Positions 1 through 64,000 of a DNA stretch of 64,000 nucleotides are shown in pieces. Made by a program: the position numbers and the translations under genes. Location of the stretch: the NCBI RefSeq assembly GCF_024171925.1, contig NZ_JAMTCO010000006.1, positions 124,001 through 188,000 of the forward strand, read 5' to 3'. The stretch comes from Actinokineospora diospyrosa (GTDB lineage: Bacteria > Actinomycetota > Actinomycetes > Mycobacteriales > Pseudonocardiaceae). The notes under the pieces were generated by a model. It saw nothing but the letters and a program-made list of their open reading frames with translations. It had not been told where the DNA came from and did not search any database. The first letter of the stretch is position 1, and every line of letters begins with the position of its first letter.

Positions 1-306
1 GCCCGCCACGTGGATGGTGCCCGCGGACACCTCGAAGTGCGGCGGGAGGATGCCCAGCACCGCCCGGCAGGTCAGCGTCTTGCCGCTGCCCGACTCGCCG
101 ACGATGCCGACGACCTTGCCCGGGGTGAGCTCGAAGCTGACCCCCTTGACGATCTCCCGGTCGTCCACCTGGCTGCGGATGCGCACGTCGCGGACCGCGA
201 GCACCGGCTCGGCGGTGGTGGCTGCCGCACCGGTCTCCGGGCTCTCGGTGGGGCCGGTCTCGGTGGGATCGGTCCCGGTCAGGGTGGACTTGGCGAGGGT
301 GGTCAT
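1..306 (-). CDS. Oligopeptide ABC transporter ATP-binding protein (DppD/OppD-like), 3' part outside window
   Basis: The gene reads leftward and only its first ~102 codons are present. After a Thr/Ser/Pro-rich N-terminal tail of about 35 residues comes the usual start of a peptide-transporter ATPase and a clear Walker A motif, GESGSGKT. In this family the protein hydrolyses ATP on the inner face of the membrane to drive dipeptide/oligopeptide or nickel import. The ATG overlaps the stop of the upstream permease gene as ATGA, so the two are translationally coupled. It is the fourth transporter gene of the operon that begins near position 5400. The family call is secure; the substrate is not visible here. 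Confidence 0.9.
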   Translation of the reverse strand, partial: MTTLAKSTLTGTDPTETGPTESPETGAAATTAEPVLAVRDVRIRSQVDDREIVKGVSFELTPGKVVGIVGESGSGKTLTCRAVLGILPPHFEVSAGTIHVAG

Positions 307-1175
307 GCCGTACCTCCGGCGGCGAGCTGGTTGGCCTTGGCCTTGCGGGTGTTGACCAGGGCGCGGCCCGACTCGCCGGACACGTCGCGGATGGCGTCGG
401 CGAGCAGGTTGCTCGCCCACACCGTCGCCATGATCAGCAGCGCAGGTACGAACGGCGCCGACGGCCGGTAGTCGAGGTAGCCCAGGTCGGAGGCGAGCAG
501 ACCGCCCCAGGTCGGCTCCGGCGGCTGCACGCCGATGCCCAGGAACGACAGGCTGGAGACGATGATGAAGCCGACGCCGAGCGTCTGGGCGAGCGCGACC
601 GCGATGGGCGGCAGCACCTTCGCCCACACGTGCCTGCGGATGACCCAGCCGAGCGAGGCGCCCGAGATCAGCGCCGCCTCGACGTACTGCGACCGGGCCA
701 CCGCCAGCGTCGCCGCCCGCGACACCCGGTAGAACAGCGGCGACACGAGCACCCCGGTGACCAGCATCGCCTGCGTGATGCCGTTGCCCAGCAGCGCCGT
801 CACGGCCACCGCGAACAGCAGGAACGGCAGGGCGATGAGCGTGTCGGCGATCCGCAGCGTCAACCACTCGAACACCCGGCCCAGGTAGACCGACAGGATG
901 CCGGGCACCGCCCCGACGACCAGCGCCATCAGGGTGACCTCCAGCGCCCCGACGACGCTGACCCGGGAGCCGTCCAGCAGCCTGCTGAACACGTCGCGGC
1001 CCAGGTAGTCGGTGCCCAGCCAGTGCGCGGCCGAGGGGCCGGTGAGCGAGTTGTCGCTGGTCGCCAGCGGGTCCTGGGGCGCGAGCAGCGGTCCCAGGAT
1101 CGCCAGCAGGGCGATGGCCAGCAGGATCCCCACGGCGAGGCGGCCGGAGGCGAGCGAGAGCACACGGCGGACCAC
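303..1175 (-). CDS. ABC transporter permease (DppC/OppC-like)
   Basis: A 290-residue membrane permease with the DppC arrangement: an N-terminal membrane segment, a soluble loop with the GTDYLGRDVFSR signature typical of peptide/nickel permease C subunits, then several hydrophobic segments holding the binding-protein-dependent transport motif (EAALISGAS region). It starts with GTG three bases after the stop of the preceding permease and ends overlapping the ATPase start, so all three belong to one polycistron. It pairs with the 1179-2216 protein to form the membrane channel. Substrate is inferred only from the neighbouring monooxygenase (possibly organosulfur compounds). Confidence 0.92.
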   Translation of the reverse strand: MVRRVLSLASGRLAVGILLAIALLAILGPLLAPQDPLATSDNSLTGPSAAHWLGTDYLGRDVFSRLLDGSRVSVVGALEVTLMALVVGAVPGILSVYLGRVFEWLTLRIADTLIALPFLLFAVAVTALLGNGITQAMLVTGVLVSPLFYRVSRAATLAVARSQYVEAALISGASLGWVIRRHVWAKVLPPIAVALAQTLGVGFIIVSSLSFLGIGVQPPEPTWGGLLASDLGYLDYRPSAPFVPALLIMATVWASNLLADAIRDVSGESGRALVNTRKAKANQLAAGGTA

Positions 1176-1178
1176 GTG

Positions 1179-2216
1179 TCACACCCCTCGTTGCGAGGCG
1201 GGGGTTACCCGGCCGAGGACGATGTTGATGAGCAGGTTGAAGGTCACGACCATGGCGACCGACACCACGAGCACCCCCTGCACCGCGGGCACGTCACCGG
1301 CCTGCGCGGAGTCGTTGGCGAAGCGGCCGAAGCCCTGCAGGCCGAAGATCCACTCGGTGACCACGGCGGCGCCGACCAGCGACGGGAACTTGATCCCCAG
1401 CGTGGCCAGGGCCGGGCCCATGCCGTTGCGCAGCACGTGCCGGAAGAAGATCCGGCGCGGGCTCAGGCCGCGCACCAGCGCCCCGACGACGTAGTTCTCC
1501 CGGTAGGCCGACACCAGCCCGGTGCGCAGCTGCCTGGCCACGTCGGCGACCACGTCGAAGCTCAGCGCCAGCGCGGGCAGGATCACGTGCGCCAGCCAGA
1601 GGCCGACGCCGCCCTCCTCGAGGGGCACGTAGCCGCCGGAGGGCAGCAGGTCCAGCCCGACCGCGAAGATCTCCACCAGCACGATGCCGACCACGAACGC
1701 GGGCATCACCGAGATCACCGTGACGAACCCGGTGATCGCCCGGTCCAGCAGGGTGCCGGGGCGCAGCGCGGCGGTGGTGCCGAGCACGAACCCCAGCACG
1801 GTGCCCAGCACCAGCGCCAGGATCGCCACCGACAGGCTCACCCCGAGGCCGAGCCCGATCAGCGTGGAGATGTCGGCGCCGTTGACCCAGCTCGTCCCGA
1901 GCTGCCCGTGCAGCACGTCGGTGAACCAGTCCCAGTACTGCACCAGGAACGGCCGGTCCAGGCCCCACTGGCTCTCGATGTTGGCGATCGCCTCGGTGGT
2001 GGCGCTCTCGCCGAGCTGGATCCGCGCGGGGGAGAGCCCGCTGAGGGCGCGCAGGGCGAAGGTCACGAAGGTGGCCACGAAGAACACCGGGATGAAGATC
2101 GCGACCGACCGGCCGAAGATGGCCAGCACGCGCACGGTGGACCGGCGGGCCCTGCTCGCGCGGACCGCGCGAGCAGGGGCCGGTATCGCCAGGTCAGCGG
2201 CCACTGATCCGCACAC
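1179..2216 (-). CDS. ABC transporter permease (DppB/OppB-like)
   Basis: About 345 residues with an N-terminal transmembrane helix (IFIPVFFVATFV region), a periplasmic-type loop, and five further hydrophobic segments with the EAA-like cytoplasmic loop (ENYVVGALVRGLSP region). This is the DppB subunit of a peptide-type importer. The start is uncertain. GTG at 2216 gives a 23-base overlap with the binding-protein gene. A second in-frame GTG at 2204, also inside the overlap, would trim four residues. Either choice leaves it translationally coupled to the gene upstream. Confidence 0.9.
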   Translation of the reverse strand: MCGSVAADLAIPAPARAVRASRARRSTVRVLAIFGRSVAIFIPVFFVATFVTFALRALSGLSPARIQLGESATTEAIANIESQWGLDRPFLVQYWDWFTDVLHGQLGTSWVNGADISTLIGLGLGVSLSVAILALVLGTVLGFVLGTTAALRPGTLLDRAITGFVTVISVMPAFVVGIVLVEIFAVGLDLLPSGGYVPLEEGGVGLWLAHVILPALALSFDVVADVARQLRTGLVSAYRENYVVGALVRGLSPRRIFFRHVLRNGMGPALATLGIKFPSLVGAAVVTEWIFGLQGFGRFANDSAQAGDVPAVQGVLVVSVAMVVTFNLLINIVLGRVTPASQRGV

Positions 2217-3735
2217 CCGTCCAGTCGATGTGCGCCGGGTTGGCGGGCAGCGCCGAGATCGACTTGCTCTTGGCGAGCAGGTTGGGCGCCGAGTAGGTGA
2301 ACACCAGCGCCCTGCTCTCCAGGCCCGCGCGGGTGGCGGCCCGCAATGCCTCCGGGTACTCCGGCGCGTCCAGCGGCGTCTGCCGGACCTTGGCCACCGC
2401 GGCCTCGAAGCCCTCGGGCTGGTAGGGCGTGCTGAGGTTGAGCGGGCCGTTCGGGCCGAAGTGCGCGGTCAGCGTCTGCACGGCGGAGTCGCGGCCGGTG
2501 GTGCCGTAGACCGACACCGTGAGCTCCTTGGCGAAGAACGGCTTCGACCAGTTCTTGTCGACCTTGATGGTCAGCGTGATGCCGATCGCGGCGAACTGCG
2601 ACTGGATGATCTCCGCGGCGGGCGTCGCGTCCGGGATCACCAGGTCGAGCTTGATGTCACCGGGCTTGAAACCGGCCTCGGCCAGCAGCTGCTTGGCCTT
2701 CTCCGGGTCGTAGGGCCAGCGGTTCTTCGAGGCGGGGTCGTAGGCGATGTACTTCTCCGGGAACGGCTGGTCGGTCGCCTCGCCCAGGCCGAAGGTCAGC
2801 TTGTCGACGAACTCCTTGCGGTTGACCGCGTGCCGCACCGCGTCGACGACCTTGGGGTTGTTGAACGGCGCCTTGTTGACGTTGAGGCTGATGTTGGCGG
2901 CGTTGAAGCCCGGCTGCACGAACACGTCGAGCCCGGCCTTCTTGGCCGCGTCCGCCTGGGCGGGGGCCAGGTCGGCGAAGTTGTAGACGCCGGTCTGCAG
3001 GCCGGAGACGATCGTCGAGGCGTCCGGGGCGGACACCAGTTCCACGTTGTCGATGTGGATGTTCGCCGCGTCCCAGTAGTCCGGGTTCTTCTTCAGCACC
3101 ACCTTGGTGCCCGGCACCAGCTGCGTGACCACGAACGGGCCCGCGCCGACCGGGGTCTGGTCCAGCTTCGCCGGGTCCTGCGCCGCCTTGGGGCTGGCCA
3201 CCTGCAGCACCCGCTGGCCGAGCAGCTGCGGGATCTGGTGGTCGACCTGGCTCAGCTTGACCACGACGTCCTGGCCGCTGGCGGTGACCTCCTTGATGGA
3301 GGTGAGGTCGCCGAAGAGCGCGGAGTTCTTCTGCGTCTTCGCCCGCTCGATGGCCGCCTTGACCGCGGTGCCGTCGACCGGCTCGCCGTCGGAGAACTTC
3401 AGCCCGGACCGGACGTGGAAGGTGACCTGGTCACCCGCGGTGTTGTACTCCCACTTCTCGGCGAGGTCGGGTACCGCCTTGCCGTTCTCGTCGGTTCTCG
3501 TCAGCGACGCGTAGACCAGCGACAGCAATCTGAACTGGGCACCGCTACCGCTGACCACGGGATCCCAGTGCGTGGGGAAGTACGACGACGCCCACTTGAG
3601 CGTGGTGGGGCCGGACGCGGCCGCGGACGCGCCGCTGCCGCTGCCGCACGCGGTGAGGGTGGACGCCAAGGTCGCCGTGACGGCGAGAGCGAGGGTGGCG
3701 CCGCGCAGACGGCGGGCGGTGGTGCGCACGGACAT
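2194..3735 (-). CDS. Extracellular solute-binding lipoprotein of the peptide-type ABC transporter (SBP family 5)
   Basis: 513 residues. The N-terminus is a lipoprotein signal: positive start, hydrophobic stretch, then a lipobox ending LTAC with the lipidated Cys at about residue 30. The rest is a family 5 binding protein (DppA/OppA/NikA type), including the characteristic stretch LAEKWEYN...VTFHVRSGLKFSDGEPV. ATG at 3735 is preceded by AGGAC, a usable ribosome site. It captures the substrate outside the membrane and hands it to the two permeases. It lies directly downstream of a flavin-dependent monooxygenase, an association common in sulfonate/thioether scavenging operons. Peptide import cannot be excluded. 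Confidence 0.9.
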   Translation of the reverse strand: MSVRTTARRLRGATLALAVTATLASTLTACGSGSGASAAASGPTTLKWASSYFPTHWDPVVSGSGAQFRLLSLVYASLTRTDENGKAVPDLAEKWEYNTAGDQVTFHVRSGLKFSDGEPVDGTAVKAAIERAKTQKNSALFGDLTSIKEVTASGQDVVVKLSQVDHQIPQLLGQRVLQVASPKAAQDPAKLDQTPVGAGPFVVTQLVPGTKVVLKKNPDYWDAANIHIDNVELVSAPDASTIVSGLQTGVYNFADLAPAQADAAKKAGLDVFVQPGFNAANISLNVNKAPFNNPKVVDAVRHAVNRKEFVDKLTFGLGEATDQPFPEKYIAYDPASKNRWPYDPEKAKQLLAEAGFKPGDIKLDLVIPDATPAAEIIQSQFAAIGITLTIKVDKNWSKPFFAKELTVSVYGTTGRDSAVQTLTAHFGPNGPLNLSTPYQPEGFEAAVAKVRQTPLDAPEYPEALRAATRAGLESRALVFTYSAPNLLAKSKSISALPANPAHIDWTGVRISGR

Positions 3736-3785
3736 GTCCTGTCTTTCTCTCAGCGGGGAGGGGGAACTCACGGGGTTCACGGGGC

Positions 3786-5171
3786 CTACGGAACGAGGGC
3801 GGGCTGGTCGGTCGGCTCGGGCTGCTCGGCCTGTGCCTGTGCCTGCTCGCGGGCCGCGGTGTGCCGGTTCGGCGGGATCGGGAGGCCGAGGTTGCCGCGC
3901 AGGGTGCTCGACTCGTACTCGCTGCGGACCACGCCGCGCTCGCGCAGGATCGGCAGCACCCTGTCGGTGAAGAGGGCGAACTCGCTCGGCGCGTTGACCA
4001 CGATGTTGAGGCCGTCGAGACCGCCCTGCTCGAACCAGAGCTGGATGGTGTCGGCGACGGTCTCGGGCGAGCCGACGAACGGCGAGCGGCCAGCGGCGCT
4101 GAGGTGCTCGACGACCTGGCGCAGGGTGAAGGCGTTGTCCTTGGCCAGCTTGGTGATGCCCTCGGCCTGGGTGCGGAAGCTGCGCTCGCCGAGGTGGGCG
4201 ACGTCGGGGAACGGGGCGTCCAGGTCGTACTGGGTGAAGTCGTGCCAGCCGAACGGGCGGCCCAGCTCCTTGAGCGCGCGCTCGAAGCTCTTGGCGCCGA
4301 GGCGGGCGTCCTCCTTGGCCCTGGCCTCCTCGTCGGTGTCGGCGATGACCAGGCCGATGCCGGGCAGGATCAGCACGTGTTCGGGGTTCCTGCCCTTGGC
4401 CGCGGCGCGCTCGCGCAGCTCCGTGCGGAACGCCTGCGCCTTCTCCAGCGTGGGGGCGTGTGTGAAGATCACCTCGGCGATCGCGGCACCCAGGTCGCGG
4501 CCCTCGTCGGAGTCGCCCGCCTGGAAGATCACCGGCTGGCCCTGCGCCGAGCGCTCCAGGTTGAGCGGGCCGACCACCGAGAAGTGCTCGCCCTTGTGGT
4601 TGAGCGCGTGCTGCTTGGTCGGGTCGAAGAAGGTGTTGGACTCCCGGTCGCGGGGGAAGGCGTCGGCCTCGTAGGAGTCCCACAGGCCCTGGGCGACCTG
4701 GACGTGTTCGAGCGCGCGGCTGTAGCGGGTGGCGTAGTCGTAGTGCTCGTCGCGGCTGTAGTTACCGGCTGTGCCCGCGTCGCCACTGGTCACCACGTTC
4801 CAGCCCGCCCGGCCGCCGCTGATGTGGTCGAGCGAGTACAGGCGGCGGGCCAGGTTGAACGGTTCGTTGTAGGAGGTGGTCGCCGTCCCGACCAGACCGA
4901 TGTGTCTGGTGTGGACCGCCAGCGCGGACAGCAGGGTCAGCGGCTCCAGGCGGCTGAGGTAGTGGTGGGGGGAGTTCTCGGTGATGAACTGGCTGTCCAC
5001 GATGAACACCAGGTCGAACTTCGCCGCCTCGGCCTCCTTGGCGCGGGCGATGTACCAGTCGACGTCCACACTGGCGTTGGCCGGGATCTCGGCGTTGAGC
5101 CAGGTGTTGTGCTGGCCGGGGCCGCCGACCCCGAGTAGTACGGCGCCCAGTTTCAGGGTGCGACGGGACAT
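3786..5171 (-). CDS. LLM-class flavin-dependent monooxygenase (NtaA/SnaA/DszA family)
   Basis: 461 residues with the luciferase-like TIM barrel of the NtaA/SnaA/DszA subfamily. The family landmarks are WNVVTS, the motif around NYSRDEHYDYATRY, and the segment QPVIFQAGDSDEGRDLGA where flavin phosphate binding usually occurs. Relatives use reduced FMN from a separate reductase and O2 to cleave C-S, C-N or sulfone bonds, for example dibenzothiophene sulfone, nitrilotriacetate or dimethyl sulfone. ATG at 5171 is chosen because the family begins just there; upstream residues in the open frame are Pro/Arg-rich and implausible. It is the first full-length gene of the operon with the transporter, 139 bases behind a leader peptide. 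The Ala/Gln/Pro-rich C-terminal tail (last ~30 residues) is atypical. Confidence 0.88.
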   Translation of the reverse strand: MSRRTLKLGAVLLGVGGPGQHNTWLNAEIPANASVDVDWYIARAKEAEAAKFDLVFIVDSQFITENSPHHYLSRLEPLTLLSALAVHTRHIGLVGTATTSYNEPFNLARRLYSLDHISGGRAGWNVVTSGDAGTAGNYSRDEHYDYATRYSRALEHVQVAQGLWDSYEADAFPRDRESNTFFDPTKQHALNHKGEHFSVVGPLNLERSAQGQPVIFQAGDSDEGRDLGAAIAEVIFTHAPTLEKAQAFRTELRERAAAKGRNPEHVLILPGIGLVIADTDEEARAKEDARLGAKSFERALKELGRPFGWHDFTQYDLDAPFPDVAHLGERSFRTQAEGITKLAKDNAFTLRQVVEHLSAAGRSPFVGSPETVADTIQLWFEQGGLDGLNIVVNAPSEFALFTDRVLPILRERGVVRSEYESSTLRGNLGLPIPPNRHTAAREQAQAQAEQPEPTDQPALVP

Positions 5172-5204
5172 GGTGATCCGTTCTCGTGTGGGCAGGCTGA
5201 AGGC

Positions 5205-5225
5205 ACGCCCCGCGGGTGGGGGCGT
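5205..5225 (-). promoter_or_regulatory. Hairpin just upstream of the monooxygenase start
   Basis: ACGCCCC and GGGGCGT form a 7-bp stem with a 7-base loop about 34 bases upstream of the monooxygenase ATG. A second GC-rich hairpin-prone stretch lies near 5250-5280. Because a leader peptide gene precedes them, these could be alternative structures of an attenuator. No U-tract is visible, so a translational or Rho-dependent mechanism is more likely than an intrinsic terminator. Inference only. Confidence 0.4.
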
Positions 5226-5309
5226 CATGGTGGGGCGTCATGGTGCGGTGGTGGCCGCGCGGCCCCGATCGGGGCGGCGGCGTGGCGGACTGGAGCCGCG
5301 GGTGACCGA

Positions 5310-5408
5310 CTAGTGGCTGGGCGAACAGATCGCGGTGCCGCAGCGGGCGTTGTCCAGCCAACGGCGGCAGGTGAGCAGGAGGCTCATCGCGGCAGTCGGC
5401 TGGTTCAT
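5310..5408 (-). CDS. Leader peptide (32 aa), candidate cysteine-responsive attenuator
   Basis: An ATG-to-TAG frame of 32 codons lies between the LysR operator and the monooxygenase gene, same strand. The peptide contains LLLTCRRWLDNARCGTAIC and ends SPSH, with three Cys codons and paired Arg. This resembles the short 'putative leader peptide' family found upstream of sulfur-assimilation operons in actinobacteria (general form: hydrophobic start, R-x-x-x-D-x-x-R, then a C-terminal Cys). Family knowledge: stalling at Cys codons when cysteine is scarce raises expression of the downstream genes. No strong Shine-Dalgarno precedes the ATG, and the internal ATG at 5387 could also start it. It supports a sulfur-scavenging role for this operon. 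Confidence 0.6.
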   Translation of the reverse strand: MNQPTAAMSLLLTCRRWLDNARCGTAICSPSH

Positions 5409-5445
5409 GGCACCGAGCATGACCGCTGCGCACAAGGGTGTCCAA

Positions 5446-5471
5446 CGATGTTTCATGATGCGGATACATCG
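5446..5471. promoter_or_regulatory. Inverted repeat, candidate LysR operator in the divergent promoter
   Basis: CGATGT and ACATCG are perfect 6-bp inverted arms separated by 14 bases, located 36 bases before the LysR start and 38 bases upstream of the leader peptide. LysR proteins usually bind long dyads in exactly such divergent promoters. The site is inferred by position and symmetry. Confidence 0.45.
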
Positions 5472-5506
5472 CGATCGGTGATGGTTGCTCGGGTAGCTTC
5501 GCGACC

Positions 5507-6373
5507 ATGGAGAAGGTGATGGACATCGTGCCGCTGCGCAGCCTGGTCGCGGTGGCCGACCGCGGCGGCTTCCAGCGCGCCGCCACGTACCTCCACCTGA
5601 GCCAGGCCGCGGTCAGCCAGCACGTGCGCAGGCTCGAGGCCGCCACCGGCAGGCGCTTGGTCGAACGCGACGGCAGGCGCTCGCGCTTCACCGCAGACGG
5701 CAACCGGTTGCTCGGCTACGCCAGGCAGATCCTCGCCCTGCACGACGAATCCCTGCGCGGCTTCGGCGTCGAGGCCGAGGCGGCGGTGGCGATCGGCTCG
5801 ACCGAACACGCCGCGGCGCAGTTGCTGCCGCCGCTGACCGCCGCGCTGGAGGCGTGCCTACCCGATCACCGCGTCCGCTACCGCCTCGACCGCGGCACGG
5901 CCCTGCGCGAGGCCCTCAGCACCGGCCGCCTCGACCTGGCCCTGCTGCTCGGCGCGACCGACGACCCCCGCGCCACCCCGGTCGGTGAGCTCGAACTCAC
6001 CTGGTACTCCGCCCCCACCTGGACCCGCCCCGACGGCCGAGTCCCCCTCGTCGCGTTCGACAGTCCGTGCGCGCTGCGCACCAGCGCGCTGGAAACCCTC
6101 GCCGCCCACAACATCCCGGCTGAGATCGGCGCCGAGGCCAACCAGCTTGCCGGGGTCCACGCCGCCACCACCGCGGGCCTCGGCGTGGCCGTCCTCGCCA
6201 CCTTCGGCACCACCCCCGAAGGCCTCATCCCCCGAGACGACCTCCCACCCCTGGCCCCCCTCCCGCTCTACATCTGGCACCGCCAAGGCCTCGACGCCGA
6301 GGTCTCCGACCACGCCATCACCTCCATGCGCCAACTGCTGCTCACCCCGACCGACCTCGCCAAGGGAGCGTGA
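5507..6373 (+). CDS. LysR-family transcriptional regulator
   Basis: 288 residues. Residues ~5-65 form the LysR winged helix-turn-helix (LRSLVAVADRGGFQRAATYLHLSQAAVSQHVRRLE). The rest is the periplasmic-binding-protein-like effector domain, short but complete. The ATG at 5507 is used; a second in-frame ATG at 5522 would remove five residues. It is divergent from the leader peptide-monooxygenase-transporter operon and is its likely regulator. The effector may be a sulfur metabolite, which is inferred from context only. Confidence 0.9.
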   Translation: MEKVMDIVPLRSLVAVADRGGFQRAATYLHLSQAAVSQHVRRLEAATGRRLVERDGRRSRFTADGNRLLGYARQILALHDESLRGFGVEAEAAVAIGSTEHAAAQLLPPLTAALEACLPDHRVRYRLDRGTALREALSTGRLDLALLLGATDDPRATPVGELELTWYSAPTWTRPDGRVPLVAFDSPCALRTSALETLAAHNIPAEIGAEANQLAGVHAATTAGLGVAVLATFGTTPEGLIPRDDLPPLAPLPLYIWHRQGLDAEVSDHAITSMRQLLLTPTDLAKGA

Positions 6374-6854
6374 TCGAGGTCCTGCTCGTCTTCGAAGTTG
6401 CCGTCGTCGAACTGGAGGCGGTAGATGGCGGGCATCGGCATTCCTTGGCTGTACAGCCAATCCGCGCCCGCCAGGACACGGGAGATGAAGGTGGCTCGTG
6501 CCGTTCGGACACTCTTGCGCGAGTGAGGTGAGTGCCGCGGTCGCTCTGCGGGTGAGCTGGGTGAGGCTCTCCCCGGCTGGCCGCGCAAGGTCGGGAGTTC
6601 GTTCAAGGCCGGAGTCCCATTCCCGCAACCTCTCCTCGACCCGGATCGGCAAACCCACACTCCGCGCGAACGGCTCAACGGTCTGGATCGCTCGCAGGTA
6701 TGGACTGGAGGGGTGATATCTCTGCCAACTGGTCGACGAGGAGCGAAGCCTGAGCCATTCCCGTCGCGGACAACGGGCGGTGGTGGTCGTCGGGTCCGCC
6801 TGCGCGCGGAACAACCGCTTCGGCGTGGCGGACGAGGACGATCTTGGTGGGCAT
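6374..6854 (-). pseudogene. Decayed histidine phosphatase (phosphoglycerate mutase-like)
   Basis: Reading leftward from ATG 6854, the frame starts well with MPTKIVLVRHAEAVV, the RHG/RHA catalytic motif of histidine phosphatases, but stops after 59 codons. The homology continues in a second frame (SSPYLRAIQTVEPFARS, then REWDSGLERTPD and GESLTQLTRRATAAL). It then continues in a third frame (ADWLYSQGMPMPAIYRLQF), the usual C-terminus. At least two frameshifts therefore interrupt it. The end runs into the convergent LysR gene, so the original stop is not defined. It borders repeat island A, which may explain the decay. Confidence 0.75.
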
Positions 6855-6932
6855 GGGTTGAGTATCAGGCGCTCGGGTCGCTGCTGGGGGTCGTTTGGGC
6901 CTCTAGGTGCGGGCGCGCCCTGCGGTGGTTGG

Positions 6933-7038
6933 TTATCCACAACGTGCTCGGGTGTCCACAGGTCCTGCTCGCTGCTCCTGGTTTGTCGGTGCCGCTCGGT
7001 AGGCTGTAAATCGGGGGCTCTTGTGGCAGATGATCTTG
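6933..7038 (+). repeat. 106-bp module, copy A1 (paired DnaA-box-like nonamers)
   Basis: Starts with TTATCCACA at 6933 and GTGTCCACA at 6952, a start-to-start distance of 19 bp. A conserved stretch CTCGGTAGGCTGTAAATC follows, and the module ends GGCAGATGATCTTG. The same architecture recurs at 7054-7161 and, inverted, at 35677-35782 and 35909-36014. The nonamers match the actinobacterial DnaA-box consensus TTGTCCACA with one mismatch each. The TAGGCT hexamer resembles a sigma-A -10 element, so a promoter is possible. Confidence 0.8.
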
Positions 7039-7053
7039 TTGTGCTGGTTGTGT

Positions 7054-7161
7054 TTGTCCACAACGGTTCTGGTTGTCCACAGGGCGCTGGTCGTTGCTCC
7101 CGGTTTGTCGGTGCGCGTCGGTAAGCTGTGTATTTGGGGGCTTTCGATCAGGTTGATCTTG
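7054..7161 (+). repeat. 108-bp module, copy A2 (two perfect DnaA-box-like nonamers)
   Basis: Direct neighbour of copy A1 in the same orientation. Both nonamers, at 7054 and 7073, are perfect TTGTCCACA, again 19 bp apart. The middle part keeps GGTTTGTCGGTG and CGGTAAGCTGTG. The distal part (after TTTGGGGGCT) is diverged but still ends in GATCTTG. Confidence 0.8.
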
Positions 7162-7278
7162 GCGTAGGCCGGGTTGGGAGTGCGGGGCAAGAACTTCGGC
7201 GCCTCCGCCTTCGGCTCCGGTGGACGGCCTCGTCGCCTGGCGGCGACCTCGGCGCCCGATCCGCGACAATGCGTGCAG

Positions 7279-7420
7279 CTCGATGGGGCGAACTTGTTTT
7301 GCGCGGGGCCCCTACAACACCCGACGCAGAACCGCAAAGCAGGGGCCCAAAAGCAGGCCCTGCCGCGCGGAAACGCTACGGGTGTTGTCCCCCCACGCAA
7401 AACAAGTCCGCCCCATCGAG
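7279..7420. repeat. 142-bp palindromic element, copy A (MITE-like)
   Basis: Bounded by CTCGATGGGGCGAACTTGTT and its near-perfect inverse, giving about 24-bp terminal inverted repeats. Inner segments CTACAACACCCG and CGGGTGTTGT extend the symmetry, so the whole unit can fold into one long hairpin. A second copy of identical length, inverted, is at 36346-36487, with only a few substitutions. No transposase is nearby. It could be a non-autonomous mobile element or a structured RNA. Short frames inside it are not genes. Confidence 0.8.
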
Positions 7421-7439
7421 CAGGCCTGGCACCAGCGAC

Positions 7440-7905
7440 TCCGACTGCGCGGGGCTGGGTAGGTGGGTTGGGGCGGACCTGGCGGGGGGCGGGTTGGCAC
7501 CGCTGGGTCCGAGTGTCCAGGTGCTGGGTAGGTGGGCTGAGGCGGACCTGACGGAAGCCGGTCTGGCACCGGGACTTCCGAGTGTCCACGGGTTGGCACT
7601 GTGGGTTGGGGCGGACCTGGCGGGGGCGAGTTGGCACCGCTGCTTCCGGGTGTCCGGTGGCAGGGCTGGCTCGGTGGGTCGGGATGGTGCCAACGGGTTC
7701 CGAGTGTCCAGGGGCTGGCTAGGCGGGTTGGGGTCGGATCTGACGGGGGCTGGGTTGGCACCGCTGCTTCCGAGTGTCCGGTGGCCGGGTGCCAGGGCTG
7801 GCTCGGTGGGCTGGGATGGCACCGAAGCGTCCTAGGTTCCAAGGGCTGGCCGGGAGGGGCTGGCGGAGGTCGGGGTGATACCGGTGGTTCTTGATGTCCG
7901 GTGGC
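7440..7905 (+). repeat. Degenerate ~55-70-bp tandem array, copy A
   Basis: Seven to eight head-to-tail units, each ending near GGCACCGCTGCTTCCGAGTG followed by TCC. They contain GGGTAGGTGGGTTGGGGCGG and (G)GACCTGACGGGGG in the middle. Unit length varies from about 55 to 70 bp and identity drifts toward the right end. The array starts immediately after the palindrome. A related array, inverted, lies at 36043-36345. The Pro/Gly-rich frames that cross it on both strands are by-products of the repeat. Confidence 0.75.
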
Positions 7906-8049
7906 CAGAGTTGGGTCGGGATCCTCGGGGGCTCCCAAGATCGAACCTGCCGGTACGGCGATGGCTGGTTGTGGGGCGAACCAGGGGTGTTCGGCCGCTG
8001 AAGGCGAAGCGGGTTGGCAGGGGAGTGTCCTGCCAACCCGCAGACCGGG

Positions 8050-8994
8050 CTATTGCCAGGTCATGGTGATCTGGTGCTCGAAGGTGGCGTAGCCCGCCTT
8101 CGCGAAAGCGGCCGCCATGGGGATGTTGCCGAGGTCGGTTGCGGCTCGGATCCGGGGGACGTTCTGGGCGGCCAGTAGCCGGGTGCCCGCGTTGAGCAGG
8201 TCGTGGATGTGGCCTTGGCCGCGGTGGGCCGGGACCACGCCGATGTAGGCGATGACCGGGTTGTAGCCGTTGTGCGCGGGGATCACGAAGCCGACCGGGG
8301 CGCCGGTGGGGAGGGTTGCGATCTGCCACCACTCGCGCGGGCTGGCGTAGTTCTCGAGTTCGTCCTCGTACTGCTCCCGCGCCGCCTCGCGGGCGGAGAG
8401 GCGGGTCAGGTCTTCGCGGCTGTGGGCGTCGAGGGTGCCGTCCAGGACGAGGGTCATGAGGTCGATCAGGTCGTCCGGGTCCCGGACCGGCCGGAAGGTG
8501 AGTCGTCCGGTGGGCTCGGGGATCGGTGTGCCGGGGCGCCACTCCAGCCGCAGTCGTTCGACGAGCAGCTTCGCGCCCGCGCGTTCGAGGACGGCCATCC
8601 GGTCGTCGACGGCTTGGCGGGTGAGTGGGTAGTCGCGCCAGCCGGTGGGGAGGTGTCGGCTGTAGGCGGGCGGTGTGGTGCCCGCGGGGACGACGGTCGG
8701 GAGGGCGGCTTCGAGCAACCGCAGGCCCGCCTCCGCGTCGCCGTCGACGTCGAAGATGTCGATCAGCAGCGGGTGCCGGTCGCCGGGGCGCGACCACCAG
8801 CCCGCCCGGGCCACCACGCGACCACCGCGCAGCGCCACCCACAACCACTCCGGCCGCCGCCGCCGGGCCGCCAGGTCGTTGCCGATCTCGTCGTTGAGGA
8901 CGTAGGGGAATCCGTTGAACAGGTCCAACTCGTCAGGCCCGCTGATCGGGCGCAGGGTCAGGTCGGGGTCGTGCAGAGTCAAGGCAATCTCCAT
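8050..8994 (-). CDS. GNAT-family N-acetyltransferase, tandem-domain type
   Basis: 314 residues. The C-terminal half holds a standard GNAT fold with the acetyl-CoA pyrophosphate loop VVPAHRGQGHIHDLL, followed by the usual N-x-x-M-x-x-x-F-x-K-x-G-Y/F ending (NIPMAAAFAKAGYATFE). The N-terminal half looks like a second, motif-poor GNAT domain, as in mycothiol-synthase-like and other two-domain actinobacterial acetyltransferases. The acceptor is unknown. The gene stands alone next to repeat island A. The family is clear and the substrate is not. Confidence 0.85.
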   Translation of the reverse strand: MEIALTLHDPDLTLRPISGPDELDLFNGFPYVLNDEIGNDLAARRRRPEWLWVALRGGRVVARAGWWSRPGDRHPLLIDIFDVDGDAEAGLRLLEAALPTVVPAGTTPPAYSRHLPTGWRDYPLTRQAVDDRMAVLERAGAKLLVERLRLEWRPGTPIPEPTGRLTFRPVRDPDDLIDLMTLVLDGTLDAHSREDLTRLSAREAAREQYEDELENYASPREWWQIATLPTGAPVGFVIPAHNGYNPVIAYIGVVPAHRGQGHIHDLLNAGTRLLAAQNVPRIRAATDLGNIPMAAAFAKAGYATFEHQITMTWQ

Positions 8995-9225
8995 CGGAGG
9001 CGCCCAGCCCTCTCCGGTTCAGCGCGACTGGCTTCCCCGGGAGGACACGAGCGCGGTGTGCACTGCGTACATGGCTCAGTCCTCCTTCCTCGTAGGTCCG
9101 GCCGCCAGGTTTACCGGGCACGTCCCCCGCACCGCAACTCGATATCCGGAGTCACGGGTTCCCGACCAGCTGGGTCGCCCATGCTGTCGTGCACGTCCGC
9201 CAGACAGTCCCGCGTCCGCCATGGG

Positions 9226-12200
9226 TCAGGGGCCGCTGTGGATGAGGGTTGCCCAGAGGTCTGGTCGGTCCGGTTCGGCGGTGCGTAGGGCGAGGGTTGT
9301 CTTGTGCAGCACCGTGGCGGCGTTTGTGGGGGTGGGGCCAAGGGTGTCGTAGAAGGTGTGGGCGGCTGTGGCGGCTAGGTGGTCGTTGAGGGGCCAGAGG
9401 GTCGCGATCACGTGGCGGAACCCGGCCAGGTGGAAGGTTGAGGCGAGGTGGAGGGCCTCGTCGGCGTGGCGGCCGCTGTTGTGGGCGGTGGAACAGGCTG
9501 AGAGGTAGGCGAGTTCGGCCTCGGGGAGGCGGAGGGCGCCGATGTCGGGCAGCCCCAGGAGGCCGTCGTGGAGCCATAGGCCGCCGTTGGCGGGGGAGAG
9601 GAGGTCGGCGGTCGCGTGGCAGGCGAAGTGCGCCCAGGTGGCCTTGTGCAGGGCCGCCAGCACCCGGTCGGCGGTCGCGGACTCGTCGGTCAGGGCGGTT
9701 CCGGCGTGCACAGCGTGCAGGCCCGCGGCTTCCTTCGCGGCGCCGGGAAGGTCTGTGTGGCCTGGGGTGCGGGTCATCGTGACGACGAGTTGTCGGCGGG
9801 GTGCCGCTGGGCCGCGGGTCTGGAGGACGTTCAAGGTGGGCGCGTACGACGAGACCACCGCGTCCAGGACGCCCGGTTGACCCGGATGGCCCGCCGCGTG
9901 CAAGGGGAACACGCTGAGGTAGCCGATCGGCATCCACCAGATCCGCGAAACGCCCACCGCCGCCAGCACCGGGGCCGCGATGCTGTCCCACAGCCAGCCG
10001 AGGACGTCCTGGAGCACGCGGGTGCGCCGCCGCAGGGCGGCGAACGTGGTCAGTTCCTCGAGCGTGACCTCGCCGAGCTCAAGGGCCCACCGCGGCACCT
10101 CCTCGTGGCGCAGACCGGGCAACTCGACGATGACGGGCTCCGCGTCGGCGCGGATGATCACGGCGTCGCTGCGGTACCGGTCGGCGTTGACCAGCACGAG
10201 CGCGCTGCCCGCGGGCAGCCCGTCGAGCCCGGCGTGACGAGTGCCCGCCTGCGTGGACAGCAGCACCCCGCGGCCGAGGCCCGCCGCCCGCACCGCGCCC
10301 ACCGCGTCCCCCACGGCGCAGTGCGCGGCGATCGCGGCGCTGACCAGCCCGGTGTGTTCGCTGACGCGCAGTTGCTGGTCCGCCCACCCGGCGTGCCCCG
10401 GCGCGACGGTCGGCAGCAGGGCGATGGCCGCGTCCAGCGCGGCGACCGCGAGCTCGTGCGCGCCCGAGACGAGCGCGAGCGACCCGACCGCGTGCCGCCC
10501 CCACACCTGGTCCACCGGGATCGCGTCGCCCTCGACCTCCCCGGCGAGCTCCCGCAGCCGCTCCCCGCTGACCCCCGGCCCGCCGCGCACCAGCCGGTCG
10601 CGGTAGGCGGCGGCCAGGTTGGCGACCACCCGCACGCGTCCCGACCGTCCCGGCGGGTACTCGGCGACGGCCTGTTCGTGCAGGTCGACCGCGCGGTCGA
10701 GGTCCACGCGCGCGTTGTCGGCCACCACGCTGTTCTGGGTGTACGCGCTGGCGAGGTTGCCCAGCCACGCCCCGCGGTCCGGGTGCTTCTCGGGCGTGAC
10801 GGAGATGGCCAGTTCACCGAGTTCGATCGCCCGAGCCAGGTAGTCCTCCCCGAGCCCGACGTCGTGGCCGACCTGGTAGGCGATGGCGAGCTTGGCGCAC
10901 CGGTCGCCGAGGCCGGGGTCGAGCCTGCTCACCGGGGCGATGGACGCCTCACCGTGGTCCAGCGCGAGCCCGAGGTCGGCGAGGTCGTGCGTGCTGGTGA
11001 AGCGCAGTTGGTACGCGTTGCCCAGGAACGACGCCCAGTTCCGGCGGCTGTCCGCTGTGCCTTCGCCGGAATCGAGCAAGGCGCCGAACTCGGCGATCGA
11101 ATGGTTTAAGTCGGCGAGCACGCCCTGGTACTGGAAACGGGCGAGGTGCGCGCCCGCCACGGCCGCCCGCAACCGCGGGTGGTCTGCGCCGCTGTCGAGC
11201 GCGGCGGCACCGAGGTCGATCGCGCGGTCGAGATCGCGGGTGGTCCCGTTGAGCTCTGGTGTCCTAACGAGACGGTGGCGCTCCTGGAGTGCGCCGATGA
11301 GGGCGGTGAGCGCGCGCGGGTTGGTGGGTGCGAGGGCCACGGCCTGTTCGCTCAAGTCGAGCGCGCGGTCGAGCCCGTCCGGGAACAGTCCCGCGGTGTA
11401 ACCGTCTTGGTGCAACTGGACGACGTCGACCAGGAACCCCACCCGCGAGCGGTCGTCGTGGGGTAGCACCACCAGGCACCGCTCACCCAACTCCACCGCG
11501 CGCTTGAGGTCATCGGTCGCACTGTCGCGCTGGTAGCGGCCGTGCAGGGCGGCGGCGAGCGCGAACAGCGCCGAGGCCATCCCCTTCGGCGTACCGGGCC
11601 GCCCCGCGACGGCCTGCTCGCCCGTCGCGATCGCCCGGGTCAGCGCCGTTGGGTCGCTGTCCACCCTGTGCAGTCCGAGGTAGGCGCGAGACACCTCGGT
11701 CAGCCAGCCCGCCCGCTCGGGACCCGGACCGAACAGCCCCGCGATCTCTTCCAGGAGGTCGATCGTGCGCAGGACGTCGGCACGCTCGCCTTGGTCGAGA
11801 TAGCGGTTCCAGTACGCGGTGGAGAGGTTGAACCGGGGCCCGACCGGGTCGATGTCGTGCAGCTGCGGCAATCGCACGGCCCGCTCACCCGCGGCGATCG
11901 ACAACCGCAGGTCTTCGGCGTCACCGTCGCGCTCGAACCGGCTGCTGTAGGCCAGGCAGAGGTTGGACAAGCCGTTGAGCAGATCGGGATCGTCCGCTGG
12001 CAGCGTCGCCATCGCCGGAACGAGCAGTGCGATGCCCGCATCGAGCAGTTCGGGGTTGGGCGCGCGCTTCGAGTGCATCAAGAACTGGGACCCGAAGCTC
12101 ACCTGGGCGTCGACGTCCCCGTCTGTGTGGAGCAACGTCCGCAACGAGGTCGGTAAGAGGTCTGTCGAGGTGGCGTAGGGGAGGAAGCACACCACCGCGC

Positions 12201-12441
12201 GGGCCAACTCGACCAGCCGCCGGTCCTCCCCGCTGACGCTGTGTCGGACCAGGTGGAACTTCCCGAGCCGCATCCGCGCGAGAATCGTGTCCTTGTTCGT
12301 GTCCCGCGGATCGTGCGCACTGAGGCGCTCCCACAGCTCCTCGGCGATCCGCCGCGTGTCCGGCGCGTCAAGCCCGGCGACATCTTCCTCGTCGAAGAAG
12401 GCGTCCACGCGTTGCTTCAGGTGTCTCCCCAAGATGTCCAA
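9226..12441 (-). CDS. TPR-CHAT protein (caspase-like fold)
   Basis: 1,071 residues. From the N-terminus to about residue 760 the sequence is helical TPR-like repeats with recurring D-L-x-R-A-I-x-L-G-E/D. The last ~290 residues form a CHAT domain, with the catalytic pair expected at His in HFACHA (about residue 938) and Cys in LSACSTA (about 982). Both residues are present, so it may be an active cysteine protease. Family knowledge: CHAT proteins are clan CD peptidases (separase/caspase-like); the Craspase CHAT subunit TPR-CHAT is CRISPR-linked, but actinobacteria carry many orphan copies. Neighbours here give no partner such as a gasdermin, effector RNA system or protease substrate. The role is unknown, possibly signalling or programmed response. 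Confidence 0.85.
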   Translation of the reverse strand: MDILGRHLKQRVDAFFDEEDVAGLDAPDTRRIAEELWERLSAHDPRDTNKDTILARMRLGKFHLVRHSVSGEDRRLVELARAVVCFLPYATSTDLLPTSLRTLLHTDGDVDAQVSFGSQFLMHSKRAPNPELLDAGIALLVPAMATLPADDPDLLNGLSNLCLAYSSRFERDGDAEDLRLSIAAGERAVRLPQLHDIDPVGPRFNLSTAYWNRYLDQGERADVLRTIDLLEEIAGLFGPGPERAGWLTEVSRAYLGLHRVDSDPTALTRAIATGEQAVAGRPGTPKGMASALFALAAALHGRYQRDSATDDLKRAVELGERCLVVLPHDDRSRVGFLVDVVQLHQDGYTAGLFPDGLDRALDLSEQAVALAPTNPRALTALIGALQERHRLVRTPELNGTTRDLDRAIDLGAAALDSGADHPRLRAAVAGAHLARFQYQGVLADLNHSIAEFGALLDSGEGTADSRRNWASFLGNAYQLRFTSTHDLADLGLALDHGEASIAPVSRLDPGLGDRCAKLAIAYQVGHDVGLGEDYLARAIELGELAISVTPEKHPDRGAWLGNLASAYTQNSVVADNARVDLDRAVDLHEQAVAEYPPGRSGRVRVVANLAAAYRDRLVRGGPGVSGERLRELAGEVEGDAIPVDQVWGRHAVGSLALVSGAHELAVAALDAAIALLPTVAPGHAGWADQQLRVSEHTGLVSAAIAAHCAVGDAVGAVRAAGLGRGVLLSTQAGTRHAGLDGLPAGSALVLVNADRYRSDAVIIRADAEPVIVELPGLRHEEVPRWALELGEVTLEELTTFAALRRRTRVLQDVLGWLWDSIAAPVLAAVGVSRIWWMPIGYLSVFPLHAAGHPGQPGVLDAVVSSYAPTLNVLQTRGPAAPRRQLVVTMTRTPGHTDLPGAAKEAAGLHAVHAGTALTDESATADRVLAALHKATWAHFACHATADLLSPANGGLWLHDGLLGLPDIGALRLPEAELAYLSACSTAHNSGRHADEALHLASTFHLAGFRHVIATLWPLNDHLAATAAHTFYDTLGPTPTNAATVLHKTTLALRTAEPDRPDLWATLIHSGP

Positions 12442-12740
12442 GTAGGACTACTCGCCTTTCCGCTGGACTCGCCGAAGTCGCGCCGTACCTCAGGGCACCG
12501 TGACGGAGCTCAGCCACGGTGACCCCGGGTCGGGAGGCTAGCGCGCGGGCGGGGAATCCACGGCCAACAGACTGGACAGGTCTGGATCTCGTCGGATACT
12601 CGCGGCAGGTCCGTCCTCCGGGAGTTCGCCACCCACCGGCGGGGTGGCGTCGACGGGGGTGGTGTCGCGGTTTGTGGGTGGGTCCGCGAGGTCCCGGGCA
12701 AGGGCCGCGACGATGCCCGGGACGGGGGACAGGCACATCG
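12442..12740. other. Non-coding interval upstream of the TPR-CHAT gene
   Basis: About 300 bases between the VOC gene and the TPR-CHAT gene, both read leftward. It should hold the TPR-CHAT promoter. Short frames here have no recognisable product and I see no clear terminator. Confidence 0.5.
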
Positions 12741-13361
12741 TCAGGACCGGGCGGTCAGCACGGCGGGCTCCCAGGCGAACCCGTCCGGGTCGGTGAACGG
12801 GCCGCCGCTGATGGTGATCCGGTGCGACCCGGTGCCGTCGGGGGCGACGCCCGCGTCCTTGGCCAGGGCCTTGCGCCGGTACAGGGCCAGCTTGACCGGG
12901 CTGCTCCCGGAGTCGAACTCGACGTACATCCGGGCGAAGCTCTTGCCCACGGTGAGGCCCTGCTCCACGTAGAACCGCTTGCTCGCGACGATGTCCGCGA
13001 CACCCAGCAGCAGCACGATGTTCTCGACCCGCCCGGTCGCGGGCCCGGTGTCCTTCTTGGCGGATGTCGCGACCTTCCAGATCGTCCCGTCCGGAGCCTG
13101 CACTACCCCGCCGTAGCCCCACATCGACTTGGCGGCGGGCTTGACCACCGTGGCACCGGCCGCCGCGGCGGCGTCGACCAAGGCGTGCACGTCGGCGGGC
13201 TGGGCCACCATGAGCGACAGGGTGAACCCGCGGAAGCCGGTGCTCGGCCCCTGCGCCGCCCGCACCCGGACCAGGTCGCCCAGCCCGAAGGCGGCGGCGT
13301 AGAAGCGCTCGGCGGCCGCGGTGTCGGCCGCCTCGATGGTGATGTTGTTGATTGAGGTCAT
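12741..13361 (-). CDS. VOC-superfamily protein (glyoxalase/bleomycin-resistance-like), two modules
   Basis: 206 residues made of two vicinal-oxygen-chelate half-modules. The first begins INNITIEAADTAAAERFYAA and ends with DGTIWKVATS. The second begins VENIVLLLGVADIVASKRFY and ends with DPDGFAWEPAV. These are the standard start and end strands of VOC modules. Metal ligands are not obvious (no clear H/E set), so it may be a binding protein rather than an enzyme. It is followed on the same strand by the TPR-CHAT gene. Substrate unknown. Confidence 0.85.
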   Translation of the reverse strand: MTSINNITIEAADTAAAERFYAAAFGLGDLVRVRAAQGPSTGFRGFTLSLMVAQPADVHALVDAAAAAGATVVKPAAKSMWGYGGVVQAPDGTIWKVATSAKKDTGPATGRVENIVLLLGVADIVASKRFYVEQGLTVGKSFARMYVEFDSGSSPVKLALYRRKALAKDAGVAPDGTGSHRITISGGPFTDPDGFAWEPAVLTARS

Positions 13362-13434
13362 GCCGATAACGCTAGAACCGAGCCCCTGACCGGTGCTTCT
13401 CCATTCGTGACCGGTCCGCTGGCAGCTCGGTGGC

Positions 13435-14634
13435 CTACGGCTTGGCCCCGGAGTCCGGCAGCCCCGCGTAGTCGGGCAGTTCGACGCCGTTGATCGCGCG
13501 CCCGACCAGTTCCATGAACCAGTCGCCCGCGAAGTCCGGCATCGGCTCGGCCTCCGGCCCGGGGACGGCGCGGCTGCGCGCGTTCAGCCTGCCGATCTCC
13601 TGGTTGGCCTCGACGAACGAGCGCATCCGCGCCTCGTAGCCCGCGAACCCGGCGTCGGGGTCCCACCCGGCGGCGGCCAGCTCACCGGCCAGCAGGTAGG
13701 CGCCGACCAGGGCCAACCCGGTGCCCTGCCCGGACATCGGCGACGAGCTGAACGCCGCGTCGCCGAGCAGCGCCACCCGTCCGCTCGACCAGCGGTCCAT
13801 CACCACCTGGGCGACCTGGTCGAGGTAGAAGTCCGGGGTGTCGTCCAGGTGCGCGAGGATGCCCGGGGTCAACCAGCCCAGGCCCGCCACCCGCTCCCGC
13901 AGCAGCGCCTTTTGGGCCGCGACGTCGCGGTAGTCGACGTCGAAGTCGGCCGAGGGGAAGTAGAACATCGCCATCGCCCGGGTGGCGTCCTGGATCGGGC
14001 GCAGGAGGGCCGAGCGCCCGGTGGCCTGGTCCTGGTACTCGAGCAGCCAGCGGTCCAGCCCGAACTCGTTGGGCACGCTGTAGAAGGCCAGCACCTGCCC
14101 GAGGTGGCGGAGGAACCGCTCGTGCGGCCCGAAGACCATCGCCCGCAGCCCCGAGTGCAGCCCGTCCGCGCCGACCACCAGGTCGAAGCGCCGCCGGTCG
14201 CCGCTGGCGAAGGTCACGTCGACCCCGGCCGCGTCCTGGGTGAGTTCGGCGATCCGGTCGCCGAAGACGTACTCGACGCCGTCGCGGGTGTCGTCGTAGA
14301 GCACCCGGGACAGGTCCCCGCGCAGGATCTCGATGTCCGCGATGAACCCGTCGCCACCGTCGTCGTCGGCGCGGAAGGTCTCCAGCACCTGCCCGTCGGC
14401 GTCCACGGAGTACGCGCCCTCGGTGTCGGTGCACGCCGCGCGCACCGCCGCGTCCAGCCCCATGCGCTCGATGACGTCCTTGGCCACCCCGCGCGCGTCC
14501 ACCGCCTGCCCGCCGGGGCGCAGCTCGGGGGCCCGCTCCACCACGGTCACCTCGGCTCCCCGCCGCCGCAACCAGTGGGCCAGCGCGGGCCCCGCGATGC
14601 TCGCCCCCGCCACCAACACCCTGATACCGCTCAC
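13435..14634 (-). CDS. FAD-dependent monooxygenase (PHBH/TetX-like)
   Basis: 399 residues with all landmarks of class A flavoprotein hydroxylases: an N-terminal dinucleotide fold VLVAGASIAGPALAHWLRR, the VVGADGLHS (DG) motif in mid-sequence, and LLGDAAFSSSPMSGQGTGLA (GD motif) near residue 290. Such enzymes hydroxylate aromatic or polyketide substrates, or inactivate antibiotics such as tetracycline or rifampicin. It lies downstream of the TetR gene on the same strand (174-base gap), so TetR may control it. Substrate unknown. Confidence 0.9.
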   Translation of the reverse strand: MSGIRVLVAGASIAGPALAHWLRRRGAEVTVVERAPELRPGGQAVDARGVAKDVIERMGLDAAVRAACTDTEGAYSVDADGQVLETFRADDDGGDGFIADIEILRGDLSRVLYDDTRDGVEYVFGDRIAELTQDAAGVDVTFASGDRRRFDLVVGADGLHSGLRAMVFGPHERFLRHLGQVLAFYSVPNEFGLDRWLLEYQDQATGRSALLRPIQDATRAMAMFYFPSADFDVDYRDVAAQKALLRERVAGLGWLTPGILAHLDDTPDFYLDQVAQVVMDRWSSGRVALLGDAAFSSSPMSGQGTGLALVGAYLLAGELAAAGWDPDAGFAGYEARMRSFVEANQEIGRLNARSRAVPGPEAEPMPDFAGDWFMELVGRAINGVELPDYAGLPDSGAKP

Positions 14635-14808
14635 CGAGCCCCCTGCTCACCCGTCCGGATCTCGGCCCGGATCCTACGGTGGTCCACTGACCAGCCAGCT
14701 ACCGGCGAATCCGGCTCGCCGTGCAGGACACCACCGTCAACCACACGGCACAACACGGATGCCCCGTTTTGAGCGATTCCTCCCGCGACGAGCCGGAGAC
14801 CGGGGCGG

Positions 14809-15384
14809 TCAGTAGTGCCGGATGCCGGTGAGCAGGATGCGCGCCCACGGCGCGTCGACCTCGTCGGCCCGGATCGCGGTGAGGGTGTTGCACAGGAACC
14901 CCCGGGCGACGAAGTGCTGGACGGCCTCGTCGGAGGCGCCGGAGACGGCCCGCACGTACTCGACCTCGCGGGCGTAGGAGGCGCGGATCGCGTCGCGGAT
15001 GGCGGGCTCGCTGGCCGCGCAGGTGGCCTGCATGAGGACCAGCAGCAGGTCCCGGTCGACGATCAGCCGCGCGTAGGCCTCGCCGAGGGCCTCGAGCACG
15101 GTCCCCGGGTCGCTGCCCGTCGCCTTCGCCGCGGCGTCGGCGAAGGCCTCCCGCATGCGCACCGAGCAGTACTCGATCACGGCGACGAACAGGGACTCCT
15201 TGTCCGGGAACAGCCGGTACACGTAGGCCTGCGAGATGCCCGCCGCCTTGGCGACCTCGGCCGTCGTGGTCCCGTAGTAGCCGCGGGCGGCGAACGTGCC
15301 GATGGCGGTGCGCAACACCACCTCGCGGCGTTCCGCCGCCGTGGAGAGCTGCCTGCTCGTCGAACGCGCCATGTGACTAATCAT
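14809..15384 (-). CDS. TetR-family regulator
   Basis: 191 residues from ATG 15384, or 187 from ATG 15372, which fits the family start (MARSTSRQL) better. The N-terminal helix-turn-helix is typical: TFAARGYYGTTTAEVAKAAG followed by ISQAYVYRLFPDKESLF. The rest is an all-helical ligand-binding domain. The gene is 19 bases after the epimerase stop on the same strand. A 16-bp imperfect dyad (15373-15388) at its start recurs upstream of the epimerase (16380-16395), so it probably represses both genes. Confidence 0.92.
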   Translation of the reverse strand: MISHMARSTSRQLSTAAERREVVLRTAIGTFAARGYYGTTTAEVAKAAGISQAYVYRLFPDKESLFVAVIEYCSVRMREAFADAAAKATGSDPGTVLEALGEAYARLIVDRDLLLVLMQATCAASEPAIRDAIRASYAREVEYVRAVSGASDEAVQHFVARGFLCNTLTAIRADEVDAPWARILLTGIRHY

Positions 15385-15388
15385 TCAC
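15373..15388. promoter_or_regulatory. Candidate TetR operator 1
   Basis: Minus-strand GTGAATGATTAGTCAC, an imperfect dyad between the epimerase stop and the TetR start. It shares 12 of 16 bases with the site at 16380-16395 (GTGAGTGGTTAATTAC). The shared consensus GTGARTGRTTARTYAC is inferred to be the autoregulatory site. Confidence 0.5.
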
Positions 15389-15403
15389 TCACCCGCCACC
15401 ATG

Positions 15404-16348
15404 TCAAGCGACCAGCCCCCGGTACCAGTCGAGGGTGGCGTCGAGCCCGAGCTCGATCGGCGTCGGGCGCAGCCCGAACGCGTCGTCGATCGCCCGGCAG
15501 TCCAAGACCTGGGGCTCGAGGTACTGGTAGAACAGCTCGGCGTACTCGCGCATGATCGTCTCGTCGAACGGCCCCCACGCGTGCTCGATCGGGGCGGCCA
15601 GGACGTCCTGGCCGAGTTCGCGGCCGAGTCGTTGCCCGATGAGGGTGTGCACCTCGCGGGTCGTGCGGTCGGAGGTGGTGGGCACGTGCCAGACCCGGCC
15701 GAGCGCCTCCTGGTGCGCCCCGAGCGTGGCGAGCGCGGTGGCGACGTCACCGATGTAGCTGTAGGCGTGCGGCAGGTCGATGTCGCCGAGCGCGTAGACC
15801 GGATGTCCTTGCAGGGCAGGGAAGAACACCGCACCGCCGAGCGCCGAGTTGACCACCCGCGGGCCGTAGAAGTCCGCGGAGCGGGCGATGGTCACCTGGG
15901 CCTCGCCGTCGGTGTGGGCCCGCAGGTACTCCTCGGCGATCTCGGCGCGCAACCGTCCCTTGTGGGCAGTGGCGCGGTTCGGGGTCTGCTCGGTCATCGG
16001 CGCACCACCGGTGGGGCCGTACATGTAGAGCGTGTCGGTGACCACGAGCCGGGCCCCGCTGCTCTTGGCCCCGGCGAGGAAACCGGCCTGCAGCTTCGGG
16101 AGCAGCTCACCCCAGTACTGGTAGGGGGCGTGCGCGCAGTGGTAGATCACCGCGGCGTCCGCGCAGACCTCGCGCATGGCATCGGGGTCGGTGGCGTCGG
16201 CGGCCACGAGTTCGGTCCCCGGCGGGACCGGGGCGGACCCGCTGCGGTTGACCGCGCGGACCCGGTGCCCGCGCGCCAGCAACTCGTCGACCAGCGTGAG
16301 CCCGGCCGGGCCGGTGCCGAACACGACGTGCGGTTTCGAGGTGGTCAT
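15404..16348 (-). CDS. NAD(P)-dependent epimerase/dehydratase family protein (extended SDR, atypical)
   Basis: 314 residues. The N-terminal Rossmann motif is VVFGTGPAGLTLVDELL, close to the GxxGxxG of extended SDRs. TDTLYMYGPTGGAP carries the region where the catalytic Tyr normally sits, but the classical YxxxK is not evident: after the LYMYG segment the usual Y-x-x-x-K is replaced by ATAHKGRLRAE, as in NmrA/atypical SDRs. It may therefore be a nucleotide-binding oxidoreductase of unknown activity. ATG at 16348 follows a good GGAAGGAC ribosome site. It forms a two-gene unit with the TetR gene. Confidence 0.8.
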   Translation of the reverse strand: MTTSKPHVVFGTGPAGLTLVDELLARGHRVRAVNRSGSAPVPPGTELVAADATDPDAMREVCADAAVIYHCAHAPYQYWGELLPKLQAGFLAGAKSSGARLVVTDTLYMYGPTGGAPMTEQTPNRATAHKGRLRAEIAEEYLRAHTDGEAQVTIARSADFYGPRVVNSALGGAVFFPALQGHPVYALGDIDLPHAYSYIGDVATALATLGAHQEALGRVWHVPTTSDRTTREVHTLIGQRLGRELGQDVLAAPIEHAWGPFDETIMREYAELFYQYLEPQVLDCRAIDDAFGLRPTPIELGLDATLDWYRGLVA

Positions 16349-16379
16349 GGGGTGTCCTTCCAGCGGCGGAGTGATAGGA

Positions 16380-16395
16380 GTAATTAACCACTCAC
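16380..16395. promoter_or_regulatory. Candidate TetR operator 2, epimerase promoter
   Basis: GTGAGTGGTTAATTAC (minus strand), 32 bases upstream of the epimerase ATG in an unusually AT-rich spot. It matches the site at the TetR start at 12 of 16 positions. Position and similarity suggest repression by the TetR protein. Confidence 0.5.
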
Positions 16396-16440
16396 ACTTT
16401 GCCGGTGTCAACCGGCTCGGTGGGTCCGCTGAGGGAACGC

Positions 16441-17133
16441 TCAGCAGGCGGGGATGTCGCCGTTGTGGCCGAGGGGCTCGAGGAAGCCGAGGTAGAAGTA
16501 GGCGGTGGTGGGCTGGTCGCGTTCGGAGAGGCCGCGGGTGATGCCGGCGTCGAGGTGGCGCCAGTGGGCCTTGACCCACTTCGGGCCGACGTTGTTGGTC
16601 TCCTTGAGGGCCTGCGGGGTGAAGTCGCTGGTGGCGACGCAGTCGGCCCAGACGATGTCGAGGTTGCCCGCGTTGCCGACCCGGGCGGCCTCGATGGTCG
16701 GGGTGGTGCGGGCGAACAGGCCGAGCGCGCCGGTGTCGACGACGGCGTAGGCCCACGGGCCGGGTTCGGCAGGCGGCCGGTTGGCCTCGGGGCGGGCGCG
16801 CAGTTCGGCCCTGACCCCGGTGTCGTCGGCATCGGCCGCCTGCTCCGGGTGGGACCTGGCCTGTTCGAGGATCTGGCAGGAGGCGCCCGCGCCGACGACA
16901 CCGCACTGGCTGGGGCTGTTGCCGGTGCCGCCGCTGTTGACGCCGCTGTCGCCCTGCGCGACGCCCTCGGCCGGTGGGTCCGGCGTGGCGATGATCAAGC
17001 CCACCGCGGTGCACAGCGCCGCGAACACCGCGACGGCGATCATCCACCGGTTGATCCGCCACGTTTTGATCGTGGCCTCGTGCGCCTCGCCTTCGCGATT
17101 CGTGCCGGACGGGGCGGGGTCGGGATCGGCCAT
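16441..17133 (-). CDS. Membrane-anchored hypothetical protein
   Basis: 230 residues. A cytoplasmic N-terminus of about 30 residues is followed by one transmembrane segment (WMIAVAVFAALCTAVGLIIA), a Gly/Ser/Asn-rich spacer, and an extracellular domain with three Cys. The extracellular part includes AYAVVDTGALGLFARTTPTI and a DIVWADC stretch, suggestive of an SH3-like bacterial domain. ATG 17133 is preceded by GGAG at good spacing. It stands alone. Function unknown; cell-surface sensing or wall binding is possible. Confidence 0.75.
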   Translation of the reverse strand: MADPDPAPSGTNREGEAHEATIKTWRINRWMIAVAVFAALCTAVGLIIATPDPPAEGVAQGDSGVNSGGTGNSPSQCGVVGAGASCQILEQARSHPEQAADADDTGVRAELRARPEANRPPAEPGPWAYAVVDTGALGLFARTTPTIEAARVGNAGNLDIVWADCVATSDFTPQALKETNNVGPKWVKAHWRHLDAGITRGLSERDQPTTAYFYLGFLEPLGHNGDIPAC

Positions 17134-17439
17134 GTCGACTCCAGGGGGTGCGCGGTTTTCCCGATCTTCTCGCCCGAGGGGCAGAAGATTACGCCCGTGC
17201 GCGGACTGCCCCCGTGATTCCGCCCACGAATGAATTAATTCAGAAATCGGCCTCGCAAGAATGCGACACGGGCTCGCGGGGTTGCGGTGGCCGGATCGGG
17301 ATATGCGTCCGGGCGATGTCGACTTTGTCGGCCTCGGGTGCTTCGCCTGGGTCGTCTCGCGTGGGCGAGATAGTTGACGGGTGAGAGGTTCGGCAATGAG
17401 AAGATCTTCTTGTTCGGGGATTGTGCTACCTTCCGCGGA
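17134..17439. other. Divergent intergenic region
   Basis: About 300 bases between two divergent genes, both for exported proteins. The middle (GAATGAATTAATTCAG near 17228) is AT-rich for this genome and probably carries promoter elements. GAATTAATTC-type symmetry is visible. No coding potential. Confidence 0.4.
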
Positions 17440-18084
17440 ATGCGCATAGGTTCGATATCCGGTCGCGCGAAGACCGCATTCGCCAGGACGCTCGCGGCGT
17501 TCATTTCCGTGCTGGCGCTTTCCCTTGTCGGTTCCCCCGGGGTCGCCCAGGCGGCCGACTCCGGCGCCGGGCGGGGGTGCGAGTGCGCGACCCCGTCGAT
17601 CGACCGGTTCCAGCAGTGGCTCGCCTCCGGTGAGGGGACGACGGTCCCGGCGACCGGGAGCCTGCTCGTGCGGGAGGGTCGCGGCCACGTCGCCAAGATC
17701 GACTTCGTGAACGCCGAGTGGCACGTGTTCGTCGTCTGGCTGGGCAACAAGTTCGAGGCGCAGGCCGACCTCACCAGGTCGTCCGGTTTCTGGATGACCT
17801 ACAGCGCCACCGACGACCTCTACGTGCAACTCCGCCCGGCGTCCCAGTGGAGCGGTGGCGACAAATGGCTGACGCTCGTGCCGTCGACCCGCGGCAAGGT
17901 TGTCCGGAAGTTCTTCCCGTTCACACCGGACAAGTGGACCTGGCTGCCTGAATTGGGCAAGCCGTCGCACACTTTCGCTTCGGCGCTGAGTGAGGCGCGC
18001 GGATTTGTTTTCGTCGGCAAGACGGCCAACAAACTCAAGTTCGAAGGTCTTCGCATCGACCGGTACCAGCCGCCCTGCGTGTGA
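17440..18084 (+). CDS. Secreted hypothetical protein
   Basis: 214 residues from ATG 17440. A Sec signal peptide with Arg/Lys start, hydrophobic core LAAFISVLALSLVG and cleavage near VAQA-AD is followed by a mature domain of about 175 residues with a Cys pair near its start (CECA) and one Cys at the end. It is rich in aromatic residues (FWMTYSATDDLYVQLRP, DKWTWLPELG). I do not recognise the family. Aromatic-rich beta structure would fit a carbohydrate- or wall-binding role, but that is speculation. An upstream in-frame start would precede the signal peptide and is disfavoured. A strong hairpin terminator follows. Confidence 0.8.
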   Translation: MRIGSISGRAKTAFARTLAAFISVLALSLVGSPGVAQAADSGAGRGCECATPSIDRFQQWLASGEGTTVPATGSLLVREGRGHVAKIDFVNAEWHVFVVWLGNKFEAQADLTRSSGFWMTYSATDDLYVQLRPASQWSGGDKWLTLVPSTRGKVVRKFFPFTPDKWTWLPELGKPSHTFASALSEARGFVFVGKTANKLKFEGLRIDRYQPPCV

Positions 18085-18091
18085 AACGCCC

Positions 18092-18128
18092 GGCAAGGCA
18101 GGCCCACGTCCGGTGGGCCTGCCTTGCC
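18092..18128. terminator. Bidirectional terminator hairpin
   Basis: A perfect 16-bp stem, GGCAAGGCAGGCCCAC against GTGGGCCTGCCTTGCC, with a 5-base loop. It sits between the ends of two convergent genes (18084 and 18135), so it can terminate both. Confidence 0.85.
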
Positions 18129-18134
18129 GCTGTC

Positions 18135-18485
18135 TCAGGACTGCAGTTCGCGCACCTGGTGCAGCCAGCCGGTGAACAGCTCCTCGTCGACCTCGGCGAG
18201 CGCGGCGATCTTGACCGAGGCCATGCCCTGGGCGCCCGCGACCAGCCGCCCGGACGGGTCGGTGACCTCCTGCCCGCGCCACAGGCCGAAGGTGACGTAC
18301 TTCGTGTAGGCCTTGACCAGGCAGACCGGCTGCTTGCCCGGGGCCGCCCCCAGGCTCCACACGGGGTGGCCGTGCCACAGGGCGCCGGTGCCCGGCACGA
18401 CGGTCTCGATCAGCGCCGCGAGCTCGTCGGCGATCTCCTGCAGGTGTGCGGGCAACGTGGCGTTGTACTCGGCGACGGTGGTCAT
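18135..18485 (-). CDS. DUF1801 (YdhG-like) domain protein
   Basis: 116 residues, a single small domain that matches the DUF1801 pattern: an N-terminal Y-N-A-x-L-P-A-H helix, ALWHGHPVWSL, CLVKAYTKYVTFGLWRG in the centre and a C-terminal helical segment. The fold is SCP-like/YdhG and its biochemical role is unknown. It lies 27 bases downstream of the DUF998 gene on the same strand, suggesting a two-gene transcript. Confidence 0.85.
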   Translation of the reverse strand: MTTVAEYNATLPAHLQEIADELAALIETVVPGTGALWHGHPVWSLGAAPGKQPVCLVKAYTKYVTFGLWRGQEVTDPSGRLVAGAQGMASVKIAALAEVDEELFTGWLHQVRELQS

Positions 18486-18512
18486 GATCCGGTGTCCTCT
18501 CGGGGGTCGGCG

Positions 18513-19154
18513 TCAGCGCGATTCGGCGGCGACGGTGGAAACCCACGCCATGGCGGTGATCGCGCCGATGGCAAGGGTGAGACTGCCGGCAGGGCCACCC
18601 GACATCGCCCACAGGTCCCCCACGAGCAGGGCCGTGCCCGCGACCAGCGACAGCACGGCGTGCGCGCGGCGGCCGGCCCGGGAGTACGACCGGGCGAGGA
18701 CGTAGCAGGTGGCGATGAGCGAGATGAAGGCGATCGACCCCGCTGCCATGTGACCGAGGTCGTGCCAGGTCAGCACGCCCGGTCCGGCGCCGAGCGGGAA
18801 GCCGTTGCCGGGGCTCATCGTGAACACCCCGGCGGCGATCATCGCGATGCCGTTGACGCGGATCAGCCTGGGCGCCCACACGCTGCTGAGTGCTCGGGCC
18901 AGCCCGCTCGCGCCGAGGACCGTGAGCAGGCCCGCGATGACGAAGTTCAGGATCTGCAGCCAGCCGAGGTCGCCGGTGGACAGGAGGCTGAGCGGGTGTC
19001 TGGTCAGGTCGAACCCCGCGCGGGTCGCGGCCTGGGCCAGGGAGACCGCCGCCCACAGCGGTGCGGCGACGGCGCCGCAGGTGAGCAGGGCTCGGGTGGT
19101 CGTGCTGCGGTTGATGGTCGTCGCGGGGCGGGTGGGGGCCTGGGTGGCGGTCAT
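18513..19154 (-). CDS. DUF998 integral membrane protein
   Basis: 213 residues from ATG 19154. Six hydrophobic segments and the DUF998 signatures TRHPLSLLSTGDLGWLQ and FTMSPGNGFP are present. The family occurs widely in actinobacteria without a known activity. The annotated frame continues far upstream but that part is only the Pro-rich antisense shadow of other DNA; the family starts at this ATG. Co-transcribed with the DUF1801 gene. Confidence 0.88.
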   Translation of the reverse strand: MTATQAPTRPATTINRSTTTRALLTCGAVAAPLWAAVSLAQAATRAGFDLTRHPLSLLSTGDLGWLQILNFVIAGLLTVLGASGLARALSSVWAPRLIRVNGIAMIAAGVFTMSPGNGFPLGAGPGVLTWHDLGHMAAGSIAFISLIATCYVLARSYSRAGRRAHAVLSLVAGTALLVGDLWAMSGGPAGSLTLAIGAITAMAWVSTVAAESR

Positions 19155-19546
19155 GGCGGTGACCCTTTCGATCGGCGGTTCCTGCCCACCCGTCGCCCGG
19201 GCCGATGTGACAGGGAATGCCCGATCGGGTGATCTTCCCGGGGCGCTTCGGCCCTGACCTCGGCGGTGAGTTGTCCACAACCCCGCGAGTTGTCCACGGA
19301 CTTCGGCGGTCCCTGGTTCGAGGCGGGGGCACTGGTAGACTGGGCCTGGGGACGCCCCCCGGGTTCGGGTGGGGGCACGGCGCGTGGCGTTTGCGGTTGC
19401 GGCGCTGGTTGTCGGCGTTTGTGTGCTGGTGTGGTTGGCGGTCCCGGTGTGGCGTCGCTGGGCTGTGGTGCTGGTGTGGGGGAGCGTCGGAGGCCTGCTG
19501 TGGCGGGGCTTTCCGGGGAATGGCTGGCGTCCACGGGGGTACGGGG
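19155..19546. other. Intergenic region with G/T-rich stretch
   Basis: About 390 bases between two leftward genes. It holds a DnaA-box-like pair at 19271-19298. Downstream of that lie GGTAGACTGG, which looks like a -10 element, and a G/C hairpin-like run near 19350-19375. A 64-codon frame at 19369-19563 has a hydrophobic stretch (VAALVVGVCVLVWLAV) but overlaps the end of the WD40 gene, and its composition can be explained by the G/T-rich DNA. I do not call it a gene. Confidence 0.45.
19271..19298 (+). repeat. DnaA-box-like pair, copy C
   Basis: TTGTCCACA at 19271 and TTGTCCACG at 19290, again 19 bp start to start as in the four complete modules elsewhere. The rest of the 106-bp module is not conserved, except a GGTAGACT hexamer region about 40 bp downstream. 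Confidence 0.7.
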
Positions 19547-22500
19547 TCAGCAGCCGAGGGTGAAGGGGTCGTCGGGGAAGCGGGTTCGCCAGGTGTCGGC
19601 GCGGTCGAGGCCCGCGGTTTCGGTGCAGATCCGCTCGATGGCCAGGTCGAGGTCGACGTCCCAGAGGCGGGCGCTGGTGTCGTGGCTGCCGGAGGCGAGG
19701 ACCCGGCCGTCGCCGCGGAAGGAGAGGGCGGAGATCCGGCCGCCGTTGCCGCGCAGGGCGGCGGTGATGGTGGGGGCGCCCGGGTCGGACACGTCGAGCA
19801 GGAAGACCCCCTTGTCCATGCCACCGGTCGCCAGTTGGCGCGGGTTGGTCGGGTTGAAGGCCACCGCCCACATGGAATCGATGTTGCCGATCAGGCCGAC
19901 CCGTTGAGCTGTGGTCGGGTCCCAGAGGCGGACGGTGAAGTCGGTGCTCGCCGAGGCCAGCAGTTTCCCGTCCCCGCTGAACGCGACCTTGTTCACCGCG
20001 TCGATGTGCTCGGCGAGCGTCGCCCGGGGGGACCGCGGATCCGCGACGTCCCAGAGGTGGACCTTCGTGTCCATGGCGCCGGTCGCCAGGGTCTTGCCGT
20101 CCGGGCTGAACGCCACCGAGGTCACCTGCGCGGTGTGTCCTATGAGGACGTGGCGGACCTCGAACGACGGGACGTCCCACAGGATCACCCGTTCGTCACC
20201 GCTGCCGGAGGCGAGCATCGTGCCGTCCCGGTTGAAGGCGAGGGCGGTGACGTGGCTGGGGTGGTCGTCGAGCCGGTGCAGCAACACGGGGTTGGCCGGG
20301 TCCCGCACGTCCCAGATCCGCAGGGTGTGGTCCCAGGACCCGGAGGCGAGCAGGGTGCCGTCGCGGTTGAGGGCCACTGAGGAGACGTTGTGGTCGTGGT
20401 GGATGCGTGTCGGGTACTGCTTGGGGTGGTGGGGATCGCGGACGTCCCACAGGCCGACGGTGAAGTCGTGGCTCGCCGTCGCCATGAGCGCCCCGTTCTC
20501 GCTGTAGGCGACGTCGTCGACCAAACGGGTGTGCACGGCCATGCCCGTCCGTTCCAGCCCGGAGATCTTGGCAGCGCCGCGGATCCCCACACTCGCCACG
20601 GTCGAGCCTTTCGGGTTGAAGGCGACCCCGTGCACCGCGCCCTCGAACCGCGTCACGAACAAGGGCCCGGAGGGTTGCCTCGGGTCGCTGATGTCGCGCA
20701 CCGCGACGGCGTTGTCGTTGCCCGCGCTCGCCACCAGCTTTCCGTCCGGGCTGAAGGCGACCGCCAGGGTTCGCCGCCACCCGCCGATGCTCTCGGACAG
20801 CTTCTCCGGGTGCGCGAAGTCCCTGACGTCCCACAGGAGGGTGGTCGAGTCGTACCCGCCCGCCGCCAGCAGCCCGTTGTCCGGGCTGAACGTGACCGAG
20901 GTGGCCACGTCCAGGTTGTCCGGCGCGATGACGGCTGTTCCAGGATCCGCCATCGCGAACAGCCGCACGTTCCCGTCAGCGCCGCCGGTGGCCAGCACGT
21001 GGTCGTCGCTGGTCAGCGCCACCGACCGAACCCCGGCGCCGTTCTCGATCGGCCGCACCAACCTCGGCACCGCCGCGATGTCCCACACCCGCACCCACCC
21101 GTCGAGGCTGCCGGTGATCAGGCGGCCGCCCCGGTCGAACGCGACCGAGGTGACCGCTTGGCTGTGGCCGGTCACCTTGCGCGGTGGCCGTTGCGGATCG
21201 CCGACGTCCCACAGCAGCACGGTCTGGTCGGCACTGCCCGCGGCGAGGGTCCGCTTGTCCTGGCTGAACGCGATGGACGTGATCGCCCCACCGCCCGCCA
21301 GCCTGCCGATCAGCACGGGCGTGCGGGGCCGGTCCAGGTTCCACAGCTGCACGGTCCGGTCGTCCCCGCCGGTGGCCAGCAAGGAGCCGTCGCGGCTGTA
21401 GGCGACCGCGTTCGCGGTATCGGTGTGCCCGGGCAACGGCGTGTTGTAGATGTCCTGCAGTGCGCCCATGATCGCGCCGCGCGCCTCCATGGTGGGGTCG
21501 ACGCGGTACCCGGCGAGGGCCACCTGCGCGCTCGCGGCCGAGTCGGAGGTGGCCAAGCTCGCCGAGTACCCCGCGGAGTCCCTGGACACCGTCTCGGCGT
21601 GCGTCTGGGCCGTGATCACCCGGATCTTGATGGTGTACGCGGAGCCGCCGAGCGCCACCAGGGCCAGGACGGTGACCAGGGCGACGAGTTGGCGCCGCCG
21701 TCGCACCTTGCGCTTGGCCGCGGCGAGCGCGTCGCGTTCGTGCTGGATCGAGTGGTCCAGGAACTCCACGGCCACCCGGGGCAGGACCCGGCGCTCCGGG
21801 TCGGTGTCGGCCCAGGGCACGACCCCGGCGAGCTTGGCGGGCCGGTACAGGTCGTGCGGGTGCCTGCCGTCGCGGTCCCACGCCTGGGCGGCCTCGACCA
21901 GCCGCTGGCGGGCGAGCAGCCGTTCGCGGTCCTCGTCGATCCAGGACCGCAGCAGCGGCCACTCCCGGATCAGCACCTCGTGGGTGAGCTCCGCCGTCTT
22001 GCCGTCCACGGTGACCAGCCGGGCCCGGGTGAGCTCGCGCAGCACCTGCTGGGTCGGCTCGTCGGCGAGGTCGTCGAGCGGGACCCGGCGGCGGGTGTCG
22101 TCGCTGCCGTCACCGATGACGACCATGGACAGCAGCAGGCGCTTCGCCGCGTCCCGGCCCGCGTCGTCAAGGTCGTCGTAGGTGCGGTTCGCCTGGTCTT
22201 TGATCGCGCCGATACCGCCTGCGGCCAGGTAGCCCTGGCGGGTCAGCGTGTTGTCGGTCTGGTTGCGCCAAGTCGCCTCCAGCGCGTACGACAGCAGCGG
22301 GAGCTGACCGCCGGTGTCCGTGCGGCCGGTCGCGGCGAGGTCGCGGATGCCCAGGTCGTGCAGGATCGACTCGACCAACCCGGCCTCGATCTCCATGCCC
22401 GCCGCGGGCGCCTCGATGGCTTCACGCAACTGCTCGACGCTCATCCGCGGCAGGATGTAGTTGCTCTGCAGCGGCGCTGTCAGCTCCGGGTGGGCCATGC

Positions 22501-23812
22501 AGTGGCGGAAGAAGTCCGCGCGCATGCCGATGACCACGACCGTGGGGTCGGCGTTGTGCGGAAGAGCTGCCAGCGCCTGGATGAAGTCGTGCCGTTCCTG
22601 CTCGTCGGCGCAGAGGGTGAAGACCTCCTCGAACTGGTCGACTACGACGACCCGTACGTCCCCGGGGTCCAGCGCCAACCGCGCAAGCGCCGCCGTGAGC
22701 TGGTCACCGGGGTCGGCCGTGGGGGTGAACACCACCGCGCGGCTCTCCTGCGCCCGCCCCCGGATCGTCAGGCGCTGGTGCAGCCCCGGGATCAGCCCGG
22801 CCCGCAGCAGTGACGACTTGCCCGCGCCCGACTCGGCGATGACGAACAGCGGGGCCGGGTTGGCCAGCCGGTGGTTGAGCAGGGCGATCAGGTCCTCGGT
22901 CTCGGTGTCACGGCCGAAGAACCGGTCGGCGTCCTCGGTGTGGAACGTGGACAACCCCAGGTACGGGCACTTCGGGCGGTCGGTCACCGGGGTCGCGGTC
23001 CCGCGCGGCAGGGGCAGCATCGCGTAGGTGGCCCCGGGATCGGCGATGATCCGCTTGAGGTCCGCCTGCCCCGGCTGCGTCAACTCGACCCCGAGGTCCA
23101 GCCGCGTGAGCGCCCAGTCGACGAACGTCTGGATCTGCTGGTTCGATCGTGAGAGGGCATGCGCGCCCAGCAGGATCAGGCCCTCGGTGGCGGATTCGTC
23201 GGTGATCTGGTGCCGGATCGCGGTGGCGGCCTCGGCGGCTGATTCGGGGTCGCCGAGCATCAGCAGTTGCCTGCAGTAGAGGGTCAGGACCTGATCCAGG
23301 CGACTGCGGATCGTCACACGTGCCGACGTCGCCCACGACGACACCACTCCGGTCAGCGGTGGCCCGGTCACCAGGTCGAGCGCTTCGCGGCAGACCCGTG
23401 CGGCGTCGGCGTGCGCGCCCGCGGTCGCCAGTCGCTTGGCCTCGCCGTAGGCGTTGATCACCTGGTGGTAGTCGACGAGTTCCTGGCTGATGCGCAGGGT
23501 GTAGCCCCGGTCGCGCGTGCCGACGATCAGATCGTCGCCGCCACCGGCGCGGGAGAGCTCCTTGTTGAGCTCGCGCAGGTACTTGGTGGTGGTAGCCGGA
23601 GCGGGGTCATTTCCGGCCCACACCCGTTCGATGAGCACGCTGTGCGGAACCAGCCCACCGGACTGCCACGCCAGCGCGGCCAGGATCTCCCGGCCCTTGG
23701 TGGCCGTGATCTCGACGTCGGTGCCCGTGGCGCGGGAGCGCAGCCGCACGTCGCCGAGCAACCGGACCTCGACCAGTGCCCGCTCGGTCGCCAAGCCCTG
23801 TTCTAGCACCAA
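19547..23812 (-). CDS. SARP-like DNA-binding - STAND ATPase - WD40 regulator
   Basis: 1,421 residues. Residues ~12-105 form an OmpR/SARP-type winged helix (VEVRLLGDVRLRSR...AGNDPAPATTTKYLREL), followed by a helical BTAD-like part. Around residue 300 a novel STAND ATPase begins (CPYLGLSTFHTEDADRFFGR) with Walker A ESGAGKSSLL near residue 332 and Walker B VVVVDQFEEVF near 391. A hydrophobic segment, QLVALVTVLALVALGGSAYT (about residue 705), may anchor it in the membrane. The remaining ~650 residues are about fourteen WD40 repeats (x-LASGSxDxTVRLWDV). A TTG/GTG start at 23812/23809 follows AGGCGGG. Such proteins are ATP switches that sense a ligand through the propeller and regulate transcription. 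It is divergent from the peptide/ThiF pair and may control it. Confidence 0.88.
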   Translation of the reverse strand: MVLEQGLATERALVEVRLLGDVRLRSRATGTDVEITATKGREILAALAWQSGGLVPHSVLIERVWAGNDPAPATTTKYLRELNKELSRAGGGDDLIVGTRDRGYTLRISQELVDYHQVINAYGEAKRLATAGAHADAARVCREALDLVTGPPLTGVVSSWATSARVTIRSRLDQVLTLYCRQLLMLGDPESAAEAATAIRHQITDESATEGLILLGAHALSRSNQQIQTFVDWALTRLDLGVELTQPGQADLKRIIADPGATYAMLPLPRGTATPVTDRPKCPYLGLSTFHTEDADRFFGRDTETEDLIALLNHRLANPAPLFVIAESGAGKSSLLRAGLIPGLHQRLTIRGRAQESRAVVFTPTADPGDQLTAALARLALDPGDVRVVVVDQFEEVFTLCADEQERHDFIQALAALPHNADPTVVVIGMRADFFRHCMAHPELTAPLQSNYILPRMSVEQLREAIEAPAAGMEIEAGLVESILHDLGIRDLAATGRTDTGGQLPLLSYALEATWRNQTDNTLTRQGYLAAGGIGAIKDQANRTYDDLDDAGRDAAKRLLLSMVVIGDGSDDTRRRVPLDDLADEPTQQVLRELTRARLVTVDGKTAELTHEVLIREWPLLRSWIDEDRERLLARQRLVEAAQAWDRDGRHPHDLYRPAKLAGVVPWADTDPERRVLPRVAVEFLDHSIQHERDALAAAKRKVRRRRQLVALVTVLALVALGGSAYTIKIRVITAQTHAETVSRDSAGYSASLATSDSAASAQVALAGYRVDPTMEARGAIMGALQDIYNTPLPGHTDTANAVAYSRDGSLLATGGDDRTVQLWNLDRPRTPVLIGRLAGGGAITSIAFSQDKRTLAAGSADQTVLLWDVGDPQRPPRKVTGHSQAVTSVAFDRGGRLITGSLDGWVRVWDIAAVPRLVRPIENGAGVRSVALTSDDHVLATGGADGNVRLFAMADPGTAVIAPDNLDVATSVTFSPDNGLLAAGGYDSTTLLWDVRDFAHPEKLSESIGGWRRTLAVAFSPDGKLVASAGNDNAVAVRDISDPRQPSGPLFVTRFEGAVHGVAFNPKGSTVASVGIRGAAKISGLERTGMAVHTRLVDDVAYSENGALMATASHDFTVGLWDVRDPHHPKQYPTRIHHDHNVSSVALNRDGTLLASGSWDHTLRIWDVRDPANPVLLHRLDDHPSHVTALAFNRDGTMLASGSGDERVILWDVPSFEVRHVLIGHTAQVTSVAFSPDGKTLATGAMDTKVHLWDVADPRSPRATLAEHIDAVNKVAFSGDGKLLASASTDFTVRLWDPTTAQRVGLIGNIDSMWAVAFNPTNPRQLATGGMDKGVFLLDVSDPGAPTITAALRGNGGRISALSFRGDGRVLASGSHDTSARLWDVDLDLAIERICTETAGLDRADTWRTRFPDDPFTLGC

Positions 23813-23940
23813 TTTTCCCGCCTCTGACCTGTGGATTCCGGGTTCGCATCCGCCTTGGCACCCGCTTTGGGGCCCGAGGTGGTCCCGACTCTTACGGCCA
23901 GTGCGGCGGGATCGACCGCCGCGGTGCCGAGGAGGCGGAC

Positions 23941-24063
23941 GTGGGAGAACAGCAGGCGGTCCAGACGACGGACACCGCGCAGCAGGTGGGTCAGGTGCCC
24001 GTGCTCGACATCGGCCCGGTCGAACCTGGGTTGACCTTCTGCCCCCGCAACACCCAGGCCTGA
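23941..24063 (+). CDS. 40-aa peptide, candidate RiPP precursor for the adjacent ThiF-like enzyme
   Basis: GTG at 23941 is preceded by a perfect GAGGAGG five bases upstream, the strongest ribosome site in this region. The 40-residue product is polar at the N-terminus (Gln/Thr-rich), has VPVLDIGPVEPG in the middle and ends LTFCPRNTQA. The stop is 15 bases before the ThiF-like ATG, which has its own GGAGGAC. The middle resembles the leader motif of FxLD-type lanthipeptide precursors (L-D-V/I-x-x-V-E), though the first aromatic residue is absent. One Cys, two Thr/Ser-type residues and a C-terminal Asn-Thr-Gln-Ala are potential modification sites. The longer open frame upstream (from 23776) lacks a ribosome site. 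The role is inferred from position, ribosome site and the partner's domain content. Confidence 0.6.
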   Translation: MGEQQAVQTTDTAQQVGQVPVLDIGPVEPGLTFCPRNTQA

Positions 24064-24078
24064 GCCGGAGGACAGCCG

Positions 24079-25155
24079 ATGCGACCCAAGGTCAAGATCG
24101 AACACCGGCCGGTCCGGTACGGCACGGACCTCGTGCACCTCGGCGGGATGGCCGCCGTCGCCGACCCCGCGGGGTGGGTGTGGGCGTTGCTGGAGTTGCT
24201 GGACGGCACGCGCACGGTCGGCGAGGTTGCCGCTGAGCTCGCCCGCCAGTTTCCGGACCGACCCGCGAGCGCGGTGCGGGCGGCGATAAGTGAACTGTGG
24301 GCCCGTGGCCACCTGCTCGACGCGGACGCACCGGCCCCGCCGGAGCTCTCGGTGGGCGAGGTGGAGCGGTACAAGGCAGGGGTGTCGTTCGCCGACTGGG
24401 CGGACAACCGGCCGCGCGCCAGCCGGTGGGCGACTCAACTGCTGCTCAAGCAGGCGCGGGTCGCGGTGATCGGTGTCGGCGGTGTCGGCAGCATGGCCGC
24501 CTGGGCGCTGGCGGTCTCGGGGGTCGGGCACCTGCATTGCGTCGACCACGACGTGGTGGAGCTGTCCAACCTCAACCGGCAGGCGCTCTACACCGAGTCG
24601 GACCTCGGGCGGCCGAAGGTCGAGGTCATCGTGGAGCGGCTGCGTGCCCGCAACTCCGACATCGAGGTGAGCGGCGAGTTCCGCCGGGTCGACGGTCCGG
24701 CGGCGGTGCGCGCGCTGGCCGTGCGCTCCGACGTCCTGCTGCTGGCCGCGGACACGCCTGGGGAGATCGCCGGCTGGGTGGACCGGGTGTGCGCGGAGAC
24801 GGGGACCGCTTGGGTGCGTGGCGGGTACCACGGTCCCCAGCTCAGCATCGGTGTCTTCCGGCCGGGCGCGGGGCCGTGCCACAACTGCCTCCACGCCGAG
24901 CAGGACGCCCGGCAAGCCGCCGCTGCCGAGACGCCGTGGTCGCCCGGCGTCGGGATCCCGGCGCCGCACTCGGCCAACGCGATCAGCACGGGCATCACCG
25001 GGCTCATGGCGGCGGAGGCGGTGCAGGCCCTCATCACCGGTGTTCCCGCGATCCGGACGAACTGCCACTACGGTCACAACCTCCTCGGGGGCTGGGATGT
25101 TCGGGGACTCGACGCGCCAAGTCCGCACTGCCCTAACCGTCATCCGCGGCCTTGA
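24079..25155 (+). CDS. ThiF/E1-like adenylyltransferase with N-terminal peptide-binding (RRE-like) region
   Basis: 358 residues. Residues ~1-95 look like a PqqD/RRE-type winged helix (VWALLELLDGTRTVGEVAAE), which in RiPP enzymes grips the precursor leader. The E1 domain follows: VAVIGVGGVGSMAAWAL (ATP-binding loop, about residue 131), VDHDVVELSNLNRQALY with the catalytic Asp/Arg, and DLGRPKVEV with the conserved Lys. One CxxC pair is present (PCHNC, ~269) and the second zinc pair is reduced to Cys-His-type residues near the C-terminus. Relatives adenylate peptide C-termini or backbones (MccB in microcin C, cyclodehydratase E1 halves, ThiF/MoeB). The peptide gene 15 bases upstream makes a RiPP or peptide-nucleotide product plausible. 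It overlaps the convergent NB-ARC gene by 23 bases. Confidence 0.85.
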   Translation: MRPKVKIEHRPVRYGTDLVHLGGMAAVADPAGWVWALLELLDGTRTVGEVAAELARQFPDRPASAVRAAISELWARGHLLDADAPAPPELSVGEVERYKAGVSFADWADNRPRASRWATQLLLKQARVAVIGVGGVGSMAAWALAVSGVGHLHCVDHDVVELSNLNRQALYTESDLGRPKVEVIVERLRARNSDIEVSGEFRRVDGPAAVRALAVRSDVLLLAADTPGEIAGWVDRVCAETGTAWVRGGYHGPQLSIGVFRPGAGPCHNCLHAEQDARQAAAAETPWSPGVGIPAPHSANAISTGITGLMAAEAVQALITGVPAIRTNCHYGHNLLGGWDVRGLDAPSPHCPNRHPRP

Positions 25156-27208
25156 GGTGGTCGTGCAGGCTCGGGCGCGGCGCATCGAACGCGAGGAGGA
25201 TGTCCGCCGCCTCGCTGAAGCAGCGCACGGCTTCGTCGCGGTGGTGCAAGTGGTAGTGCAAGCGGGTCATGGTCATCAGGACCTCCGCCAGCTCTTGGTC
25301 CCACCCGGCGCTGACGCGGTAGCAGGCCTCTACTTCCCGGCACAGGTCGAGCGCGCGCTGGTGGTCACCAAGCCCCTGCAGGGCGACCGCGATGTTGTGC
25401 CGCGCGTGCGCCACTCCCGGTGGGGACCCGAGGGCGAGTCGGAACGCGAGCTCGTGCTCGGCGTGGTCGAGGGCTTCCGCGTGTCTGCCGAGCTTGGTGG
25501 TGATCACGCTGAGGTTGGCGTGCACGGCTGCTTCGACCGAGCCGCCGCGGACATCGCGCAGCAGTGGCAGGGCTTGGCGGTAGTAGGGCTCGGCGTCCGC
25601 ATGCCGTTCCTGGAGTACCGCTGTGCGTCCGAGCGCGCACAGTGCCTCGCCGCGCAGGATGGTGTCGCCGACACGCTCGGCCAGCGCGTAGGCGTCGCGG
25701 TGGTCGGTGTCGGACTTGACCCAGGACTCCATTTGCTGGTGGGTGTCGCCGCGCCGGATGCGGAAGGTGATCTCGAATGTGGTCGCACCGCAGGCTTGTG
25801 CCGCGGCGATGCCTGCCGTTTCCGCCTCCGCGCGCACGCGCAGGGTCGCGCGTGGTCGGGTGGCCAGGAACCGCATCGCTCCGGCGATCGCCATGGTGAG
25901 CGGGTGTGCTTCGAGCTGCTCGGTGAGCCGCAAGGCGGCCTGCAGGGTGGTGAGCTCGGTGCTCAACCAGGTCAAGGCTTCCGCCCGGTCCCGCACGACA
26001 GCGGGTTCGTCGACCTTCGCGAGATCGATCACGAGCGAAGCGTTGCCGGGGAACAACAACCGGTCGGCGGCGGTGGCGGTTCGGGCATACCGAGTGAGCA
26101 CGGCCATCGTGGCCGCACGTCGGTCCTCGGCGGTCTCGTCGCGTTCCGCGCACTGGGCGGCGTAGGCGTGCAGGAGGTCGTGCGCCTGGTACCGCTCGCG
26201 GCCCGACGGCTCGACAAGGTGAAGATCGGACAGCGCCACCAGGTGCCGGGTCGCTTGTGTGGAGCCGAGTCCGGTGAGAGCGGCCACGGCCAGGACGCTG
26301 AACTCGGTGCCCGGGTGCAGGCCCAGCCTGCGGAAGGTCCGCGCGAGCGGCGGGGCGAGCGAGGTGTAGGACCACTCGAAGATGGTCCGGATCTCGCTGC
26401 TGCCGTCGCTGAGCCCGTTCACCGCGCCCGGGTCAGCGGTGATCTCGGCGATGACGTCCGCGACCCGCAGGTCCGGCCGGACCGCCAGGTGGGTCGCGGC
26501 GACCCGCAGGGCGAGCGGTAACCGCGCGCACGCCCGAACCAGGTCGCGCGGCTCGATGTCGCGCGCCCCGACGATCCCGCGGACGAACGCGGTGGACTCG
26601 TCGTCGGTGAGCAGCCCCAACGGGATCCGGTGCGCGGCTTCGGTGATCACCAGCCCGGTCATGGCCCGTCTGCTGGTCACCACCGCCAGCGACCCGGGCG
26701 CCGCCGGGAGCAGAGGCCGGACCTGTTCGGGGCTCACCGCGTTGTCCAACAGGACCAGCACCCGCCGCCCGGACAGCATTGAGCGGTACAAGGTGGTCTG
26801 GGTGTCCAGATCGGCCGGGATCCGCTCTTCCGCGATCCCCAACGCATAGAGGAATGAGGAGAGCACGAGGCCGGGCGCGAGTGGAGCGCTAGGACCGTGA
26901 CCGCGCAGATTGGCGAACAGCGTCCCATCGGGGAATCGGTCTTGTACCCGGTGCGCCCACCGCACGACCAGGGTCGTCTTGCCGACCCCCGCGGTCCCGT
27001 CGACTGCCGCCACAGTCGCGCTTGGGCTGTCCAATAGCGCGTCCAGTGTGGCCAATTCCCGCGCCCTGCCGACGAAATCCCGCACTCCGGCGGGGGATTG
27101 GCGGGGCAACGGCACGGTGTCCGGCCGTCCGATCACGACCTGGTTGATCGTGGTCGCCTGCACCACCGAACCCGTCACGCCACCGGCGACCTCGTTGCGC
27201 GCACCCAC
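25133..27208 (-). CDS. NB-ARC ATPase with TPR domain (AfsR-like, no SARP domain)
   Basis: 691 residues from GTG 27208. The start is chosen because the family typically begins with a short V-x-G-x-V-x-G-x-V-V-Q-A stretch, present here as VTGSVVQATTINQ, and the upstream open frame is Arg/Pro-rich. Walker A DGTAGVGKTTLVV (~residue 70-78), Walker B RRVLVLLDNAV and a GLPLA-like ARLPLALRVAA motif define the NB-ARC module. Residues ~300-370 are the winged helix, and the C-terminal ~300 residues are TPR repeats (LGDHQRALDLCREVE). It lacks the DNA-binding domain of AfsR and so may signal through partners. Convergent with the ThiF gene. Confidence 0.88.
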   Translation of the reverse strand: MGARNEVAGGVTGSVVQATTINQVVIGRPDTVPLPRQSPAGVRDFVGRARELATLDALLDSPSATVAAVDGTAGVGKTTLVVRWAHRVQDRFPDGTLFANLRGHGPSAPLAPGLVLSSFLYALGIAEERIPADLDTQTTLYRSMLSGRRVLVLLDNAVSPEQVRPLLPAAPGSLAVVTSRRAMTGLVITEAAHRIPLGLLTDDESTAFVRGIVGARDIEPRDLVRACARLPLALRVAATHLAVRPDLRVADVIAEITADPGAVNGLSDGSSEIRTIFEWSYTSLAPPLARTFRRLGLHPGTEFSVLAVAALTGLGSTQATRHLVALSDLHLVEPSGRERYQAHDLLHAYAAQCAERDETAEDRRAATMAVLTRYARTATAADRLLFPGNASLVIDLAKVDEPAVVRDRAEALTWLSTELTTLQAALRLTEQLEAHPLTMAIAGAMRFLATRPRATLRVRAEAETAGIAAAQACGATTFEITFRIRRGDTHQQMESWVKSDTDHRDAYALAERVGDTILRGEALCALGRTAVLQERHADAEPYYRQALPLLRDVRGGSVEAAVHANLSVITTKLGRHAEALDHAEHELAFRLALGSPPGVAHARHNIAVALQGLGDHQRALDLCREVEACYRVSAGWDQELAEVLMTMTRLHYHLHHRDEAVRCFSEAADILLAFDAPRPSLHDHLKAADDG

Positions 27209-27545
27209 GGGCCCAGTCTCGTGCCACAACCGGGACGTGAGCCCGCCCGGTGCTCGTCCACCACCCGGTCGGCGGAAGGAAAGCACGCCATGGGGGAGTG
27301 GGCGATACCGGCGGTAGTTGTCGTGGTGCCACGCCCTGTCCACTTTCTGTCCGTTCTGGGCGGCCCACGTCCAGTCGGTGGGGACGGGCTGCCGACGGTG
27401 GAAATCTGTTTCGTGAAACCGGCTCTGACCTGCGGGTCGGTTTCGGGAAAATGTCGTAACAGGGACGCGGAACAGAACACTTCAACCGTGTTGGGCTTGC
27501 CGACTAATTTCCGGATTCCAAGCTCCACACGAAGAGGAGTAAGCA
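27209..27545. other. Divergent promoter region of the NB-ARC and protease genes
   Basis: About 340 bases. The right half is AT-richer and contains GTTTCGTGAAAC (27408-27419) and a related GGTTTCGGGAAAA shortly after, possibly operator half-sites. AAGAGGAG about 10 bases before the protease ATG is its ribosome site. No coding potential. Confidence 0.5.
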
Positions 27546-30422
27546 ATGCCCTGCAAATCGAAAACGTTACTGGCGGCCGCCATGGCGCTGGTCGCGGTCG
27601 CCGCGGCGGTGGTGATCACGCCAACGGCCTTCGCCGGTGAACCCGAGGGTTCGGTCCGGGTGGCCGCCAAGAACCCCGTCCCGGGGGTGTACTTGGTCAA
27701 GCTCAAGGACTACGCGGGCGCCGCGTCCTCGACCAGCCGCGCGCAAGCGCTGACCGACCAGTACGGCGGCACCGCGACCCACACGCTCGACCGGGTCATG
27801 CGCGGGTACGTCGCGGAGAACCTCGACGAGCGGGCCGCCCGCCGCCTCGCGGCCAACCCCGAGGTCGAGTCGGTCACCCAGTCCGGCACCTCGCACGCCG
27901 CCGAGACCCAGACCAACCCGGTCAACTGGGGGCTCGACCGCGTCGACCAGCGCGACCTGCCGCTGGACAAGAAGTACACCTACTCCGACACCGCGGGCGC
28001 GGGCGTCAACGTCTACATCGTCGACACCGGCATCCGCTACACGCACACGGAGTTCGAGGGCCGCGCGAAGTTCGCCGCGGACTTCGTGCAGCCGCCCACC
28101 AACGGCAACGACTGCGACTCGGCCAAGGCCGGGCACGGCACGCACGTGGCGGGCATCGTCGGCGGCAAGACCCGCGGCGTGGCCAAGAAGGCGAACCTGT
28201 TCGCCGTGCGCATCCTGGGCTGCCAGTCCTCCGGCAAGGACACCGACATCGTCGTCGCGGCCGAGTGGTTGGCCAAGAACGCGGTGAAGCCCGCGGTGGC
28301 GAACATGAGCGTCTACGCCGACGACCCGACCATCGGCGTGGACGCCATCAAGGGGTCCATCGCCGCGGGTGTCCAATGGGGACTGATCACCGGCAACAAC
28401 GGCGGCAACTCCTGCGACTACGGCCCGGGCAGCCGGGTCGACACCGGCGTGCGGACCGGCAACTCGACCTCGTCGGACCAGCGCGCGGGTGACTCCAACG
28501 ACGGCGCCTGCATGGACGTGTTCGCGCCGGGCAGCAACATCGACTCGTCGATCAACTCCTCGGACACCGCCTACGGGCAGAAGTCCGGCACCTCCATGGC
28601 CGCCCCGCACGTGACCGGCGCGCTGGCGCTGCGGTTGGCCGAGGCGCCGTCCTCGACGCCCGCGGACCTGAAGAAGTGGATCGTCGACAACGCCACGACC
28701 GGCAAGATGACCAACATCCGCGCGGGCACGCCCAACCGGCTGCTGTACATCCCGAGCGCGCCGCCGTCGACCAACGACTTCTCCATCGCGGCGAACCCGG
28801 CGTCGGTCAACGCCAACCCGGGCGCCTCGGCGACCAGCACCATCGCCACCACGGTCGTGCGCGGCTCGTCGCAGAGCGTCGCCCTGTCCGCGAGCGGCCT
28901 GCCCTCGGGCGTCACCGCGGCGTTCGACCCGACCTCGGTGACCGCGGGCAACTCGTCGAAGCTGACCCTCTCGGTGTCCTCCAGCGCGACCCCGGGCACC
29001 TACAAGGTCACCGTGACCGGTAAGAGCACCGACGCCACCCACACCGCCGACGTGAGTCTGACGGTCAACGGGACTGTTCCCAACGACTTCAGCCTCGGCG
29101 CCAGCCCGAGCAGCGGTTCCGTCGCGGCCGGGTCCTCGGCGTCGACGACCATCAGCGCGAACGCGGTTCGCAGCGCACGCAACGACGGCCTCACCGACGG
29201 CACGTCCGGCACCGCATCGGGTCCCGGCGTGATCAACGGGTCGCCGACCACGGTCGCCAAGTACCCGTTCATCATCTCGCAACACCGCACCGGGGGCGTC
29301 CGGCCGCAGGAGCAGTCCTGCACCGGCTCGGTCGTGGCGAAGCGGGCCGTGCTGATCGCGGCGCACTGCAAGTTCTCCCAGGGCGACCCGAAGTACCTGG
29401 TGTACGGGCGTGACGACCTCAACGCCACCAACACCGGCACCCGCGTCGAGATCGAGGAGTACCGCACCCACCCGAGCTACGACGCCAACGACGGCTGGCG
29501 CACCGGCTTCGACGTGGCGGTCATCTTCACCAAGTCCGACATCCCGGTCCCGGCGGGCTACCAGTTCCCGTCGATCGCCAAGTCCGGCGACAGCCTGCCG
29601 CTGGGCAGCAAGGGTACCGCGATCGGCTACGGCAAGACCGACGCCAACGACGCCAACAAGAACGCGCTGCTGCGCGAGACCGTGCTGCCGACGGTGGCGG
29701 ACCAGAACTGCGCGAACATCAACTCGCAGTTCGACGCCCGCTACATGTTCTGCGACGGCTTCGGCAACGGCAGCACCGGCCTGTGCCAGGGCGACTCCGG
29801 TGGCCCGTACTTCCTCAACGGCAAGATCTGGGGCGTGTTCTCCTGGCTGCGCACCGACTGCGCGTCCTACAACGCCCACGGCAAGCTGTGGGGCGTCATG
29901 GGCGACTGGGCCAACGCGCAGATCGGCGACACCCCGAACCCGCCGACCGGCGACATCGCCCTCTCGGCCAGCGGGCTGCCCTCGGGCGCGACGGCGTCGT
30001 TCAACCCGACCACGATCGGCGCGGGTGGCACCTCCACCCTCACGGTCAGCACCTCCGCGTCCACGGCCGCCGGTGAGTACCGGATCACGGTCAGCGGCAC
30101 GCGGTCCGGGGTCACCCGCACCACGGTGTACACCCTGACGGTCACCGGCGGCGGCAACACCCCGCTCACCGTGACCAACCCCAACGCGCAGACCAGCGTC
30201 AAGGGGAAGCCGGTCAGCCTGCAGATCAACGCCAGCGGCGGCAAGGGCGGCAACCGCTTCACCGCCACCGGGCTGCCCGCGGGCTTGAGCATCAACGCCA
30301 GCACCGGGTTGATCACCGGCTCACCGACCACCTGGGCGAACTACCACCCGACGGTGACGGTGACCGACAGCTCCGGCGCCAAGGCGAGCGCCACGTTCTA
30401 CTGGTTCGTCTTCCAGTACTAG
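27546..30422 (+). CDS. Secreted double protease: subtilase (S8) with a trypsin-like (S1) domain nested in an Ig-like repeat
   Basis: 958 residues. Signal peptide (~1-31), I9-type propeptide (~35-115), S8 domain (~125-395) with catalytic Asp160 (IVDTG), His197 (GHGTHVAG) and Ser350 (GTSMAAPH). A first Ig-like repeat follows (~400-515: NDFSIAANPASV...SLTVNG). The second Ig-like repeat starts identically (NDFSLGASPSSG, ~517), is interrupted after Val-Arg-Ser near residue 542, and resumes near 803 with IALSASGLPSGATASFNPTT, matching the first repeat's ALSASGLPSGVTAAFDPTS. The 260 inserted residues are a complete trypsin domain: His607 (IAAHC), Asp656 (DVAV), Ser751 (GDSGGP). A C-terminal putative Ig/cadherin-like domain closes the protein. 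All six catalytic residues are intact. A hairpin terminator follows. Confidence 0.93.
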   Translation: MPCKSKTLLAAAMALVAVAAAVVITPTAFAGEPEGSVRVAAKNPVPGVYLVKLKDYAGAASSTSRAQALTDQYGGTATHTLDRVMRGYVAENLDERAARRLAANPEVESVTQSGTSHAAETQTNPVNWGLDRVDQRDLPLDKKYTYSDTAGAGVNVYIVDTGIRYTHTEFEGRAKFAADFVQPPTNGNDCDSAKAGHGTHVAGIVGGKTRGVAKKANLFAVRILGCQSSGKDTDIVVAAEWLAKNAVKPAVANMSVYADDPTIGVDAIKGSIAAGVQWGLITGNNGGNSCDYGPGSRVDTGVRTGNSTSSDQRAGDSNDGACMDVFAPGSNIDSSINSSDTAYGQKSGTSMAAPHVTGALALRLAEAPSSTPADLKKWIVDNATTGKMTNIRAGTPNRLLYIPSAPPSTNDFSIAANPASVNANPGASATSTIATTVVRGSSQSVALSASGLPSGVTAAFDPTSVTAGNSSKLTLSVSSSATPGTYKVTVTGKSTDATHTADVSLTVNGTVPNDFSLGASPSSGSVAAGSSASTTISANAVRSARNDGLTDGTSGTASGPGVINGSPTTVAKYPFIISQHRTGGVRPQEQSCTGSVVAKRAVLIAAHCKFSQGDPKYLVYGRDDLNATNTGTRVEIEEYRTHPSYDANDGWRTGFDVAVIFTKSDIPVPAGYQFPSIAKSGDSLPLGSKGTAIGYGKTDANDANKNALLRETVLPTVADQNCANINSQFDARYMFCDGFGNGSTGLCQGDSGGPYFLNGKIWGVFSWLRTDCASYNAHGKLWGVMGDWANAQIGDTPNPPTGDIALSASGLPSGATASFNPTTIGAGGTSTLTVSTSASTAAGEYRITVSGTRSGVTRTTVYTLTVTGGGNTPLTVTNPNAQTSVKGKPVSLQINASGGKGGNRFTATGLPAGLSINASTGLITGSPTTWANYHPTVTVTDSSGAKASATFYWFVFQY

Positions 30423-30431
30423 CCGGATCCG

Positions 30432-30463
30432 GACCGCGGCCGGGTTCCCACCCGGTCGCGGTC
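30432..30463 (+). terminator. Terminator hairpin after the double protease
   Basis: GACCGCG/CGCGGTC plus CCGGGT/ACCCGG give a stem of 13-14 bp with one mismatch and a short loop, 9 bases after the protease stop. No T-tract, as is usual in actinomycetes. Confidence 0.7.
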
Positions 30464-30614
30464 TGTCCACAATGGCTTCCGGTGGCGGATCGGCCCACCG
30501 CGCTCGGTCCTGGCGCGGTGGGGAGTGTCGTGGCAGTGGCAGGGACTGCGGGCATTCACACCGATCCGCGTCGGGTAGGGCGGGCGGGCACCTGAGGTCC
30601 AGGGTGCCCGCCCG

Positions 30615-31514
30615 CTACCGCTCCCAGCGCACGCCGACGGTTCCGGGGCGGACCGAGGGCGCGACCAGCGACGTGGTTCCCGCCGCCCCCAACCACAGGT
30701 CTTCGACGTGCTGCTCGGGTCCGCGCAAGCCCGCCCGGTCGTAGCGGCGGACCCGACCGGGCGGGGTCCCGACGAACCGCAACTGCACGGTGTAGAGGCC
30801 GACCGGGCGGGAGAACCGGCGGTACACGTGGTCGAGCGGTTGCCCTTGCGCCAAGCGCAGGTCGTACTCGATCACGGTGTCCTCGCCGCGGTTGAGCGGG
30901 CGGTCGAACAGGAACTCCGCCACCATCGACCGGCCCTCCGGGGCGCCGCGGACCCGACCCAGTCGGGCATAGGCGACCCCGAGCAGGTCGGGCGCGCCGA
31001 ACACCGGGTCGTCGGTCTCGTGGCACACCACGCAGCGGTCGACCCGGTCGGCGGTGGCGCGGAGCACGAGCCGGGTCCGCTGCCTGCGTTCGCCGGTGTG
31101 CTCGTCGATCACCAGGGCGTCGCTGACGCCGAGGTAGTCCAGCTGCCCGTCCGGGGTGGCCTCCAGGCCGGTGAGCAGGCGCCCGCAGGACGGCCACAAC
31201 TCGCGCCTCGACAGCGTGCCGGGTGGCCGGGTGCCGCGCCCCCGGGGTTTGCGGCCGCCGAGCAGGGCGACCAGCGAGGCGGCGGGCAGCCCCAGGACCT
31301 CCTCCAGCGCGCTGAGCGCGACCATCGACTCGGCGCGCTCCGGTCTGCTGCGGCCGCTGCGCCAGTACGAGATCGCGGTGCGGCTCACCGTGATCCCGCG
31401 GTCGGACAACCTGCCGCACAAGCGTTCCAGGGTCAGCCCGGACGCCTCGATGGCGGCGTCCAGCGCCACCTCGAACGGTCCGGTCCGCAGCACCCGTCGT
31501 ACGTCGGTGTTCAT
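30615..31514 (-). CDS. XRE-like helix-turn-helix regulator with large C-terminal domain
   Basis: 299 residues. Residues ~15-90 form a Cro/C1-type helix-turn-helix (LTLERLCGRLSDRGITVSRT then AISYWRSGRSRPERAES). The remaining ~200 residues are a beta-rich region I do not recognise beyond its recurrence in actinobacterial XRE proteins, with a Cys pair in DRCVVCHETDD and a conserved EYDLRLAQG stretch. It is divergent from the TrmB/LuxR-type gene at 31636. Target genes unknown. Confidence 0.8.
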   Translation of the reverse strand: MNTDVRRVLRTGPFEVALDAAIEASGLTLERLCGRLSDRGITVSRTAISYWRSGRSRPERAESMVALSALEEVLGLPAASLVALLGGRKPRGRGTRPPGTLSRRELWPSCGRLLTGLEATPDGQLDYLGVSDALVIDEHTGERRQRTRLVLRATADRVDRCVVCHETDDPVFGAPDLLGVAYARLGRVRGAPEGRSMVAEFLFDRPLNRGEDTVIEYDLRLAQGQPLDHVYRRFSRPVGLYTVQLRFVGTPPGRVRRYDRAGLRGPEQHVEDLWLGAAGTTSLVAPSVRPGTVGVRWER

Positions 31515-31635
31515 CGCCCAACTCCCGGTCGGCCCATCGGCGGGGGAAGGCCACCAAAGTAGACGTCCGACGGCGCCGCGAGAAGGGCACCGCCGGCCAT
31601 CGGCCAGATGTGGCCACCGGACCTACACTGACCCG

Positions 31636-32601
31636 GTGGACCCCCTCGACGTCGACTTCCTCGAGCCGATCGGCCTCGGCCCGGCGGAGGGGGCCGTCTA
31701 CCTGGAGCTCCTGCGGCACCCGCGGGCCGACGCCCGCCACCTCGCCGCCGAACTGGAGCTCTCCGGCAGCGGCCTCACCCGAGCCCTGGCGAACCTGGTC
31801 GACGCGGGCCTGGTCGCCCGGCTCGCCTGCCGCCCCGCCCGCTACGTGCCCGCGCCCCCGCAGGTCGCCCTCGACGCCCTGGCCCTGCGCCGCGCCGAGG
31901 ACCTCGACCGGCTCCGCGCGACCGCCCGCAGGCTCGCCAGCACCTACGAGCAGGCGCCCCGCGGCGCCCCCGGTGATCTGGTCGAGCTGATCGAAGGCGG
32001 CCCCGCGGTCCGCCACCACATCGCGCAGCTGCAGCTCGCCGCCCAGGAAGAGGTCCTGATCGTCGACTGCCCGCCCTACCTCGGCGGCGCCCCCGAACTC
32101 AACATCACCGAACTCCAAGGCCTGCGCCGCGGCGTCGCCTACCGCACGATCTACCACCTCCCGGTCCTCGACGACCCCGACCGCCTCGCCGAGGTCACCA
32201 CCTACACCGAGGCCGGTGAGCAGGCCCGCGCCCTCCCGGACGTCCGGCTGAAGATGATGATCGCCGACCGGCGGGTGGCCCTGCTCCCGCTCAGCTTCGA
32301 CGAGTCCGAGACCGGCGCCCGCATCGTCGTGCACCGCTCACCGCTGCTGGTCACCCTGGTCGCCTGCTTCGACCTGCTCTGGGAGCGCGCCACCCCCATC
32401 GGCACCGCCCTGCGCGGCACCCACCGCGACAAGGAGATGCTCGCCCTGCTCGCCGCTGGCCGCAAGGACGCCGCGATCATGCGCTCCCTCGACATCACCC
32501 AGCGCACCATGACCCGCCGCATGTCCGCCCTGCTGACCGAACTCGACGCCACCACCCGCTTCCAGGCAGGTGTCCAGGCCTCCCGCCGCGGCCTGGTCTG
32601 A
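31636..32601 (+). CDS. TrmB/LuxR-type transcriptional regulator
   Basis: 321 residues from GTG 31636. This start places the N-terminal TrmB-like winged helix (GLGPAEGAVYLELLRHPRAD) where the family expects it; the longer open frame upstream overlaps the divergent gene's control region. A central PLD-like/ligand-binding region follows. The C-terminus carries a LuxR-type helix-turn-helix variant (LLAAGRKDAAIMRSLDITQR TMTRRMSALL). Actinobacteria have many such proteins controlling secreted enzymes and secondary metabolism. Its target is not evident; neighbours are the double protease and vanHAX. Confidence 0.85.
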   Translation: MDPLDVDFLEPIGLGPAEGAVYLELLRHPRADARHLAAELELSGSGLTRALANLVDAGLVARLACRPARYVPAPPQVALDALALRRAEDLDRLRATARRLASTYEQAPRGAPGDLVELIEGGPAVRHHIAQLQLAAQEEVLIVDCPPYLGGAPELNITELQGLRRGVAYRTIYHLPVLDDPDRLAEVTTYTEAGEQARALPDVRLKMMIADRRVALLPLSFDESETGARIVVHRSPLLVTLVACFDLLWERATPIGTALRGTHRDKEMLALLAAGRKDAAIMRSLDITQRTMTRRMSALLTELDATTRFQAGVQASRRGLV

Positions 32602-32985
32602 GCCGCTGCCGCTGGCCAGTGGCCGATCTCGATGAGCCTGCTGGTCGGGTCCTGTCCGAGTGACGGGTGCGCGCCACCCCGACCCATCGAACCCGACCGA
32701 CACGACCGCCTTTGCCGCTGGCCTCGCCCGGAACCACTGTGGATCGAACCGGGTATCGCCGGACCTGACCGCCTACCGGGATTCCCTGGAACGCCTGTGC
32801 TGGCAAGGCGCCGACCTGGTTACCACGACCCTCGCGGCACGGCGGTGATGGTACCCATCGCCGACCGGCGCCAGAGGGCGCGGGAATCCCGCCGGTCAGC
32901 CAGTTCCGGCAACGGCTCCGTCGCGCGACGGAGTGTGTCGTCGGCGTATCAATAACCGCATACGACCCCGCAACGCCGTGCTGGC
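32602..32985. other. Intergenic region upstream of vanHAX
   Basis: About 380 bases that should contain the vanH promoter and VanR binding sites; I cannot point to the exact sites. A 62-codon frame (32660-32848) ends with DLTAYRDSLERLCWQGADLV and has genome-like codon use, but the start region is Pro/Asp-rich and I see no family. It might be a small gene or remnant. Confidence 0.4.
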
Positions 32986-32997
32986 TTGACTCGGCAC

Positions 32998-33990
32998 ATG
33001 CTCCATAGCGACCCAGCGCGAGCGGCGGACCGGCGCTCCGCGTCCCCGGGTGTCCCGAACGTGGGGATCACCGTGTACGGCTGCGGCCGGGATGAGGCTG
33101 CCTTGTTCCGGGCAGAGTCGCCGCGCTTCGGTGTTGTGCCGACCATTACCGGCGCGGCCGTGTCCGAGGCCACCGTCGACCTGGTGTCCGGCGACCGGTG
33201 CGTCAGTGTCGACCACAAGGTCCGGATCCCGAACGCGACGGTGCTCGCGTTGAGCCGGGCGGGCGTGGCTTACATCTGCACGAGGAGTGTCGGGTTCGAC
33301 CACATCGATGTGAGCTACGCGGCGAGCGTGGGGATCCTGGTGGAGAACGTCATCTACTCGCCCGACAGCGTGGCCGACTACACGGTGATGCTGATGTTGA
33401 TGGCGCTGCGCAATGCCGCACCGATGGTCAGGCGAGTGGATGTCCACGACTACCGGTTGAACGACACCCCCGGGCGGGAGTTGCGCGACTTGACCGTCGG
33501 GGTGGTCGGGACGGGGCGCATCGGCGCCGCGGTGGTGGACAGGCTGCGTGGTTTCGGTTGCCGGGTAATGACTTGTGGCAAGCGCCGCGCCGCACTTGAC
33601 CAGTTGCTGTCGCTGTCCGACATCGTCACGCTCCACACGCCACTCAACGCCGAGACCTACCACCTCTTGGATGGTCGTCGTATCGCGCAGATGAGGCCCG
33701 GGGCGATTGTCGTCAACACCGGACGCGGTTCGCTCATCGACACGGACGCCCTAGTCGCCGCACTGGAGGGCGGCGAGTTGGGCGGCGCTGCGCTGGACGT
33801 CCTTGAAGGGGAAGAGGGGGTCTTCTACGCGGATTGCGGGGACAAGCCCCTCGGGAGCGCGTTGATGAAGCTGCAGGGGATGCCGAATGTGCTCATCAGT
33901 CCGCACACGGCTTACCACACTGATCACGCACTGCGGGACATCGTCGCCAACAGCCTCTTGAACTGCGTGAACTTCGAAAGAAGGATGTGA
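32998..33990 (+). CDS. vanH: VanH, D-lactate dehydrogenase of vancomycin-type resistance
   Basis: About 330 residues. The sequence follows VanH throughout: GITVYGCGRDEA near the start, TRSVGFDHID (catalytic Arg region), the NAD-binding GVVGTGRIGAAVVDRL, and the C-terminal ALDVLEGEEGVFY and SPHTAYHTDHALRD holding the catalytic His. It reduces pyruvate to D-lactate for the VanA ligase. The start is uncertain: TTG 32986, ATG 32998 and GTG 33061 are all in frame and none has a strong ribosome site; ATG is chosen. The first ~20 residues have no counterpart in enterococcal VanH. One base separates its stop from vanA. Confidence 0.93.
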   Translation: MLHSDPARAADRRSASPGVPNVGITVYGCGRDEAALFRAESPRFGVVPTITGAAVSEATVDLVSGDRCVSVDHKVRIPNATVLALSRAGVAYICTRSVGFDHIDVSYAASVGILVENVIYSPDSVADYTVMLMLMALRNAAPMVRRVDVHDYRLNDTPGRELRDLTVGVVGTGRIGAAVVDRLRGFGCRVMTCGKRRAALDQLLSLSDIVTLHTPLNAETYHLLDGRRIAQMRPGAIVVNTGRGSLIDTDALVAALEGGELGGAALDVLEGEEGVFYADCGDKPLGSALMKLQGMPNVLISPHTAYHTDHALRDIVANSLLNCVNFERRM

Positions 33991-33991
33991 C

Positions 33992-35026
33992 ATGCACAGG
34001 GTGAAGATCGGGATCGTCTTCGGGGGAACCTCTGAGGAGCACCCCGTTTCCGTCAAGTCGGCCCAAGAGGTCGCCAAGCACCTCGACACCGAGAAGTACG
34101 AGCCGTTCTGGGTCGGGATCACCAAGCGCGGCGCTTGGCAGCTGTGCGACGGGCCGGGGGTGAACTGGGAGGGGAGCGGCAACCGCCCGGTCGTGCTGTC
34201 GCCGGACCGCGAGTACCGCGGGTTGCTGGTCCTGAACCGCGGGCGGTACGAGGCGATCGGCTTGGACGTCGTGCTGCCCGTCCTGCACGGCAGGCTCGGT
34301 GAGGACGGCGCGGTGCAGGGATTGCTGGAGCTCTCCGGAATCCCTTACGCGGGCTGCGATGTGCAGAGTTCCGCGCTGTGCATGGACAAATCCCTCACCT
34401 ACACCGTCGCCAGGAGCGCGGGCATCGCGACGCCGAACTTCTGGGTCGTCGGCGACGGGTTCGACGCGGATCGGTTGACATACCCCGTCTTCGTGAAGCC
34501 CGCCCGCTCGGGGTCTTCCTTCGGCGTCAGCAAGGTGTCCACAGTGGAGGAACTGCCTGCCGCGGTGGAGCTCGCACGACAGTATGACTCGAAGGTACTG
34601 GTGGAAGAGGCCGTCGTCGGCAGCGAGGTCGGGTGTGCGATCTTGGGAACCGACCTCGACCCGGTCGCGGGTGAGGTGGACCAGATCACCCTGTCGCACG
34701 GGTTCTTCAAGATCCACCAGGAGAGCGACCCGGAGAGCGGCTCGGAGAACTCGACGGTGACCGTGCCCGCCGACATCCCGGCGGAGTCGCGCTGGCTGGT
34801 CCAGGCGACCGCGCGGGCCGTGTTCCGCGCGCTGGGCTGCCAGGGCCTGTCCCGAGTGGACATGTTCCTGAAGGAAGACGGAACGGTGGTGCTCAACGAG
34901 GTCAACACCATGCCCGGTCTGACCTCGTACAGCCGCTACCCGAGGATGATGGCGGCCGCTGGGATCCCGCTCACCGACGTCATCGACCAGATGGTGTCGC
35001 TGGCCCTGGCGGGCAAGTCCCAGTGA
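33992..35026 (+). CDS. vanA: VanA-type D-alanine--D-lactate ligase
   Basis: 344 residues, nearly the length of VanA. ATP-grasp landmarks are IVFGGTSEEHPVSVKSAQE, MDKSLTYTVARSAGI, TYPVFVKPARSGSSFGVSK and LNEVNTMPGLTSYSRYPRMM. The omega-loop region GFFKIHQESDPESGSEN carries the His that sets D-lactate specificity in VanA, whereas D-Ala-D-Ala ligases have Tyr there. It joins D-Ala to D-Lac, replacing the glycopeptide target in lipid II. It is second in vanHAX; its GTGA end overlaps the vanX start by four bases. The family call is firm, and this looks like an actinomycete chromosomal version. Confidence 0.96.
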   Translation: MHRVKIGIVFGGTSEEHPVSVKSAQEVAKHLDTEKYEPFWVGITKRGAWQLCDGPGVNWEGSGNRPVVLSPDREYRGLLVLNRGRYEAIGLDVVLPVLHGRLGEDGAVQGLLELSGIPYAGCDVQSSALCMDKSLTYTVARSAGIATPNFWVVGDGFDADRLTYPVFVKPARSGSSFGVSKVSTVEELPAAVELARQYDSKVLVEEAVVGSEVGCAILGTDLDPVAGEVDQITLSHGFFKIHQESDPESGSENSTVTVPADIPAESRWLVQATARAVFRALGCQGLSRVDMFLKEDGTVVLNEVNTMPGLTSYSRYPRMMAAAGIPLTDVIDQMVSLALAGKSQ

Positions 35027-35631
35027 ACAACGACTTCGCCCACGTCGACGAGCTGCTGCCCGGAACGCGCTGGGACGCCAAGTACGCCACCTGGGACAAC
35101 TTCACCGGCAAACCCGTGGACGGCTACCTGGCGAACCGGATCATCGGCACAACGGCTTTGTGCGCGGCCCTAGGCACCGCACGGGAGAAGGCCGCCTCCC
35201 ACGGCTTCGGCCTGCTCCTCTGGGACGGCTACCGCCCACAACGCGCGGTGGATGCCTTCCTGCGCTGGTCGACCCAACCTGAGGACGGCCGGACGAAGGC
35301 ACGGCACTACCCGAACATCGACCGGACGGAGATGTTCGAGAAGGGCTATGTGGCCAGGAAATCCGGTCACAGCCGAGGAAGCACCGTAGACCTGACGCTG
35401 TACCACCTGTCCACCGGTGAGCTCACCGCAATGGGCGGCGACCACGACCTGATGGACCCGGTGTCGCACCACGGGGCACCGGGCATCGGGGACCTCGAGT
35501 CGAGCAACCGCCACCACCTCCGCTCGATCATGGAAGCCTGCGGCTTCAGGCCCTACGAAAACGAGTGGTGGCACTACACCCTGCTCGACGAGCCCTACCC
35601 CAACACCTACTTCAACTTCCCCGTCAGCTAG
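35023..35631 (+). CDS. vanX: VanX, zinc D-Ala-D-Ala dipeptidase
   Basis: 202 residues, the length of VanX. Zinc ligands and base fall at the canonical numbers: His116 and Asp123 in GHSRGSTVDLTLY, Glu181 and His184 in ENEWWHYTL. Arg71-type LWDGYRPQRAVDAF is also intact. The enzyme hydrolyses residual D-Ala-D-Ala so that only D-Ala-D-Lac ends are built. It starts with GTG inside the end of vanA (GTGA), so translation is coupled. After it comes non-coding repeat island B rather than vanY or vanZ. Confidence 0.96.
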   Translation: MNNDFAHVDELLPGTRWDAKYATWDNFTGKPVDGYLANRIIGTTALCAALGTAREKAASHGFGLLLWDGYRPQRAVDAFLRWSTQPEDGRTKARHYPNIDRTEMFEKGYVARKSGHSRGSTVDLTLYHLSTGELTAMGGDHDLMDPVSHHGAPGIGDLESSNRHHLRSIMEACGFRPYENEWWHYTLLDEPYPNTYFNFPVS

Positions 35632-35676
35632 TACCGCACCCAGCCCACCTCCCGCGAGCCCCAGCCCCGGCATGCG

Positions 35677-35782
35677 CAAGATCATCTGCCCCAAGAGCCC
35701 CCGATATACAGCTTACCGAGGGAACCCGACAAAACCGGGGCAGCGATCACAGCCTGTGGACAACAGAGCCCGTTGTGGACAA
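35677..35782 (-). repeat. 106-bp module, copy B1 (paired DnaA-box-like nonamers)
   Basis: Reads on the minus strand. The nonamers TGTGGACAA at 35755 and 35774 (complement TTGTCCACA, both perfect) are 19 bp apart. The conserved part CTCGGTAAGCTGTATATCGG and the end GGCAGATGATCTTG are present. It has exactly the same length as A1 and B2, starts 46 bases after vanX and is inverted relative to island A. Confidence 0.8.
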
Positions 35783-35908
35783 CCACCTACCCTTGGATTG
35801 TTGGTGCCAGGTCCACCCCGTCGAGCAGTTGGCACCGGCGGCTCCGCGGAGCGCGGGGCGGGGGATGCGGTCGGGGCAGGGCGGCTGGGTTGTCCTGCCC
35901 GCCTCGTG

Positions 35909-36014
35909 CAAGATCATCTGCCGCAAGAGCCCCTGATATACAGCTTACCGAGGGAACCCGACAAACCCGGGGCGGCGATTGGGGCCTGTGGACAACAGAA
36001 CACGTTGTGGACAA
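35909..36014 (-). repeat. 106-bp module, copy B2 (paired DnaA-box-like nonamers)
   Basis: Second copy in the vanX-vanS interval, same direction as B1. Perfect TGTGGACAA nonamers stand at 35987 and 36006, 19 bp apart. It is the closest relative of B1, sharing the segment GTCGGGTTCCCTCGGTAAGC. The two copies are 232 bp apart. Confidence 0.8.
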
Positions 36015-36042
36015 ACACCTCGCCAGCCCAACCCGGACCCCT

Positions 36043-36345
36043 GGACACGCGGAAACCGAGGTGCAATCCCAGCCCACCGAGTCGGCCCTGCCAACCCAGC
36101 CCTTGGACACTCAGACCCTGCGGTGCCAACTGGCCTTCCGTCAGGTCCGCCCTAGCCCACCTGGCCGACCACCGGACACTTGGACCCGACGGTGCCAGCC
36201 CGCCCCCCCCGCCAGATCCGCCCCCAACCCACCTACCCAGCCCGTGGACAGTCGGAACGGCCGGTGCCATCCCAGCCCACCCTCGCCAGCCCTGCCAGCC
36301 CTGCCAGCCCAGCACCTGGACAGTCGGAGTCGCTGGTGCCAAATG
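36043..36345 (-). repeat. Degenerate ~62-72-bp tandem array, copy B
   Basis: Four to five units beginning GGACAC or GGACAG, each followed by CGGTGCCA-type cores and CAGCCCACC stretches. On the minus strand these are the same units as in the 7440-7905 array, with GGCACCG...GTGTCC. The array abuts the palindrome with the same junction (palindrome, then TGGCACCAGCGACTCCGAC) as in island A. Confidence 0.75.
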
Positions 36346-36487
36346 CTCGATGGGGCGAACTTGTTTTGCGTTGGGGGACGGCACCCGTAGCGTTTCCGCG
36401 CGGCAGGGCCTGCTTTTGGGCCCCTGCTTTGCGGTTCTGCGTCGGGTGTTGTAGGGGCCCCGCGCAAAACAAGTTCGCCCCATCGAG
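36346..36487. repeat. 142-bp palindromic element, copy B (MITE-like)
   Basis: Same length and ends as the element at 7279-7420 but in opposite orientation. The terminal inverted repeats CTCGATGGGGCGAACTTGTT are intact on both sides. It also shares the flanking GGCCTCGTCGCCTGGCGGC stretch with copy A, so the conserved block is longer than the palindrome itself. Confidence 0.8.
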
Positions 36488-36562
36488 CTCGTCGCATTGC
36501 CGCGGACCGGACGCCGAGCTTGCCGCCAGGCGACGAGGCCGACCCCGCACCCCTCCACCACC

Positions 36563-37678
36563 TCAACCGTGCCCGAGCTCCCGCTCACAACGCAACCGCA
36601 CACTCACACGCAGCCCCCCACCAACCCGCGGCGTCAGCGTGAGCGTCCCGTCATGGGCCCGCACGATGCTGTCCACGATCGCCAACCCCAACCCAACCCC
36701 CGCGTGATCCGAGCGCACCCGACCAGTGCCGCGCTGAAACGGCTCCGTCAGCGTCGACACCAACTGCGGGCTCAACTTCGCTCCCGTGTTCTCAACGGTG
36801 AGCACCACAGCCTCGGAGTACACATCCGTGCTGACCCAAACAACCCCCCGCTCAGGCAGATTGTGGACGATCGCGTTATGCACCAGGTTCGCCGTCAATT
36901 GCGACAGGAGCACGTAAGAGCCGCTGGTAGGAGCCAGCTCCGCGGAGGTCTCAATAGTCACGCCGTGTCGTTCGGCGAGGGGGAGCAGTGTCTCGGTGGC
37001 CTCCTCCGCGGCCAGTGACAGGTCGACGTGTTCGCGGGTGAATGAGCGTCGGTTGGCGCGGCTGAGCAGGAGCAACGCCTCGGTGAGGTCGGTGGCCCGG
37101 GTGTTGACGAACTGCAGGCGGTCGAGCAGGGCGCCGGTGTCGCGGTTCGGGTCGTCGCGGGCCACCTCCAGCAGTGTCCGGGTGATCGCCAGCGGGGTGC
37201 GCAGTTCGTGGGAGGCGTTGGTGGCGAACCTGCGCTGCTCGGCGTCGTGCGCCTCGATCCGGGCCAGCATGGTGTCGAAGGCGTCGGCGAGTTCGCGGAA
37301 CTCGTCCTGCCTGCCCTCCAGGTGGATCCGGTGCGCGAGCGACCCGTTCGCGGCCAGGCGCGTGGCGTTGGTGATGCGCACCAGCGGCGCGAGCATGCTG
37401 CCCGCCAGGACCCACCCGCCGAGGAGGCCGAGGACCAGCAGGACCGCGAGCGCGATGGCCGCCTTCGGGACAAAAGCGGCCTGCAGGTCGGCGCGGTCCG
37501 GTATGGACATCCCCGGCATCCCGGGTGCGCCCGGTAGGGCCGCGTCGATCACCTCGGGGACGTAGCGCAGGAGGAACACCCAGACCACGGCGAGCAGCAG
37601 GGCGCCCGCGACCATCAGGAACCCCGCGTAGCTGAGGGTCAGTTTGAGCCGAACGCTCGCGCCGGGCCGCCTACCCAC
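36563..37678 (-). CDS. vanS: VanS-type sensor histidine kinase
   Basis: 371 residues from GTG 37678, which overlaps the vanR stop by eight bases. TM1 is LSYAGFLMVAGALLLAVVWV (residues ~16-35), a short extracellular loop of ~35 residues contains the Pro/Met-rich APGMPGMS, and TM2 is around 73-92. HAMP, phosphoacceptor His157 (NASHELRTPLA), the N-box (NLVHNAIVHN) and the G-box (HAGVGLGLAIVDS) follow. The sequence closely resembles the VanS of Streptomyces, which senses vancomycin or its lipid II complex and phosphorylates VanR. The small loop also fits that class. It lies beyond repeat island B from vanHAX and converges on it. Confidence 0.93.
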   Translation of the reverse strand: MGRRPGASVRLKLTLSYAGFLMVAGALLLAVVWVFLLRYVPEVIDAALPGAPGMPGMSIPDRADLQAAFVPKAAIALAVLLVLGLLGGWVLAGSMLAPLVRITNATRLAANGSLAHRIHLEGRQDEFRELADAFDTMLARIEAHDAEQRRFATNASHELRTPLAITRTLLEVARDDPNRDTGALLDRLQFVNTRATDLTEALLLLSRANRRSFTREHVDLSLAAEEATETLLPLAERHGVTIETSAELAPTSGSYVLLSQLTANLVHNAIVHNLPERGVVWVSTDVYSEAVVLTVENTGAKLSPQLVSTLTEPFQRGTGRVRSDHAGVGLGLAIVDSIVRAHDGTLTLTPRVGGGLRVSVRLRCERELGHG

Positions 37679-38357
37679 GGTCGGGCCCGGTCGCGGGCGG
37701 CGTGTCGATGCGGTAGCCCACGCCCGCCACGGTGGCGATGAGCCACGGTTCGCCGAGGCGTTTGCGCAGCGCCGAGACCGTGATGCGCACGGCGTTGGTG
37801 AACGGGTCGGCGTTCTCGTCCCACGCCCGCTCCAGCAGCGCCTCGGCGCTGACCACACCGCCCTCGGCGTCGACCAGGACCTCGAGCACGGCGAACTGCT
37901 TGCGGGTGAGCGCGACGTAGCGGCCGTCGCGGTAGACCTCCCGGCGGAACGGGTCCAGCCGCAGACCGGCGACCTCCCGCACCGGGGGCCGGTTGTGCGC
38001 GCGCCTGCGGTCGAGCGCCCTGAGCCGCAGGACGAGTTCCCGCAGCGCGAACGGCTTGGTGAGGTAATCATCGGCGCCGAGCGCGAAGCCGGTGGCCTTG
38101 TCGTCGATCCGGTCGGCCGCGGTGAGCATCAGGATGGGCATACCGCTACCGGCGGCGATGATGTGTTCGGCGATGTCGTCACCGGAGGGCCCGGGAATGT
38201 CGCGGTCGAGCACGGCGATGTCGTAGGTGTTGATCCGCAACAGCTCTAGAGCGGTGTCCCCGTCCCCGGCGATGTCGGCCGCGATCGCCTCCAGGCGCAG
38301 CCCATCGCGGATGGCCTCGGCCATGTAGAGCTCGTCCTCGACGACCAGCACGCGCAT
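37671..38357 (-). CDS. vanR: VanR-type OmpR-family response regulator
   Basis: 228 residues. Receiver domain with the acidic pair VVEDE and phosphoacceptor Asp51 (AVLDRDIPG), Thr in MLTAADR and Lys in LTKPF. A C-terminal OmpR winged helix (LTRKQFAVLEVLVDAEGGVV, DPFTNAVRITVSALRKRLGEP) completes it. The sequence closely follows actinomycete VanR. Phosphorylated VanR activates vanHAX and its own operon in the known systems. vanR-vanS form an overlapping two-gene unit, divergent from the chitinase gene. Confidence 0.95.
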   Translation of the reverse strand: MRVLVVEDELYMAEAIRDGLRLEAIAADIAGDGDTALELLRINTYDIAVLDRDIPGPSGDDIAEHIIAAGSGMPILMLTAADRIDDKATGFALGADDYLTKPFALRELVLRLRALDRRRAHNRPPVREVAGLRLDPFRREVYRDGRYVALTRKQFAVLEVLVDAEGGVVSAEALLERAWDENADPFTNAVRITVSALRKRLGEPWLIATVAGVGYRIDTPPATGPDRG

Positions 38358-38477
38358 GCCCAGATGCTACGAGCCCGCCCATATCGTCGTCGTATCGACG
38401 CTGGCACCCGCCGGTGCGCAAGATCGTCCGCCGTCCGATCTCTCGATGGTCGACGCAATTGCCCGCCATTCCGGCAA

Positions 38478-38490
38478 CACTTGTCAAGTG
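38478..38490. promoter_or_regulatory. 13-bp palindrome in the vanR-chitinase divergent region
   Basis: CACTTGTCAAGTG has perfect 6-bp arms around one central base. It lies 121 bases upstream of vanR and 192 bases upstream of the chitinase ATG. The 324-base region it occupies becomes AT-rich near 38620-38680. Possible regulator site; which gene it serves is unknown. Confidence 0.4.
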
Positions 38491-38681
38491 CGCCGCATTC
38501 GGACGTGCGTTACCGTGCTGAAACTTCCTCCGTGACTCCCGCCTGCCAAGGACAGGGGCTCCGGCAAACCCTGGCGGTGCATACCTCTAGATCACTTTCC
38601 CCATCACTTCGGGGGCTTGTGGCAAGAGCCGCCAGCGGGCAACTATGGACACGGACTGTGGATTTTTATGATAATCACTGT

Positions 38682-40103
38682 ATGTGGAAGATTTCTTTAT
38701 CATCGAGATTAACGCGGCCCCAGAGATTGGTGATCGCGGGCGTTACCAGTATTGCCGTTGTGGTGGCGACGACGCTCGCGGTCGGTGGTAGCGGGCTGGC
38801 CTCGGCCGCGCCGTCGGCCGCCGCGCCGTGCACCGCCCCGGCGTGGGCCGAGGGCACCACCTACACCGCCGGGACCAAGGTCACCTACCAGAACCGGCTC
38901 TACAGCGCCCAGGTCACCCACACGGCGTGGCCCGGTGCCGGGTGGAACCCCGCGGCGAGCAAGTCGTTGTGGAGCGACCAGGGTGCTTGTGACGGCAACC
39001 CGACCACGACCACGACGACCACCACGACCCGGCCGACGACTACCACCACCACGACCACGACCCCGCCCACCACGACTACGACCACCACAACCACCACCAC
39101 GACGACCACGCCGCCGACCACGACGACCACGACCGACCCCGGGGGCGAGACCTGCGCGGTGAAGTCGAAGCCCGCGGGCAAGGTCCTCGTCGGCTACTGG
39201 GAGAACTGGGACGGCGCCACCAACGGCGTGCACCCGCCGTTCGGCTGGACGAGCATCGCCAACCCGGTGATCCGCCAGCACGGCTACAACGTGCTCAACG
39301 CCGCGTTCCCGGTGATCCGCTCCGACGGCACCGCGCTGTGGGAAGACGGCATGGACAGCACGGTCAAGGTCGCCACGCCCGCCGAGATGTGCGCGGCCAA
39401 GGCGCAGGGCCAGACGATCCTGATGTCGATCGGCGGCGCGACCGCGGGCATCGACCTGAACTCGGCCACCGTCGCCGACAAGTTCGTCGCCACCATCGTG
39501 CCGATCCTGAAGAAGTACAACTTCGACGGCATCGACATCGACATCGAGACCGGTCTCGCGGGCGCGGGCAACATCAACCAGCCCTCCGCCTCGCAGGCCA
39601 ACCTCATCCGCATCATCGACGGCGTGCTGGCCCAGATGCCGTCGAACTTCGGCCTGACCATGGCACCGGAGACCGCTTACGTCACCGGCGGCAGCGTCAC
39701 CTACGGCTCCATCTGGGGCGCCTACCTGCCGATCATCAAGAAGTACGCGGACAACGGCAGGCTGTGGTGGCTGAACATGCAGTACTACAACGGAAGCATG
39801 TACGGCTGCTCGGGTGACTCGTACCAGGCCGGCACCGTCCAGGGCTTCGTCAAGCAGACCGAGTGCCTCAACGCGGGCCTGGTCATCCAGGGCACCACCA
39901 TCAAGGTGCCCTACGACAAGCAGGTCCCCGGCCTTCCCGCGCAGCCCGGTGCAGGCGGTGGCTACATGAGCCCGTCGCTGGTCTCGCAGGCGTGGGGCAG
40001 CTTCGGCGGCAACCTCAAGGGGTTGATGACCTGGTCGCTCAACTGGGACGGGTCGAAGAGCTGGAGTTTCGGCGACAACGTCAAGTCCCTGCAGGGTCGC
40101 TGA
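38682..40103 (+). CDS. Secreted chitinase, CBM5/12 - Thr linker - GH18
   Basis: 473 residues from ATG 38682. A long signal peptide (cleavage near residue 42, GLASA-AP) is followed by a family 5/12 chitin-binding module (~47-100: PAWAEGTTYTAGTKVTYQNR, SLWSDQGAC). A linker of about 50 residues, almost only Thr with Pro/Arg, leads to a GH18 catalytic barrel (~160-473). The active-site motif is FDGIDIDIE with the acid Glu289. The conserved SIGG strand (LMSIGGA) and the C-terminal LMTWSLNWD are also present. It degrades chitin outside the cell. The Thr linker derives from an ACC/ACG-type DNA repeat. A DasR-like site is not convincing. Confidence 0.94.
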   Translation: MWKISLSSRLTRPQRLVIAGVTSIAVVVATTLAVGGSGLASAAPSAAAPCTAPAWAEGTTYTAGTKVTYQNRLYSAQVTHTAWPGAGWNPAASKSLWSDQGACDGNPTTTTTTTTTRPTTTTTTTTTPPTTTTTTTTTTTTTTPPTTTTTTDPGGETCAVKSKPAGKVLVGYWENWDGATNGVHPPFGWTSIANPVIRQHGYNVLNAAFPVIRSDGTALWEDGMDSTVKVATPAEMCAAKAQGQTILMSIGGATAGIDLNSATVADKFVATIVPILKKYNFDGIDIDIETGLAGAGNINQPSASQANLIRIIDGVLAQMPSNFGLTMAPETAYVTGGSVTYGSIWGAYLPIIKKYADNGRLWWLNMQYYNGSMYGCSGDSYQAGTVQGFVKQTECLNAGLVIQGTTIKVPYDKQVPGLPAQPGAGGGYMSPSLVSQAWGSFGGNLKGLMTWSLNWDGSKSWSFGDNVKSLQGR

Positions 40104-40131
40104 CCCGGTAGCGACCGTGCCGACGCCGAGG

Positions 40132-40166
40132 GCCCGTCCGGCCCGAACACCAGTGGCCGGACGGGC
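40132..40166 (+). terminator. Terminator hairpin after chitinase
   Basis: GCCCGTCCGGCC pairs with GGCCGGACGGGC, a perfect 12-bp stem with an 11-base loop, 28 bases after the chitinase stop. Confidence 0.75.
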
Positions 40167-40259
40167 TCCGCGCTGTCGCGGGCCGGTGACTGATCGACTG
40201 CGGGCGGTGATGGCCGTTGTGTAGGGTCGGGCCCCGGGGATGAGGGGAGGGGTCGGCCC

Positions 40260-42230
40260 ATGGTGCAGGTCCAGCAATTGCCCGTGCCGCCCGCGGTGTT
40301 CGTCGACCGGGTGCCCGTGCTGGAGTGGATGACCGCCCGCCTGGACGCCGCCCGGGCGGCTGGGCGGCCTGCGTTCCTGGCACTGCACGGGCCGCCGGGG
40401 GTCGGGCTGCGCAGCATGGTGCACAAGTGCTTCTGGGACGCGCCGGAGCGCTTCGCCGACGGCTCGGTGCGGGTGCGGCTCGGCGACGGCGTCGCGGGGA
40501 CCCCGGACCCGGTGGGGGAGGCGCTGGGCGACCTGCTGGTCGACCTCGGCGTGCCCGCGGGTGATCTGCCGGTGTCCGAGGAGGCGCGGGCGCGACGGCT
40601 GAAGACGGTGACCTACCGCATGAGCGTGCTGGTGGTCCTGGAGGAGGTGTCCTCCGCCGCGCAGGTCGAGCGGTTCCTGGTGAACTCGCCGACCTCGGCG
40701 GTGGTGGCGCTGTGCCGGTCCCCGTTGGCGCAGTTGCGCCGCCTGGGGTTCGAGCTCGCCCCGGTGGAGCCGCTGGAGGACCGGTTCGGCGTCGAGCTGT
40801 TCGAGCAGGCGCTGGGACCCTCGTGGTACTCGGCGGCGGGTGTCACGCCGGAGTCGGTGGTCCGGGCCTGCGGCGGGTACCCGCTGGCGATCACCACCAC
40901 GGCCGCCCAGATCGCCGGTGCGCGCGAGTGGGAGGTCGCCGACCTGGTGCGCGACGTGTCGCGCCGCGGCCTCAGCGCGCTGGACCGCGACGCCCAGGAG
41001 TACGTGCGCGACAGCTTCGACCGCGCCTACAACCGGGTCGCGCCCGCCGCAGCGCGGGTGTACCGGCTGGTCGTCGGGCTGCACCCGGGCCGGAGCGTGA
41101 CCACGGAGGCCGCCGCGACCACGGTCGGGACGGACGCGGCCGAGGTGCGGGCGGCGCTGGTGGAGCTGGCCGGTGCCCAGTTGGTGACCCAGGTCGCGGC
41201 CGACCGGTTCGAGTTCCACGACGTCGCGTACTGGCACGCGCGCGAGTCCGCCGACATCGGCGAGGCGCGGGCCGACCAGCGCGCCGCGGTGGCGCGGATC
41301 GTCGGGTGGTACCTGGCCGCGGCGGTGCGCCACGACCGCGTGCTGTCCGCCCGTCCCCGCAGCGGCCCGCTGTACCAGGAACCGCCGCCGCTGCAGGACG
41401 GCGCGTCGATCGGGCCGTCGCGGGCGGAGGCGTTGGCCTGGTTGGAGTCGCACCGGCAGACCTTGAGCGCGGCGGTCCTGCTCGCCCACCGGTTCGAGCT
41501 GCACGACCTGGTGTGGCAGCTGTGCGAGGCCATGTGGGGCGTGCTGCACCTGCACGGCCACTACGACGACTGGATCGCCACGCACCGGGCGGGCGTCGAC
41601 TCCGCCATGCAGGTCGCCGAACCCGCGGCCCGGATGCGGGTGTGGTCGCAGCTCGGGTCGGCGCTGCTCGCCGTCGGCGACCTCGACGAGGCGGGTCGGT
41701 GTTTCGTGCAGGCGTACCGGTTCGCGCCGGATCCGGTCGGTCAGCAGAGCGCGCTCGAGTGGTCCGGCAAGGTCGCCGCCCGCCGCGGTGACTGGGACGA
41801 GGCCCTGTCCTGGTACGACCGGTCTTGGCAGGTGGCCGCAGAGGAAGTGGCCGAGAAGTGGCGGCCCCGGATGCTCGCCCTGCTTTGGTTGCAGCGCGCG
41901 CGAGCGCACCGGGGTGCCGGCCGCGCTGACGCCGCTGTCGCCGCCGCGTCGGAGGCGTTGCGGTACTTCGCCGGGACGGCTGAGTCGGACAACCTGGCCA
42001 AGTCGCTTTACGAGCTCGCCGAAGCACAGCGGCTCGCCGGAGCACCTGACGCTTCGGACAACGCCCGACGCGCGGCCGAGCTGTTCCGTGCCGACGACTC
42101 GCCCCGCGGTGAGGCGTCGGCGCTGGCCACGGTGATCGAGTGCGGCGCCGCCGCGGAGGCGGACCAGGCCCGGGTGCTCGAGCTCTACCTGCGGCTCGGT
42201 GACCCGCGCGGGCTCAGCTCCCCAGGGTGA
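40260..42230 (+). CDS. STAND/NB-ARC-like protein with TPR domain and degenerate P-loop
   Basis: 656 residues. The layout is that of an AfsR-type NB-ARC-TPR protein without a DNA-binding domain, but Walker A reads GPPGVGLRS: the invariant Lys is Leu50 and the following Ser/Thr is Arg51. Walker B survives as MSVLVVLEEV and the GLPLA-like motif as CGGYPLAITTTAAQI. Residues ~240-330 are the winged helix, and ~430-650 are TPR repeats (LLAVGDLDEAGRCFVQAY). ATP hydrolysis is unlikely, so it may bind nucleotide weakly or act as a scaffold. The gene stands alone and ends in a 17-base overlap with a convergent frame. Confidence 0.8.
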   Translation: MVQVQQLPVPPAVFVDRVPVLEWMTARLDAARAAGRPAFLALHGPPGVGLRSMVHKCFWDAPERFADGSVRVRLGDGVAGTPDPVGEALGDLLVDLGVPAGDLPVSEEARARRLKTVTYRMSVLVVLEEVSSAAQVERFLVNSPTSAVVALCRSPLAQLRRLGFELAPVEPLEDRFGVELFEQALGPSWYSAAGVTPESVVRACGGYPLAITTTAAQIAGAREWEVADLVRDVSRRGLSALDRDAQEYVRDSFDRAYNRVAPAAARVYRLVVGLHPGRSVTTEAAATTVGTDAAEVRAALVELAGAQLVTQVAADRFEFHDVAYWHARESADIGEARADQRAAVARIVGWYLAAAVRHDRVLSARPRSGPLYQEPPPLQDGASIGPSRAEALAWLESHRQTLSAAVLLAHRFELHDLVWQLCEAMWGVLHLHGHYDDWIATHRAGVDSAMQVAEPAARMRVWSQLGSALLAVGDLDEAGRCFVQAYRFAPDPVGQQSALEWSGKVAARRGDWDEALSWYDRSWQVAAEEVAEKWRPRMLALLWLQRARAHRGAGRADAAVAAASEALRYFAGTAESDNLAKSLYELAEAQRLAGAPDASDNARRAAELFRADDSPRGEASALATVIECGAAAEADQARVLELYLRLGDPRGLSSPG

Positions 42231-42732
42231 AGGTCGCGGTCGCCCGCCCGGTCTCCACGTGGAAGGTCGTCGGCGGGCAGTCCGTTGGCCACAGGTACAG
42301 GGCGGACACCGCTAGCAGCGGATCGAGCGCGGCGCCGTCCTTGTGGGTCAACCGCAGGGTTGGGCCGTCGCGGAGCGCGACCACGCACCAGTCTTCGGCC
42401 ACGGCGGCGGCCATCGCGGCGAACGGGTGTCCACTTAGGGCGGTCCGGGGCCATGTGGGGTCCGCGCACCGGGCGAACACGATGTCCGCCGCACTCCGGA
42501 GGGCGGGCACGGGGTGGTCGGCCGCGACGACGAGGTGTGAGTCGGACTGCCGTGGCCACGGGGTGGACCGCGCTTGCAGGGCGTCGACGGGATACCTGGC
42601 CACCTCGGTGACGCGGTTGTCGACCAGCGTCGCGGACACGCGGTACCCCCGACAGTCGGGTTCGACTGCGGGGACCGGCGGTGCCAACGGGTGGATCGGC
42701 GCTGGGACAACGGGTTCGGGCGATCCGAGCAC
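42214..42732 (-). CDS. Hypothetical protein, possibly the detached C-terminal part of the upstream gene
   Basis: 172 residues from GTG 42732, 17 bases after the stop of the split gene at 42750. The protein is rich in Ala, Val and Asp with no motif I know. In the same frame the residues just before this GTG (GPREAIARLRTAGYRVLGSPEP) continue smoothly, as if the original protein ran on through 42750 and a one-base change in a run of five G near 42771 separated the parts. Whether it is an independent, translationally coupled gene or a detached domain is open. Confidence 0.5.
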   Translation of the reverse strand: MLGSPEPVVPAPIHPLAPPVPAVEPDCRGYRVSATLVDNRVTEVARYPVDALQARSTPWPRQSDSHLVVAADHPVPALRSAADIVFARCADPTWPRTALSGHPFAAMAAAVAEDWCVVALRDGPTLRLTHKDGAALDPLLAVSALYLWPTDCPPTTFHVETGRATATFTLGS

Positions 42733-42749
42733 CCGGTAGCCCGCTGTCC

Positions 42750-43962
42750 TCAGCCGGGCGATCGCCTCGCGGGGGCCGAGGTGACCAACTCCGCCACGGG
42801 GTCGAACCGGCCCGGTGCGAACCCGGCCTGGGCGCTCTCCAGTTGAGTGCGCAAGCTCGCGCGGCGGTGGAGCACGGGGGCCAGCGAGCCGAGCCGGTCC
42901 GCGGCCGATCCGACGGCGACCTCCTCAGCGGGGAACGACGCGAGCACGACCGGCTTGTCGAGAGCGGCCCCGTAGCAGGTGACCGCGCCGTGGTCGCCCA
43001 CGACGACGTCAGCGGCGATCAGGGCGGCCGCCCACCCCTCGGCGGGCGGGATCAGGACGAGACCGGACCGCAGGCAATCGGCCAGCCACAGCCGGACCTG
43101 GTGCGGGCCGTGGGCGAACCAGAGGTGCGGGTGCAGCACCGCCGCCACCCGGTACCGGTCGACCGGCAACTCGGCGAGCAACTGCCGGAGCAGGTCGGGC
43201 CAACTGCCGAACAACGACTCCGCGCGCCAGGTCGAGGACACGACGACGAGGTCCTGGTGCTCGCCCACCCCCAGGGCCGCGCGGAACCGGGGCCGGTGCG
43301 CGACGCTCGCCAGCATCCGATCCCACCGCGGATCCCCGATGACCACCGCCCGGTCGACGGCCCCGGGCACCGCGACGGCCAACCGCCCCCGCTCCACCTC
43401 GTGCGACAACGCGACCACCGTCGGCACCACCCGGCCGTCGACGACCAACGACTCGGCCGACAGCCCGTAGACCGGCTTTCTGGCTTTCTGGCTTTCTGGC
43501 TTTCTGGCTTTCTGGCTTTCCGGCTTTCCGGCTTTCCGGCTTTCCGGCTTTCCGGCTTTCCGGCTTTCCGGCTTTCCGGCTTTCCGGCTTTCCGGCGTGA
43601 ATCGTCTTACTGTACCCAGTGCCGTGGGAGACGAAGATGGTGGGGCCGTTCAACCGGTGCACATCGCCGCTGGAATTTGCGGTGATGATGAGATTCCACC
43701 GCCGTTGGTTCGCGGTGCGCCAATCGATGACCAGTGCCCCTTCCGCGCGGAGCAGATCGCTCACCCCGTTGGGCACCTTCGCCGTGTCCGGACAGGTGAA
43801 GGCCAATTGCACGGAAAGGTCGGAGTCGAACATCGCCACGAGGTCGAGGAGGCGGTTCGCCGATGTCACGTTGTGCACGACGAAGAGAACGGCGTGGGTC
43901 GGCACATGCGTGAGCCAGCTCGATTCCGGCTGGTCGGCCGCCGGGTCCGTCAGGTCGGTCAA
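42750..43962 (-). pseudogene. GT-B/glycerophosphotransferase-like gene split by an 8-bp repeat (off, or phase-variable)
   Basis: The N-terminal part, from TTG 43962, runs ~123 residues (VLFVVHNVTSANRLLDLVAM, then IFVSHGTGYSKT, like the HGT-x-x-K of CDP-glycerol glycerophosphotransferases). It enters an 8-bp microsatellite and afterwards is out of frame, stopping at 43009. The homology resumes in another frame (VYGLSAESLVVDGRVVPTVV, GDPRWDRM, DVVVGDHGAVTCYGAALDKP, the typical C-terminal nucleotide-binding strand) to the stop at 42750. With the present 15 repeat units the frames do not join; 13 or 16 units would give one continuous protein (406 residues with 16). The family role would be transfer of sugar or glycerol phosphate in surface polymer synthesis. 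It lies 14 bases downstream of the 43977-44495 gene. Confidence 0.65.
43474..43593. repeat. 8-bp tandem microsatellite, 15 units, inside a coding frame
   Basis: Five units of GGCTTTCT followed by ten of GGCTTTCC (plus strand), 120 bp in all and uninterrupted. Three units encode the octapeptide AGKPESRK on the minus strand. Eight is not a multiple of three, so each gain or loss shifts the reading frame. Confidence 0.95.
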
Positions 43963-43976
43963 CGTTGGCCCGACCG

Positions 43977-44495
43977 TTAGCCCGCGATGGGGAACACGGG
44001 CTCGAAGGGCGTGCGGACGTCGATGTCAGCCCGCGCCGCCTTCGCGAACTCGTTGAGCGCGGCGAAGAAGGCCGTCGATGCCTCGGTGTGGCGCGGGCGG
44101 TGGTGTTCGTCGACGGCGCCCTGGTGGCCCGGCTTACCGGTCGCGCGGATCTGCTCGATGGTGCCCGCCAACGCTTCGGCGGCCGCGAGGACAGCGGTGA
44201 GCCGCTTGGTGACCGTGCCGTGCGCGACCAACACGGTGTGCATCGCCGCGGCCCTGATCCGCTCGACCACGGCCGTGGTGTCCACCGCTTGCGCGACCCG
44301 CGGCGTCGGCCACACGACAACTCGCGCGAGTTCATCGCACGCCGACAGGAATTCCGCGTATACGGTCCGCCTCTGCTCGCCGAAGCGCGAGCGGTTCTCG
44401 CGGCGGCCGGAGACGAGCAAGGTCAGCACGACGCCGCTCACCGTGCCGATCACAGCGATCAGCGGAGCGGCCCACCACGGTCCGGTCGAGGTCAT
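43977..44495 (-). CDS. Small membrane-anchored hypothetical protein
   Basis: 172 residues from ATG 44495. One N-terminal transmembrane segment (WWAAPLIAVIGTVSGVVLTL) is followed by a helical cytoplasmic-type domain with several RxxVYAEFLSACDELA-like stretches that recur in actinobacterial proteins of unknown function. The longer upstream frame is Arg-rich and not credible. It precedes the split glycerophosphotransferase-like gene by 14 bases, so they may be co-transcribed. Confidence 0.75.
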   Translation of the reverse strand: MTSTGPWWAAPLIAVIGTVSGVVLTLLVSGRRENRSRFGEQRRTVYAEFLSACDELARVVVWPTPRVAQAVDTTAVVERIRAAAMHTVLVAHGTVTKRLTAVLAAAEALAGTIEQIRATGKPGHQGAVDEHHRPRHTEASTAFFAALNEFAKAARADIDVRTPFEPVFPIAG

Positions 44496-44858
44496 GACCA
44501 GACCGTAGCGACGCGCTCGCGCCGCCGCGCCGCCGGGCGGGCGGTGGCGGCCGTTAGCACGTCTCCACGTTGGACGCCAGCGGCCCCTGTGCGGTGTCCG
44601 CCAACGGAATCCGGCCACGCGGCGGGGTCAACTGTCTGTGATCATCCGGCGCGGGCCGCGCGGTGGAAGTGGGGTGGTCCGCCGTCGCTCACAGTGAGCG
44701 CCGCGGTCGCGGGGGTCGGTGGCGGGCGCCGGTGGGAAGGCTTGCCAAATGTGGCGGCGCGTTGAGAGTCTTTGTTGTGTCGTGTGGTCAGTAACAGGTT
44801 CAGCAAACCCCTCGATCTGATGACCGGGCCGATGTCGCCTGTACCGCCGGAGAATCCC
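44496..44858. other. Divergent intergenic region upstream of the FAD oxidoreductase gene
   Basis: About 360 bases with no coding signal. The part 44755-44815 is AT-richer and probably contains the promoter of the 44859 gene. It marks the left edge of the biosynthetic region as far as I can judge. Confidence 0.4.
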
Positions 44859-46730
44859 ATGTGCACCGATGACAAACGCGTTCCGAACCCGGACGACTCC
44901 CCGCGTCGTCGGATCCTCGTCGTGGGAGCCGGTTTGGCGGGTACCGCGACCGCCATTCGGCTGCTCCGGTTCGCCACCGAACCGGTGGAAGTGGTGCTGG
45001 TCGACCGCGAGCCCGCGCACCGGCACGCCGGGCCCGCTTATCACCCCGACGGCAACCCCTGGCACCACGTGTTCAATATCCAAGCCGGGCGGATGTCTGT
45101 TTTCCGCGAGGACGTGGACGATTTCCTGTCCTGGTGCAACCATGAGGCGGACCGGTCCGCGTGGCCGCCGCACTGGCGCGCCTTCGCATTCACCGAATCG
45201 GGACCGGCCCCGCGCCGGGTGTTCGCCGACTACCTCGCCCAGCGGTTGGCCGAAGCCGCCGCCGACGCGCGCGCCGGGGTGGTGCTGCGCGAAGCCGATG
45301 CCGACGTCGTGGACCTGGTGCCGGGGGCGACCGGGACGACCGCGGTGTTCGAGCGGTTCTGTTGGCTGGGCGGGGAACCGGCGCCCGGGGTGGTCACCCT
45401 CGAGGTGGATCGCGTGGTGCTCGCGACCGGTCCCGAGTCGCGCCACCCGGGGTACGCGGACGCGGTTCTCGACCACAGCGCCTATGTGCGCCACCCGTAC
45501 AGCCGCGACGCGGTCGATCGGATCAACGCGGTGCGTCCGGATGCCACGGTCGTCGTCATCGGGAGTCTGCTCAGCGCGTACGACATGGCCGCGATGCTCC
45601 TGCGCCGCGGGCACCGGGGCGCGATCCACCTGATCTCGCGGTCGCGGCTCACGCCGAAGCCCTATCCCGCCGACCACAAGCACCGCGTGGTCCACGTCCC
45701 CGCGCCGGTGATCGACCCGTCGCGCGGCGGCGCGGACCTGCTGCGGCAGTGGGCCGTGCAGTGGAACCGGGCGTGCCGGTTCGTGGCGCTGAAGTACCCC
45801 GACGAGCACCCCTCGGTGATCTCCGAGCGGGTGGCCAAGGCGTGGGAAGAGCACTTGCCCGCGATCGTGCAGCGCCTGTCCGACGCCGATCTGCGCGCGG
45901 TCCTGGACAGGTACGGCAGTCTCATCGCGACCCTGCGGGTCAGCGCGATGGCGTACACGACCGAGATCGTCGACTCGGCCAGGGTGGGGACCGGTCAGGT
46001 CCGGTTGGACAAGGGCCGGGTGGTGGACCTGCGCGCCGCCGACGGCGGTCGTTTGACGGTCAAGACCTCCGACGGGCAGGCAGGGCAGGCGGGGCAGGAG
46101 GTGCTGGCGGACCTGGTCATCGCGAACTTCGCCCGGTTGTCCGACTACGCGCACACCGGCTCCACCCTCTGGCGGCGCCTGCTGGACGCCGGGTTGGCGA
46201 CCCCGCACCGCAGGACCCAGCGGGGCGTGGAGATCACCGAAGGCGGCGCGCTGCGCACCGCGGCGGGGCCGCCGGTCGGATCGATCTTCGTGGTGGGTGC
46301 CCCGCGCGAGGGCGACGAGATCGTCCGCTTCGGCCGCACCGGCGCATTCGGCTTCAACCTGGCCGCCATCAAGAACCATTCGATCGGGGTGGCCGCGGGT
46401 GTCCTGCGCGAGCTGGAGACCCGCTACGCCAGCGACCCGGCGCCCACCGAGCAGCTCTTACCGGAACCGCTGAGGCGGCGGTGGTCCACGCTGGTGGACC
46501 TGGAAGTCCGCCGCCTCGCGGCACGGGGCCTGCAGGGCCGCGACGAGCTCTTGGCGCGGTTCGAGGCGGAGTTGGCCGACGCGACAGGCGTCCCCGGGGA
46601 CCGGCGGTGGGTCGCGCGCCTCAACGAGGCCGCGGTCGAGCGCCTGACCGACGTGTCCGTCACGCCCCGGGAGTTGCGATCCAGTCTCGCTCTCGACGCC
46701 GACGCGGGTGCCGTTCCCGCCCGGGGGTAA
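44859..46730 (+). CDS. FAD/NAD(P)-binding oxidoreductase (HI0933/NAD_binding_9-like)
   Basis: 623 residues from ATG 44859, chosen because CCGGAGAA lies at proper distance; three earlier starts lack ribosome sites. The N-terminal FAD motif is ILVVGAGLAGTATAIRLLR, followed by WHHVFNIQAGRMSVF and EVDRVVLATGPESRHPGY. A second dinucleotide motif, ATVVVIGSLLSAYDMAAMLL, lies near residue 225, and the C-terminal IFVVGAPREGDEIVRFGRTG closes the flavin site. The family (FAD/NAD(P)-binding domain proteins) includes N-hydroxylases and amine or urate oxidases. The reaction here is unknown. It may tailor the polyketide or belong to separate metabolism. Confidence 0.8.
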   Translation: MCTDDKRVPNPDDSPRRRILVVGAGLAGTATAIRLLRFATEPVEVVLVDREPAHRHAGPAYHPDGNPWHHVFNIQAGRMSVFREDVDDFLSWCNHEADRSAWPPHWRAFAFTESGPAPRRVFADYLAQRLAEAAADARAGVVLREADADVVDLVPGATGTTAVFERFCWLGGEPAPGVVTLEVDRVVLATGPESRHPGYADAVLDHSAYVRHPYSRDAVDRINAVRPDATVVVIGSLLSAYDMAAMLLRRGHRGAIHLISRSRLTPKPYPADHKHRVVHVPAPVIDPSRGGADLLRQWAVQWNRACRFVALKYPDEHPSVISERVAKAWEEHLPAIVQRLSDADLRAVLDRYGSLIATLRVSAMAYTTEIVDSARVGTGQVRLDKGRVVDLRAADGGRLTVKTSDGQAGQAGQEVLADLVIANFARLSDYAHTGSTLWRRLLDAGLATPHRRTQRGVEITEGGALRTAAGPPVGSIFVVGAPREGDEIVRFGRTGAFGFNLAAIKNHSIGVAAGVLRELETRYASDPAPTEQLLPEPLRRRWSTLVDLEVRRLAARGLQGRDELLARFEAELADATGVPGDRRWVARLNEAAVERLTDVSVTPRELRSSLALDADAGAVPARG

Positions 46731-46829
46731 CTCTGAGCACTGTGATCCAGCGGCACCGGGCCGGTGCGCGACGGCACGGAGGGTGACGGTGGCGTTCGTC
46801 ACCGCGCGCCGATGAGTCCACAGTGGACA

Positions 46830-47801
46830 TCAGAAGGTCGGGGTGGTGTGGCTGCCCTCGTCGGCCCACCAGGTGGGGAAGTAGTCGTTGCGGGAACCGT
46901 GCCGGTGGTAGATGGCCACCAGTTCGGCGCAGACCTCCTCGATGTGCCCGCCCACCGGGGTGTCCGGGCGGTAGACGACCCGCAGGCGTTGGCGCAGCGG
47001 GCTGCCCGCGAGACCGCGCAGGCGGATGCGGCCCGCGATGTCCTGGCCGGTGATGAGGGCGGGGCCGATGGCGGCGCGGGTCGCCACCAGCTCGTGCGCG
47101 GTGGGCGGGAACAGGACCTCGTGCTGCTGGTCCATCGACACGCCGTAGCGGTGGCAGACCTGGCGCAGGTACACCGGCCACTGGCTCATGTCCGGCGGTT
47201 CGTCCACCCACGGGTACTCCGCGACCGCCTCCAGCCGCGCGGTGCGCTCGCCCGCCAGCGGGTGGTCGGGGGAGACCATGACCAGCACCGGCTCGTCGCG
47301 GACGATGACCTGGCCGCGGACGTTGTCGCCGAGCGACTGGGTGAAGCCGGGCCACTCGTAGACGATCGCCAGGTCCAGCGACCCGTTGGTGACCATGTCG
47401 ATGCTGGCGCGCGGGTCGGTCTCCTCGGTGAGCCGGATGCCGCGCACCCAGGGCCGCCCGGCCAGCCAGCGGCTCAGCGCCAGGTGCAGGAACCCGCCGT
47501 TGCCGCCCATCCTGGTCGGTGGGGCGGTGGCGGCGCGGGCCTGCGACTCGGCCCGGCTGCAGATGCCCTGCAGCCCGCGCAGCACGGCGCGGGCCTCGGC
47601 GAGCACGTTGTGGCCGAACGGGGTCGGACTGGATCCCCCCTCGGCGCGGAAGAACAGCTGACCGCCGAGTCTGTTCTCGATCCGCTGCAACTGGCTGGTG
47701 AGCCCGGGTTGGGAAAGTCCGAGGACCTTCGACGCGCGGTTGAGGCTGCCGGACTCGGCGATGGCCACGATCACGCGCAGGTGGCGGATCTCGACCTCCA
47801 T
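46830..47801 (-). CDS. LysR-family regulator, candidate pathway regulator
   Basis: 323 residues from ATG 47801, preceded by GGAGAG. N-terminal winged helix VIVAIAESGSLNRASKVLGL then SQPGLTSQLQRIE, and a two-lobe effector domain with a C-terminal stretch rich in His/Tyr/Trp. It is closer to aromatic-catabolism and secondary-metabolism LysR proteins than to metabolite repressors. It precedes, with a 227-base gap, the aldo/keto reductase-like and SDR genes on the same strand and sits inside the biosynthetic region, so it is a candidate controller of the PKS genes. Confidence 0.88.
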   Translation of the reverse strand: MEVEIRHLRVIVAIAESGSLNRASKVLGLSQPGLTSQLQRIENRLGGQLFFRAEGGSSPTPFGHNVLAEARAVLRGLQGICSRAESQARAATAPPTRMGGNGGFLHLALSRWLAGRPWVRGIRLTEETDPRASIDMVTNGSLDLAIVYEWPGFTQSLGDNVRGQVIVRDEPVLVMVSPDHPLAGERTARLEAVAEYPWVDEPPDMSQWPVYLRQVCHRYGVSMDQQHEVLFPPTAHELVATRAAIGPALITGQDIAGRIRLRGLAGSPLRQRLRVVYRPDTPVGGHIEEVCAELVAIYHRHGSRNDYFPTWWADEGSHTTPTF

Positions 47802-48028
47802 GTGCTCTCTCCGTCCGCAGGGCGGGGCGCCGCGCCCGGCCGGACCGGTCGGCACGACGCGCCCGTGGCGGAACGGCGGCCGCCCCGGGACAGTGCCCCC
47901 GACGCGCGTGCCGGGGGCGGGGGGTGGATTCGCCGCTCGCAGGAAGAAATCACGGCCGGTCGGACCGCTGGTCCACTATAAGGCCATTTCCCACACTGTG
48001 GTCTATCTCAATCTTGCATAGCGAAGCG

Positions 48029-49033
48029 CTATAGCGTGAGCGGGTCGGCTGATCGGTATTGCGGTGGCGCAAATGTCAGTCTTGGGTCTGTTTGCACGAA
48101 AGTTCCCAATAGCTGATCGATCTGGCCGAGCACGTCGAGGTCGAGCCGAACACCCGCCGCCGCGGTGTCCTCGCGCACCTGCTCCGGCCGTGAAGCGCCC
48201 ACCACGACCGTTGCCACCAGCGGGTTCTGCAACACCCAGGCCAGCGCGAGCTGCGCCATGGTCAGCCCGCACGCCCCGGCGACACCGCGCAGCGGCTCGA
48301 CCCTGGCGAGCAGGTCTTCGGTGAGCAGCGGCCAGATCAGCGCCCTGGCCAGCCCGCCGCCCGCCGCGCGCGAGTCGGCGGGGAAGACGCCCGCGCCGTA
48401 GCGGCCCGCGAGCACGCCCTGGGCCAGTGCCGCCGTTGCCAGTTGCCCGATGCCCAGCCGTTCGCACGTCGGGATGACCTGTGATTCCGGTACCCGCCAC
48501 AGCATCGAGTACTGCGGCTGGTTGCCCACCAGCGGAACCCGGTGCCGCTCGGCCAGTCCCGCCGCCTGCTGGATCTGCTCGGCGGTCCACTCCGAGGTGG
48601 CGACGTAGTGCACCTTGCCCTGCCGCACCAGGTCCGACAGCGCGGTGAACGTCTCCTCCAGCGGTGTGTGGTAGTCGAAGCGCAGCAGGTGGTACAGGTC
48701 GACGTAGTCGGTGTTCAGCCTGCGCAGCGACCCGTGCAGCGAGGCGAACAGGCTCTTGCGGCTGAGCCCGCCGCGCGCCGCGCCGCTCTCCTCCGGCCAG
48801 AACGCCCCGGTGCTGATCACGACGTCGTCGCGCGGTGTGCCCGCGAGTCCGCGCGCCAGCGATTCCTCGGCCGCGCCACCTCCCCACGCCGCGGCGGTGT
48901 TGAACAGCGTCACCCCCTCCGCGACCGCGGTGCGCACGCACGCCTCGCTCTCCCCGCCGTCGTGCGTGAGCCAGTTGCCGAACCCGACCTCGCTCACCAC
49001 CAGGCCGCTGGTGCCCAGGTTCCGGTAGCGCAC
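48029..49033 (-). CDS. Aldo/keto reductase-like protein lacking the catalytic tetrad (Kv-beta/YghZ type)
   Basis: 334 residues covering a full AKR barrel. The match to the Kv-beta/YghZ group is good: GLSRKSLFASLHGSLRRLNT DYVDLY, TPLEETFTALSDLVRQGKVH, and a C-terminal NADP phosphate loop VVVGASRPEQVRED. All four catalytic residues are replaced: Asp to Asn45 and Tyr to Trp50 in TLFNTAAAWGGGAAEE, Lys to Gly76 in VVISTGAFW, and His to Leu at 117 in DLYHLLRFD. It should not reduce carbonyls by the usual mechanism, though NADP(H) may still bind. It follows the SDR gene by three bases, so the two are co-expressed, divergent from the PKS operon. Confidence 0.88.
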   Translation of the reverse strand: MRYRNLGTSGLVVSEVGFGNWLTHDGGESEACVRTAVAEGVTLFNTAAAWGGGAAEESLARGLAGTPRDDVVISTGAFWPEESGAARGGLSRKSLFASLHGSLRRLNTDYVDLYHLLRFDYHTPLEETFTALSDLVRQGKVHYVATSEWTAEQIQQAAGLAERHRVPLVGNQPQYSMLWRVPESQVIPTCERLGIGQLATAALAQGVLAGRYGAGVFPADSRAAGGGLARALIWPLLTEDLLARVEPLRGVAGACGLTMAQLALAWVLQNPLVATVVVGASRPEQVREDTAAAGVRLDLDVLGQIDQLLGTFVQTDPRLTFAPPQYRSADPLTL

Positions 49034-49036
49034 GGG

Positions 49037-49861
49037 TCAGCCCTTCCCGTTGGCCGGTGCGGAAGACCGTGCGCCCGGCAGGTTCGCCACCGTGTCGCGC
49101 AGCCACTCGTCGGGGTCGGCCGCCTTGCGCGCGTAAGCCTCGCCCGCCTGCGCGTGCGGCAGGATCAACAGGTCCTCGCGCGCCATGGCCGACAGCACGG
49201 CGTCGGCGACCTCTTCCGGTTCGACCAGGGGACCCATGGCCATCACCGCCTTGGCCGCCGGGTGGTCCGCGCGCACGCCGTCGATCAGGAACGGGGTGCG
49301 CACACCGAGCGGGCACAGCGCGCTGACCCGGATTCCCCGCGTCCGGTAAGTCATCGCCAGCCATTCCGCAAGCGCCACCGCGGCGTGCTTGGTGACCGAG
49401 TACGGCGCGTCGCCGGGCAGGGTCAACAAACCCGCGCCGGACGCGGTGATCACGAGATATCCGTCGCGGGCCACGAGCATCGCGGGCAGCGCAGCCTGCG
49501 CGGCGTAGACGTGTTGCAGCACGTTGAGTTCGAAGGAACGCCGCCAGTGCTCGTCGGAGGCGTGCACGCCGGTGCCGAACGCCACGCCCGCGTTGGAGCA
49601 GAAGACATCCAGGCGGCCGTACCGCGCCAGCGCCAGGTCGACGAGCGCGCGCAGATCGGCCCGCGACGCCGCGTCCGCTTGGCGCGCAACGGCTCTACCG
49701 CCCGCGCGGGTGATCGCCTCGGCCACGCCCGCCGCCGCGCCGCCGTCGAGATCGGACACCACGACCCCGCGCGCTCCCGCCGCGGCGAACCTGGCGGCCA
49801 TCGCCGCGCCCATCCCGTGCCCGGCCCCGGTGAGCACGGCGACACGGCCGGTCAGCTCCAT
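49037..49861 (-). CDS. Classical short-chain dehydrogenase/reductase
   Basis: 274 residues from ATG 49861, with GGGGAG upstream. Cofactor motif TGAGHGMGAAMAARF, NAG motif CSNAGVAF, catalytic Ser in VITASGAG and Tyr-x-x-x-Lys as PYSVTKHA. The Asp in VVSDLDGGA after strand 2 favours NAD(H). It should oxidise or reduce a hydroxyl/keto group, possibly on the PKS product. First gene of a leftward unit with the dead AKR-like gene; its promoter faces that of the PKS operon across 276 bases. Confidence 0.92.
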   Translation of the reverse strand: MELTGRVAVLTGAGHGMGAAMAARFAAAGARGVVVSDLDGGAAAGVAEAITRAGGRAVARQADAASRADLRALVDLALARYGRLDVFCSNAGVAFGTGVHASDEHWRRSFELNVLQHVYAAQAALPAMLVARDGYLVITASGAGLLTLPGDAPYSVTKHAAVALAEWLAMTYRTRGIRVSALCPLGVRTPFLIDGVRADHPAAKAVMAMGPLVEPEEVADAVLSAMAREDLLILPHAQAGEAYARKAADPDEWLRDTVANLPGARSSAPANGKG

Positions 49862-50137
49862 GAGTTCTCCCCTTCGCGCGTTCACCTGCGATGACGCCCC
49901 GCTCGCCGGTGGAAATGCATCCGCGGAATTCGCGTCGGCCCCTCGACGCTAACACGGCGGCCCGCCGCGGGACCGGTTGCTGAAATCTCGCTCAAGCGGC
50001 ACTCAAAACGATTCTTGGAAACTGGCGGAGCCGCTGCGGCGCGGGCATTGTCGGCTGGGCAGCCGGTGGGGTGTTCACATTTTCCCGGAAATTGCCGGGG
50101 CGCGGGTCGCGCCCGGTCCACGATCGCAGGAGGAACG
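49862..50137. promoter_or_regulatory. Bidirectional promoter region of the SDR and PKS operons
   Basis: 276 bases between the divergent operons. The spot around 49978-50035 (GCTGAAATCTCGCTCAAGCG, AAACGATTCTTGGAAACTGG) is the least GC-rich and a likely promoter zone. AGGAGGAACG directly before ATG 50138 is a near-perfect ribosome site for PKS1. Confidence 0.5.
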
Positions 50138-53100
50138 ATGTCCGACGCGCAGGTCGGTGCCCGGTGGCGTGTGCTGGGTCGGGGCCCGTTCGACCTGCCC
50201 GACCCGCGGTTGGCCGCCGCGGTGAGCCGGGGCGGCGGCCTGGGGGTGCTCGACCTCGGCGCGGACGCGGCCGAGGTCCTGGCCCGCGCCCGGGTGGTGA
50301 CCGACCGGGTCGGTGCTCGGGTGCGCGCGGACTGCCCGCTCGGCCCGGCCGAGTTGGCCGCGCACGGCGTGGAACTGGTCGTGCTCGACCCGGGCGCGCC
50401 GGTGCGCGAGACCGCCGCACACCTGCCCGTGTTGGTCGAGGTCACCGACGCGGAGCAGGCGCGCGCCGCGGTGGCCGCGGGCGCGCTGGGCGTCATCGCG
50501 GTGGGCAGCGAGGCCGCGGGCACGATCGGCGAGTTCACCGCGTTCGTCCTGCTGCAGCGGCTCCTGCCGCTGGGCGCGCCGGTCTGGGTGCGCGGCGGCA
50601 TCGGCCCGCACACCGCGCTCGGCGCCGTCGCCGCGGGCGCCGCCGGGGTCGTCCTGGACAGCCAGCTCGGCCTCTTCCCCGAGTGCGACCTCCCGGCCGA
50701 CCTGCGGTCCCGCCTGGCCTCGGCCGACGGCTCGGAGACCGAACCGCGCGCGGGCAGGCGGCTGCTGCGGGGGACCGATCTCCCGCTCGGCGAGGACGCG
50801 CACCTGGCCACCGCGTTGGCGGCGCGGTACCCGTCCGCGGCTGATCTCGTGCGCGACCTGGTCCGCGGCATCGACAGCGCGGGCGTGCGGGTCGATCCCG
50901 GTGCCCAGGGCGCGCCGCTGTGCCGCACCCTGGGTGTCCGGCACGCGATCGCTCAGGGGCCGATGACCAGGGTCAGTGATCAGCCGGGTTTCGCGCTCGC
51001 GGTCGCCGAGCAGGGCGCCATGCCTTACGTCGCGGTGGCCCTCGCCGACGGCCCGCGCACCGCGGACCTGCTGCGCCGCACCGCCGAGGAGCTCGGCGAC
51101 CGACCGTGGGGCGCGGGCATCCTCGGGTTCGTCCCCGATGACCTGCGCGCCGCCCAACTCGCCGCCGTTCGCGCGGCGCGGCCCCGCAGCGTGCTCATCG
51201 CGGGCGGCACACCCGCGCAGGCGGCCGCGCTGGAGGCCGACGGCATCGCCACCTACGTGCACGTCCCGTCGCCGACGTTGCTCGGCCAGTACCTCGACCA
51301 AGGTGCCCGCCGGTTCGTCTTCGAGGGCACCGAGTGCGGCGGGCACATCGGGCCGCGCAGCAGCTTCTCCCTGTGGGAGGCCCAGTTGAGCGTGCTCGCC
51401 GCGCGCGCGGACGTCGAAGGTGTGGAGATCCTGTTCGCCGGTGGCGTGCACGACGCCGTCTCGGCCGCGGCCGTGGCGGCGATGGCGGCTCCGCAGGCCC
51501 GCCGCGGCGTGGGCGTCGGTGTGCTGATGGGCACGGCGTACCTGTTCACCGATGAGGCCGTGCGCCACGGCGCCATCACCGACCGGTACCAGCGCGAGGT
51601 CATGGCCGCCGACCGCACCGTCACCGTCCGCACCGCTCCCGGGCACGAGACCCGCTGCCTGCCCACACCGTTCGTGACCCAGTTCGAGACCACCGCCGAG
51701 GACCTGGCCGCGCGCGGCGTCGGGGTCCGCGACCGCTGGTTGGCGTTGGAGGAGCTCAACGTCGGCAGGCTGCGCATCGCGACCAAGGGCCTGCGCCGCG
51801 ACGGCGCCGACCTGGTGGACGTCGACGAGGACGGGCAGTTCGCCGACGGCATGTACATGGTCGGCCAAGCCGCCGTGCTGCGCGGCGACCGCACCGACAT
51901 CGCGTCCCTGCACCGCGCGGTCACCGACGGTGCCGCCGACCTGCTGCGGGCCCGGCGGAGCCCGACGCGCACCGAGACCCGGGCCGAGCCCGCGCCGGTC
52001 GACGTCGCGATCGTGGGCATGGCCTGCGTGTTCCCGGGCTCCGACGACCTGGCCGGGTTCTGGTCCGGCATCCTGCGCGGGCGCGACGACGTCACCGAGG
52101 TACCGCCGCAGCGGTGGGACGCGACGCGGTTCTTCCGCGAGGGCGGCGGCGAACCCGGCACCACGCCGTCGAAGTGGGGCGGCTTCCTGCCCCAGGTCCC
52201 GTTCGACCCGATGTCGTTCGGCATCCCGCCCGCGTCATTGGGCAGCATCGATCCCGCTCAGCTGCTGTCGCTGGAGATCTCCCGCCGGGCGCTGGCCGAC
52301 GCGGGCTACCTCGACCGGCCCTTCAACCGCGAGCGGACCGGCGTGATCTTCGGCGCTGAGGCGGGTGGTGACCTGTCCGTCGCCAACGTCGTCCGCGGGG
52401 CCCTGCCGTCCTGGCTGGGTGAGCTGCCCGAGGAGCTGGACGACCTGCTGCCGACGCTGACCGAGGACTCGTTCCCCGGCACGCTCACCAACGTCATCTC
52501 CGGCCGGGTCGCCAACCGGCTCGACCTCGGCGGCGCCAACTACACCGTGGACGCCGCCTGCGCCTCGTCGCTCGCCGCGCTCGACCTGGCCTGCCGCGAC
52601 CTCGTGCACGGTGGCGCCGACATGATGCTGTGCGGCGCGGTCGACCTGCACAACGGCATCAACGACTACCTCATGTTCACCTCCGCGGGCGCGCTCTCGC
52701 CGACCGGCCGGTGCAAGCCGTTCGACCGCGACAGCGACGGGATCGCCCTCGGTGAGGGCGTGGCCTGCCTGGTCCTCAAACGCCTCGTCGACGCCGAACG
52801 CGACGGCGACCGGGTCTACGCGGTGGTCCGGTCGGTCGGCTCGGCCAGCGACGGCCGGTCGCTGGGGCTCACCGCGCCCCGACCCGAGGGGCAACTGCAC
52901 GCGCTCGAACGGGCCTACGAGGCCGCGAGCGTGTCCCCGGCGGCCGTCGGGCTCGTCGAGGCGCACGGCACCGGCACGGTCGTCGGCGACAGCACGGAAC
53001 TGGCCACCCTCACCGACTTCTTCACCGCGGCGGGCGCCCAACCGGGGACCTGCGGGCTCGGGTCGGTCAAGAGCCAGGTCGGGCACGCCAAGTGCGCGGC

Positions 53101-56100
53101 GGGGCTCGCCGGGGTGATCAAGGCGGCGCTGTCGCTGTGGCACGGCGTCCTCCCGCCGACGCTGCACCTGTCCGAGCCGATCGCGGGCTGGGACCGGCAG
53201 CGCAGCCCGTTCACCTTCGACACCACCGCCCGGCCGTGGCTCACCCCCCGGGCCGCGCGCGTCGCCGGGGTCAGCGCGTTCGGCTTCGGCGGCACCAACT
53301 TCCACGTCGTCATGACGACCGGGCCCGGCGGGCCGCTGGAGCGGCACGCGCTGCGCGACTGGGACGCGGAGCTGTTCCTGCTGCGCTCCACCGACGCCGC
53401 GCGGGACCTGCTCGCGCTCACCGCGGACCACCCGCTCACCGACCTGGCCGTCCGGGTGTCCGCATGGCCGGGCGGGTCTCCGGTCCGGCACGCCATCGTC
53501 GCCCGCGACACCGTCGAACTCGCCGACGCCCTGCGGGCCGCGATCGACGGCCGGTCGCACCGCGCGCTGGTCACCGCCGAGCCCGACGCCGATCCCGGCA
53601 AGGTCGCCTTCCTCATCCCCGGCCAGGGCAGTCAACGCACCGGCATGCTTGCCGGGCTGTTCGTCGCCTTCCCCGACCTGCGCGCGGGTCTGGACTCCCG
53701 GGTCGCGGCCGCCGCGTTCCCACCCGCGGCGTTCGACCCGGACGCCGTCGTGGCCCAGGACGCCGCGCTGCGCGACACCCGGATCGCCCAACCCGCCCTC
53801 GGCCTGGCCGCCACGGCGGTGGCCGCGTTGCTCGAGCGCGTCGGTGTGCGCCCGGACCTGCTGGGTGGCCACAGCTACGGCGAACTGGTCGCCCTGTCGC
53901 TCGCCGGTGCCTTCGACCGCGCGACGCTGCTGCGGCTCAGCGCCCGCCGGGCCGACGCGATCATGTCCGCCGCCCGCGACGACCCGGGCACGATGGCCGC
54001 CGTCGGGGCGCCCGTCGAGGAGGTCAAGGCCCTGCTGGGCGACTGGGGACTCGACGGCGACGTGGTCATCGCCAACCACAACGCGCCGGAGCAGGTTGTG
54101 CTGTCCGGCCCGACCGAGCGGGTCGTGGCCGCCGTGGACCGGCTGCGCGCCGCGGGCCTGTCGGCCAAGCGGATCCCGGTCGCCTGCGCCTTCCACAGCG
54201 CCGTCGTCGCTCCCGCCGCCGAGGAGTTCGCCACCGCGCTCGCCGGTGAGCGGATCCGCCTGCCCGGGTTGCCGGTGTACGCCAACCGGACCGCGGCGGT
54301 GTACACGTCCACTTCGGACATCCGGGCCGAGCTGGCGGCGCAGGTGGCGGCCCCGGTCCGCTTCGTCGAGCAGGTGCGCGCCATGCACGCCGCGGGTGCC
54401 AGGACCTTCGTCGAGGTCGGCCCCGGGTCGGTGCTCACCGGCCTGGTCGGCGCGATCCTGGCCGACGAGCCGCACACCGCGATCGCCTGCGACCCCGGCG
54501 CTCCCGGGCTGCGCGGGGTGCTCACCGCGCTCGCCCGGCTGGCCGCCGCCGGTGTGCCGGTCGACACCGACTGGCTGGTGCGCGGCCGGGGCGCGAGCGG
54601 GCCGGTGTCCGCGCCGTGGACGGTCGACGGCCAGCTGGTCCGCCGCGCCGACGGCACCATCCCGCGCGGGGCGCTGGTCCCCGCCAGACGAATCACGAGG
54701 TCCCCCATGTCACCGGACACCCCCGCGGTCGCGCGCGACCCCCGCGAGGAGGTCGTCGCCTCCTTCCTGCGGACCAACCGGGAGATCGTCTCCGCGCAGC
54801 GCGACGTGCTGCTGGGCTACCTGGGCTATGCCGCTCCCGCGGGCCCGGTCGTCGCCATGGCACCGCCCGCACTGGTGCCCGCGCTCGCCGCGGCCCCGGT
54901 CGCCCCCGTGGTGGTCGAGCCGGAGCCGGAGCCGGAGTTGACCGTCGAGGTGCCCGCCGACGTGCTGGCCACCGTGGTCGAGGTGATCAGCGCCCGCACC
55001 GGCTACCCGCCGGAGATGATCGACGGCGACCTCGACCTCGAGGCCGACCTGTCCATCGACTCGATCAAGCGCACCGAGATCGCAGGCACGTTGATCGCCA
55101 AGCTCGGGGTTGACGCCGAGGGGTCGGTGCACGACGAACTGCACCGCAGGCGCAGCGCGCAGGCCATGGCCAACTGGCTCAATGACCGGCTGGGCCTCGG
55201 CGCGGAGGCAGCGCCGCACCCGGTCGCCGGGATCGCGGGCGTGCGACCGAAGCGGTTCCGGTCGCGCGCGGTCCCCACCGTGGCGCTCGCCGTGACCCCT
55301 GACCTCACGGGCAGGCGCGTGAGCGTGGTGCATGACCCCGCAGGCGCGGAACACGCGGACGCGGTGCGGGCCATGGCGGTGCGCCTCGGTGCCCAGGTCG
55401 ACGCCGCGGGGGACAGCCTTGTCCTGCTCACCCCGCTGACGCCCGCCGACGAACCGGTCGCGCCCCGGGTGTTCGCGGCGGTGCGCGACGCAGTGGCGGG
55501 CGGGGTGTCGACCATCCTGGTGGTGTCCCCACACGAGGACGGGCAGGCGCCCACGCACGCCGCCGGGCTGCGCGGCCTGGTCCGCTCGGTGTACCAGGAA
55601 CACCCGACCCTGCTGGTCCGCCTGGTCGAGGTCGCCCCGGACACCGCACCAGCGGCGCTGGCCGACCTGCTCGCCGCCGAGTTCGCCGACCGCGCCGAGT
55701 TGCCGGTGGTCCGGCACGCGGGCGGCCAGCGGCTCGCCTTCGACGTGGTCGCGGCCGAGTTGCCCGCCGAGGGGGAGAGCGCGCTCGGGTTCGACCGGGA
55801 CTCGGTGGTCCTGCTCATCGGCGGCGCCCGGGGCATCACCGCGCGCTGCGCTGCCGCGCTGGCCGCGGCCGCGGGTTGCCACCTGGAACTGGCGGGCCGC
55901 ACGCCGTGGCCGCCGGAGTCCGCACCGCCGCCGGAACTGGCCACCGCCGACGAGGTGGGGCTGCGCGCCGCCCTCGCCGCCGAGGGCCGTCCGTTCGCCG
56001 AGGTGGAGCGCGCGGTGCGGCTGATCCTGGCCCAGCGCGAGGTCTCGGCGACCGTCGCCCAGGTCCGCGCGGTGGGCGGGCGCGTCGACTACCGGTCGGT

Positions 56101-56632
56101 GGACGTGCGCGACGGCGCGGCGGTGCGGCAACTCGTCAAGGACGTGCACGCCCGCCACGGCAGGCTCGACGGTGTCGTCTACGCCGCCGGGGTGCTCGAC
56201 GACCGGCTCATGTTGCAGAAGGACGACGCGTCGTTCCACCGGGTGTTCTCGACGAAGGTCGACGGCGCTCGGGCACTGCTCGACGGCCTCGCCGAGGCGG
56301 GTGTTCGGCCTGGGGTCACCGTGTTGTTCGGCAGTGTGTCCGGTGTCTTCGGCAACCGGGGACAGGTCGACTACGCCGCGGGCAACGACGCGCTGGAGAC
56401 GCTGGGCACGGCCTTCGCGGCCAGCACCGGGTGCCGGGTGGTGACCGTCCACTGGGGACCGTGGGCGCCGGTCGGTGAGCACGCGGGCATGGTCTCCGAC
56501 GACCTGGCCCGCGACCTCGACCGGCGCGGCATCGGCCTGATCGACCCGGACGCGGGCGCCGAAAGCCTGGTGCGCGAGCTGGCCGACGGCGGCCAGGACT
56601 CCCGCGCGGTCGTCTACACGGCGTGGGTGTGA
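50138..56632 (+). CDS. Iterative type I PKS: tandem PfaD-like barrels - KS - AT - ACP - KR
   Basis: 2,164 residues. Residues ~1-230 resemble a degenerate nitronate-monooxygenase barrel (RLAAAVSRGGGLGVLDLG, VWVRGGIGPHTALGAVAAGA). Residues ~255-560 are a complete PfaD-type one (AQGPMTRVSDQPGFALAVAE, FEGTECGGHIGPR, LFAGGVHDAVSAAA), the FMN enoyl reductase of PUFA synthases. KS (~620-1080): Cys808 in DAACASSL, His943 (EAHGTGT), His983 (VGHAKCA). AT (~1145-1460): Ser1246 in GHSYGEL. One ACP with Ser1642 in LSIDSIKR, the PfaA-type sequence. KR (~1885-2140): GGARGI and Tyr2079 (VDYAAGN). It makes the chain with keto reduction and enoyl reduction; dehydration must come from PKS2. AGGAGG precedes the ATG. 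First gene of a tight rightward operon. Confidence 0.92.
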   Translation: MSDAQVGARWRVLGRGPFDLPDPRLAAAVSRGGGLGVLDLGADAAEVLARARVVTDRVGARVRADCPLGPAELAAHGVELVVLDPGAPVRETAAHLPVLVEVTDAEQARAAVAAGALGVIAVGSEAAGTIGEFTAFVLLQRLLPLGAPVWVRGGIGPHTALGAVAAGAAGVVLDSQLGLFPECDLPADLRSRLASADGSETEPRAGRRLLRGTDLPLGEDAHLATALAARYPSAADLVRDLVRGIDSAGVRVDPGAQGAPLCRTLGVRHAIAQGPMTRVSDQPGFALAVAEQGAMPYVAVALADGPRTADLLRRTAEELGDRPWGAGILGFVPDDLRAAQLAAVRAARPRSVLIAGGTPAQAAALEADGIATYVHVPSPTLLGQYLDQGARRFVFEGTECGGHIGPRSSFSLWEAQLSVLAARADVEGVEILFAGGVHDAVSAAAVAAMAAPQARRGVGVGVLMGTAYLFTDEAVRHGAITDRYQREVMAADRTVTVRTAPGHETRCLPTPFVTQFETTAEDLAARGVGVRDRWLALEELNVGRLRIATKGLRRDGADLVDVDEDGQFADGMYMVGQAAVLRGDRTDIASLHRAVTDGAADLLRARRSPTRTETRAEPAPVDVAIVGMACVFPGSDDLAGFWSGILRGRDDVTEVPPQRWDATRFFREGGGEPGTTPSKWGGFLPQVPFDPMSFGIPPASLGSIDPAQLLSLEISRRALADAGYLDRPFNRERTGVIFGAEAGGDLSVANVVRGALPSWLGELPEELDDLLPTLTEDSFPGTLTNVISGRVANRLDLGGANYTVDAACASSLAALDLACRDLVHGGADMMLCGAVDLHNGINDYLMFTSAGALSPTGRCKPFDRDSDGIALGEGVACLVLKRLVDAERDGDRVYAVVRSVGSASDGRSLGLTAPRPEGQLHALERAYEAASVSPAAVGLVEAHGTGTVVGDSTELATLTDFFTAAGAQPGTCGLGSVKSQVGHAKCAAGLAGVIKAALSLWHGVLPPTLHLSEPIAGWDRQRSPFTFDTTARPWLTPRAARVAGVSAFGFGGTNFHVVMTTGPGGPLERHALRDWDAELFLLRSTDAARDLLALTADHPLTDLAVRVSAWPGGSPVRHAIVARDTVELADALRAAIDGRSHRALVTAEPDADPGKVAFLIPGQGSQRTGMLAGLFVAFPDLRAGLDSRVAAAAFPPAAFDPDAVVAQDAALRDTRIAQPALGLAATAVAALLERVGVRPDLLGGHSYGELVALSLAGAFDRATLLRLSARRADAIMSAARDDPGTMAAVGAPVEEVKALLGDWGLDGDVVIANHNAPEQVVLSGPTERVVAAVDRLRAAGLSAKRIPVACAFHSAVVAPAAEEFATALAGERIRLPGLPVYANRTAAVYTSTSDIRAELAAQVAAPVRFVEQVRAMHAAGARTFVEVGPGSVLTGLVGAILADEPHTAIACDPGAPGLRGVLTALARLAAAGVPVDTDWLVRGRGASGPVSAPWTVDGQLVRRADGTIPRGALVPARRITRSPMSPDTPAVARDPREEVVASFLRTNREIVSAQRDVLLGYLGYAAPAGPVVAMAPPALVPALAAAPVAPVVVEPEPEPELTVEVPADVLATVVEVISARTGYPPEMIDGDLDLEADLSIDSIKRTEIAGTLIAKLGVDAEGSVHDELHRRRSAQAMANWLNDRLGLGAEAAPHPVAGIAGVRPKRFRSRAVPTVALAVTPDLTGRRVSVVHDPAGAEHADAVRAMAVRLGAQVDAAGDSLVLLTPLTPADEPVAPRVFAAVRDAVAGGVSTILVVSPHEDGQAPTHAAGLRGLVRSVYQEHPTLLVRLVEVAPDTAPAALADLLAAEFADRAELPVVRHAGGQRLAFDVVAAELPAEGESALGFDRDSVVLLIGGARGITARCAAALAAAAGCHLELAGRTPWPPESAPPPELATADEVGLRAALAAEGRPFAEVERAVRLILAQREVSATVAQVRAVGGRVDYRSVDVRDGAAVRQLVKDVHARHGRLDGVVYAAGVLDDRLMLQKDDASFHRVFSTKVDGARALLDGLAEAGVRPGVTVLFGSVSGVFGNRGQVDYAAGNDALETLGTAFAASTGCRVVTVHWGPWAPVGEHAGMVSDDLARDLDRRGIGLIDPDAGAESLVRELADGGQDSRAVVYTAWV

Positions 56633-56637
56633 CCGCG

Positions 56638-59600
56638 ATGAGCGCGCGAGAACCGATCGCGGTCGTCGGGATGGCGGTGATGCTGCCCGGCGCCCCTGAC
56701 CTCGACACCTACTGGCACAACCTGCGCACCGGCTTTGACGCCATCACCGAGTTCCCGCCCTACCGCCGCGACCCCGAGTTCCACGCGGGTGTGGCTGACC
56801 CCAACCTGCCTGTCCCGCCAGACCGCACTTATTGCCACCGCGGCGGGTTTCTCGCACCGTTCACCGTTGACGCTGCCGGGATGGGGATCATGCCCAACGC
56901 GGTCAGCACGGTAGAGCCAGAGCAGTTGCTCACCTTGCGCGTGGCCGCTGAAGCGATAGCGGACGCGGGTGGATTGCCGAGTCTCGGTGACCCCAGCCGG
57001 ATCGGCGTCATCCTGGGGCGCGGGGGATACGCCGGGCCGCGCATGGTGGGTTTCGAACAGCGGGTCCGGACCGTGCGCACGGTTCTGCGCGTGCTCGCCG
57101 AGCTGAGCCCCGGTCTGGGCGCGGAGGGGTTGGCCGAGGTGCGGGCGGCGCTGCTGGACCCGCTGGGGCCGATGCAGCCGGAGTCGACGATCAACCTGGT
57201 GCCGAACCTGACCGCGTCCCGGGTGGCCAACCGGCTCGACCTGCGCGGTCCCGCGTACACCATCGACGCCGCCTGCGCGTCCTCCCTGCTCGCCGTGGAC
57301 CAGGCGGTGGGCGAACTGTCCGCCCACCGCTGCGACACGGTCCTGACCGGCGGCGTCTACCACGGCCACGACGACACCTTCTGGTCGGTGTTCAGCCAAC
57401 TTCGGGCCCTCTCGCCCACCCAACAGATCCGGCCGCTGTCCGCCGACGCCGACGGGCTCCTCATCGGTGAGGGCGCGGGCATCATCGCCCTGCGCCGACT
57501 CGCCGACGCCCACCGCGACGGCAACCGCGTCTACGCCGTGATCCGCGGCACCGGTTCGGCCAGCGACGGTCGCACCCAGAGCCTGTTCAACCCCGACACG
57601 GCTGGGCAGCGTGCCGCCCTGCTCCGCGCTTGGGGGGCGGCAGGCATCGACCCCGCCGCGCCGGACGCCGTCGGCATGGTCGAGGCCCACAGCACCGGCA
57701 CTCCAGTCGGAGACGCTGCCGAGTTGACCGCCCTCGCCGAGGTGTTCGGCGCGCCACCCGGCGCCTCGGCGGTGATCGGGTCGGTCAAGTCGATGATCGG
57801 CCACACCATGCCCGCGGCGGGCATCGCGGGCCTGGTCAAGTCCGTATTGGCGGTCTACCACGGCGTCCTGCTCCCGACCCTGCACTGCGCCGACCCGAAC
57901 CCGCTGCTGGAACGCACCCGCTTCCGCACCCTCGACGCGGCGAAACCCTGGGAGGGCGTCGGCCCGCGCCGCGCGGCGGTCAACGCCTTCGGTTTCGGCG
58001 GCATCAACGCCCACGTGGTCGTCGAACAGGACACCGCCGCCAAGGTCACGGCTCGCCCCGCTCGGGTTGATGAGGCGGAGCGGGTGCTGTGGTTGGCCGC
58101 CGACGAACCCGACGAACTGGGGCGGCTGCTGGATCGAGCCCCAAGTGAGGTTCCCGTGGCCCGTGGCCGGTTCCGGCTCGGGATCGTGGGGCCGACCGAA
58201 CGCCGCCTGGCCATCGCCCGCCGGGTGCTGGACCGCGCACACGAACCGGGATGGTCCTGGGCCTCGGGCGACGTGTGGTTCACGAGCGCTCCGCTGTTGC
58301 GCGAGCCGGGGAGCAAGACGGCGTTCGTGTTCCCGGGCCTGGAAGCCGAGTTCGCCCCCAGGATCGACGACGTCGCGGCCCTGCTCGGCGAGAAGCCCCC
58401 GATCCTCGGGACCGACTCCGTCCCGGCGCACGCCGCCGGGGTGGCTGAGGTCGGGATGCTGCTGCACCGGGCGCTCGCCGCGATGCGGGTACGCCCGGAC
58501 GGCGTCGCCGGTCACAGCGTCGGCGAGTGGACCGCCACGGCGGCCATCGGGATGTCCACCGGCGTGCGCCCCGCGATCGGCCTCCCCATGTCGGACGTGG
58601 ACTACCTCGCCCTCGGCTGCTCGGTTACCGACGCCGCCGCAGGCATCGCCGACGAACCCGAGGTGGTGGTCTCGCACGACAACGCGCCCCGCCAAACCGT
58701 GGTCTGCGGCCCCCGCGCCGCGATCGACCGCCTCGCCGCCCGCTTCCGCGCGGCCGGGGTCATCGCCCGCCCACTACCGTTCGCCACCGGCTTCCACACC
58801 CCGATGATGCGCCCGCACCTGGCCCCCTACCTCGCCGCGTTCGCCGCCGCCAAGACCCACCCCACCACGGTGCCGGTCTGGTCGGCCACCACCGCCGACC
58901 GCTACCCCGAAGACCCCACCGCCCTGTTCGCCCTCTCGGTCGACTTCCTGCTCCGCCCGGTCCGCTTCCGCGAACTGGTAGACCGAATGCACACCGACGG
59001 CTACCGCGTCTTCGTCCACATGGGCCCCGGCCAGGTCGGCTCCTTCATCGCCGACACCCTCGCGGGCAAGCCGCACCTGGTCGTGAACGCGGCCTCCACC
59101 ATCCGCCCGGGCGTGGCACAGCTACGCAGACTGGCCACCGCCCTCTGGGTAAACGGCGGCAACCCCGACCTGGCCGCGCTGACCCCCACCACAAAGCCCC
59201 GCCTAGGGGTGGAGGTCGGAGTCATCGCCCCCAAACTGACCGTCGGAGAATCCGCCCACGGCCTACTAGACCGCGGCACCCGCGAACTCCCCCAAGGACT
59301 ACCAGCCACCGTCGCCGCCGAACTATCAGCCCTGATCACCGAAACCAACCAAGCCATCCGCACCGTCACCGCCGCCCTAGCCACCCCCCGCCTCCCCAAT
59401 GCCACCGCCACCCCAGCTTCGACTGCGCGACCAAGCACAACCCAAGCGAGAGATGCGCGACTGGATGATGCGCCCCCGAGTACCGCACAAGCCACCAGTG
59501 CGCCGACGAACACCACAGACTCCACGCACTCGAACGACGCCGACCCGATCCCTGCCCAAGCAAGCGACAGGCGACCGGGCACCACGGTCACGAGCATCGC

Positions 59601-61185
59601 GCAATCGAGCAGCGCACGACCGGCCGACGTCGACCCGAGTGCTGCGCGAGCAAGCGAAGTGCGAGTCGGCGATGCAAGGACAGGCACCGCGCGAGCGGGC
59701 AATGAAGACCCGAGAACCGGGCAGGTGAGTGACAAGCGAGCTGGCATTGCGCGACCGGGCGAACCGGGCGATGCGCGACCGGGCGATACGTGGAGGGGTG
59801 CGGCGCGCGAGAGTGGTGCGCGGACGGGCGCCACGCGGCCAGGTGAACCGGGAACCGCGCAAGAGAGCGCTGCGCGCCCGAGCGATATCCCACCGAATGG
59901 TGCTCACCCGGGCGCTGCGCAACTGGGCGTCGTGCGATCAGGCGATGGCCGAGCAGCGGGTAATGCGGGCATGGGCGATGTCCCAGGGGTTGCCGCGCGG
60001 GGGAGTGCTGTGCGGACGAGCAGGGTGTTGGTGTCGGTTGAGCGGATGCCCTACCTGCGTGGCCACCGGTTCTTCCGGCAGCGCGCGGACTGGCCGGACG
60101 AGGCTGATTATCGTCCGGTTGTTCCTGCCACCACGTTGGTGGAGTGGGCTTGCCGTGCGGTGGAGCGGGAGTGGCCGGGCGAGTTGGCTGTCGTCGTGCG
60201 GGATGTTCGGTTTTCTCGGTGGATGATCGCCGCACCCGCGCAGGAGTTGGAGATCCGGCTCGAGCGCTCGGCGGCCACCGTGGCTGTTCATATCGGCGAG
60301 TGCGCCGCGATGAGCGTCGAGCTGGCTGCTGCTTACCCGCCTGCCAGCGAGCGGGCAGCCGATCCCGGCCCACCGGTGGGGCAGGTACTGACCCCGCTGG
60401 AGATCTACGGTGCCAGGCAGATGTTCCACGGGCCCCAGTTCCAGGGCCTGACCGAGGTCGCCGCGCACGCGGCCGACCGCGTGTCCAGCCGGATCACCGT
60501 CCGGCCCGCGCCCGGGTTTGTGCTGGACAACGTCGGCCAGGCGGTCGCCTGTTGGCTGCAGACCCGTGCTGACCGCGGCGTTCTCGCGTTCCCGGTGCGC
60601 ATCACCGAGATCACCTTCCACGGCCCGCCCGCGCCTTTGGGTGCCGAGGTCGACTGCGTCATCGACGCTCGCATTCCCGACGACACCGCGCTCGAGATGG
60701 ACGCCGAGGTCCGGCACGGTGACCGCGTGTGGGCCCGGATCACCGGCTGGCAGGACATCCGCCTCGATTGCGACCACGCCGACCACGCGGTCTACGCCTT
60801 CCCCCGGGACAACCCCATGTCCCGGCCGCTGGCCGACGGCTGGTGGCTCGCCGAGGACCGCTGGCGCAGCCTGGCGGCGCGCGAGGTCTTCGCGGGCGTC
60901 TACCTGAACGCCCACGAACGCGCCGAGTACGCCGTCGTGCCGCCCCGCGAGCAGCGGACCTGGCTGCTCGGCCGGATCGCCGCCAAGGACGCCGTGCGCG
61001 GCTGGCTGACCGAGCGCGGCGCCGCGCCGTTGTTCCCGGCCGAGGTCCTGGTCACCGGGGACGGCGACCGACCCTCGGTGCGCGGGCACCACGGCCGGAC
61101 CCTGCCGGAGCTGCGCGTGGTGCTCGTACCCAGTGGCACCGCCGCGGTGTCCGCCCGAGTGGAGAGGACCACCGCAGATGCCTGA
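56638..61185 (+). CDS. Iterative type I PKS: KS - AT - disordered linker - DH - PPTase-like tail
   Basis: 1,515 residues from ATG 56638; GTG 56629, overlapping the PKS1 stop, is an alternative. KS (~1-470): Cys213 (DAACASSLL), His351 (EAHSTGT), His389 (MIGHT), all present, so it is not a chain-length factor with a lost Cys. AT (~560-880): Ser627 in GHSVGEW. Residues ~920-1130 are a Pro/Ala/Arg/Gly/Asp/Thr-rich linker made of ARPGD-like repeats. The DH half-barrel (~1135-1380) has His1143 (RGHRFF) and Asp1297 (LDNVGQAV). The C-terminus (~1385-1515) resembles a phosphopantetheinyl transferase around WLLGRIAAKDAVR, but the first metal motif is missing. In HglE/PfaC-like systems this partner supplies the dehydratase. 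Confidence 0.88.
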   Translation: MSAREPIAVVGMAVMLPGAPDLDTYWHNLRTGFDAITEFPPYRRDPEFHAGVADPNLPVPPDRTYCHRGGFLAPFTVDAAGMGIMPNAVSTVEPEQLLTLRVAAEAIADAGGLPSLGDPSRIGVILGRGGYAGPRMVGFEQRVRTVRTVLRVLAELSPGLGAEGLAEVRAALLDPLGPMQPESTINLVPNLTASRVANRLDLRGPAYTIDAACASSLLAVDQAVGELSAHRCDTVLTGGVYHGHDDTFWSVFSQLRALSPTQQIRPLSADADGLLIGEGAGIIALRRLADAHRDGNRVYAVIRGTGSASDGRTQSLFNPDTAGQRAALLRAWGAAGIDPAAPDAVGMVEAHSTGTPVGDAAELTALAEVFGAPPGASAVIGSVKSMIGHTMPAAGIAGLVKSVLAVYHGVLLPTLHCADPNPLLERTRFRTLDAAKPWEGVGPRRAAVNAFGFGGINAHVVVEQDTAAKVTARPARVDEAERVLWLAADEPDELGRLLDRAPSEVPVARGRFRLGIVGPTERRLAIARRVLDRAHEPGWSWASGDVWFTSAPLLREPGSKTAFVFPGLEAEFAPRIDDVAALLGEKPPILGTDSVPAHAAGVAEVGMLLHRALAAMRVRPDGVAGHSVGEWTATAAIGMSTGVRPAIGLPMSDVDYLALGCSVTDAAAGIADEPEVVVSHDNAPRQTVVCGPRAAIDRLAARFRAAGVIARPLPFATGFHTPMMRPHLAPYLAAFAAAKTHPTTVPVWSATTADRYPEDPTALFALSVDFLLRPVRFRELVDRMHTDGYRVFVHMGPGQVGSFIADTLAGKPHLVVNAASTIRPGVAQLRRLATALWVNGGNPDLAALTPTTKPRLGVEVGVIAPKLTVGESAHGLLDRGTRELPQGLPATVAAELSALITETNQAIRTVTAALATPRLPNATATPASTARPSTTQARDARLDDAPPSTAQATSAPTNTTDSTHSNDADPIPAQASDRRPGTTVTSIAQSSSARPADVDPSAARASEVRVGDARTGTARAGNEDPRTGQVSDKRAGIARPGEPGDARPGDTWRGAARESGARTGATRPGEPGTAQESAARPSDIPPNGAHPGAAQLGVVRSGDGRAAGNAGMGDVPGVAARGSAVRTSRVLVSVERMPYLRGHRFFRQRADWPDEADYRPVVPATTLVEWACRAVEREWPGELAVVVRDVRFSRWMIAAPAQELEIRLERSAATVAVHIGECAAMSVELAAAYPPASERAADPGPPVGQVLTPLEIYGARQMFHGPQFQGLTEVAAHAADRVSSRITVRPAPGFVLDNVGQAVACWLQTRADRGVLAFPVRITEITFHGPPAPLGAEVDCVIDARIPDDTALEMDAEVRHGDRVWARITGWQDIRLDCDHADHAVYAFPRDNPMSRPLADGWWLAEDRWRSLAAREVFAGVYLNAHERAEYAVVPPREQRTWLLGRIAAKDAVRGWLTERGAAPLFPAEVLVTGDGDRPSVRGHHGRTLPELRVVLVPSGTAAVSARVERTTADA

Positions 61186-61489
61186 CACGACCACCCCGCC
61201 CACCGTCGACCCGGTCGCGGTGTTCGACGGCGTCGTCGAGCTCATCGGCGGCCTGGTCGGCGACGACCTGGACATCCTGGGGGTTGAGGTGCGTGCGGAC
61301 ACCGCCTTTCACGAGGACTTGGGATTGGAGAGCGTCGACCTGGTCACCCTGGGTGTCTTGCTCGCCCAGCGGTTCGGCCCACGGGTCAACCTGGCCGAGC
61401 ACCTGGCCGAGTTCGACCTCGACGACGTGATCGGCCTGACCGTCGGCCAGATCGCCGACTACGTCACCGACCGCTTGGCGGCGGGCTGA
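61178..61489 (+). CDS. Discrete acyl carrier protein
   Basis: 103 residues from ATG 61178, eight bases inside the end of the PKS2 gene and behind GGAGAGG. The phosphopantetheine site is Ser52 in EDLGLESVDLVTLG, with Leu instead of the common D-S-L neighbourhood. Acidic helices II and III follow (AEHLAEFDLDDVIGLTVGQI). It carries starter, extender or finished chains for the two PKS proteins; PKS1 has only one internal ACP, so a free one may raise capacity or hand the chain to the hydrolase or transferase downstream. Confidence 0.92.
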   Translation: MPDTTTPPTVDPVAVFDGVVELIGGLVGDDLDILGVEVRADTAFHEDLGLESVDLVTLGVLLAQRFGPRVNLAEHLAEFDLDDVIGLTVGQIADYVTDRLAAG

Positions 61490-61490
61490 G

Positions 61491-62312
61491 ATGCCGGAAC
61501 TGAAGGTCAACGGGCTGCGCACGAACTACCAACTGCTGCCCGGCACCGCCGGGGCGGATCCGTGGCTGGCGAACGAGACCGTGGTGTTCATCCACGGCAT
61601 GGGCACCGACAGCCTCGCCAGCTTCTACCTGACCCTGGCCCCACCGGTCGCCGCCGCGGGCATCGACGTGATCAGCTACGACCTGCGCGGCCACGGCCGC
61701 TCAGAACGCCCGGTCAGCGGCTACACCCTGCCCGACTTCGTCGCCGATCTCGACGAGCTGCTGCACGCCCTCGCCGCGACCCACCCGGTGCACCTGGTGG
61801 GCAACAGCTTCGGCGGCACCATCGCCTACAGCTACGCGGCCGCGCACCCGAACCGAGTGCGCAGCGTGGTGTCCATCGAGTCCGAACCCCCCACCGACAG
61901 CTGGGCGCGGAAGATGGCGGGGATCCTGGCCGCCACCACCCAACTGCTGGAGGTCGAGGAGAACTACGAGTGGATCGAGGCCACCTTCGGTGCCCACCAC
62001 CGCCGCCTGGCCCGCCTCGCGGGCACCCGCTTCACCTCGACCACCATGGCCGACGAGGTCGCCACCGGCGCCATGATGACGGCAGCCGACGTCGCCGCGA
62101 TCACCTGCCCGGTCCTGTCGATCCTGGGCCGCCACGGCTACCAGTCCGACGACCTGGACGTGGTGACCGCGCTGATGCCGCGCGCCGAGGTGTTCGTGTT
62201 CGACGACCAGGGCCATTCCGTCCTGGTCGAACGCCACCGGGCGGTCCGCGGCCTCCTCGTCGATTGGATTCGCAAGCACGCCGCGGCACCCGACCAGCCC
62301 GTGTCGCCTTGA
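61491..62312 (+). CDS. Alpha/beta hydrolase (possible thioesterase or acyltransferase)
   Basis: 273 residues, starting one base after the ACP stop. Oxyanion motif VFIHGMGTD, DLRGHGRSERP, nucleophile Ser106 in VGNSFGG, the acid probably in the CPVLSILGRHG region, and His242 in DDQGHSVL. All parts of the triad appear present. In PKS operons such enzymes release or edit chains by hydrolysis or transfer. It is the fourth gene of the operon, before a 229-base gap and the glycosyltransferase. Confidence 0.88.
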   Translation: MPELKVNGLRTNYQLLPGTAGADPWLANETVVFIHGMGTDSLASFYLTLAPPVAAAGIDVISYDLRGHGRSERPVSGYTLPDFVADLDELLHALAATHPVHLVGNSFGGTIAYSYAAAHPNRVRSVVSIESEPPTDSWARKMAGILAATTQLLEVEENYEWIEATFGAHHRRLARLAGTRFTSTTMADEVATGAMMTAADVAAITCPVLSILGRHGYQSDDLDVVTALMPRAEVFVFDDQGHSVLVERHRAVRGLLVDWIRKHAAAPDQPVSP

Positions 62313-62486
62313 CCGCACTCACCCGCTCAGCGCCGACGCCTGCTGGCCCGCCGGACGTGCGGTGTCCCGTGAGCAGGGGCACGGGTGGATACCGCGGGGG
62401 TGGGTGGGGTACAGGCAGCGGGAATCGGGTCGGTGGGCTGGTGGTGGACATGGTTCCTCGCTCGGGGTGAATCGGATGGCCGGATT

Positions 62487-62526
62487 GCAGTGGGCGGTGG
62501 AGAGATGCAGTGGGCGGCGGAGAGAT
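62487..62526 (+). repeat. 20-bp direct repeat just upstream of the glycosyltransferase
   Basis: GCAGTGGGCGGTGGAGAGAT occurs twice head to tail with one mismatch (T/C), ending 15 bases before the glycosyltransferase ATG. The second copy overlaps its ribosome site. It may be a regulator site or a recent duplication. Confidence 0.6.
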
Positions 62527-62541
62527 GAGGAGAGCGGGCGG

Positions 62542-64000
62542 ATGAGTCGGTTGCTGTTCGTGGTGCCACCGTTGGCAGGCCACGTGAACCCCCTGGCCGG
62601 AGTGGCCGCGGCGGCGGTGGAGCGCGGACACGAGGTCGCCTGGGTCGGTCCCTGCCCGGTGGTGCGGGACCTGGTCGGCGGGCGGGTTTACCCGGCCGGG
62701 TCCTATGTGGAGCGCCGCCCACCCGGGTTGCGGGCGTACGCGGCGTTGCGGTTCCTGTGGGCGGAGTTCTTGGTGCCGCTCGCCGACGCGATGGTTCCCG
62801 GCGTGCGAGCGGCGGTGGCGGACTTCGACCCCGATGTTCTCGTGGTCGATCAGCAGGCCTTCGCCGGTGCGCTGGTGGCGCAGGAGGTCGGGCTGCCGTG
62901 GGTGACCTCGGCCAGCACCTCGGCCGAGTTGGCCGACCCGCTGGCAGGCCTGCCCCGCGTCGCCGAGTGGGTGCGCGAGCAGCAACGCGGACTGCGGATG
63001 CGCCACGGCGTCGAGGGTGATGACGACCTGAGGTTCTCGCCGTATTCGGTTGTGGTGTTCAGCACCGTGGAACTCGCGGGCGAGCCCGCGGTCGCGGTGG
63101 CCGACCCGCACTTCGTGGGCCCCTCACTGGCCGCGCGCCGACCAGTGGAGTTCCCGTGGGCGCGGCTGCGGCCGAACGCCCAGCTCGTGTTGGTGACCCT
63201 GGGCACCACCAACTCCGAGGCGGGCGGCCGATTTCTCGCCGAGTGCGCGCTGGCGCTCTCCACCCTGTCGAAGGGCCCCGACCTGGTAGTACACTCCGAC
63301 CAGCCGAAGAACTCCAGTGCTTGGAAGAACTCTGACCTGTCGGAGAACTCCGCTGAACCGAGGCACTCCGACTTGTCGACGGCCTCTGGAGGACTCAAGG
63401 TCGCTGGCGCGCTGAAGGGCTCCAGGTCGCCTGGGTACATCAGCTCACCGGTGGACTTCAGTCCGCCCAAGTTTTCCGGTCTCTCGATGGATACCGGCGC
63501 GTTCAAGGACTCTGGTCTGACGGGTGATTCCAGCCCGCCGGTGGGCTCGAGCCCATGGAGACATTCAGGCTTGTCGACGGACTTCGGCGAGATCCAGGAT
63601 CGTGGTCCGGTGCAGGACGCTGGCTTGCCCGAGCGCTTGAGCCCACAGAAGGGCCCCAACTCACCGGGGGGTGTCGGGGGACCGAAGGGATCTGGTCGGG
63701 GGGAGGACCTCGACTCGTCTGTGGTGGCTGGGTTCCCCGATCTGCAGGGTGTTGTGGTGGATCCCGGTGGGTGCCTCTCCGCCGGAGGGGATGTTGTTGT
63801 GGTTGCTTCGGCACCGGTTCTTGATCTCCTTCCGTACGCGGCCGTGGTGGTGTGCCATGGTGGTCACAACACTGTGTGCGAGGCGCTGGCCCATGGGGTG
63901 CCGCTGGTGGTCGCGCCGATTCGTGACGACCAGCCTGTGCTTGCTGATCAGGTGGTTGCGGCGGGGGCGGGTGTGCGGCTGCGGTTCGATCACGCGCGGG
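62542..64000 (+). CDS. UGT/MGT-type glycosyltransferase with a long low-complexity insertion, 3' end outside window
   Basis: 486 codons are visible and the frame is open to the window end. The N-terminal half begins RLLFVVPPLAGHVNPLAGVA, typical of macrolide/zeaxanthin-type GT1 enzymes. The C-terminal half shows LDLLPYAAVVVCHGGHNTVC and EALAHGVPLVVAPIRDDQPV, the nucleotide-sugar site. Between VTLGTTNSE...DLVV (residue ~250) and that site, where relatives have about 25-30 residues, ~165 residues of Ser/Gly/Asp/Lys-rich sequence are inserted, with recurring H/N-S-D/G-L-S/T. No stop interrupts it and GC3 drops there. The enzyme should glycosylate the polyketide/lipid product. The start ATG follows GAGGAGA. 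Whether the inserted protein folds normally is open. Confidence 0.88.
   Translation, partial: MSRLLFVVPPLAGHVNPLAGVAAAAVERGHEVAWVGPCPVVRDLVGGRVYPAGSYVERRPPGLRAYAALRFLWAEFLVPLADAMVPGVRAAVADFDPDVLVVDQQAFAGALVAQEVGLPWVTSASTSAELADPLAGLPRVAEWVREQQRGLRMRHGVEGDDDLRFSPYSVVVFSTVELAGEPAVAVADPHFVGPSLAARRPVEFPWARLRPNAQLVLVTLGTTNSEAGGRFLAECALALSTLSKGPDLVVHSDQPKNSSAWKNSDLSENSAEPRHSDLSTASGGLKVAGALKGSRSPGYISSPVDFSPPKFSGLSMDTGAFKDSGLTGDSSPPVGSSPWRHSGLSTDFGEIQDRGPVQDAGLPERLSPQKGPNSPGGVGGPKGSGRGEDLDSSVVAGFPDLQGVVVDPGGCLSAGGDVVVVASAPVLDLLPYAAVVVCHGGHNTVCEALAHGVPLVVAPIRDDQPVLADQVVAAGAGVRLRFDHAR

Follow-up and report, generated by a model that had tools for sequence, protein, structure and literature searches.

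Few ligands are known, to our knowledge, for the NLR-like NB-ARC-TPR proteins of bacteria. In the window (the whole 64,000-nucleotide stretch of Actinokineospora diospyrosa DNA analyzed here), a short peptide gene and a ThiF-like enzyme gene lie beside a gene for such a protein (Table 1), which raises the question whether an enzymatically modified, gene-encoded peptide could be one of these ligands. The reading that we favor, at a probability of slightly under one half, is a three-gene signaling module in which a macrocyclic RiPP peptide made by the ThiF-type enzyme would be the ligand of the NLR-like sensor.

Table 1. Features of the locus, in window coordinates
Feature	Coordinates	Strand	Remarks
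Divergent upstream regulator, 1421 aa	19547..23812	-	BTAD 39.1 bits, Trans_reg_C 25.4 (cut-off 26.2), nSTAND1, WD40; not a module member
Shine-Dalgarno AGGAGG of peptide gene	23930..23935	+	Sequence; 5 nt upstream of GTG
Precursor peptide, 40 aa, VGEQQAVQTTDTAQQVGQVPVLDIGPVEPGLTFCPRNTQA	23941..24063	+	GTG start, TGA stop; same-pattern short ORF in 35/35 clade loci
Leader segment LDIGPVE	24004..24024	+	Aligns with IEFxEIE of relatives; putative RRE docking strand; leader-RRE correlation
Predicted core C-P-R-N-T-Q-A, Cys34 to C-terminal Ala	24040..24060	+	Ser for Cys in 13 relatives; putative 7-residue thiolactone
Shine-Dalgarno GGAGG of ThiF gene	24067..24071	+	Sequence
RRE-ThiF/E1-like adenylating enzyme, 358 aa, ATG start	24079..25155	+	Pfam, NCBIfam, Foldseek, PaaA profile match
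N-terminal RRE (PqqD/PaaA-like), ~aa 3-81 (model residues 49-127)	24085..24321	+	Profiles, model
Adenylation domain, aa 119-351	24433..25131	+	G132/G134/G135/G137, R167, K180, D225
NB-ARC-TPR (NLR-like) protein, open frame 736 aa	25133..27343	-	Convergent; 3' end overlaps ThiF gene by 23 bp
Segment GGVTGSVVQATTINQVVI near NB-ARC-TPR N-terminus	27131..27184	-	Pattern match; without profile match

A conserved precursor gene precedes the ThiF gene

A sequence-only reading of this DNA had proposed a RiPP-type unit consisting of an RRE-E1 enzyme and a short gene with its own ribosome site 15 bases upstream. The 40-aa ORF, its 15-bp spacing, and the leader and core positions were borne out, and the search that this reading had suggested for short frames beside orthologous ThiF genes found one, with a conserved leader, directly upstream of ThiF in all 35 loci of a supported clade, every one of them within the window's family. 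The peptide stop codon falls anywhere from 45 bp upstream of the ThiF start used to 11 bp past it (35/35 loci). The peptides share a layout in which a leader of the form I-x-[F/I] is followed by one Cys (21 peptides) or Ser (13), the stretch from this residue to the end measuring 5 to 9 residues. Cys or Ser occupies the aligned site in 34 peptides (for Ser peptides, the Ser counted is the one following F/Y), the L038 peptide having neither under the rule used, and none has more than one Cys. The site lies 11 to 16 residues past the leader strand, with a distance of 12 in 21 of the 34. All 35 peptides, of which the shortest has 19 aa, end in Gly, Ser, Ala, or Asn, compared with 34% of 1152 mechanical ORFs longer than 300 aa; the C-terminal residue is Asn in 6 and another in 29.

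A strict motif stands directly before the start in 22 of the 35 clade loci, as opposed to 7 of 1712 control ORF starts; a relaxed motif, which was defined after the peptides had been seen, is found in 35/35 loci and at 35/1712 control starts. In 12 of 14 hand-chosen pairs (with rows shared between pairs) pN is lower than pS, the two being equal at two decimals in the rest, and the amino-acid signature of the peptide is retained although the DNA diverges. On the ThiF tree, the distribution of Cys and Ser requires 10 changes, at least 5 of them forced by starred branches; shuffled assignments require 10.6 on average, so clustering is no stronger than in the shuffles. The residues are swapped even within sister pairs (L068/L072 and L039/L044). 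The 35 peptides were picked by hand and then verified in the DNA, any first residue being allowed; a mechanical start rule preferred another frame in L043, L063, and L066 and gave no candidate of the length that it looks for in L048, and in L048 and L064 the residue of the cut does not coincide with a start codon preceded by a ribosome site (L048 has an ATG 56 codons before the stop). Scans for promoters and terminators found none, and an Rfam scan gave nothing at the gathering score.

The enzyme combines a predicted RRE with an E1-like domain

The enzyme contains a ThiF domain (PF00899, 2.7e-41), and its best profile match among solved structures is PaaA (4.7e-46, starting at position 2), with MccB at about 5e-44. 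The N-terminus, previously read as a PqqD-type leader-binding domain, scores below the cut-offs of both Pfam (PaaA-like_N, 21.6 bits, cut-off 27; PqqD, 21.4 bits, cut-off 23.4) and NCBIfam (PqqD, 1.6e-5, 24.7 bits, cut-off 46), so that the RRE assignment is carried by the PaaA profile match and by a structure model with a confident N-terminal domain. In Foldseek, this model is PaaA/MccB-like including its N-terminal domain, with MccB on top and PaaA from rank 25 (TM-score 0.54-0.60 by query length, rmsd about 6), which agrees with the earlier assignment. An RRE fused to a ThiF/E1 domain marks the ThiF-like adenylyltransferase group of RiPP enzymes, and by sequence and model the protein appears to have this architecture. 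Among the clade ThiFs, R167 is conserved in 34/35 and K180 and D225 in 35/35; these ATP/Mg residues are the ones named for EnfB in section 18 of PMC12250964. Cys 267, 270, and 351 belong to a zinc-type four-Cys set whose fourth position is Arg354, and this set may bind zinc.

Activation of the peptide C-terminus by the E1 enzyme, as the sequence-only reading had surmised, is the likely first step. Taken together, the single Cys or Ser, the small last residue, and the conserved adenylation residues lead us to predict a (thio)lactone that joins side chain to tail. The leader strand of the precursor would dock on the RRE, the E1-like domain would adenylate the C-terminal carboxylate with ATP/Mg, and the side chain of Cys34 (Ser in relatives), the seventh residue counted back from the C-terminus, would attack the acyl-AMP and close a thiolactone (lactone) ring. 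Such a closure would resemble that of autoinducing peptides, but would be carried out by a cytosolic RRE-E1 enzyme. The enzyme class and the Cys/Ser exchange argue strongly for this putative sequence of docking, adenylation, and ring closure. A structural prediction of the peptide-enzyme pair, which had been put forward as a check, did not reproduce the docking: when the in-frame peptide-enzyme reading was modeled with AF2 (8 sequences), the peptide stayed at pLDDT <50 and its leader was not placed on the RRE.

An orthologous NB-ARC-TPR gene is mostly inherited with the pair

The next gene after ThiF encodes an orthologous NB-ARC-TPR protein in 28 of the 35 clade loci and an XRE-type regulator in the other 7. 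The 28 NB-ARC-TPR sensors form one group with support 100, and their divergence follows that of ThiF (Mantel r 0.786, n=28; 0 of 9999 permutations as high). What had been described as a lone peptide/ThiF pair between two STAND regulators is thus accompanied by a co-inherited partner, the downstream one. A sensor profile run against 76 genomes gave 25 matches of at least 820 bits, all adjoining a clade ThiF (one beyond an insertion); this line was drawn after the list had been seen, and the next match (803) is nonadjacent and lies in a genome with a clade ThiF. The best score in 47 hand-picked genomes without a clade ThiF was 786. The profile was made with 21 of the 28 sensors; of the 7 not used, five score 824-984, one scores 779, and one, a broken copy, scores 572. 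In the window's genome alone the profile matches 31 times, in some cases to fragments.

Comparison with L056 places the true start of the window's sensor perhaps ~40 codons further in, and its best NCBIfam match is AfsR (326 bits, cut-off 1430). NB-ARC and TPR are present in the seven sensors scanned for domains, and no DNA-binding or HTH domain was found in them. A RHIM-like N-terminal segment occurs in 21 of the 28 sensors by pattern, the likeness being judged by eye; on the same footing, we take GGVTGSVVQATTINQVVI to be RHIM/BASS3-like. The sensor of L036 has an N-terminal PNP_UDP domain. As the sensor gene is mostly inherited with peptide and enzyme, the predicted ringed peptide may serve as the signal of this very sensor. 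A protease encoded elsewhere would trim off the ringed C-terminal piece, which would bind the convergent NB-ARC-TPR protein at its TPR end and thereby switch the protein's nucleotide-driven assembly, with an output at the N-terminus through the RHIM-like segment in most sensors and the PNP_UDP domain in one. The case for this proposed ligand role is moderate to weak.

The upstream regulators were also considered as module members and rejected. They are of mixed kinds, the 11 of NB-ARC type needing 5 changes on the tree, with six grouping together; the window's own upstream regulator is of another type than these.

Core and sensor show signs of codivergence

A more specific proposal, to which we hold only tentatively, is that the NLR-like receptor has its own gene-encoded Cys/Ser (thio)lactone ligand, made by the dedicated RRE-E1 enzyme, and that core and TPR codiverge in self-recognition or kin signaling. 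Partial Mantel correlations (n=26) were 0.31 between core and TPR (p 0.0006) and 0.23 between leader and RRE (p 0.03), with none of the four cross pairs significant; these tests, of which several were run here, are too liberal with related rows. They were made without L038 (no Cys/Ser by the rule) and L045 (broken sensor frame). With pruning, the core-TPR value fell to 0.20 (p 0.009, n=22), 0.16 (p 0.046, n=20), and 0.12 (p 0.19, n=13). When a sliding window was moved along the sensor with only ThiF held, parts of the NB-ARC region correlated with the core at 0.20-0.24, and sensor aa 340-460 with the leader at 0.32-0.39, both of which are unexpected under a simple pairing of core with TPR and leader with RRE.

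A peptide-enzyme pair co-inherited with one orthologous sensor group offers a specific candidate for the ligand, one that can be produced in vitro. If the module is as we propose, it would bring NLR-type sensing together with E1-like enzymes and (thio)lactone peptides of the autoinducer type, a trio that we did not find together in the literature, and actinomycetes would use it as a route of peptide signaling. In addition, the Cys/Ser signature provides a simple rule for finding precursors overlooked by gene callers.

Comparison with known systems

The sequence-only reading had considered the pair an undescribed class. A short precursor with an RRE-ThiF enzyme is already known from MccB, PaaA, GrcB, EnfB, and IndF, so this holds only for the actinobacterial family and its pairing with a sensor, of which our literature search found no report. 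As in PaaA, the RRE and E1-like domain share one chain. Pantocin A likewise derives from a short precursor gene (PaaP), its bicycle being formed from a Glu-Glu-Asn core; the window's core lacks this sequence, which by eye only L064 has among the 35 peptides. MccB, the top structural match, adenylates a peptide C-terminus, as is predicted here, but its substrate is a heptapeptide in which it modifies a C-terminal Asn, whereas the window's peptide ends in Ala. GrcB, IndF, and EnfB from Firmicutes are RRE-ThiF enzymes with short precursors that show ATP-dependent macrocyclization, GrcB and IndF being precedents for the predicted ring closure. IndF and EnfB both work through an activated C-terminal carboxylate, to which IndF joins an upstream side chain, that of Trp, and EnfB a backbone amide, while GrcB makes a thiolactone between an internal Glu and a C-terminal Cys, a residue that ends none of the 35 peptides. 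Their clusters contain transporters, peptidases, or radical SAM genes, in contrast to the NB-ARC-TPR or XRE-type gene found here; among the ORF clusters shared by our loci, none of the radical SAM kind was recognized.

The predicted ring, closed from a single Cys or Ser to the C-terminus, is of the agr kind. The agr ring is closed by AgrB and detected by a membrane kinase, whose roles in the proposed module would fall to a cytosolic E1-like enzyme and an NLR-like protein, respectively. Neither AgrB nor AgrC was seen among the few neighbors scanned. RRNPP receptors also have TPRs, preceded in most members by an N-terminal HTH domain, which the seven scanned sensors lack. The FxSxx-COOH and HaaA cyclophane systems (NCBIfam NF040586 and NF041717) are RiPP systems with a TPR partner too, but the window's NB-ARC-TPR protein matches these models only partially, at 69 and 226 bits, far under the cut-offs of 300 and 1125. 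Both systems use radical SAM enzymes.

Alternative explanations

The same module and sensor link might hold with another C-terminal modification, the Cys or Ser serving in binding rather than as the ring nucleophile; we regard this as unlikely but deserving serious consideration. ThiF-like enzymes vary in nucleophile after a common first step, and the acyl-adenylate could react with a backbone amide or an outside amine (as for EnfB), or end as a C-terminal thioester or thioacid or as a nucleotide conjugate (as for MccB). The missing Cys/Ser in L038 and the six MccA-like C-terminal Asn residues would fit, but an MccB-like end product, implied by the MccB example in the sequence-only reading, is at odds with the 29 peptides that end otherwise, and free Cys/Ser exchange at the leader spacing given above is what would be expected of a nucleophile.

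It is rather improbable that the product is a secreted antimicrobial or Trojan-horse RiPP and that the flanking regulators merely control its expression. The nearest solved enzymes, MccB and PaaA, are antibiotic makers, and upstream in the window lies a regulator of the SARP type, which is known from antibiotic and RiPP clusters (PMC12224297). However, a common exporter or protease did not emerge: besides ThiF, NB-ARC-type, and XRE, no cluster occurs in more than 5 of 43 clustered loci (ORFs ≥90 aa, by clustering only). The mixed upstream regulators and the lack of a DNA-binding domain in the scanned, co-inherited sensors also speak against mere expression control.

A cell-suicide or antiphage role, in which the NLR-like protein would guard the peptide and ThiF or be restrained by their product and fire upon disturbance by a phage, appears quite improbable. 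NB-ARC with a RHIM-like N-terminus, or with PNP_UDP in L036, recalls NLR cell-death receptors as presented in PMC7889193 and, for the former, BASS, and the distribution is patchy. Yet PADLOC, run on four proteins, returned nothing beyond partial or weak matches (E1-E2, TPR, one CARF, and one mad8), and the XRE-type regulator that replaces the sensor in 7 loci suggests transcription control. A classical BASS effector pair was rejected as well, since no adjacent effector has the RHIM-like pattern, the only match besides the sensors being a plus-strand ORF that overlies the sensor gene in L065 (one pattern, ORFs ≥90 aa, fetched DNA).

Finally, the probability that the short ORF arose by chance or is a leader-attenuator yielding no peptide is negligible, for despite the tight fold of the upstream RNA in the window (z -2.8) and the occasional relaxed motif at control starts, the ORF recurs in 35/35 loci with the strict-motif excess, low pN, and retained signature described above.

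Further searches and other relatives

A scan of genome contigs yielded one relative, L035, at 45% identity, and viral contigs yielded 12 loci whose E1 relatives are weak or partial; phages gave no match. L049, L055 (no start found), and L095 (<90 bits) are without a ThiF reading and in no tree, while L138 and L160 fall outside the 97-row tree because of length limits, yet are counted with the 43 loci outside the clade. The idea that all relatives share the same peptide was dropped, as another motif, IEIRxLDxxET, appears in 25 of 43 loci outside the 35-locus clade; it lies on the opposite strand in 15 of these 25, a motif sought after being seen and without a control. An M50-protease-like gene takes the place of the sensor in 33 of the 43 sister-clade loci and in none of the 35 clade loci.

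A peptide/RRE-ThiF pair conserved within one clade

The window lies at G000:C6:124001-188000 of the 8.1 Mb genome, and the short ORF and the ThiF gene that the sequence-only reading had placed in it were both recovered there, ribosome sites included (see table). That they form a pair of precursor and RRE-E1 enzyme is nearly certain. The ThiF domain makes up the C-terminal part of the enzyme (Pfam, 2.7e-41), and the N-terminus gives PaaA-like_N and PqqD matches, both below the Pfam cut-offs. With a profile of 33 relatives, the best solved structures are PaaA (4.7e-46; alignment beginning at profile position 2) and MccB (about 5e-44), and the RRE and E1 parts are confident in a structure model built from eight sequences (mean pLDDT 70.6 overall, peptide part <50), which bears out the RRE-type N-terminus proposed earlier. 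Foldseek ranks 24 MccB chains at the top for this model and PaaA next, aligning about 295-361 columns of the 404-residue query with TM-scores of 0.54-0.60 (query length) and an rmsd of about 6.

Coordinates of features in the window
Feature	Position	Strand	Remark
RNA segment	23813-23945		divergent regulator to peptide start
Short ORF (precursor peptide)	23941-24063	+	clear ribosome site
ThiF gene	24079-25155	+	clear ribosome site
NB-ARC-TPR (sensor) gene	25133-27343	-	
Multidomain protein gene	27546-30422		958 aa

Some match to the enzyme, mostly partial, occurs in 296/297 genomes of the window's family. At 1e-50 it is matched in 7/16 genomes of the window's genus (five of the seven with the window's clade) and in 40/392 of the genus of G467, another genome; phylum-wide, the window's genome and one other out of 396 match at 1e-60. 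Stretches of at most 20 kb were retrieved around 60 family matches and around 40 further ones from the genus of G467, some contigs being shorter. In a tree of 97 enzymes, the window falls in a clade of 35 loci, every one from its family, with support of 98 in the quick tree and 100/98 in the careful tree with three outside rows. Residue 354 is Cys in 33 of these 35 enzymes and Ser in one; the window enzyme is the only one with Arg and thus lacks the zinc-type fourth Cys.

A short ORF lies directly 5′ of ThiF in 35/35 clade loci, so the upstream frame, whose conservation had been put forward as a check on the pair, is kept throughout. Relative to the ThiF start used, its stop ranges from 45 bp upstream to 11 bp inside the gene (35 loci), and as cut the peptides measure 19-24 aa, except in L056 (34 aa) and the window (40 aa). 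They share a pattern of I/L/V, mostly E, then F/I, with a Cys or Ser 11-16 residues beyond the initial I/L/V (motif-to-Cys/Ser spacing of 12 residues in 21/34). This residue is Cys in 21 peptides and Ser in 13, and follows F or Y immediately in 27/34, counting in Cys-free peptides the Ser after F or Y as the aligned residue; by this rule the L038 peptide has neither. From there, 5 to 9 residues lead to the end, no peptide holds more than one Cys, and all 35 terminate in G (12), S (10), A (7) or N (6), compared with 34% of 1152 mechanical ORFs >300 aa. The strict motif precedes ThiF in 22/35 clade loci vs 7/1712 control ORF starts in the same DNA, and the relaxed motif, defined after the fact, in 35/35 vs 35/1712. 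Among 14 peptide pairs, picked by hand and sharing rows, pN is below pS in 12 and equal at two decimals in L068/L074 and L045/L075. In the window, the RNA leading to the peptide start folds tightly (z -2.8; 1/200 shuffles as good).

An NLR-like partner downstream of ThiF

In 28/35 clade loci, ThiF is followed by an NB-ARC-TPR gene (the sensor), directly adjacent in 27 and behind a transposase-like ORF in L067; 26 are convergent with ThiF, and those of L067 and L071 share its strand. The L067 ORF, transposase-like by eye, splits two genes that adjoin in its close relative L071. The remaining seven loci, one ThiF subclade, have an XRE-type protein after ThiF (six called by clustering, L069 by eye; in L074, Pfam confirms HTH and DUF5753).

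All 28 sensors group together with support of 100 in a tree built from the 54 NB-ARC-type proteins of these loci, on which the 11 upstream NB-ARC-type proteins need 5 changes, and the distances among sensors mirror those among their ThiF enzymes (Mantel r 0.786, 0/9999 permutations as high, n=28). A profile containing 21 of the sensors was searched in 76 genomes (29 with the clade; 47 without it, chosen by hand): at or above a line of 820 bits, drawn after the list was seen, stand 25 matches, each beside a clade ThiF. The next, at 803 bits, is non-adjacent to ThiF in a clade-bearing genome, and the best score in the 47 genomes is 786 bits. The seven sensors outside the profile score 824-984 (five), 779 and, for a broken copy, 572 bits. 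Of 31 matches at 1e-20 in the window's genome, its own sensor leads with 987 bits, followed by 589.

Seven sensors scanned have NB-ARC and TPR matches, and no DNA-binding domain was found in them. The N-terminal region holds a GxVxGxVVQAGTIxQVVL-like segment (pattern met by 21/28), which in our own reading, and with no library match, resembles RHIM/BASS3 amyloid signalling segments (BASS in the accessible parts of PMC8086366, PMC12261475 and PMC7889193). Among non-sensor ORFs in the DNA retrieved for the 35 loci, the pattern recurs only in a + strand ORF of L065 that overlies the sensor gene. The sensor L036:6647-9490, without the pattern, has an N-terminal PNP_UDP_1 domain (5.6e-21), which fits an output position.

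In related loci outside the clade, an M50-like gene directly follows ThiF in 33/43, vs 0/35 clade loci (DNA fetched; tblastn at 1e-6, three HExxH-containing query proteins); two of the ten without it, L142 and L149, are on short contigs. Judging by gene order, the clade's sensor thus seems to occupy the place of its sisters' protease. Pfam M50 scores above cut-off in L186 and below in L035 and L185, and the start of the M50-like gene looks PqqD-like by eye. A short ORF with the sister precursor motif IEIRxLDxxET (IEIRxLDxxETT...; L133 to L172, L035) occurs in 25/43 loci, 15 on the opposite strand. In L133, two such ORFs are neighbours on the far side of ThiF and the M50-like gene, at 2444 and 2567 bp downstream from the ThiF start; counted from the last Met that precedes the motif, each has two Cys. 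Plasmid records of Streptomyces, Nocardia and Actinacidiphila annotate the enzyme just as ThiF family adenylyltransferase, the next gene in the Nocardia record being a site-2 protease family protein.

Predicted chemistry of the peptide

After adenylating a carboxylate, ThiF-like RiPP enzymes differ in the nucleophile that attacks it: the thiolactone made by GrcB links Glu and Cys, IndF couples the C-terminal Ile to an upstream Trp, and EnfB uses a backbone amide (accessible parts of PMC12150305 and PMC12250964). EnfB's Arg167 and Lys180 for ATP and Asp225 for Mg (PMC12250964, in part) have counterparts of the same kind and number in 34/35, 35/35 and 35/35 clade enzymes, equated through motif context. 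Cys and Ser have replaced each other ten times along the ThiF tree, with at least five of these exchanges crossing starred branches; sister pairs differ, and clustering is no greater than for shuffled labels (mean 10.6). This interchange, together with a small final residue and an enzyme class in which C-termini are activated, makes a (thio)lactone the likely product. The C-terminal Asn modified by MccB (PMC12250964, in part) ends 6/35 clade peptides.

Co-divergence of peptide and sensor

We give a probability of about 0.48 to a three-gene signalling module, in which a ringed peptide made by ThiF would act as the sensor's signal; as a ligand of the sensor, the peptide is plausible from the comparisons made here. 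If the leader is meant for the RRE and the core for the TPR part, each pair should diverge together. Across 26 loci, partial Mantel correlations are 0.31 for core and TPR (p 0.0006; ThiF and NB-ARC held) and 0.23 for leader and RRE (p 0.03), with cross pairs non-significant (core~RRE 0.02, core~E1 -0.10, leader~TPR 0.09, core~NB-ARC 0.11). Other distances and borders agree for core and TPR (0.22-0.30). However, this value weakens once close relatives are removed (0.20, n=22; 0.16, n=20; 0.12, n=13, p 0.19), and in sliding windows along the sensor the core correlates at 0.20-0.24 with parts of the NB-ARC region and the leader at 0.32-0.39 with aa 340-460, so that the apparent pairing is only suggestive. 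A narrower reading, an NLR-like receptor with its own gene-encoded macrocyclic (thio)lactone ligand whose core co-diverges with the TPR part, is less likely than not.

Relation to known systems

The RRE-ThiF enzyme group is already known; what is new, within the literature searched, is the peptide family with its Cys/Ser signature and its co-inheritance with an NLR-like protein. Among the matches listed, in literature mostly without subscription journals and without the IndF paper's supplement, which shows further ThiF clusters (PMC12150305, in part), no paper describes a ThiF RiPP of actinobacteria paired with an NB-ARC-TPR protein. The main text of the review PMC12250964 contains zero occurrences of Streptomyces, and PMC12710340, in its accessible part, has no bearing on this ThiF family. 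Two systems are related but different: in two cyclophane RiPP systems, TPR proteins are named by NCBIfam and matched in part by the window's protein, and Rgg regulator loci of S. thermophilus have ThiF or radical SAM genes near about half (PMC12445099, in part). Beyond the sensor gene, the window encodes a protein with subtilisin (S8), trypsin and He_PIG domains, and a member of its cluster also comes next in L056, the nearest relative.
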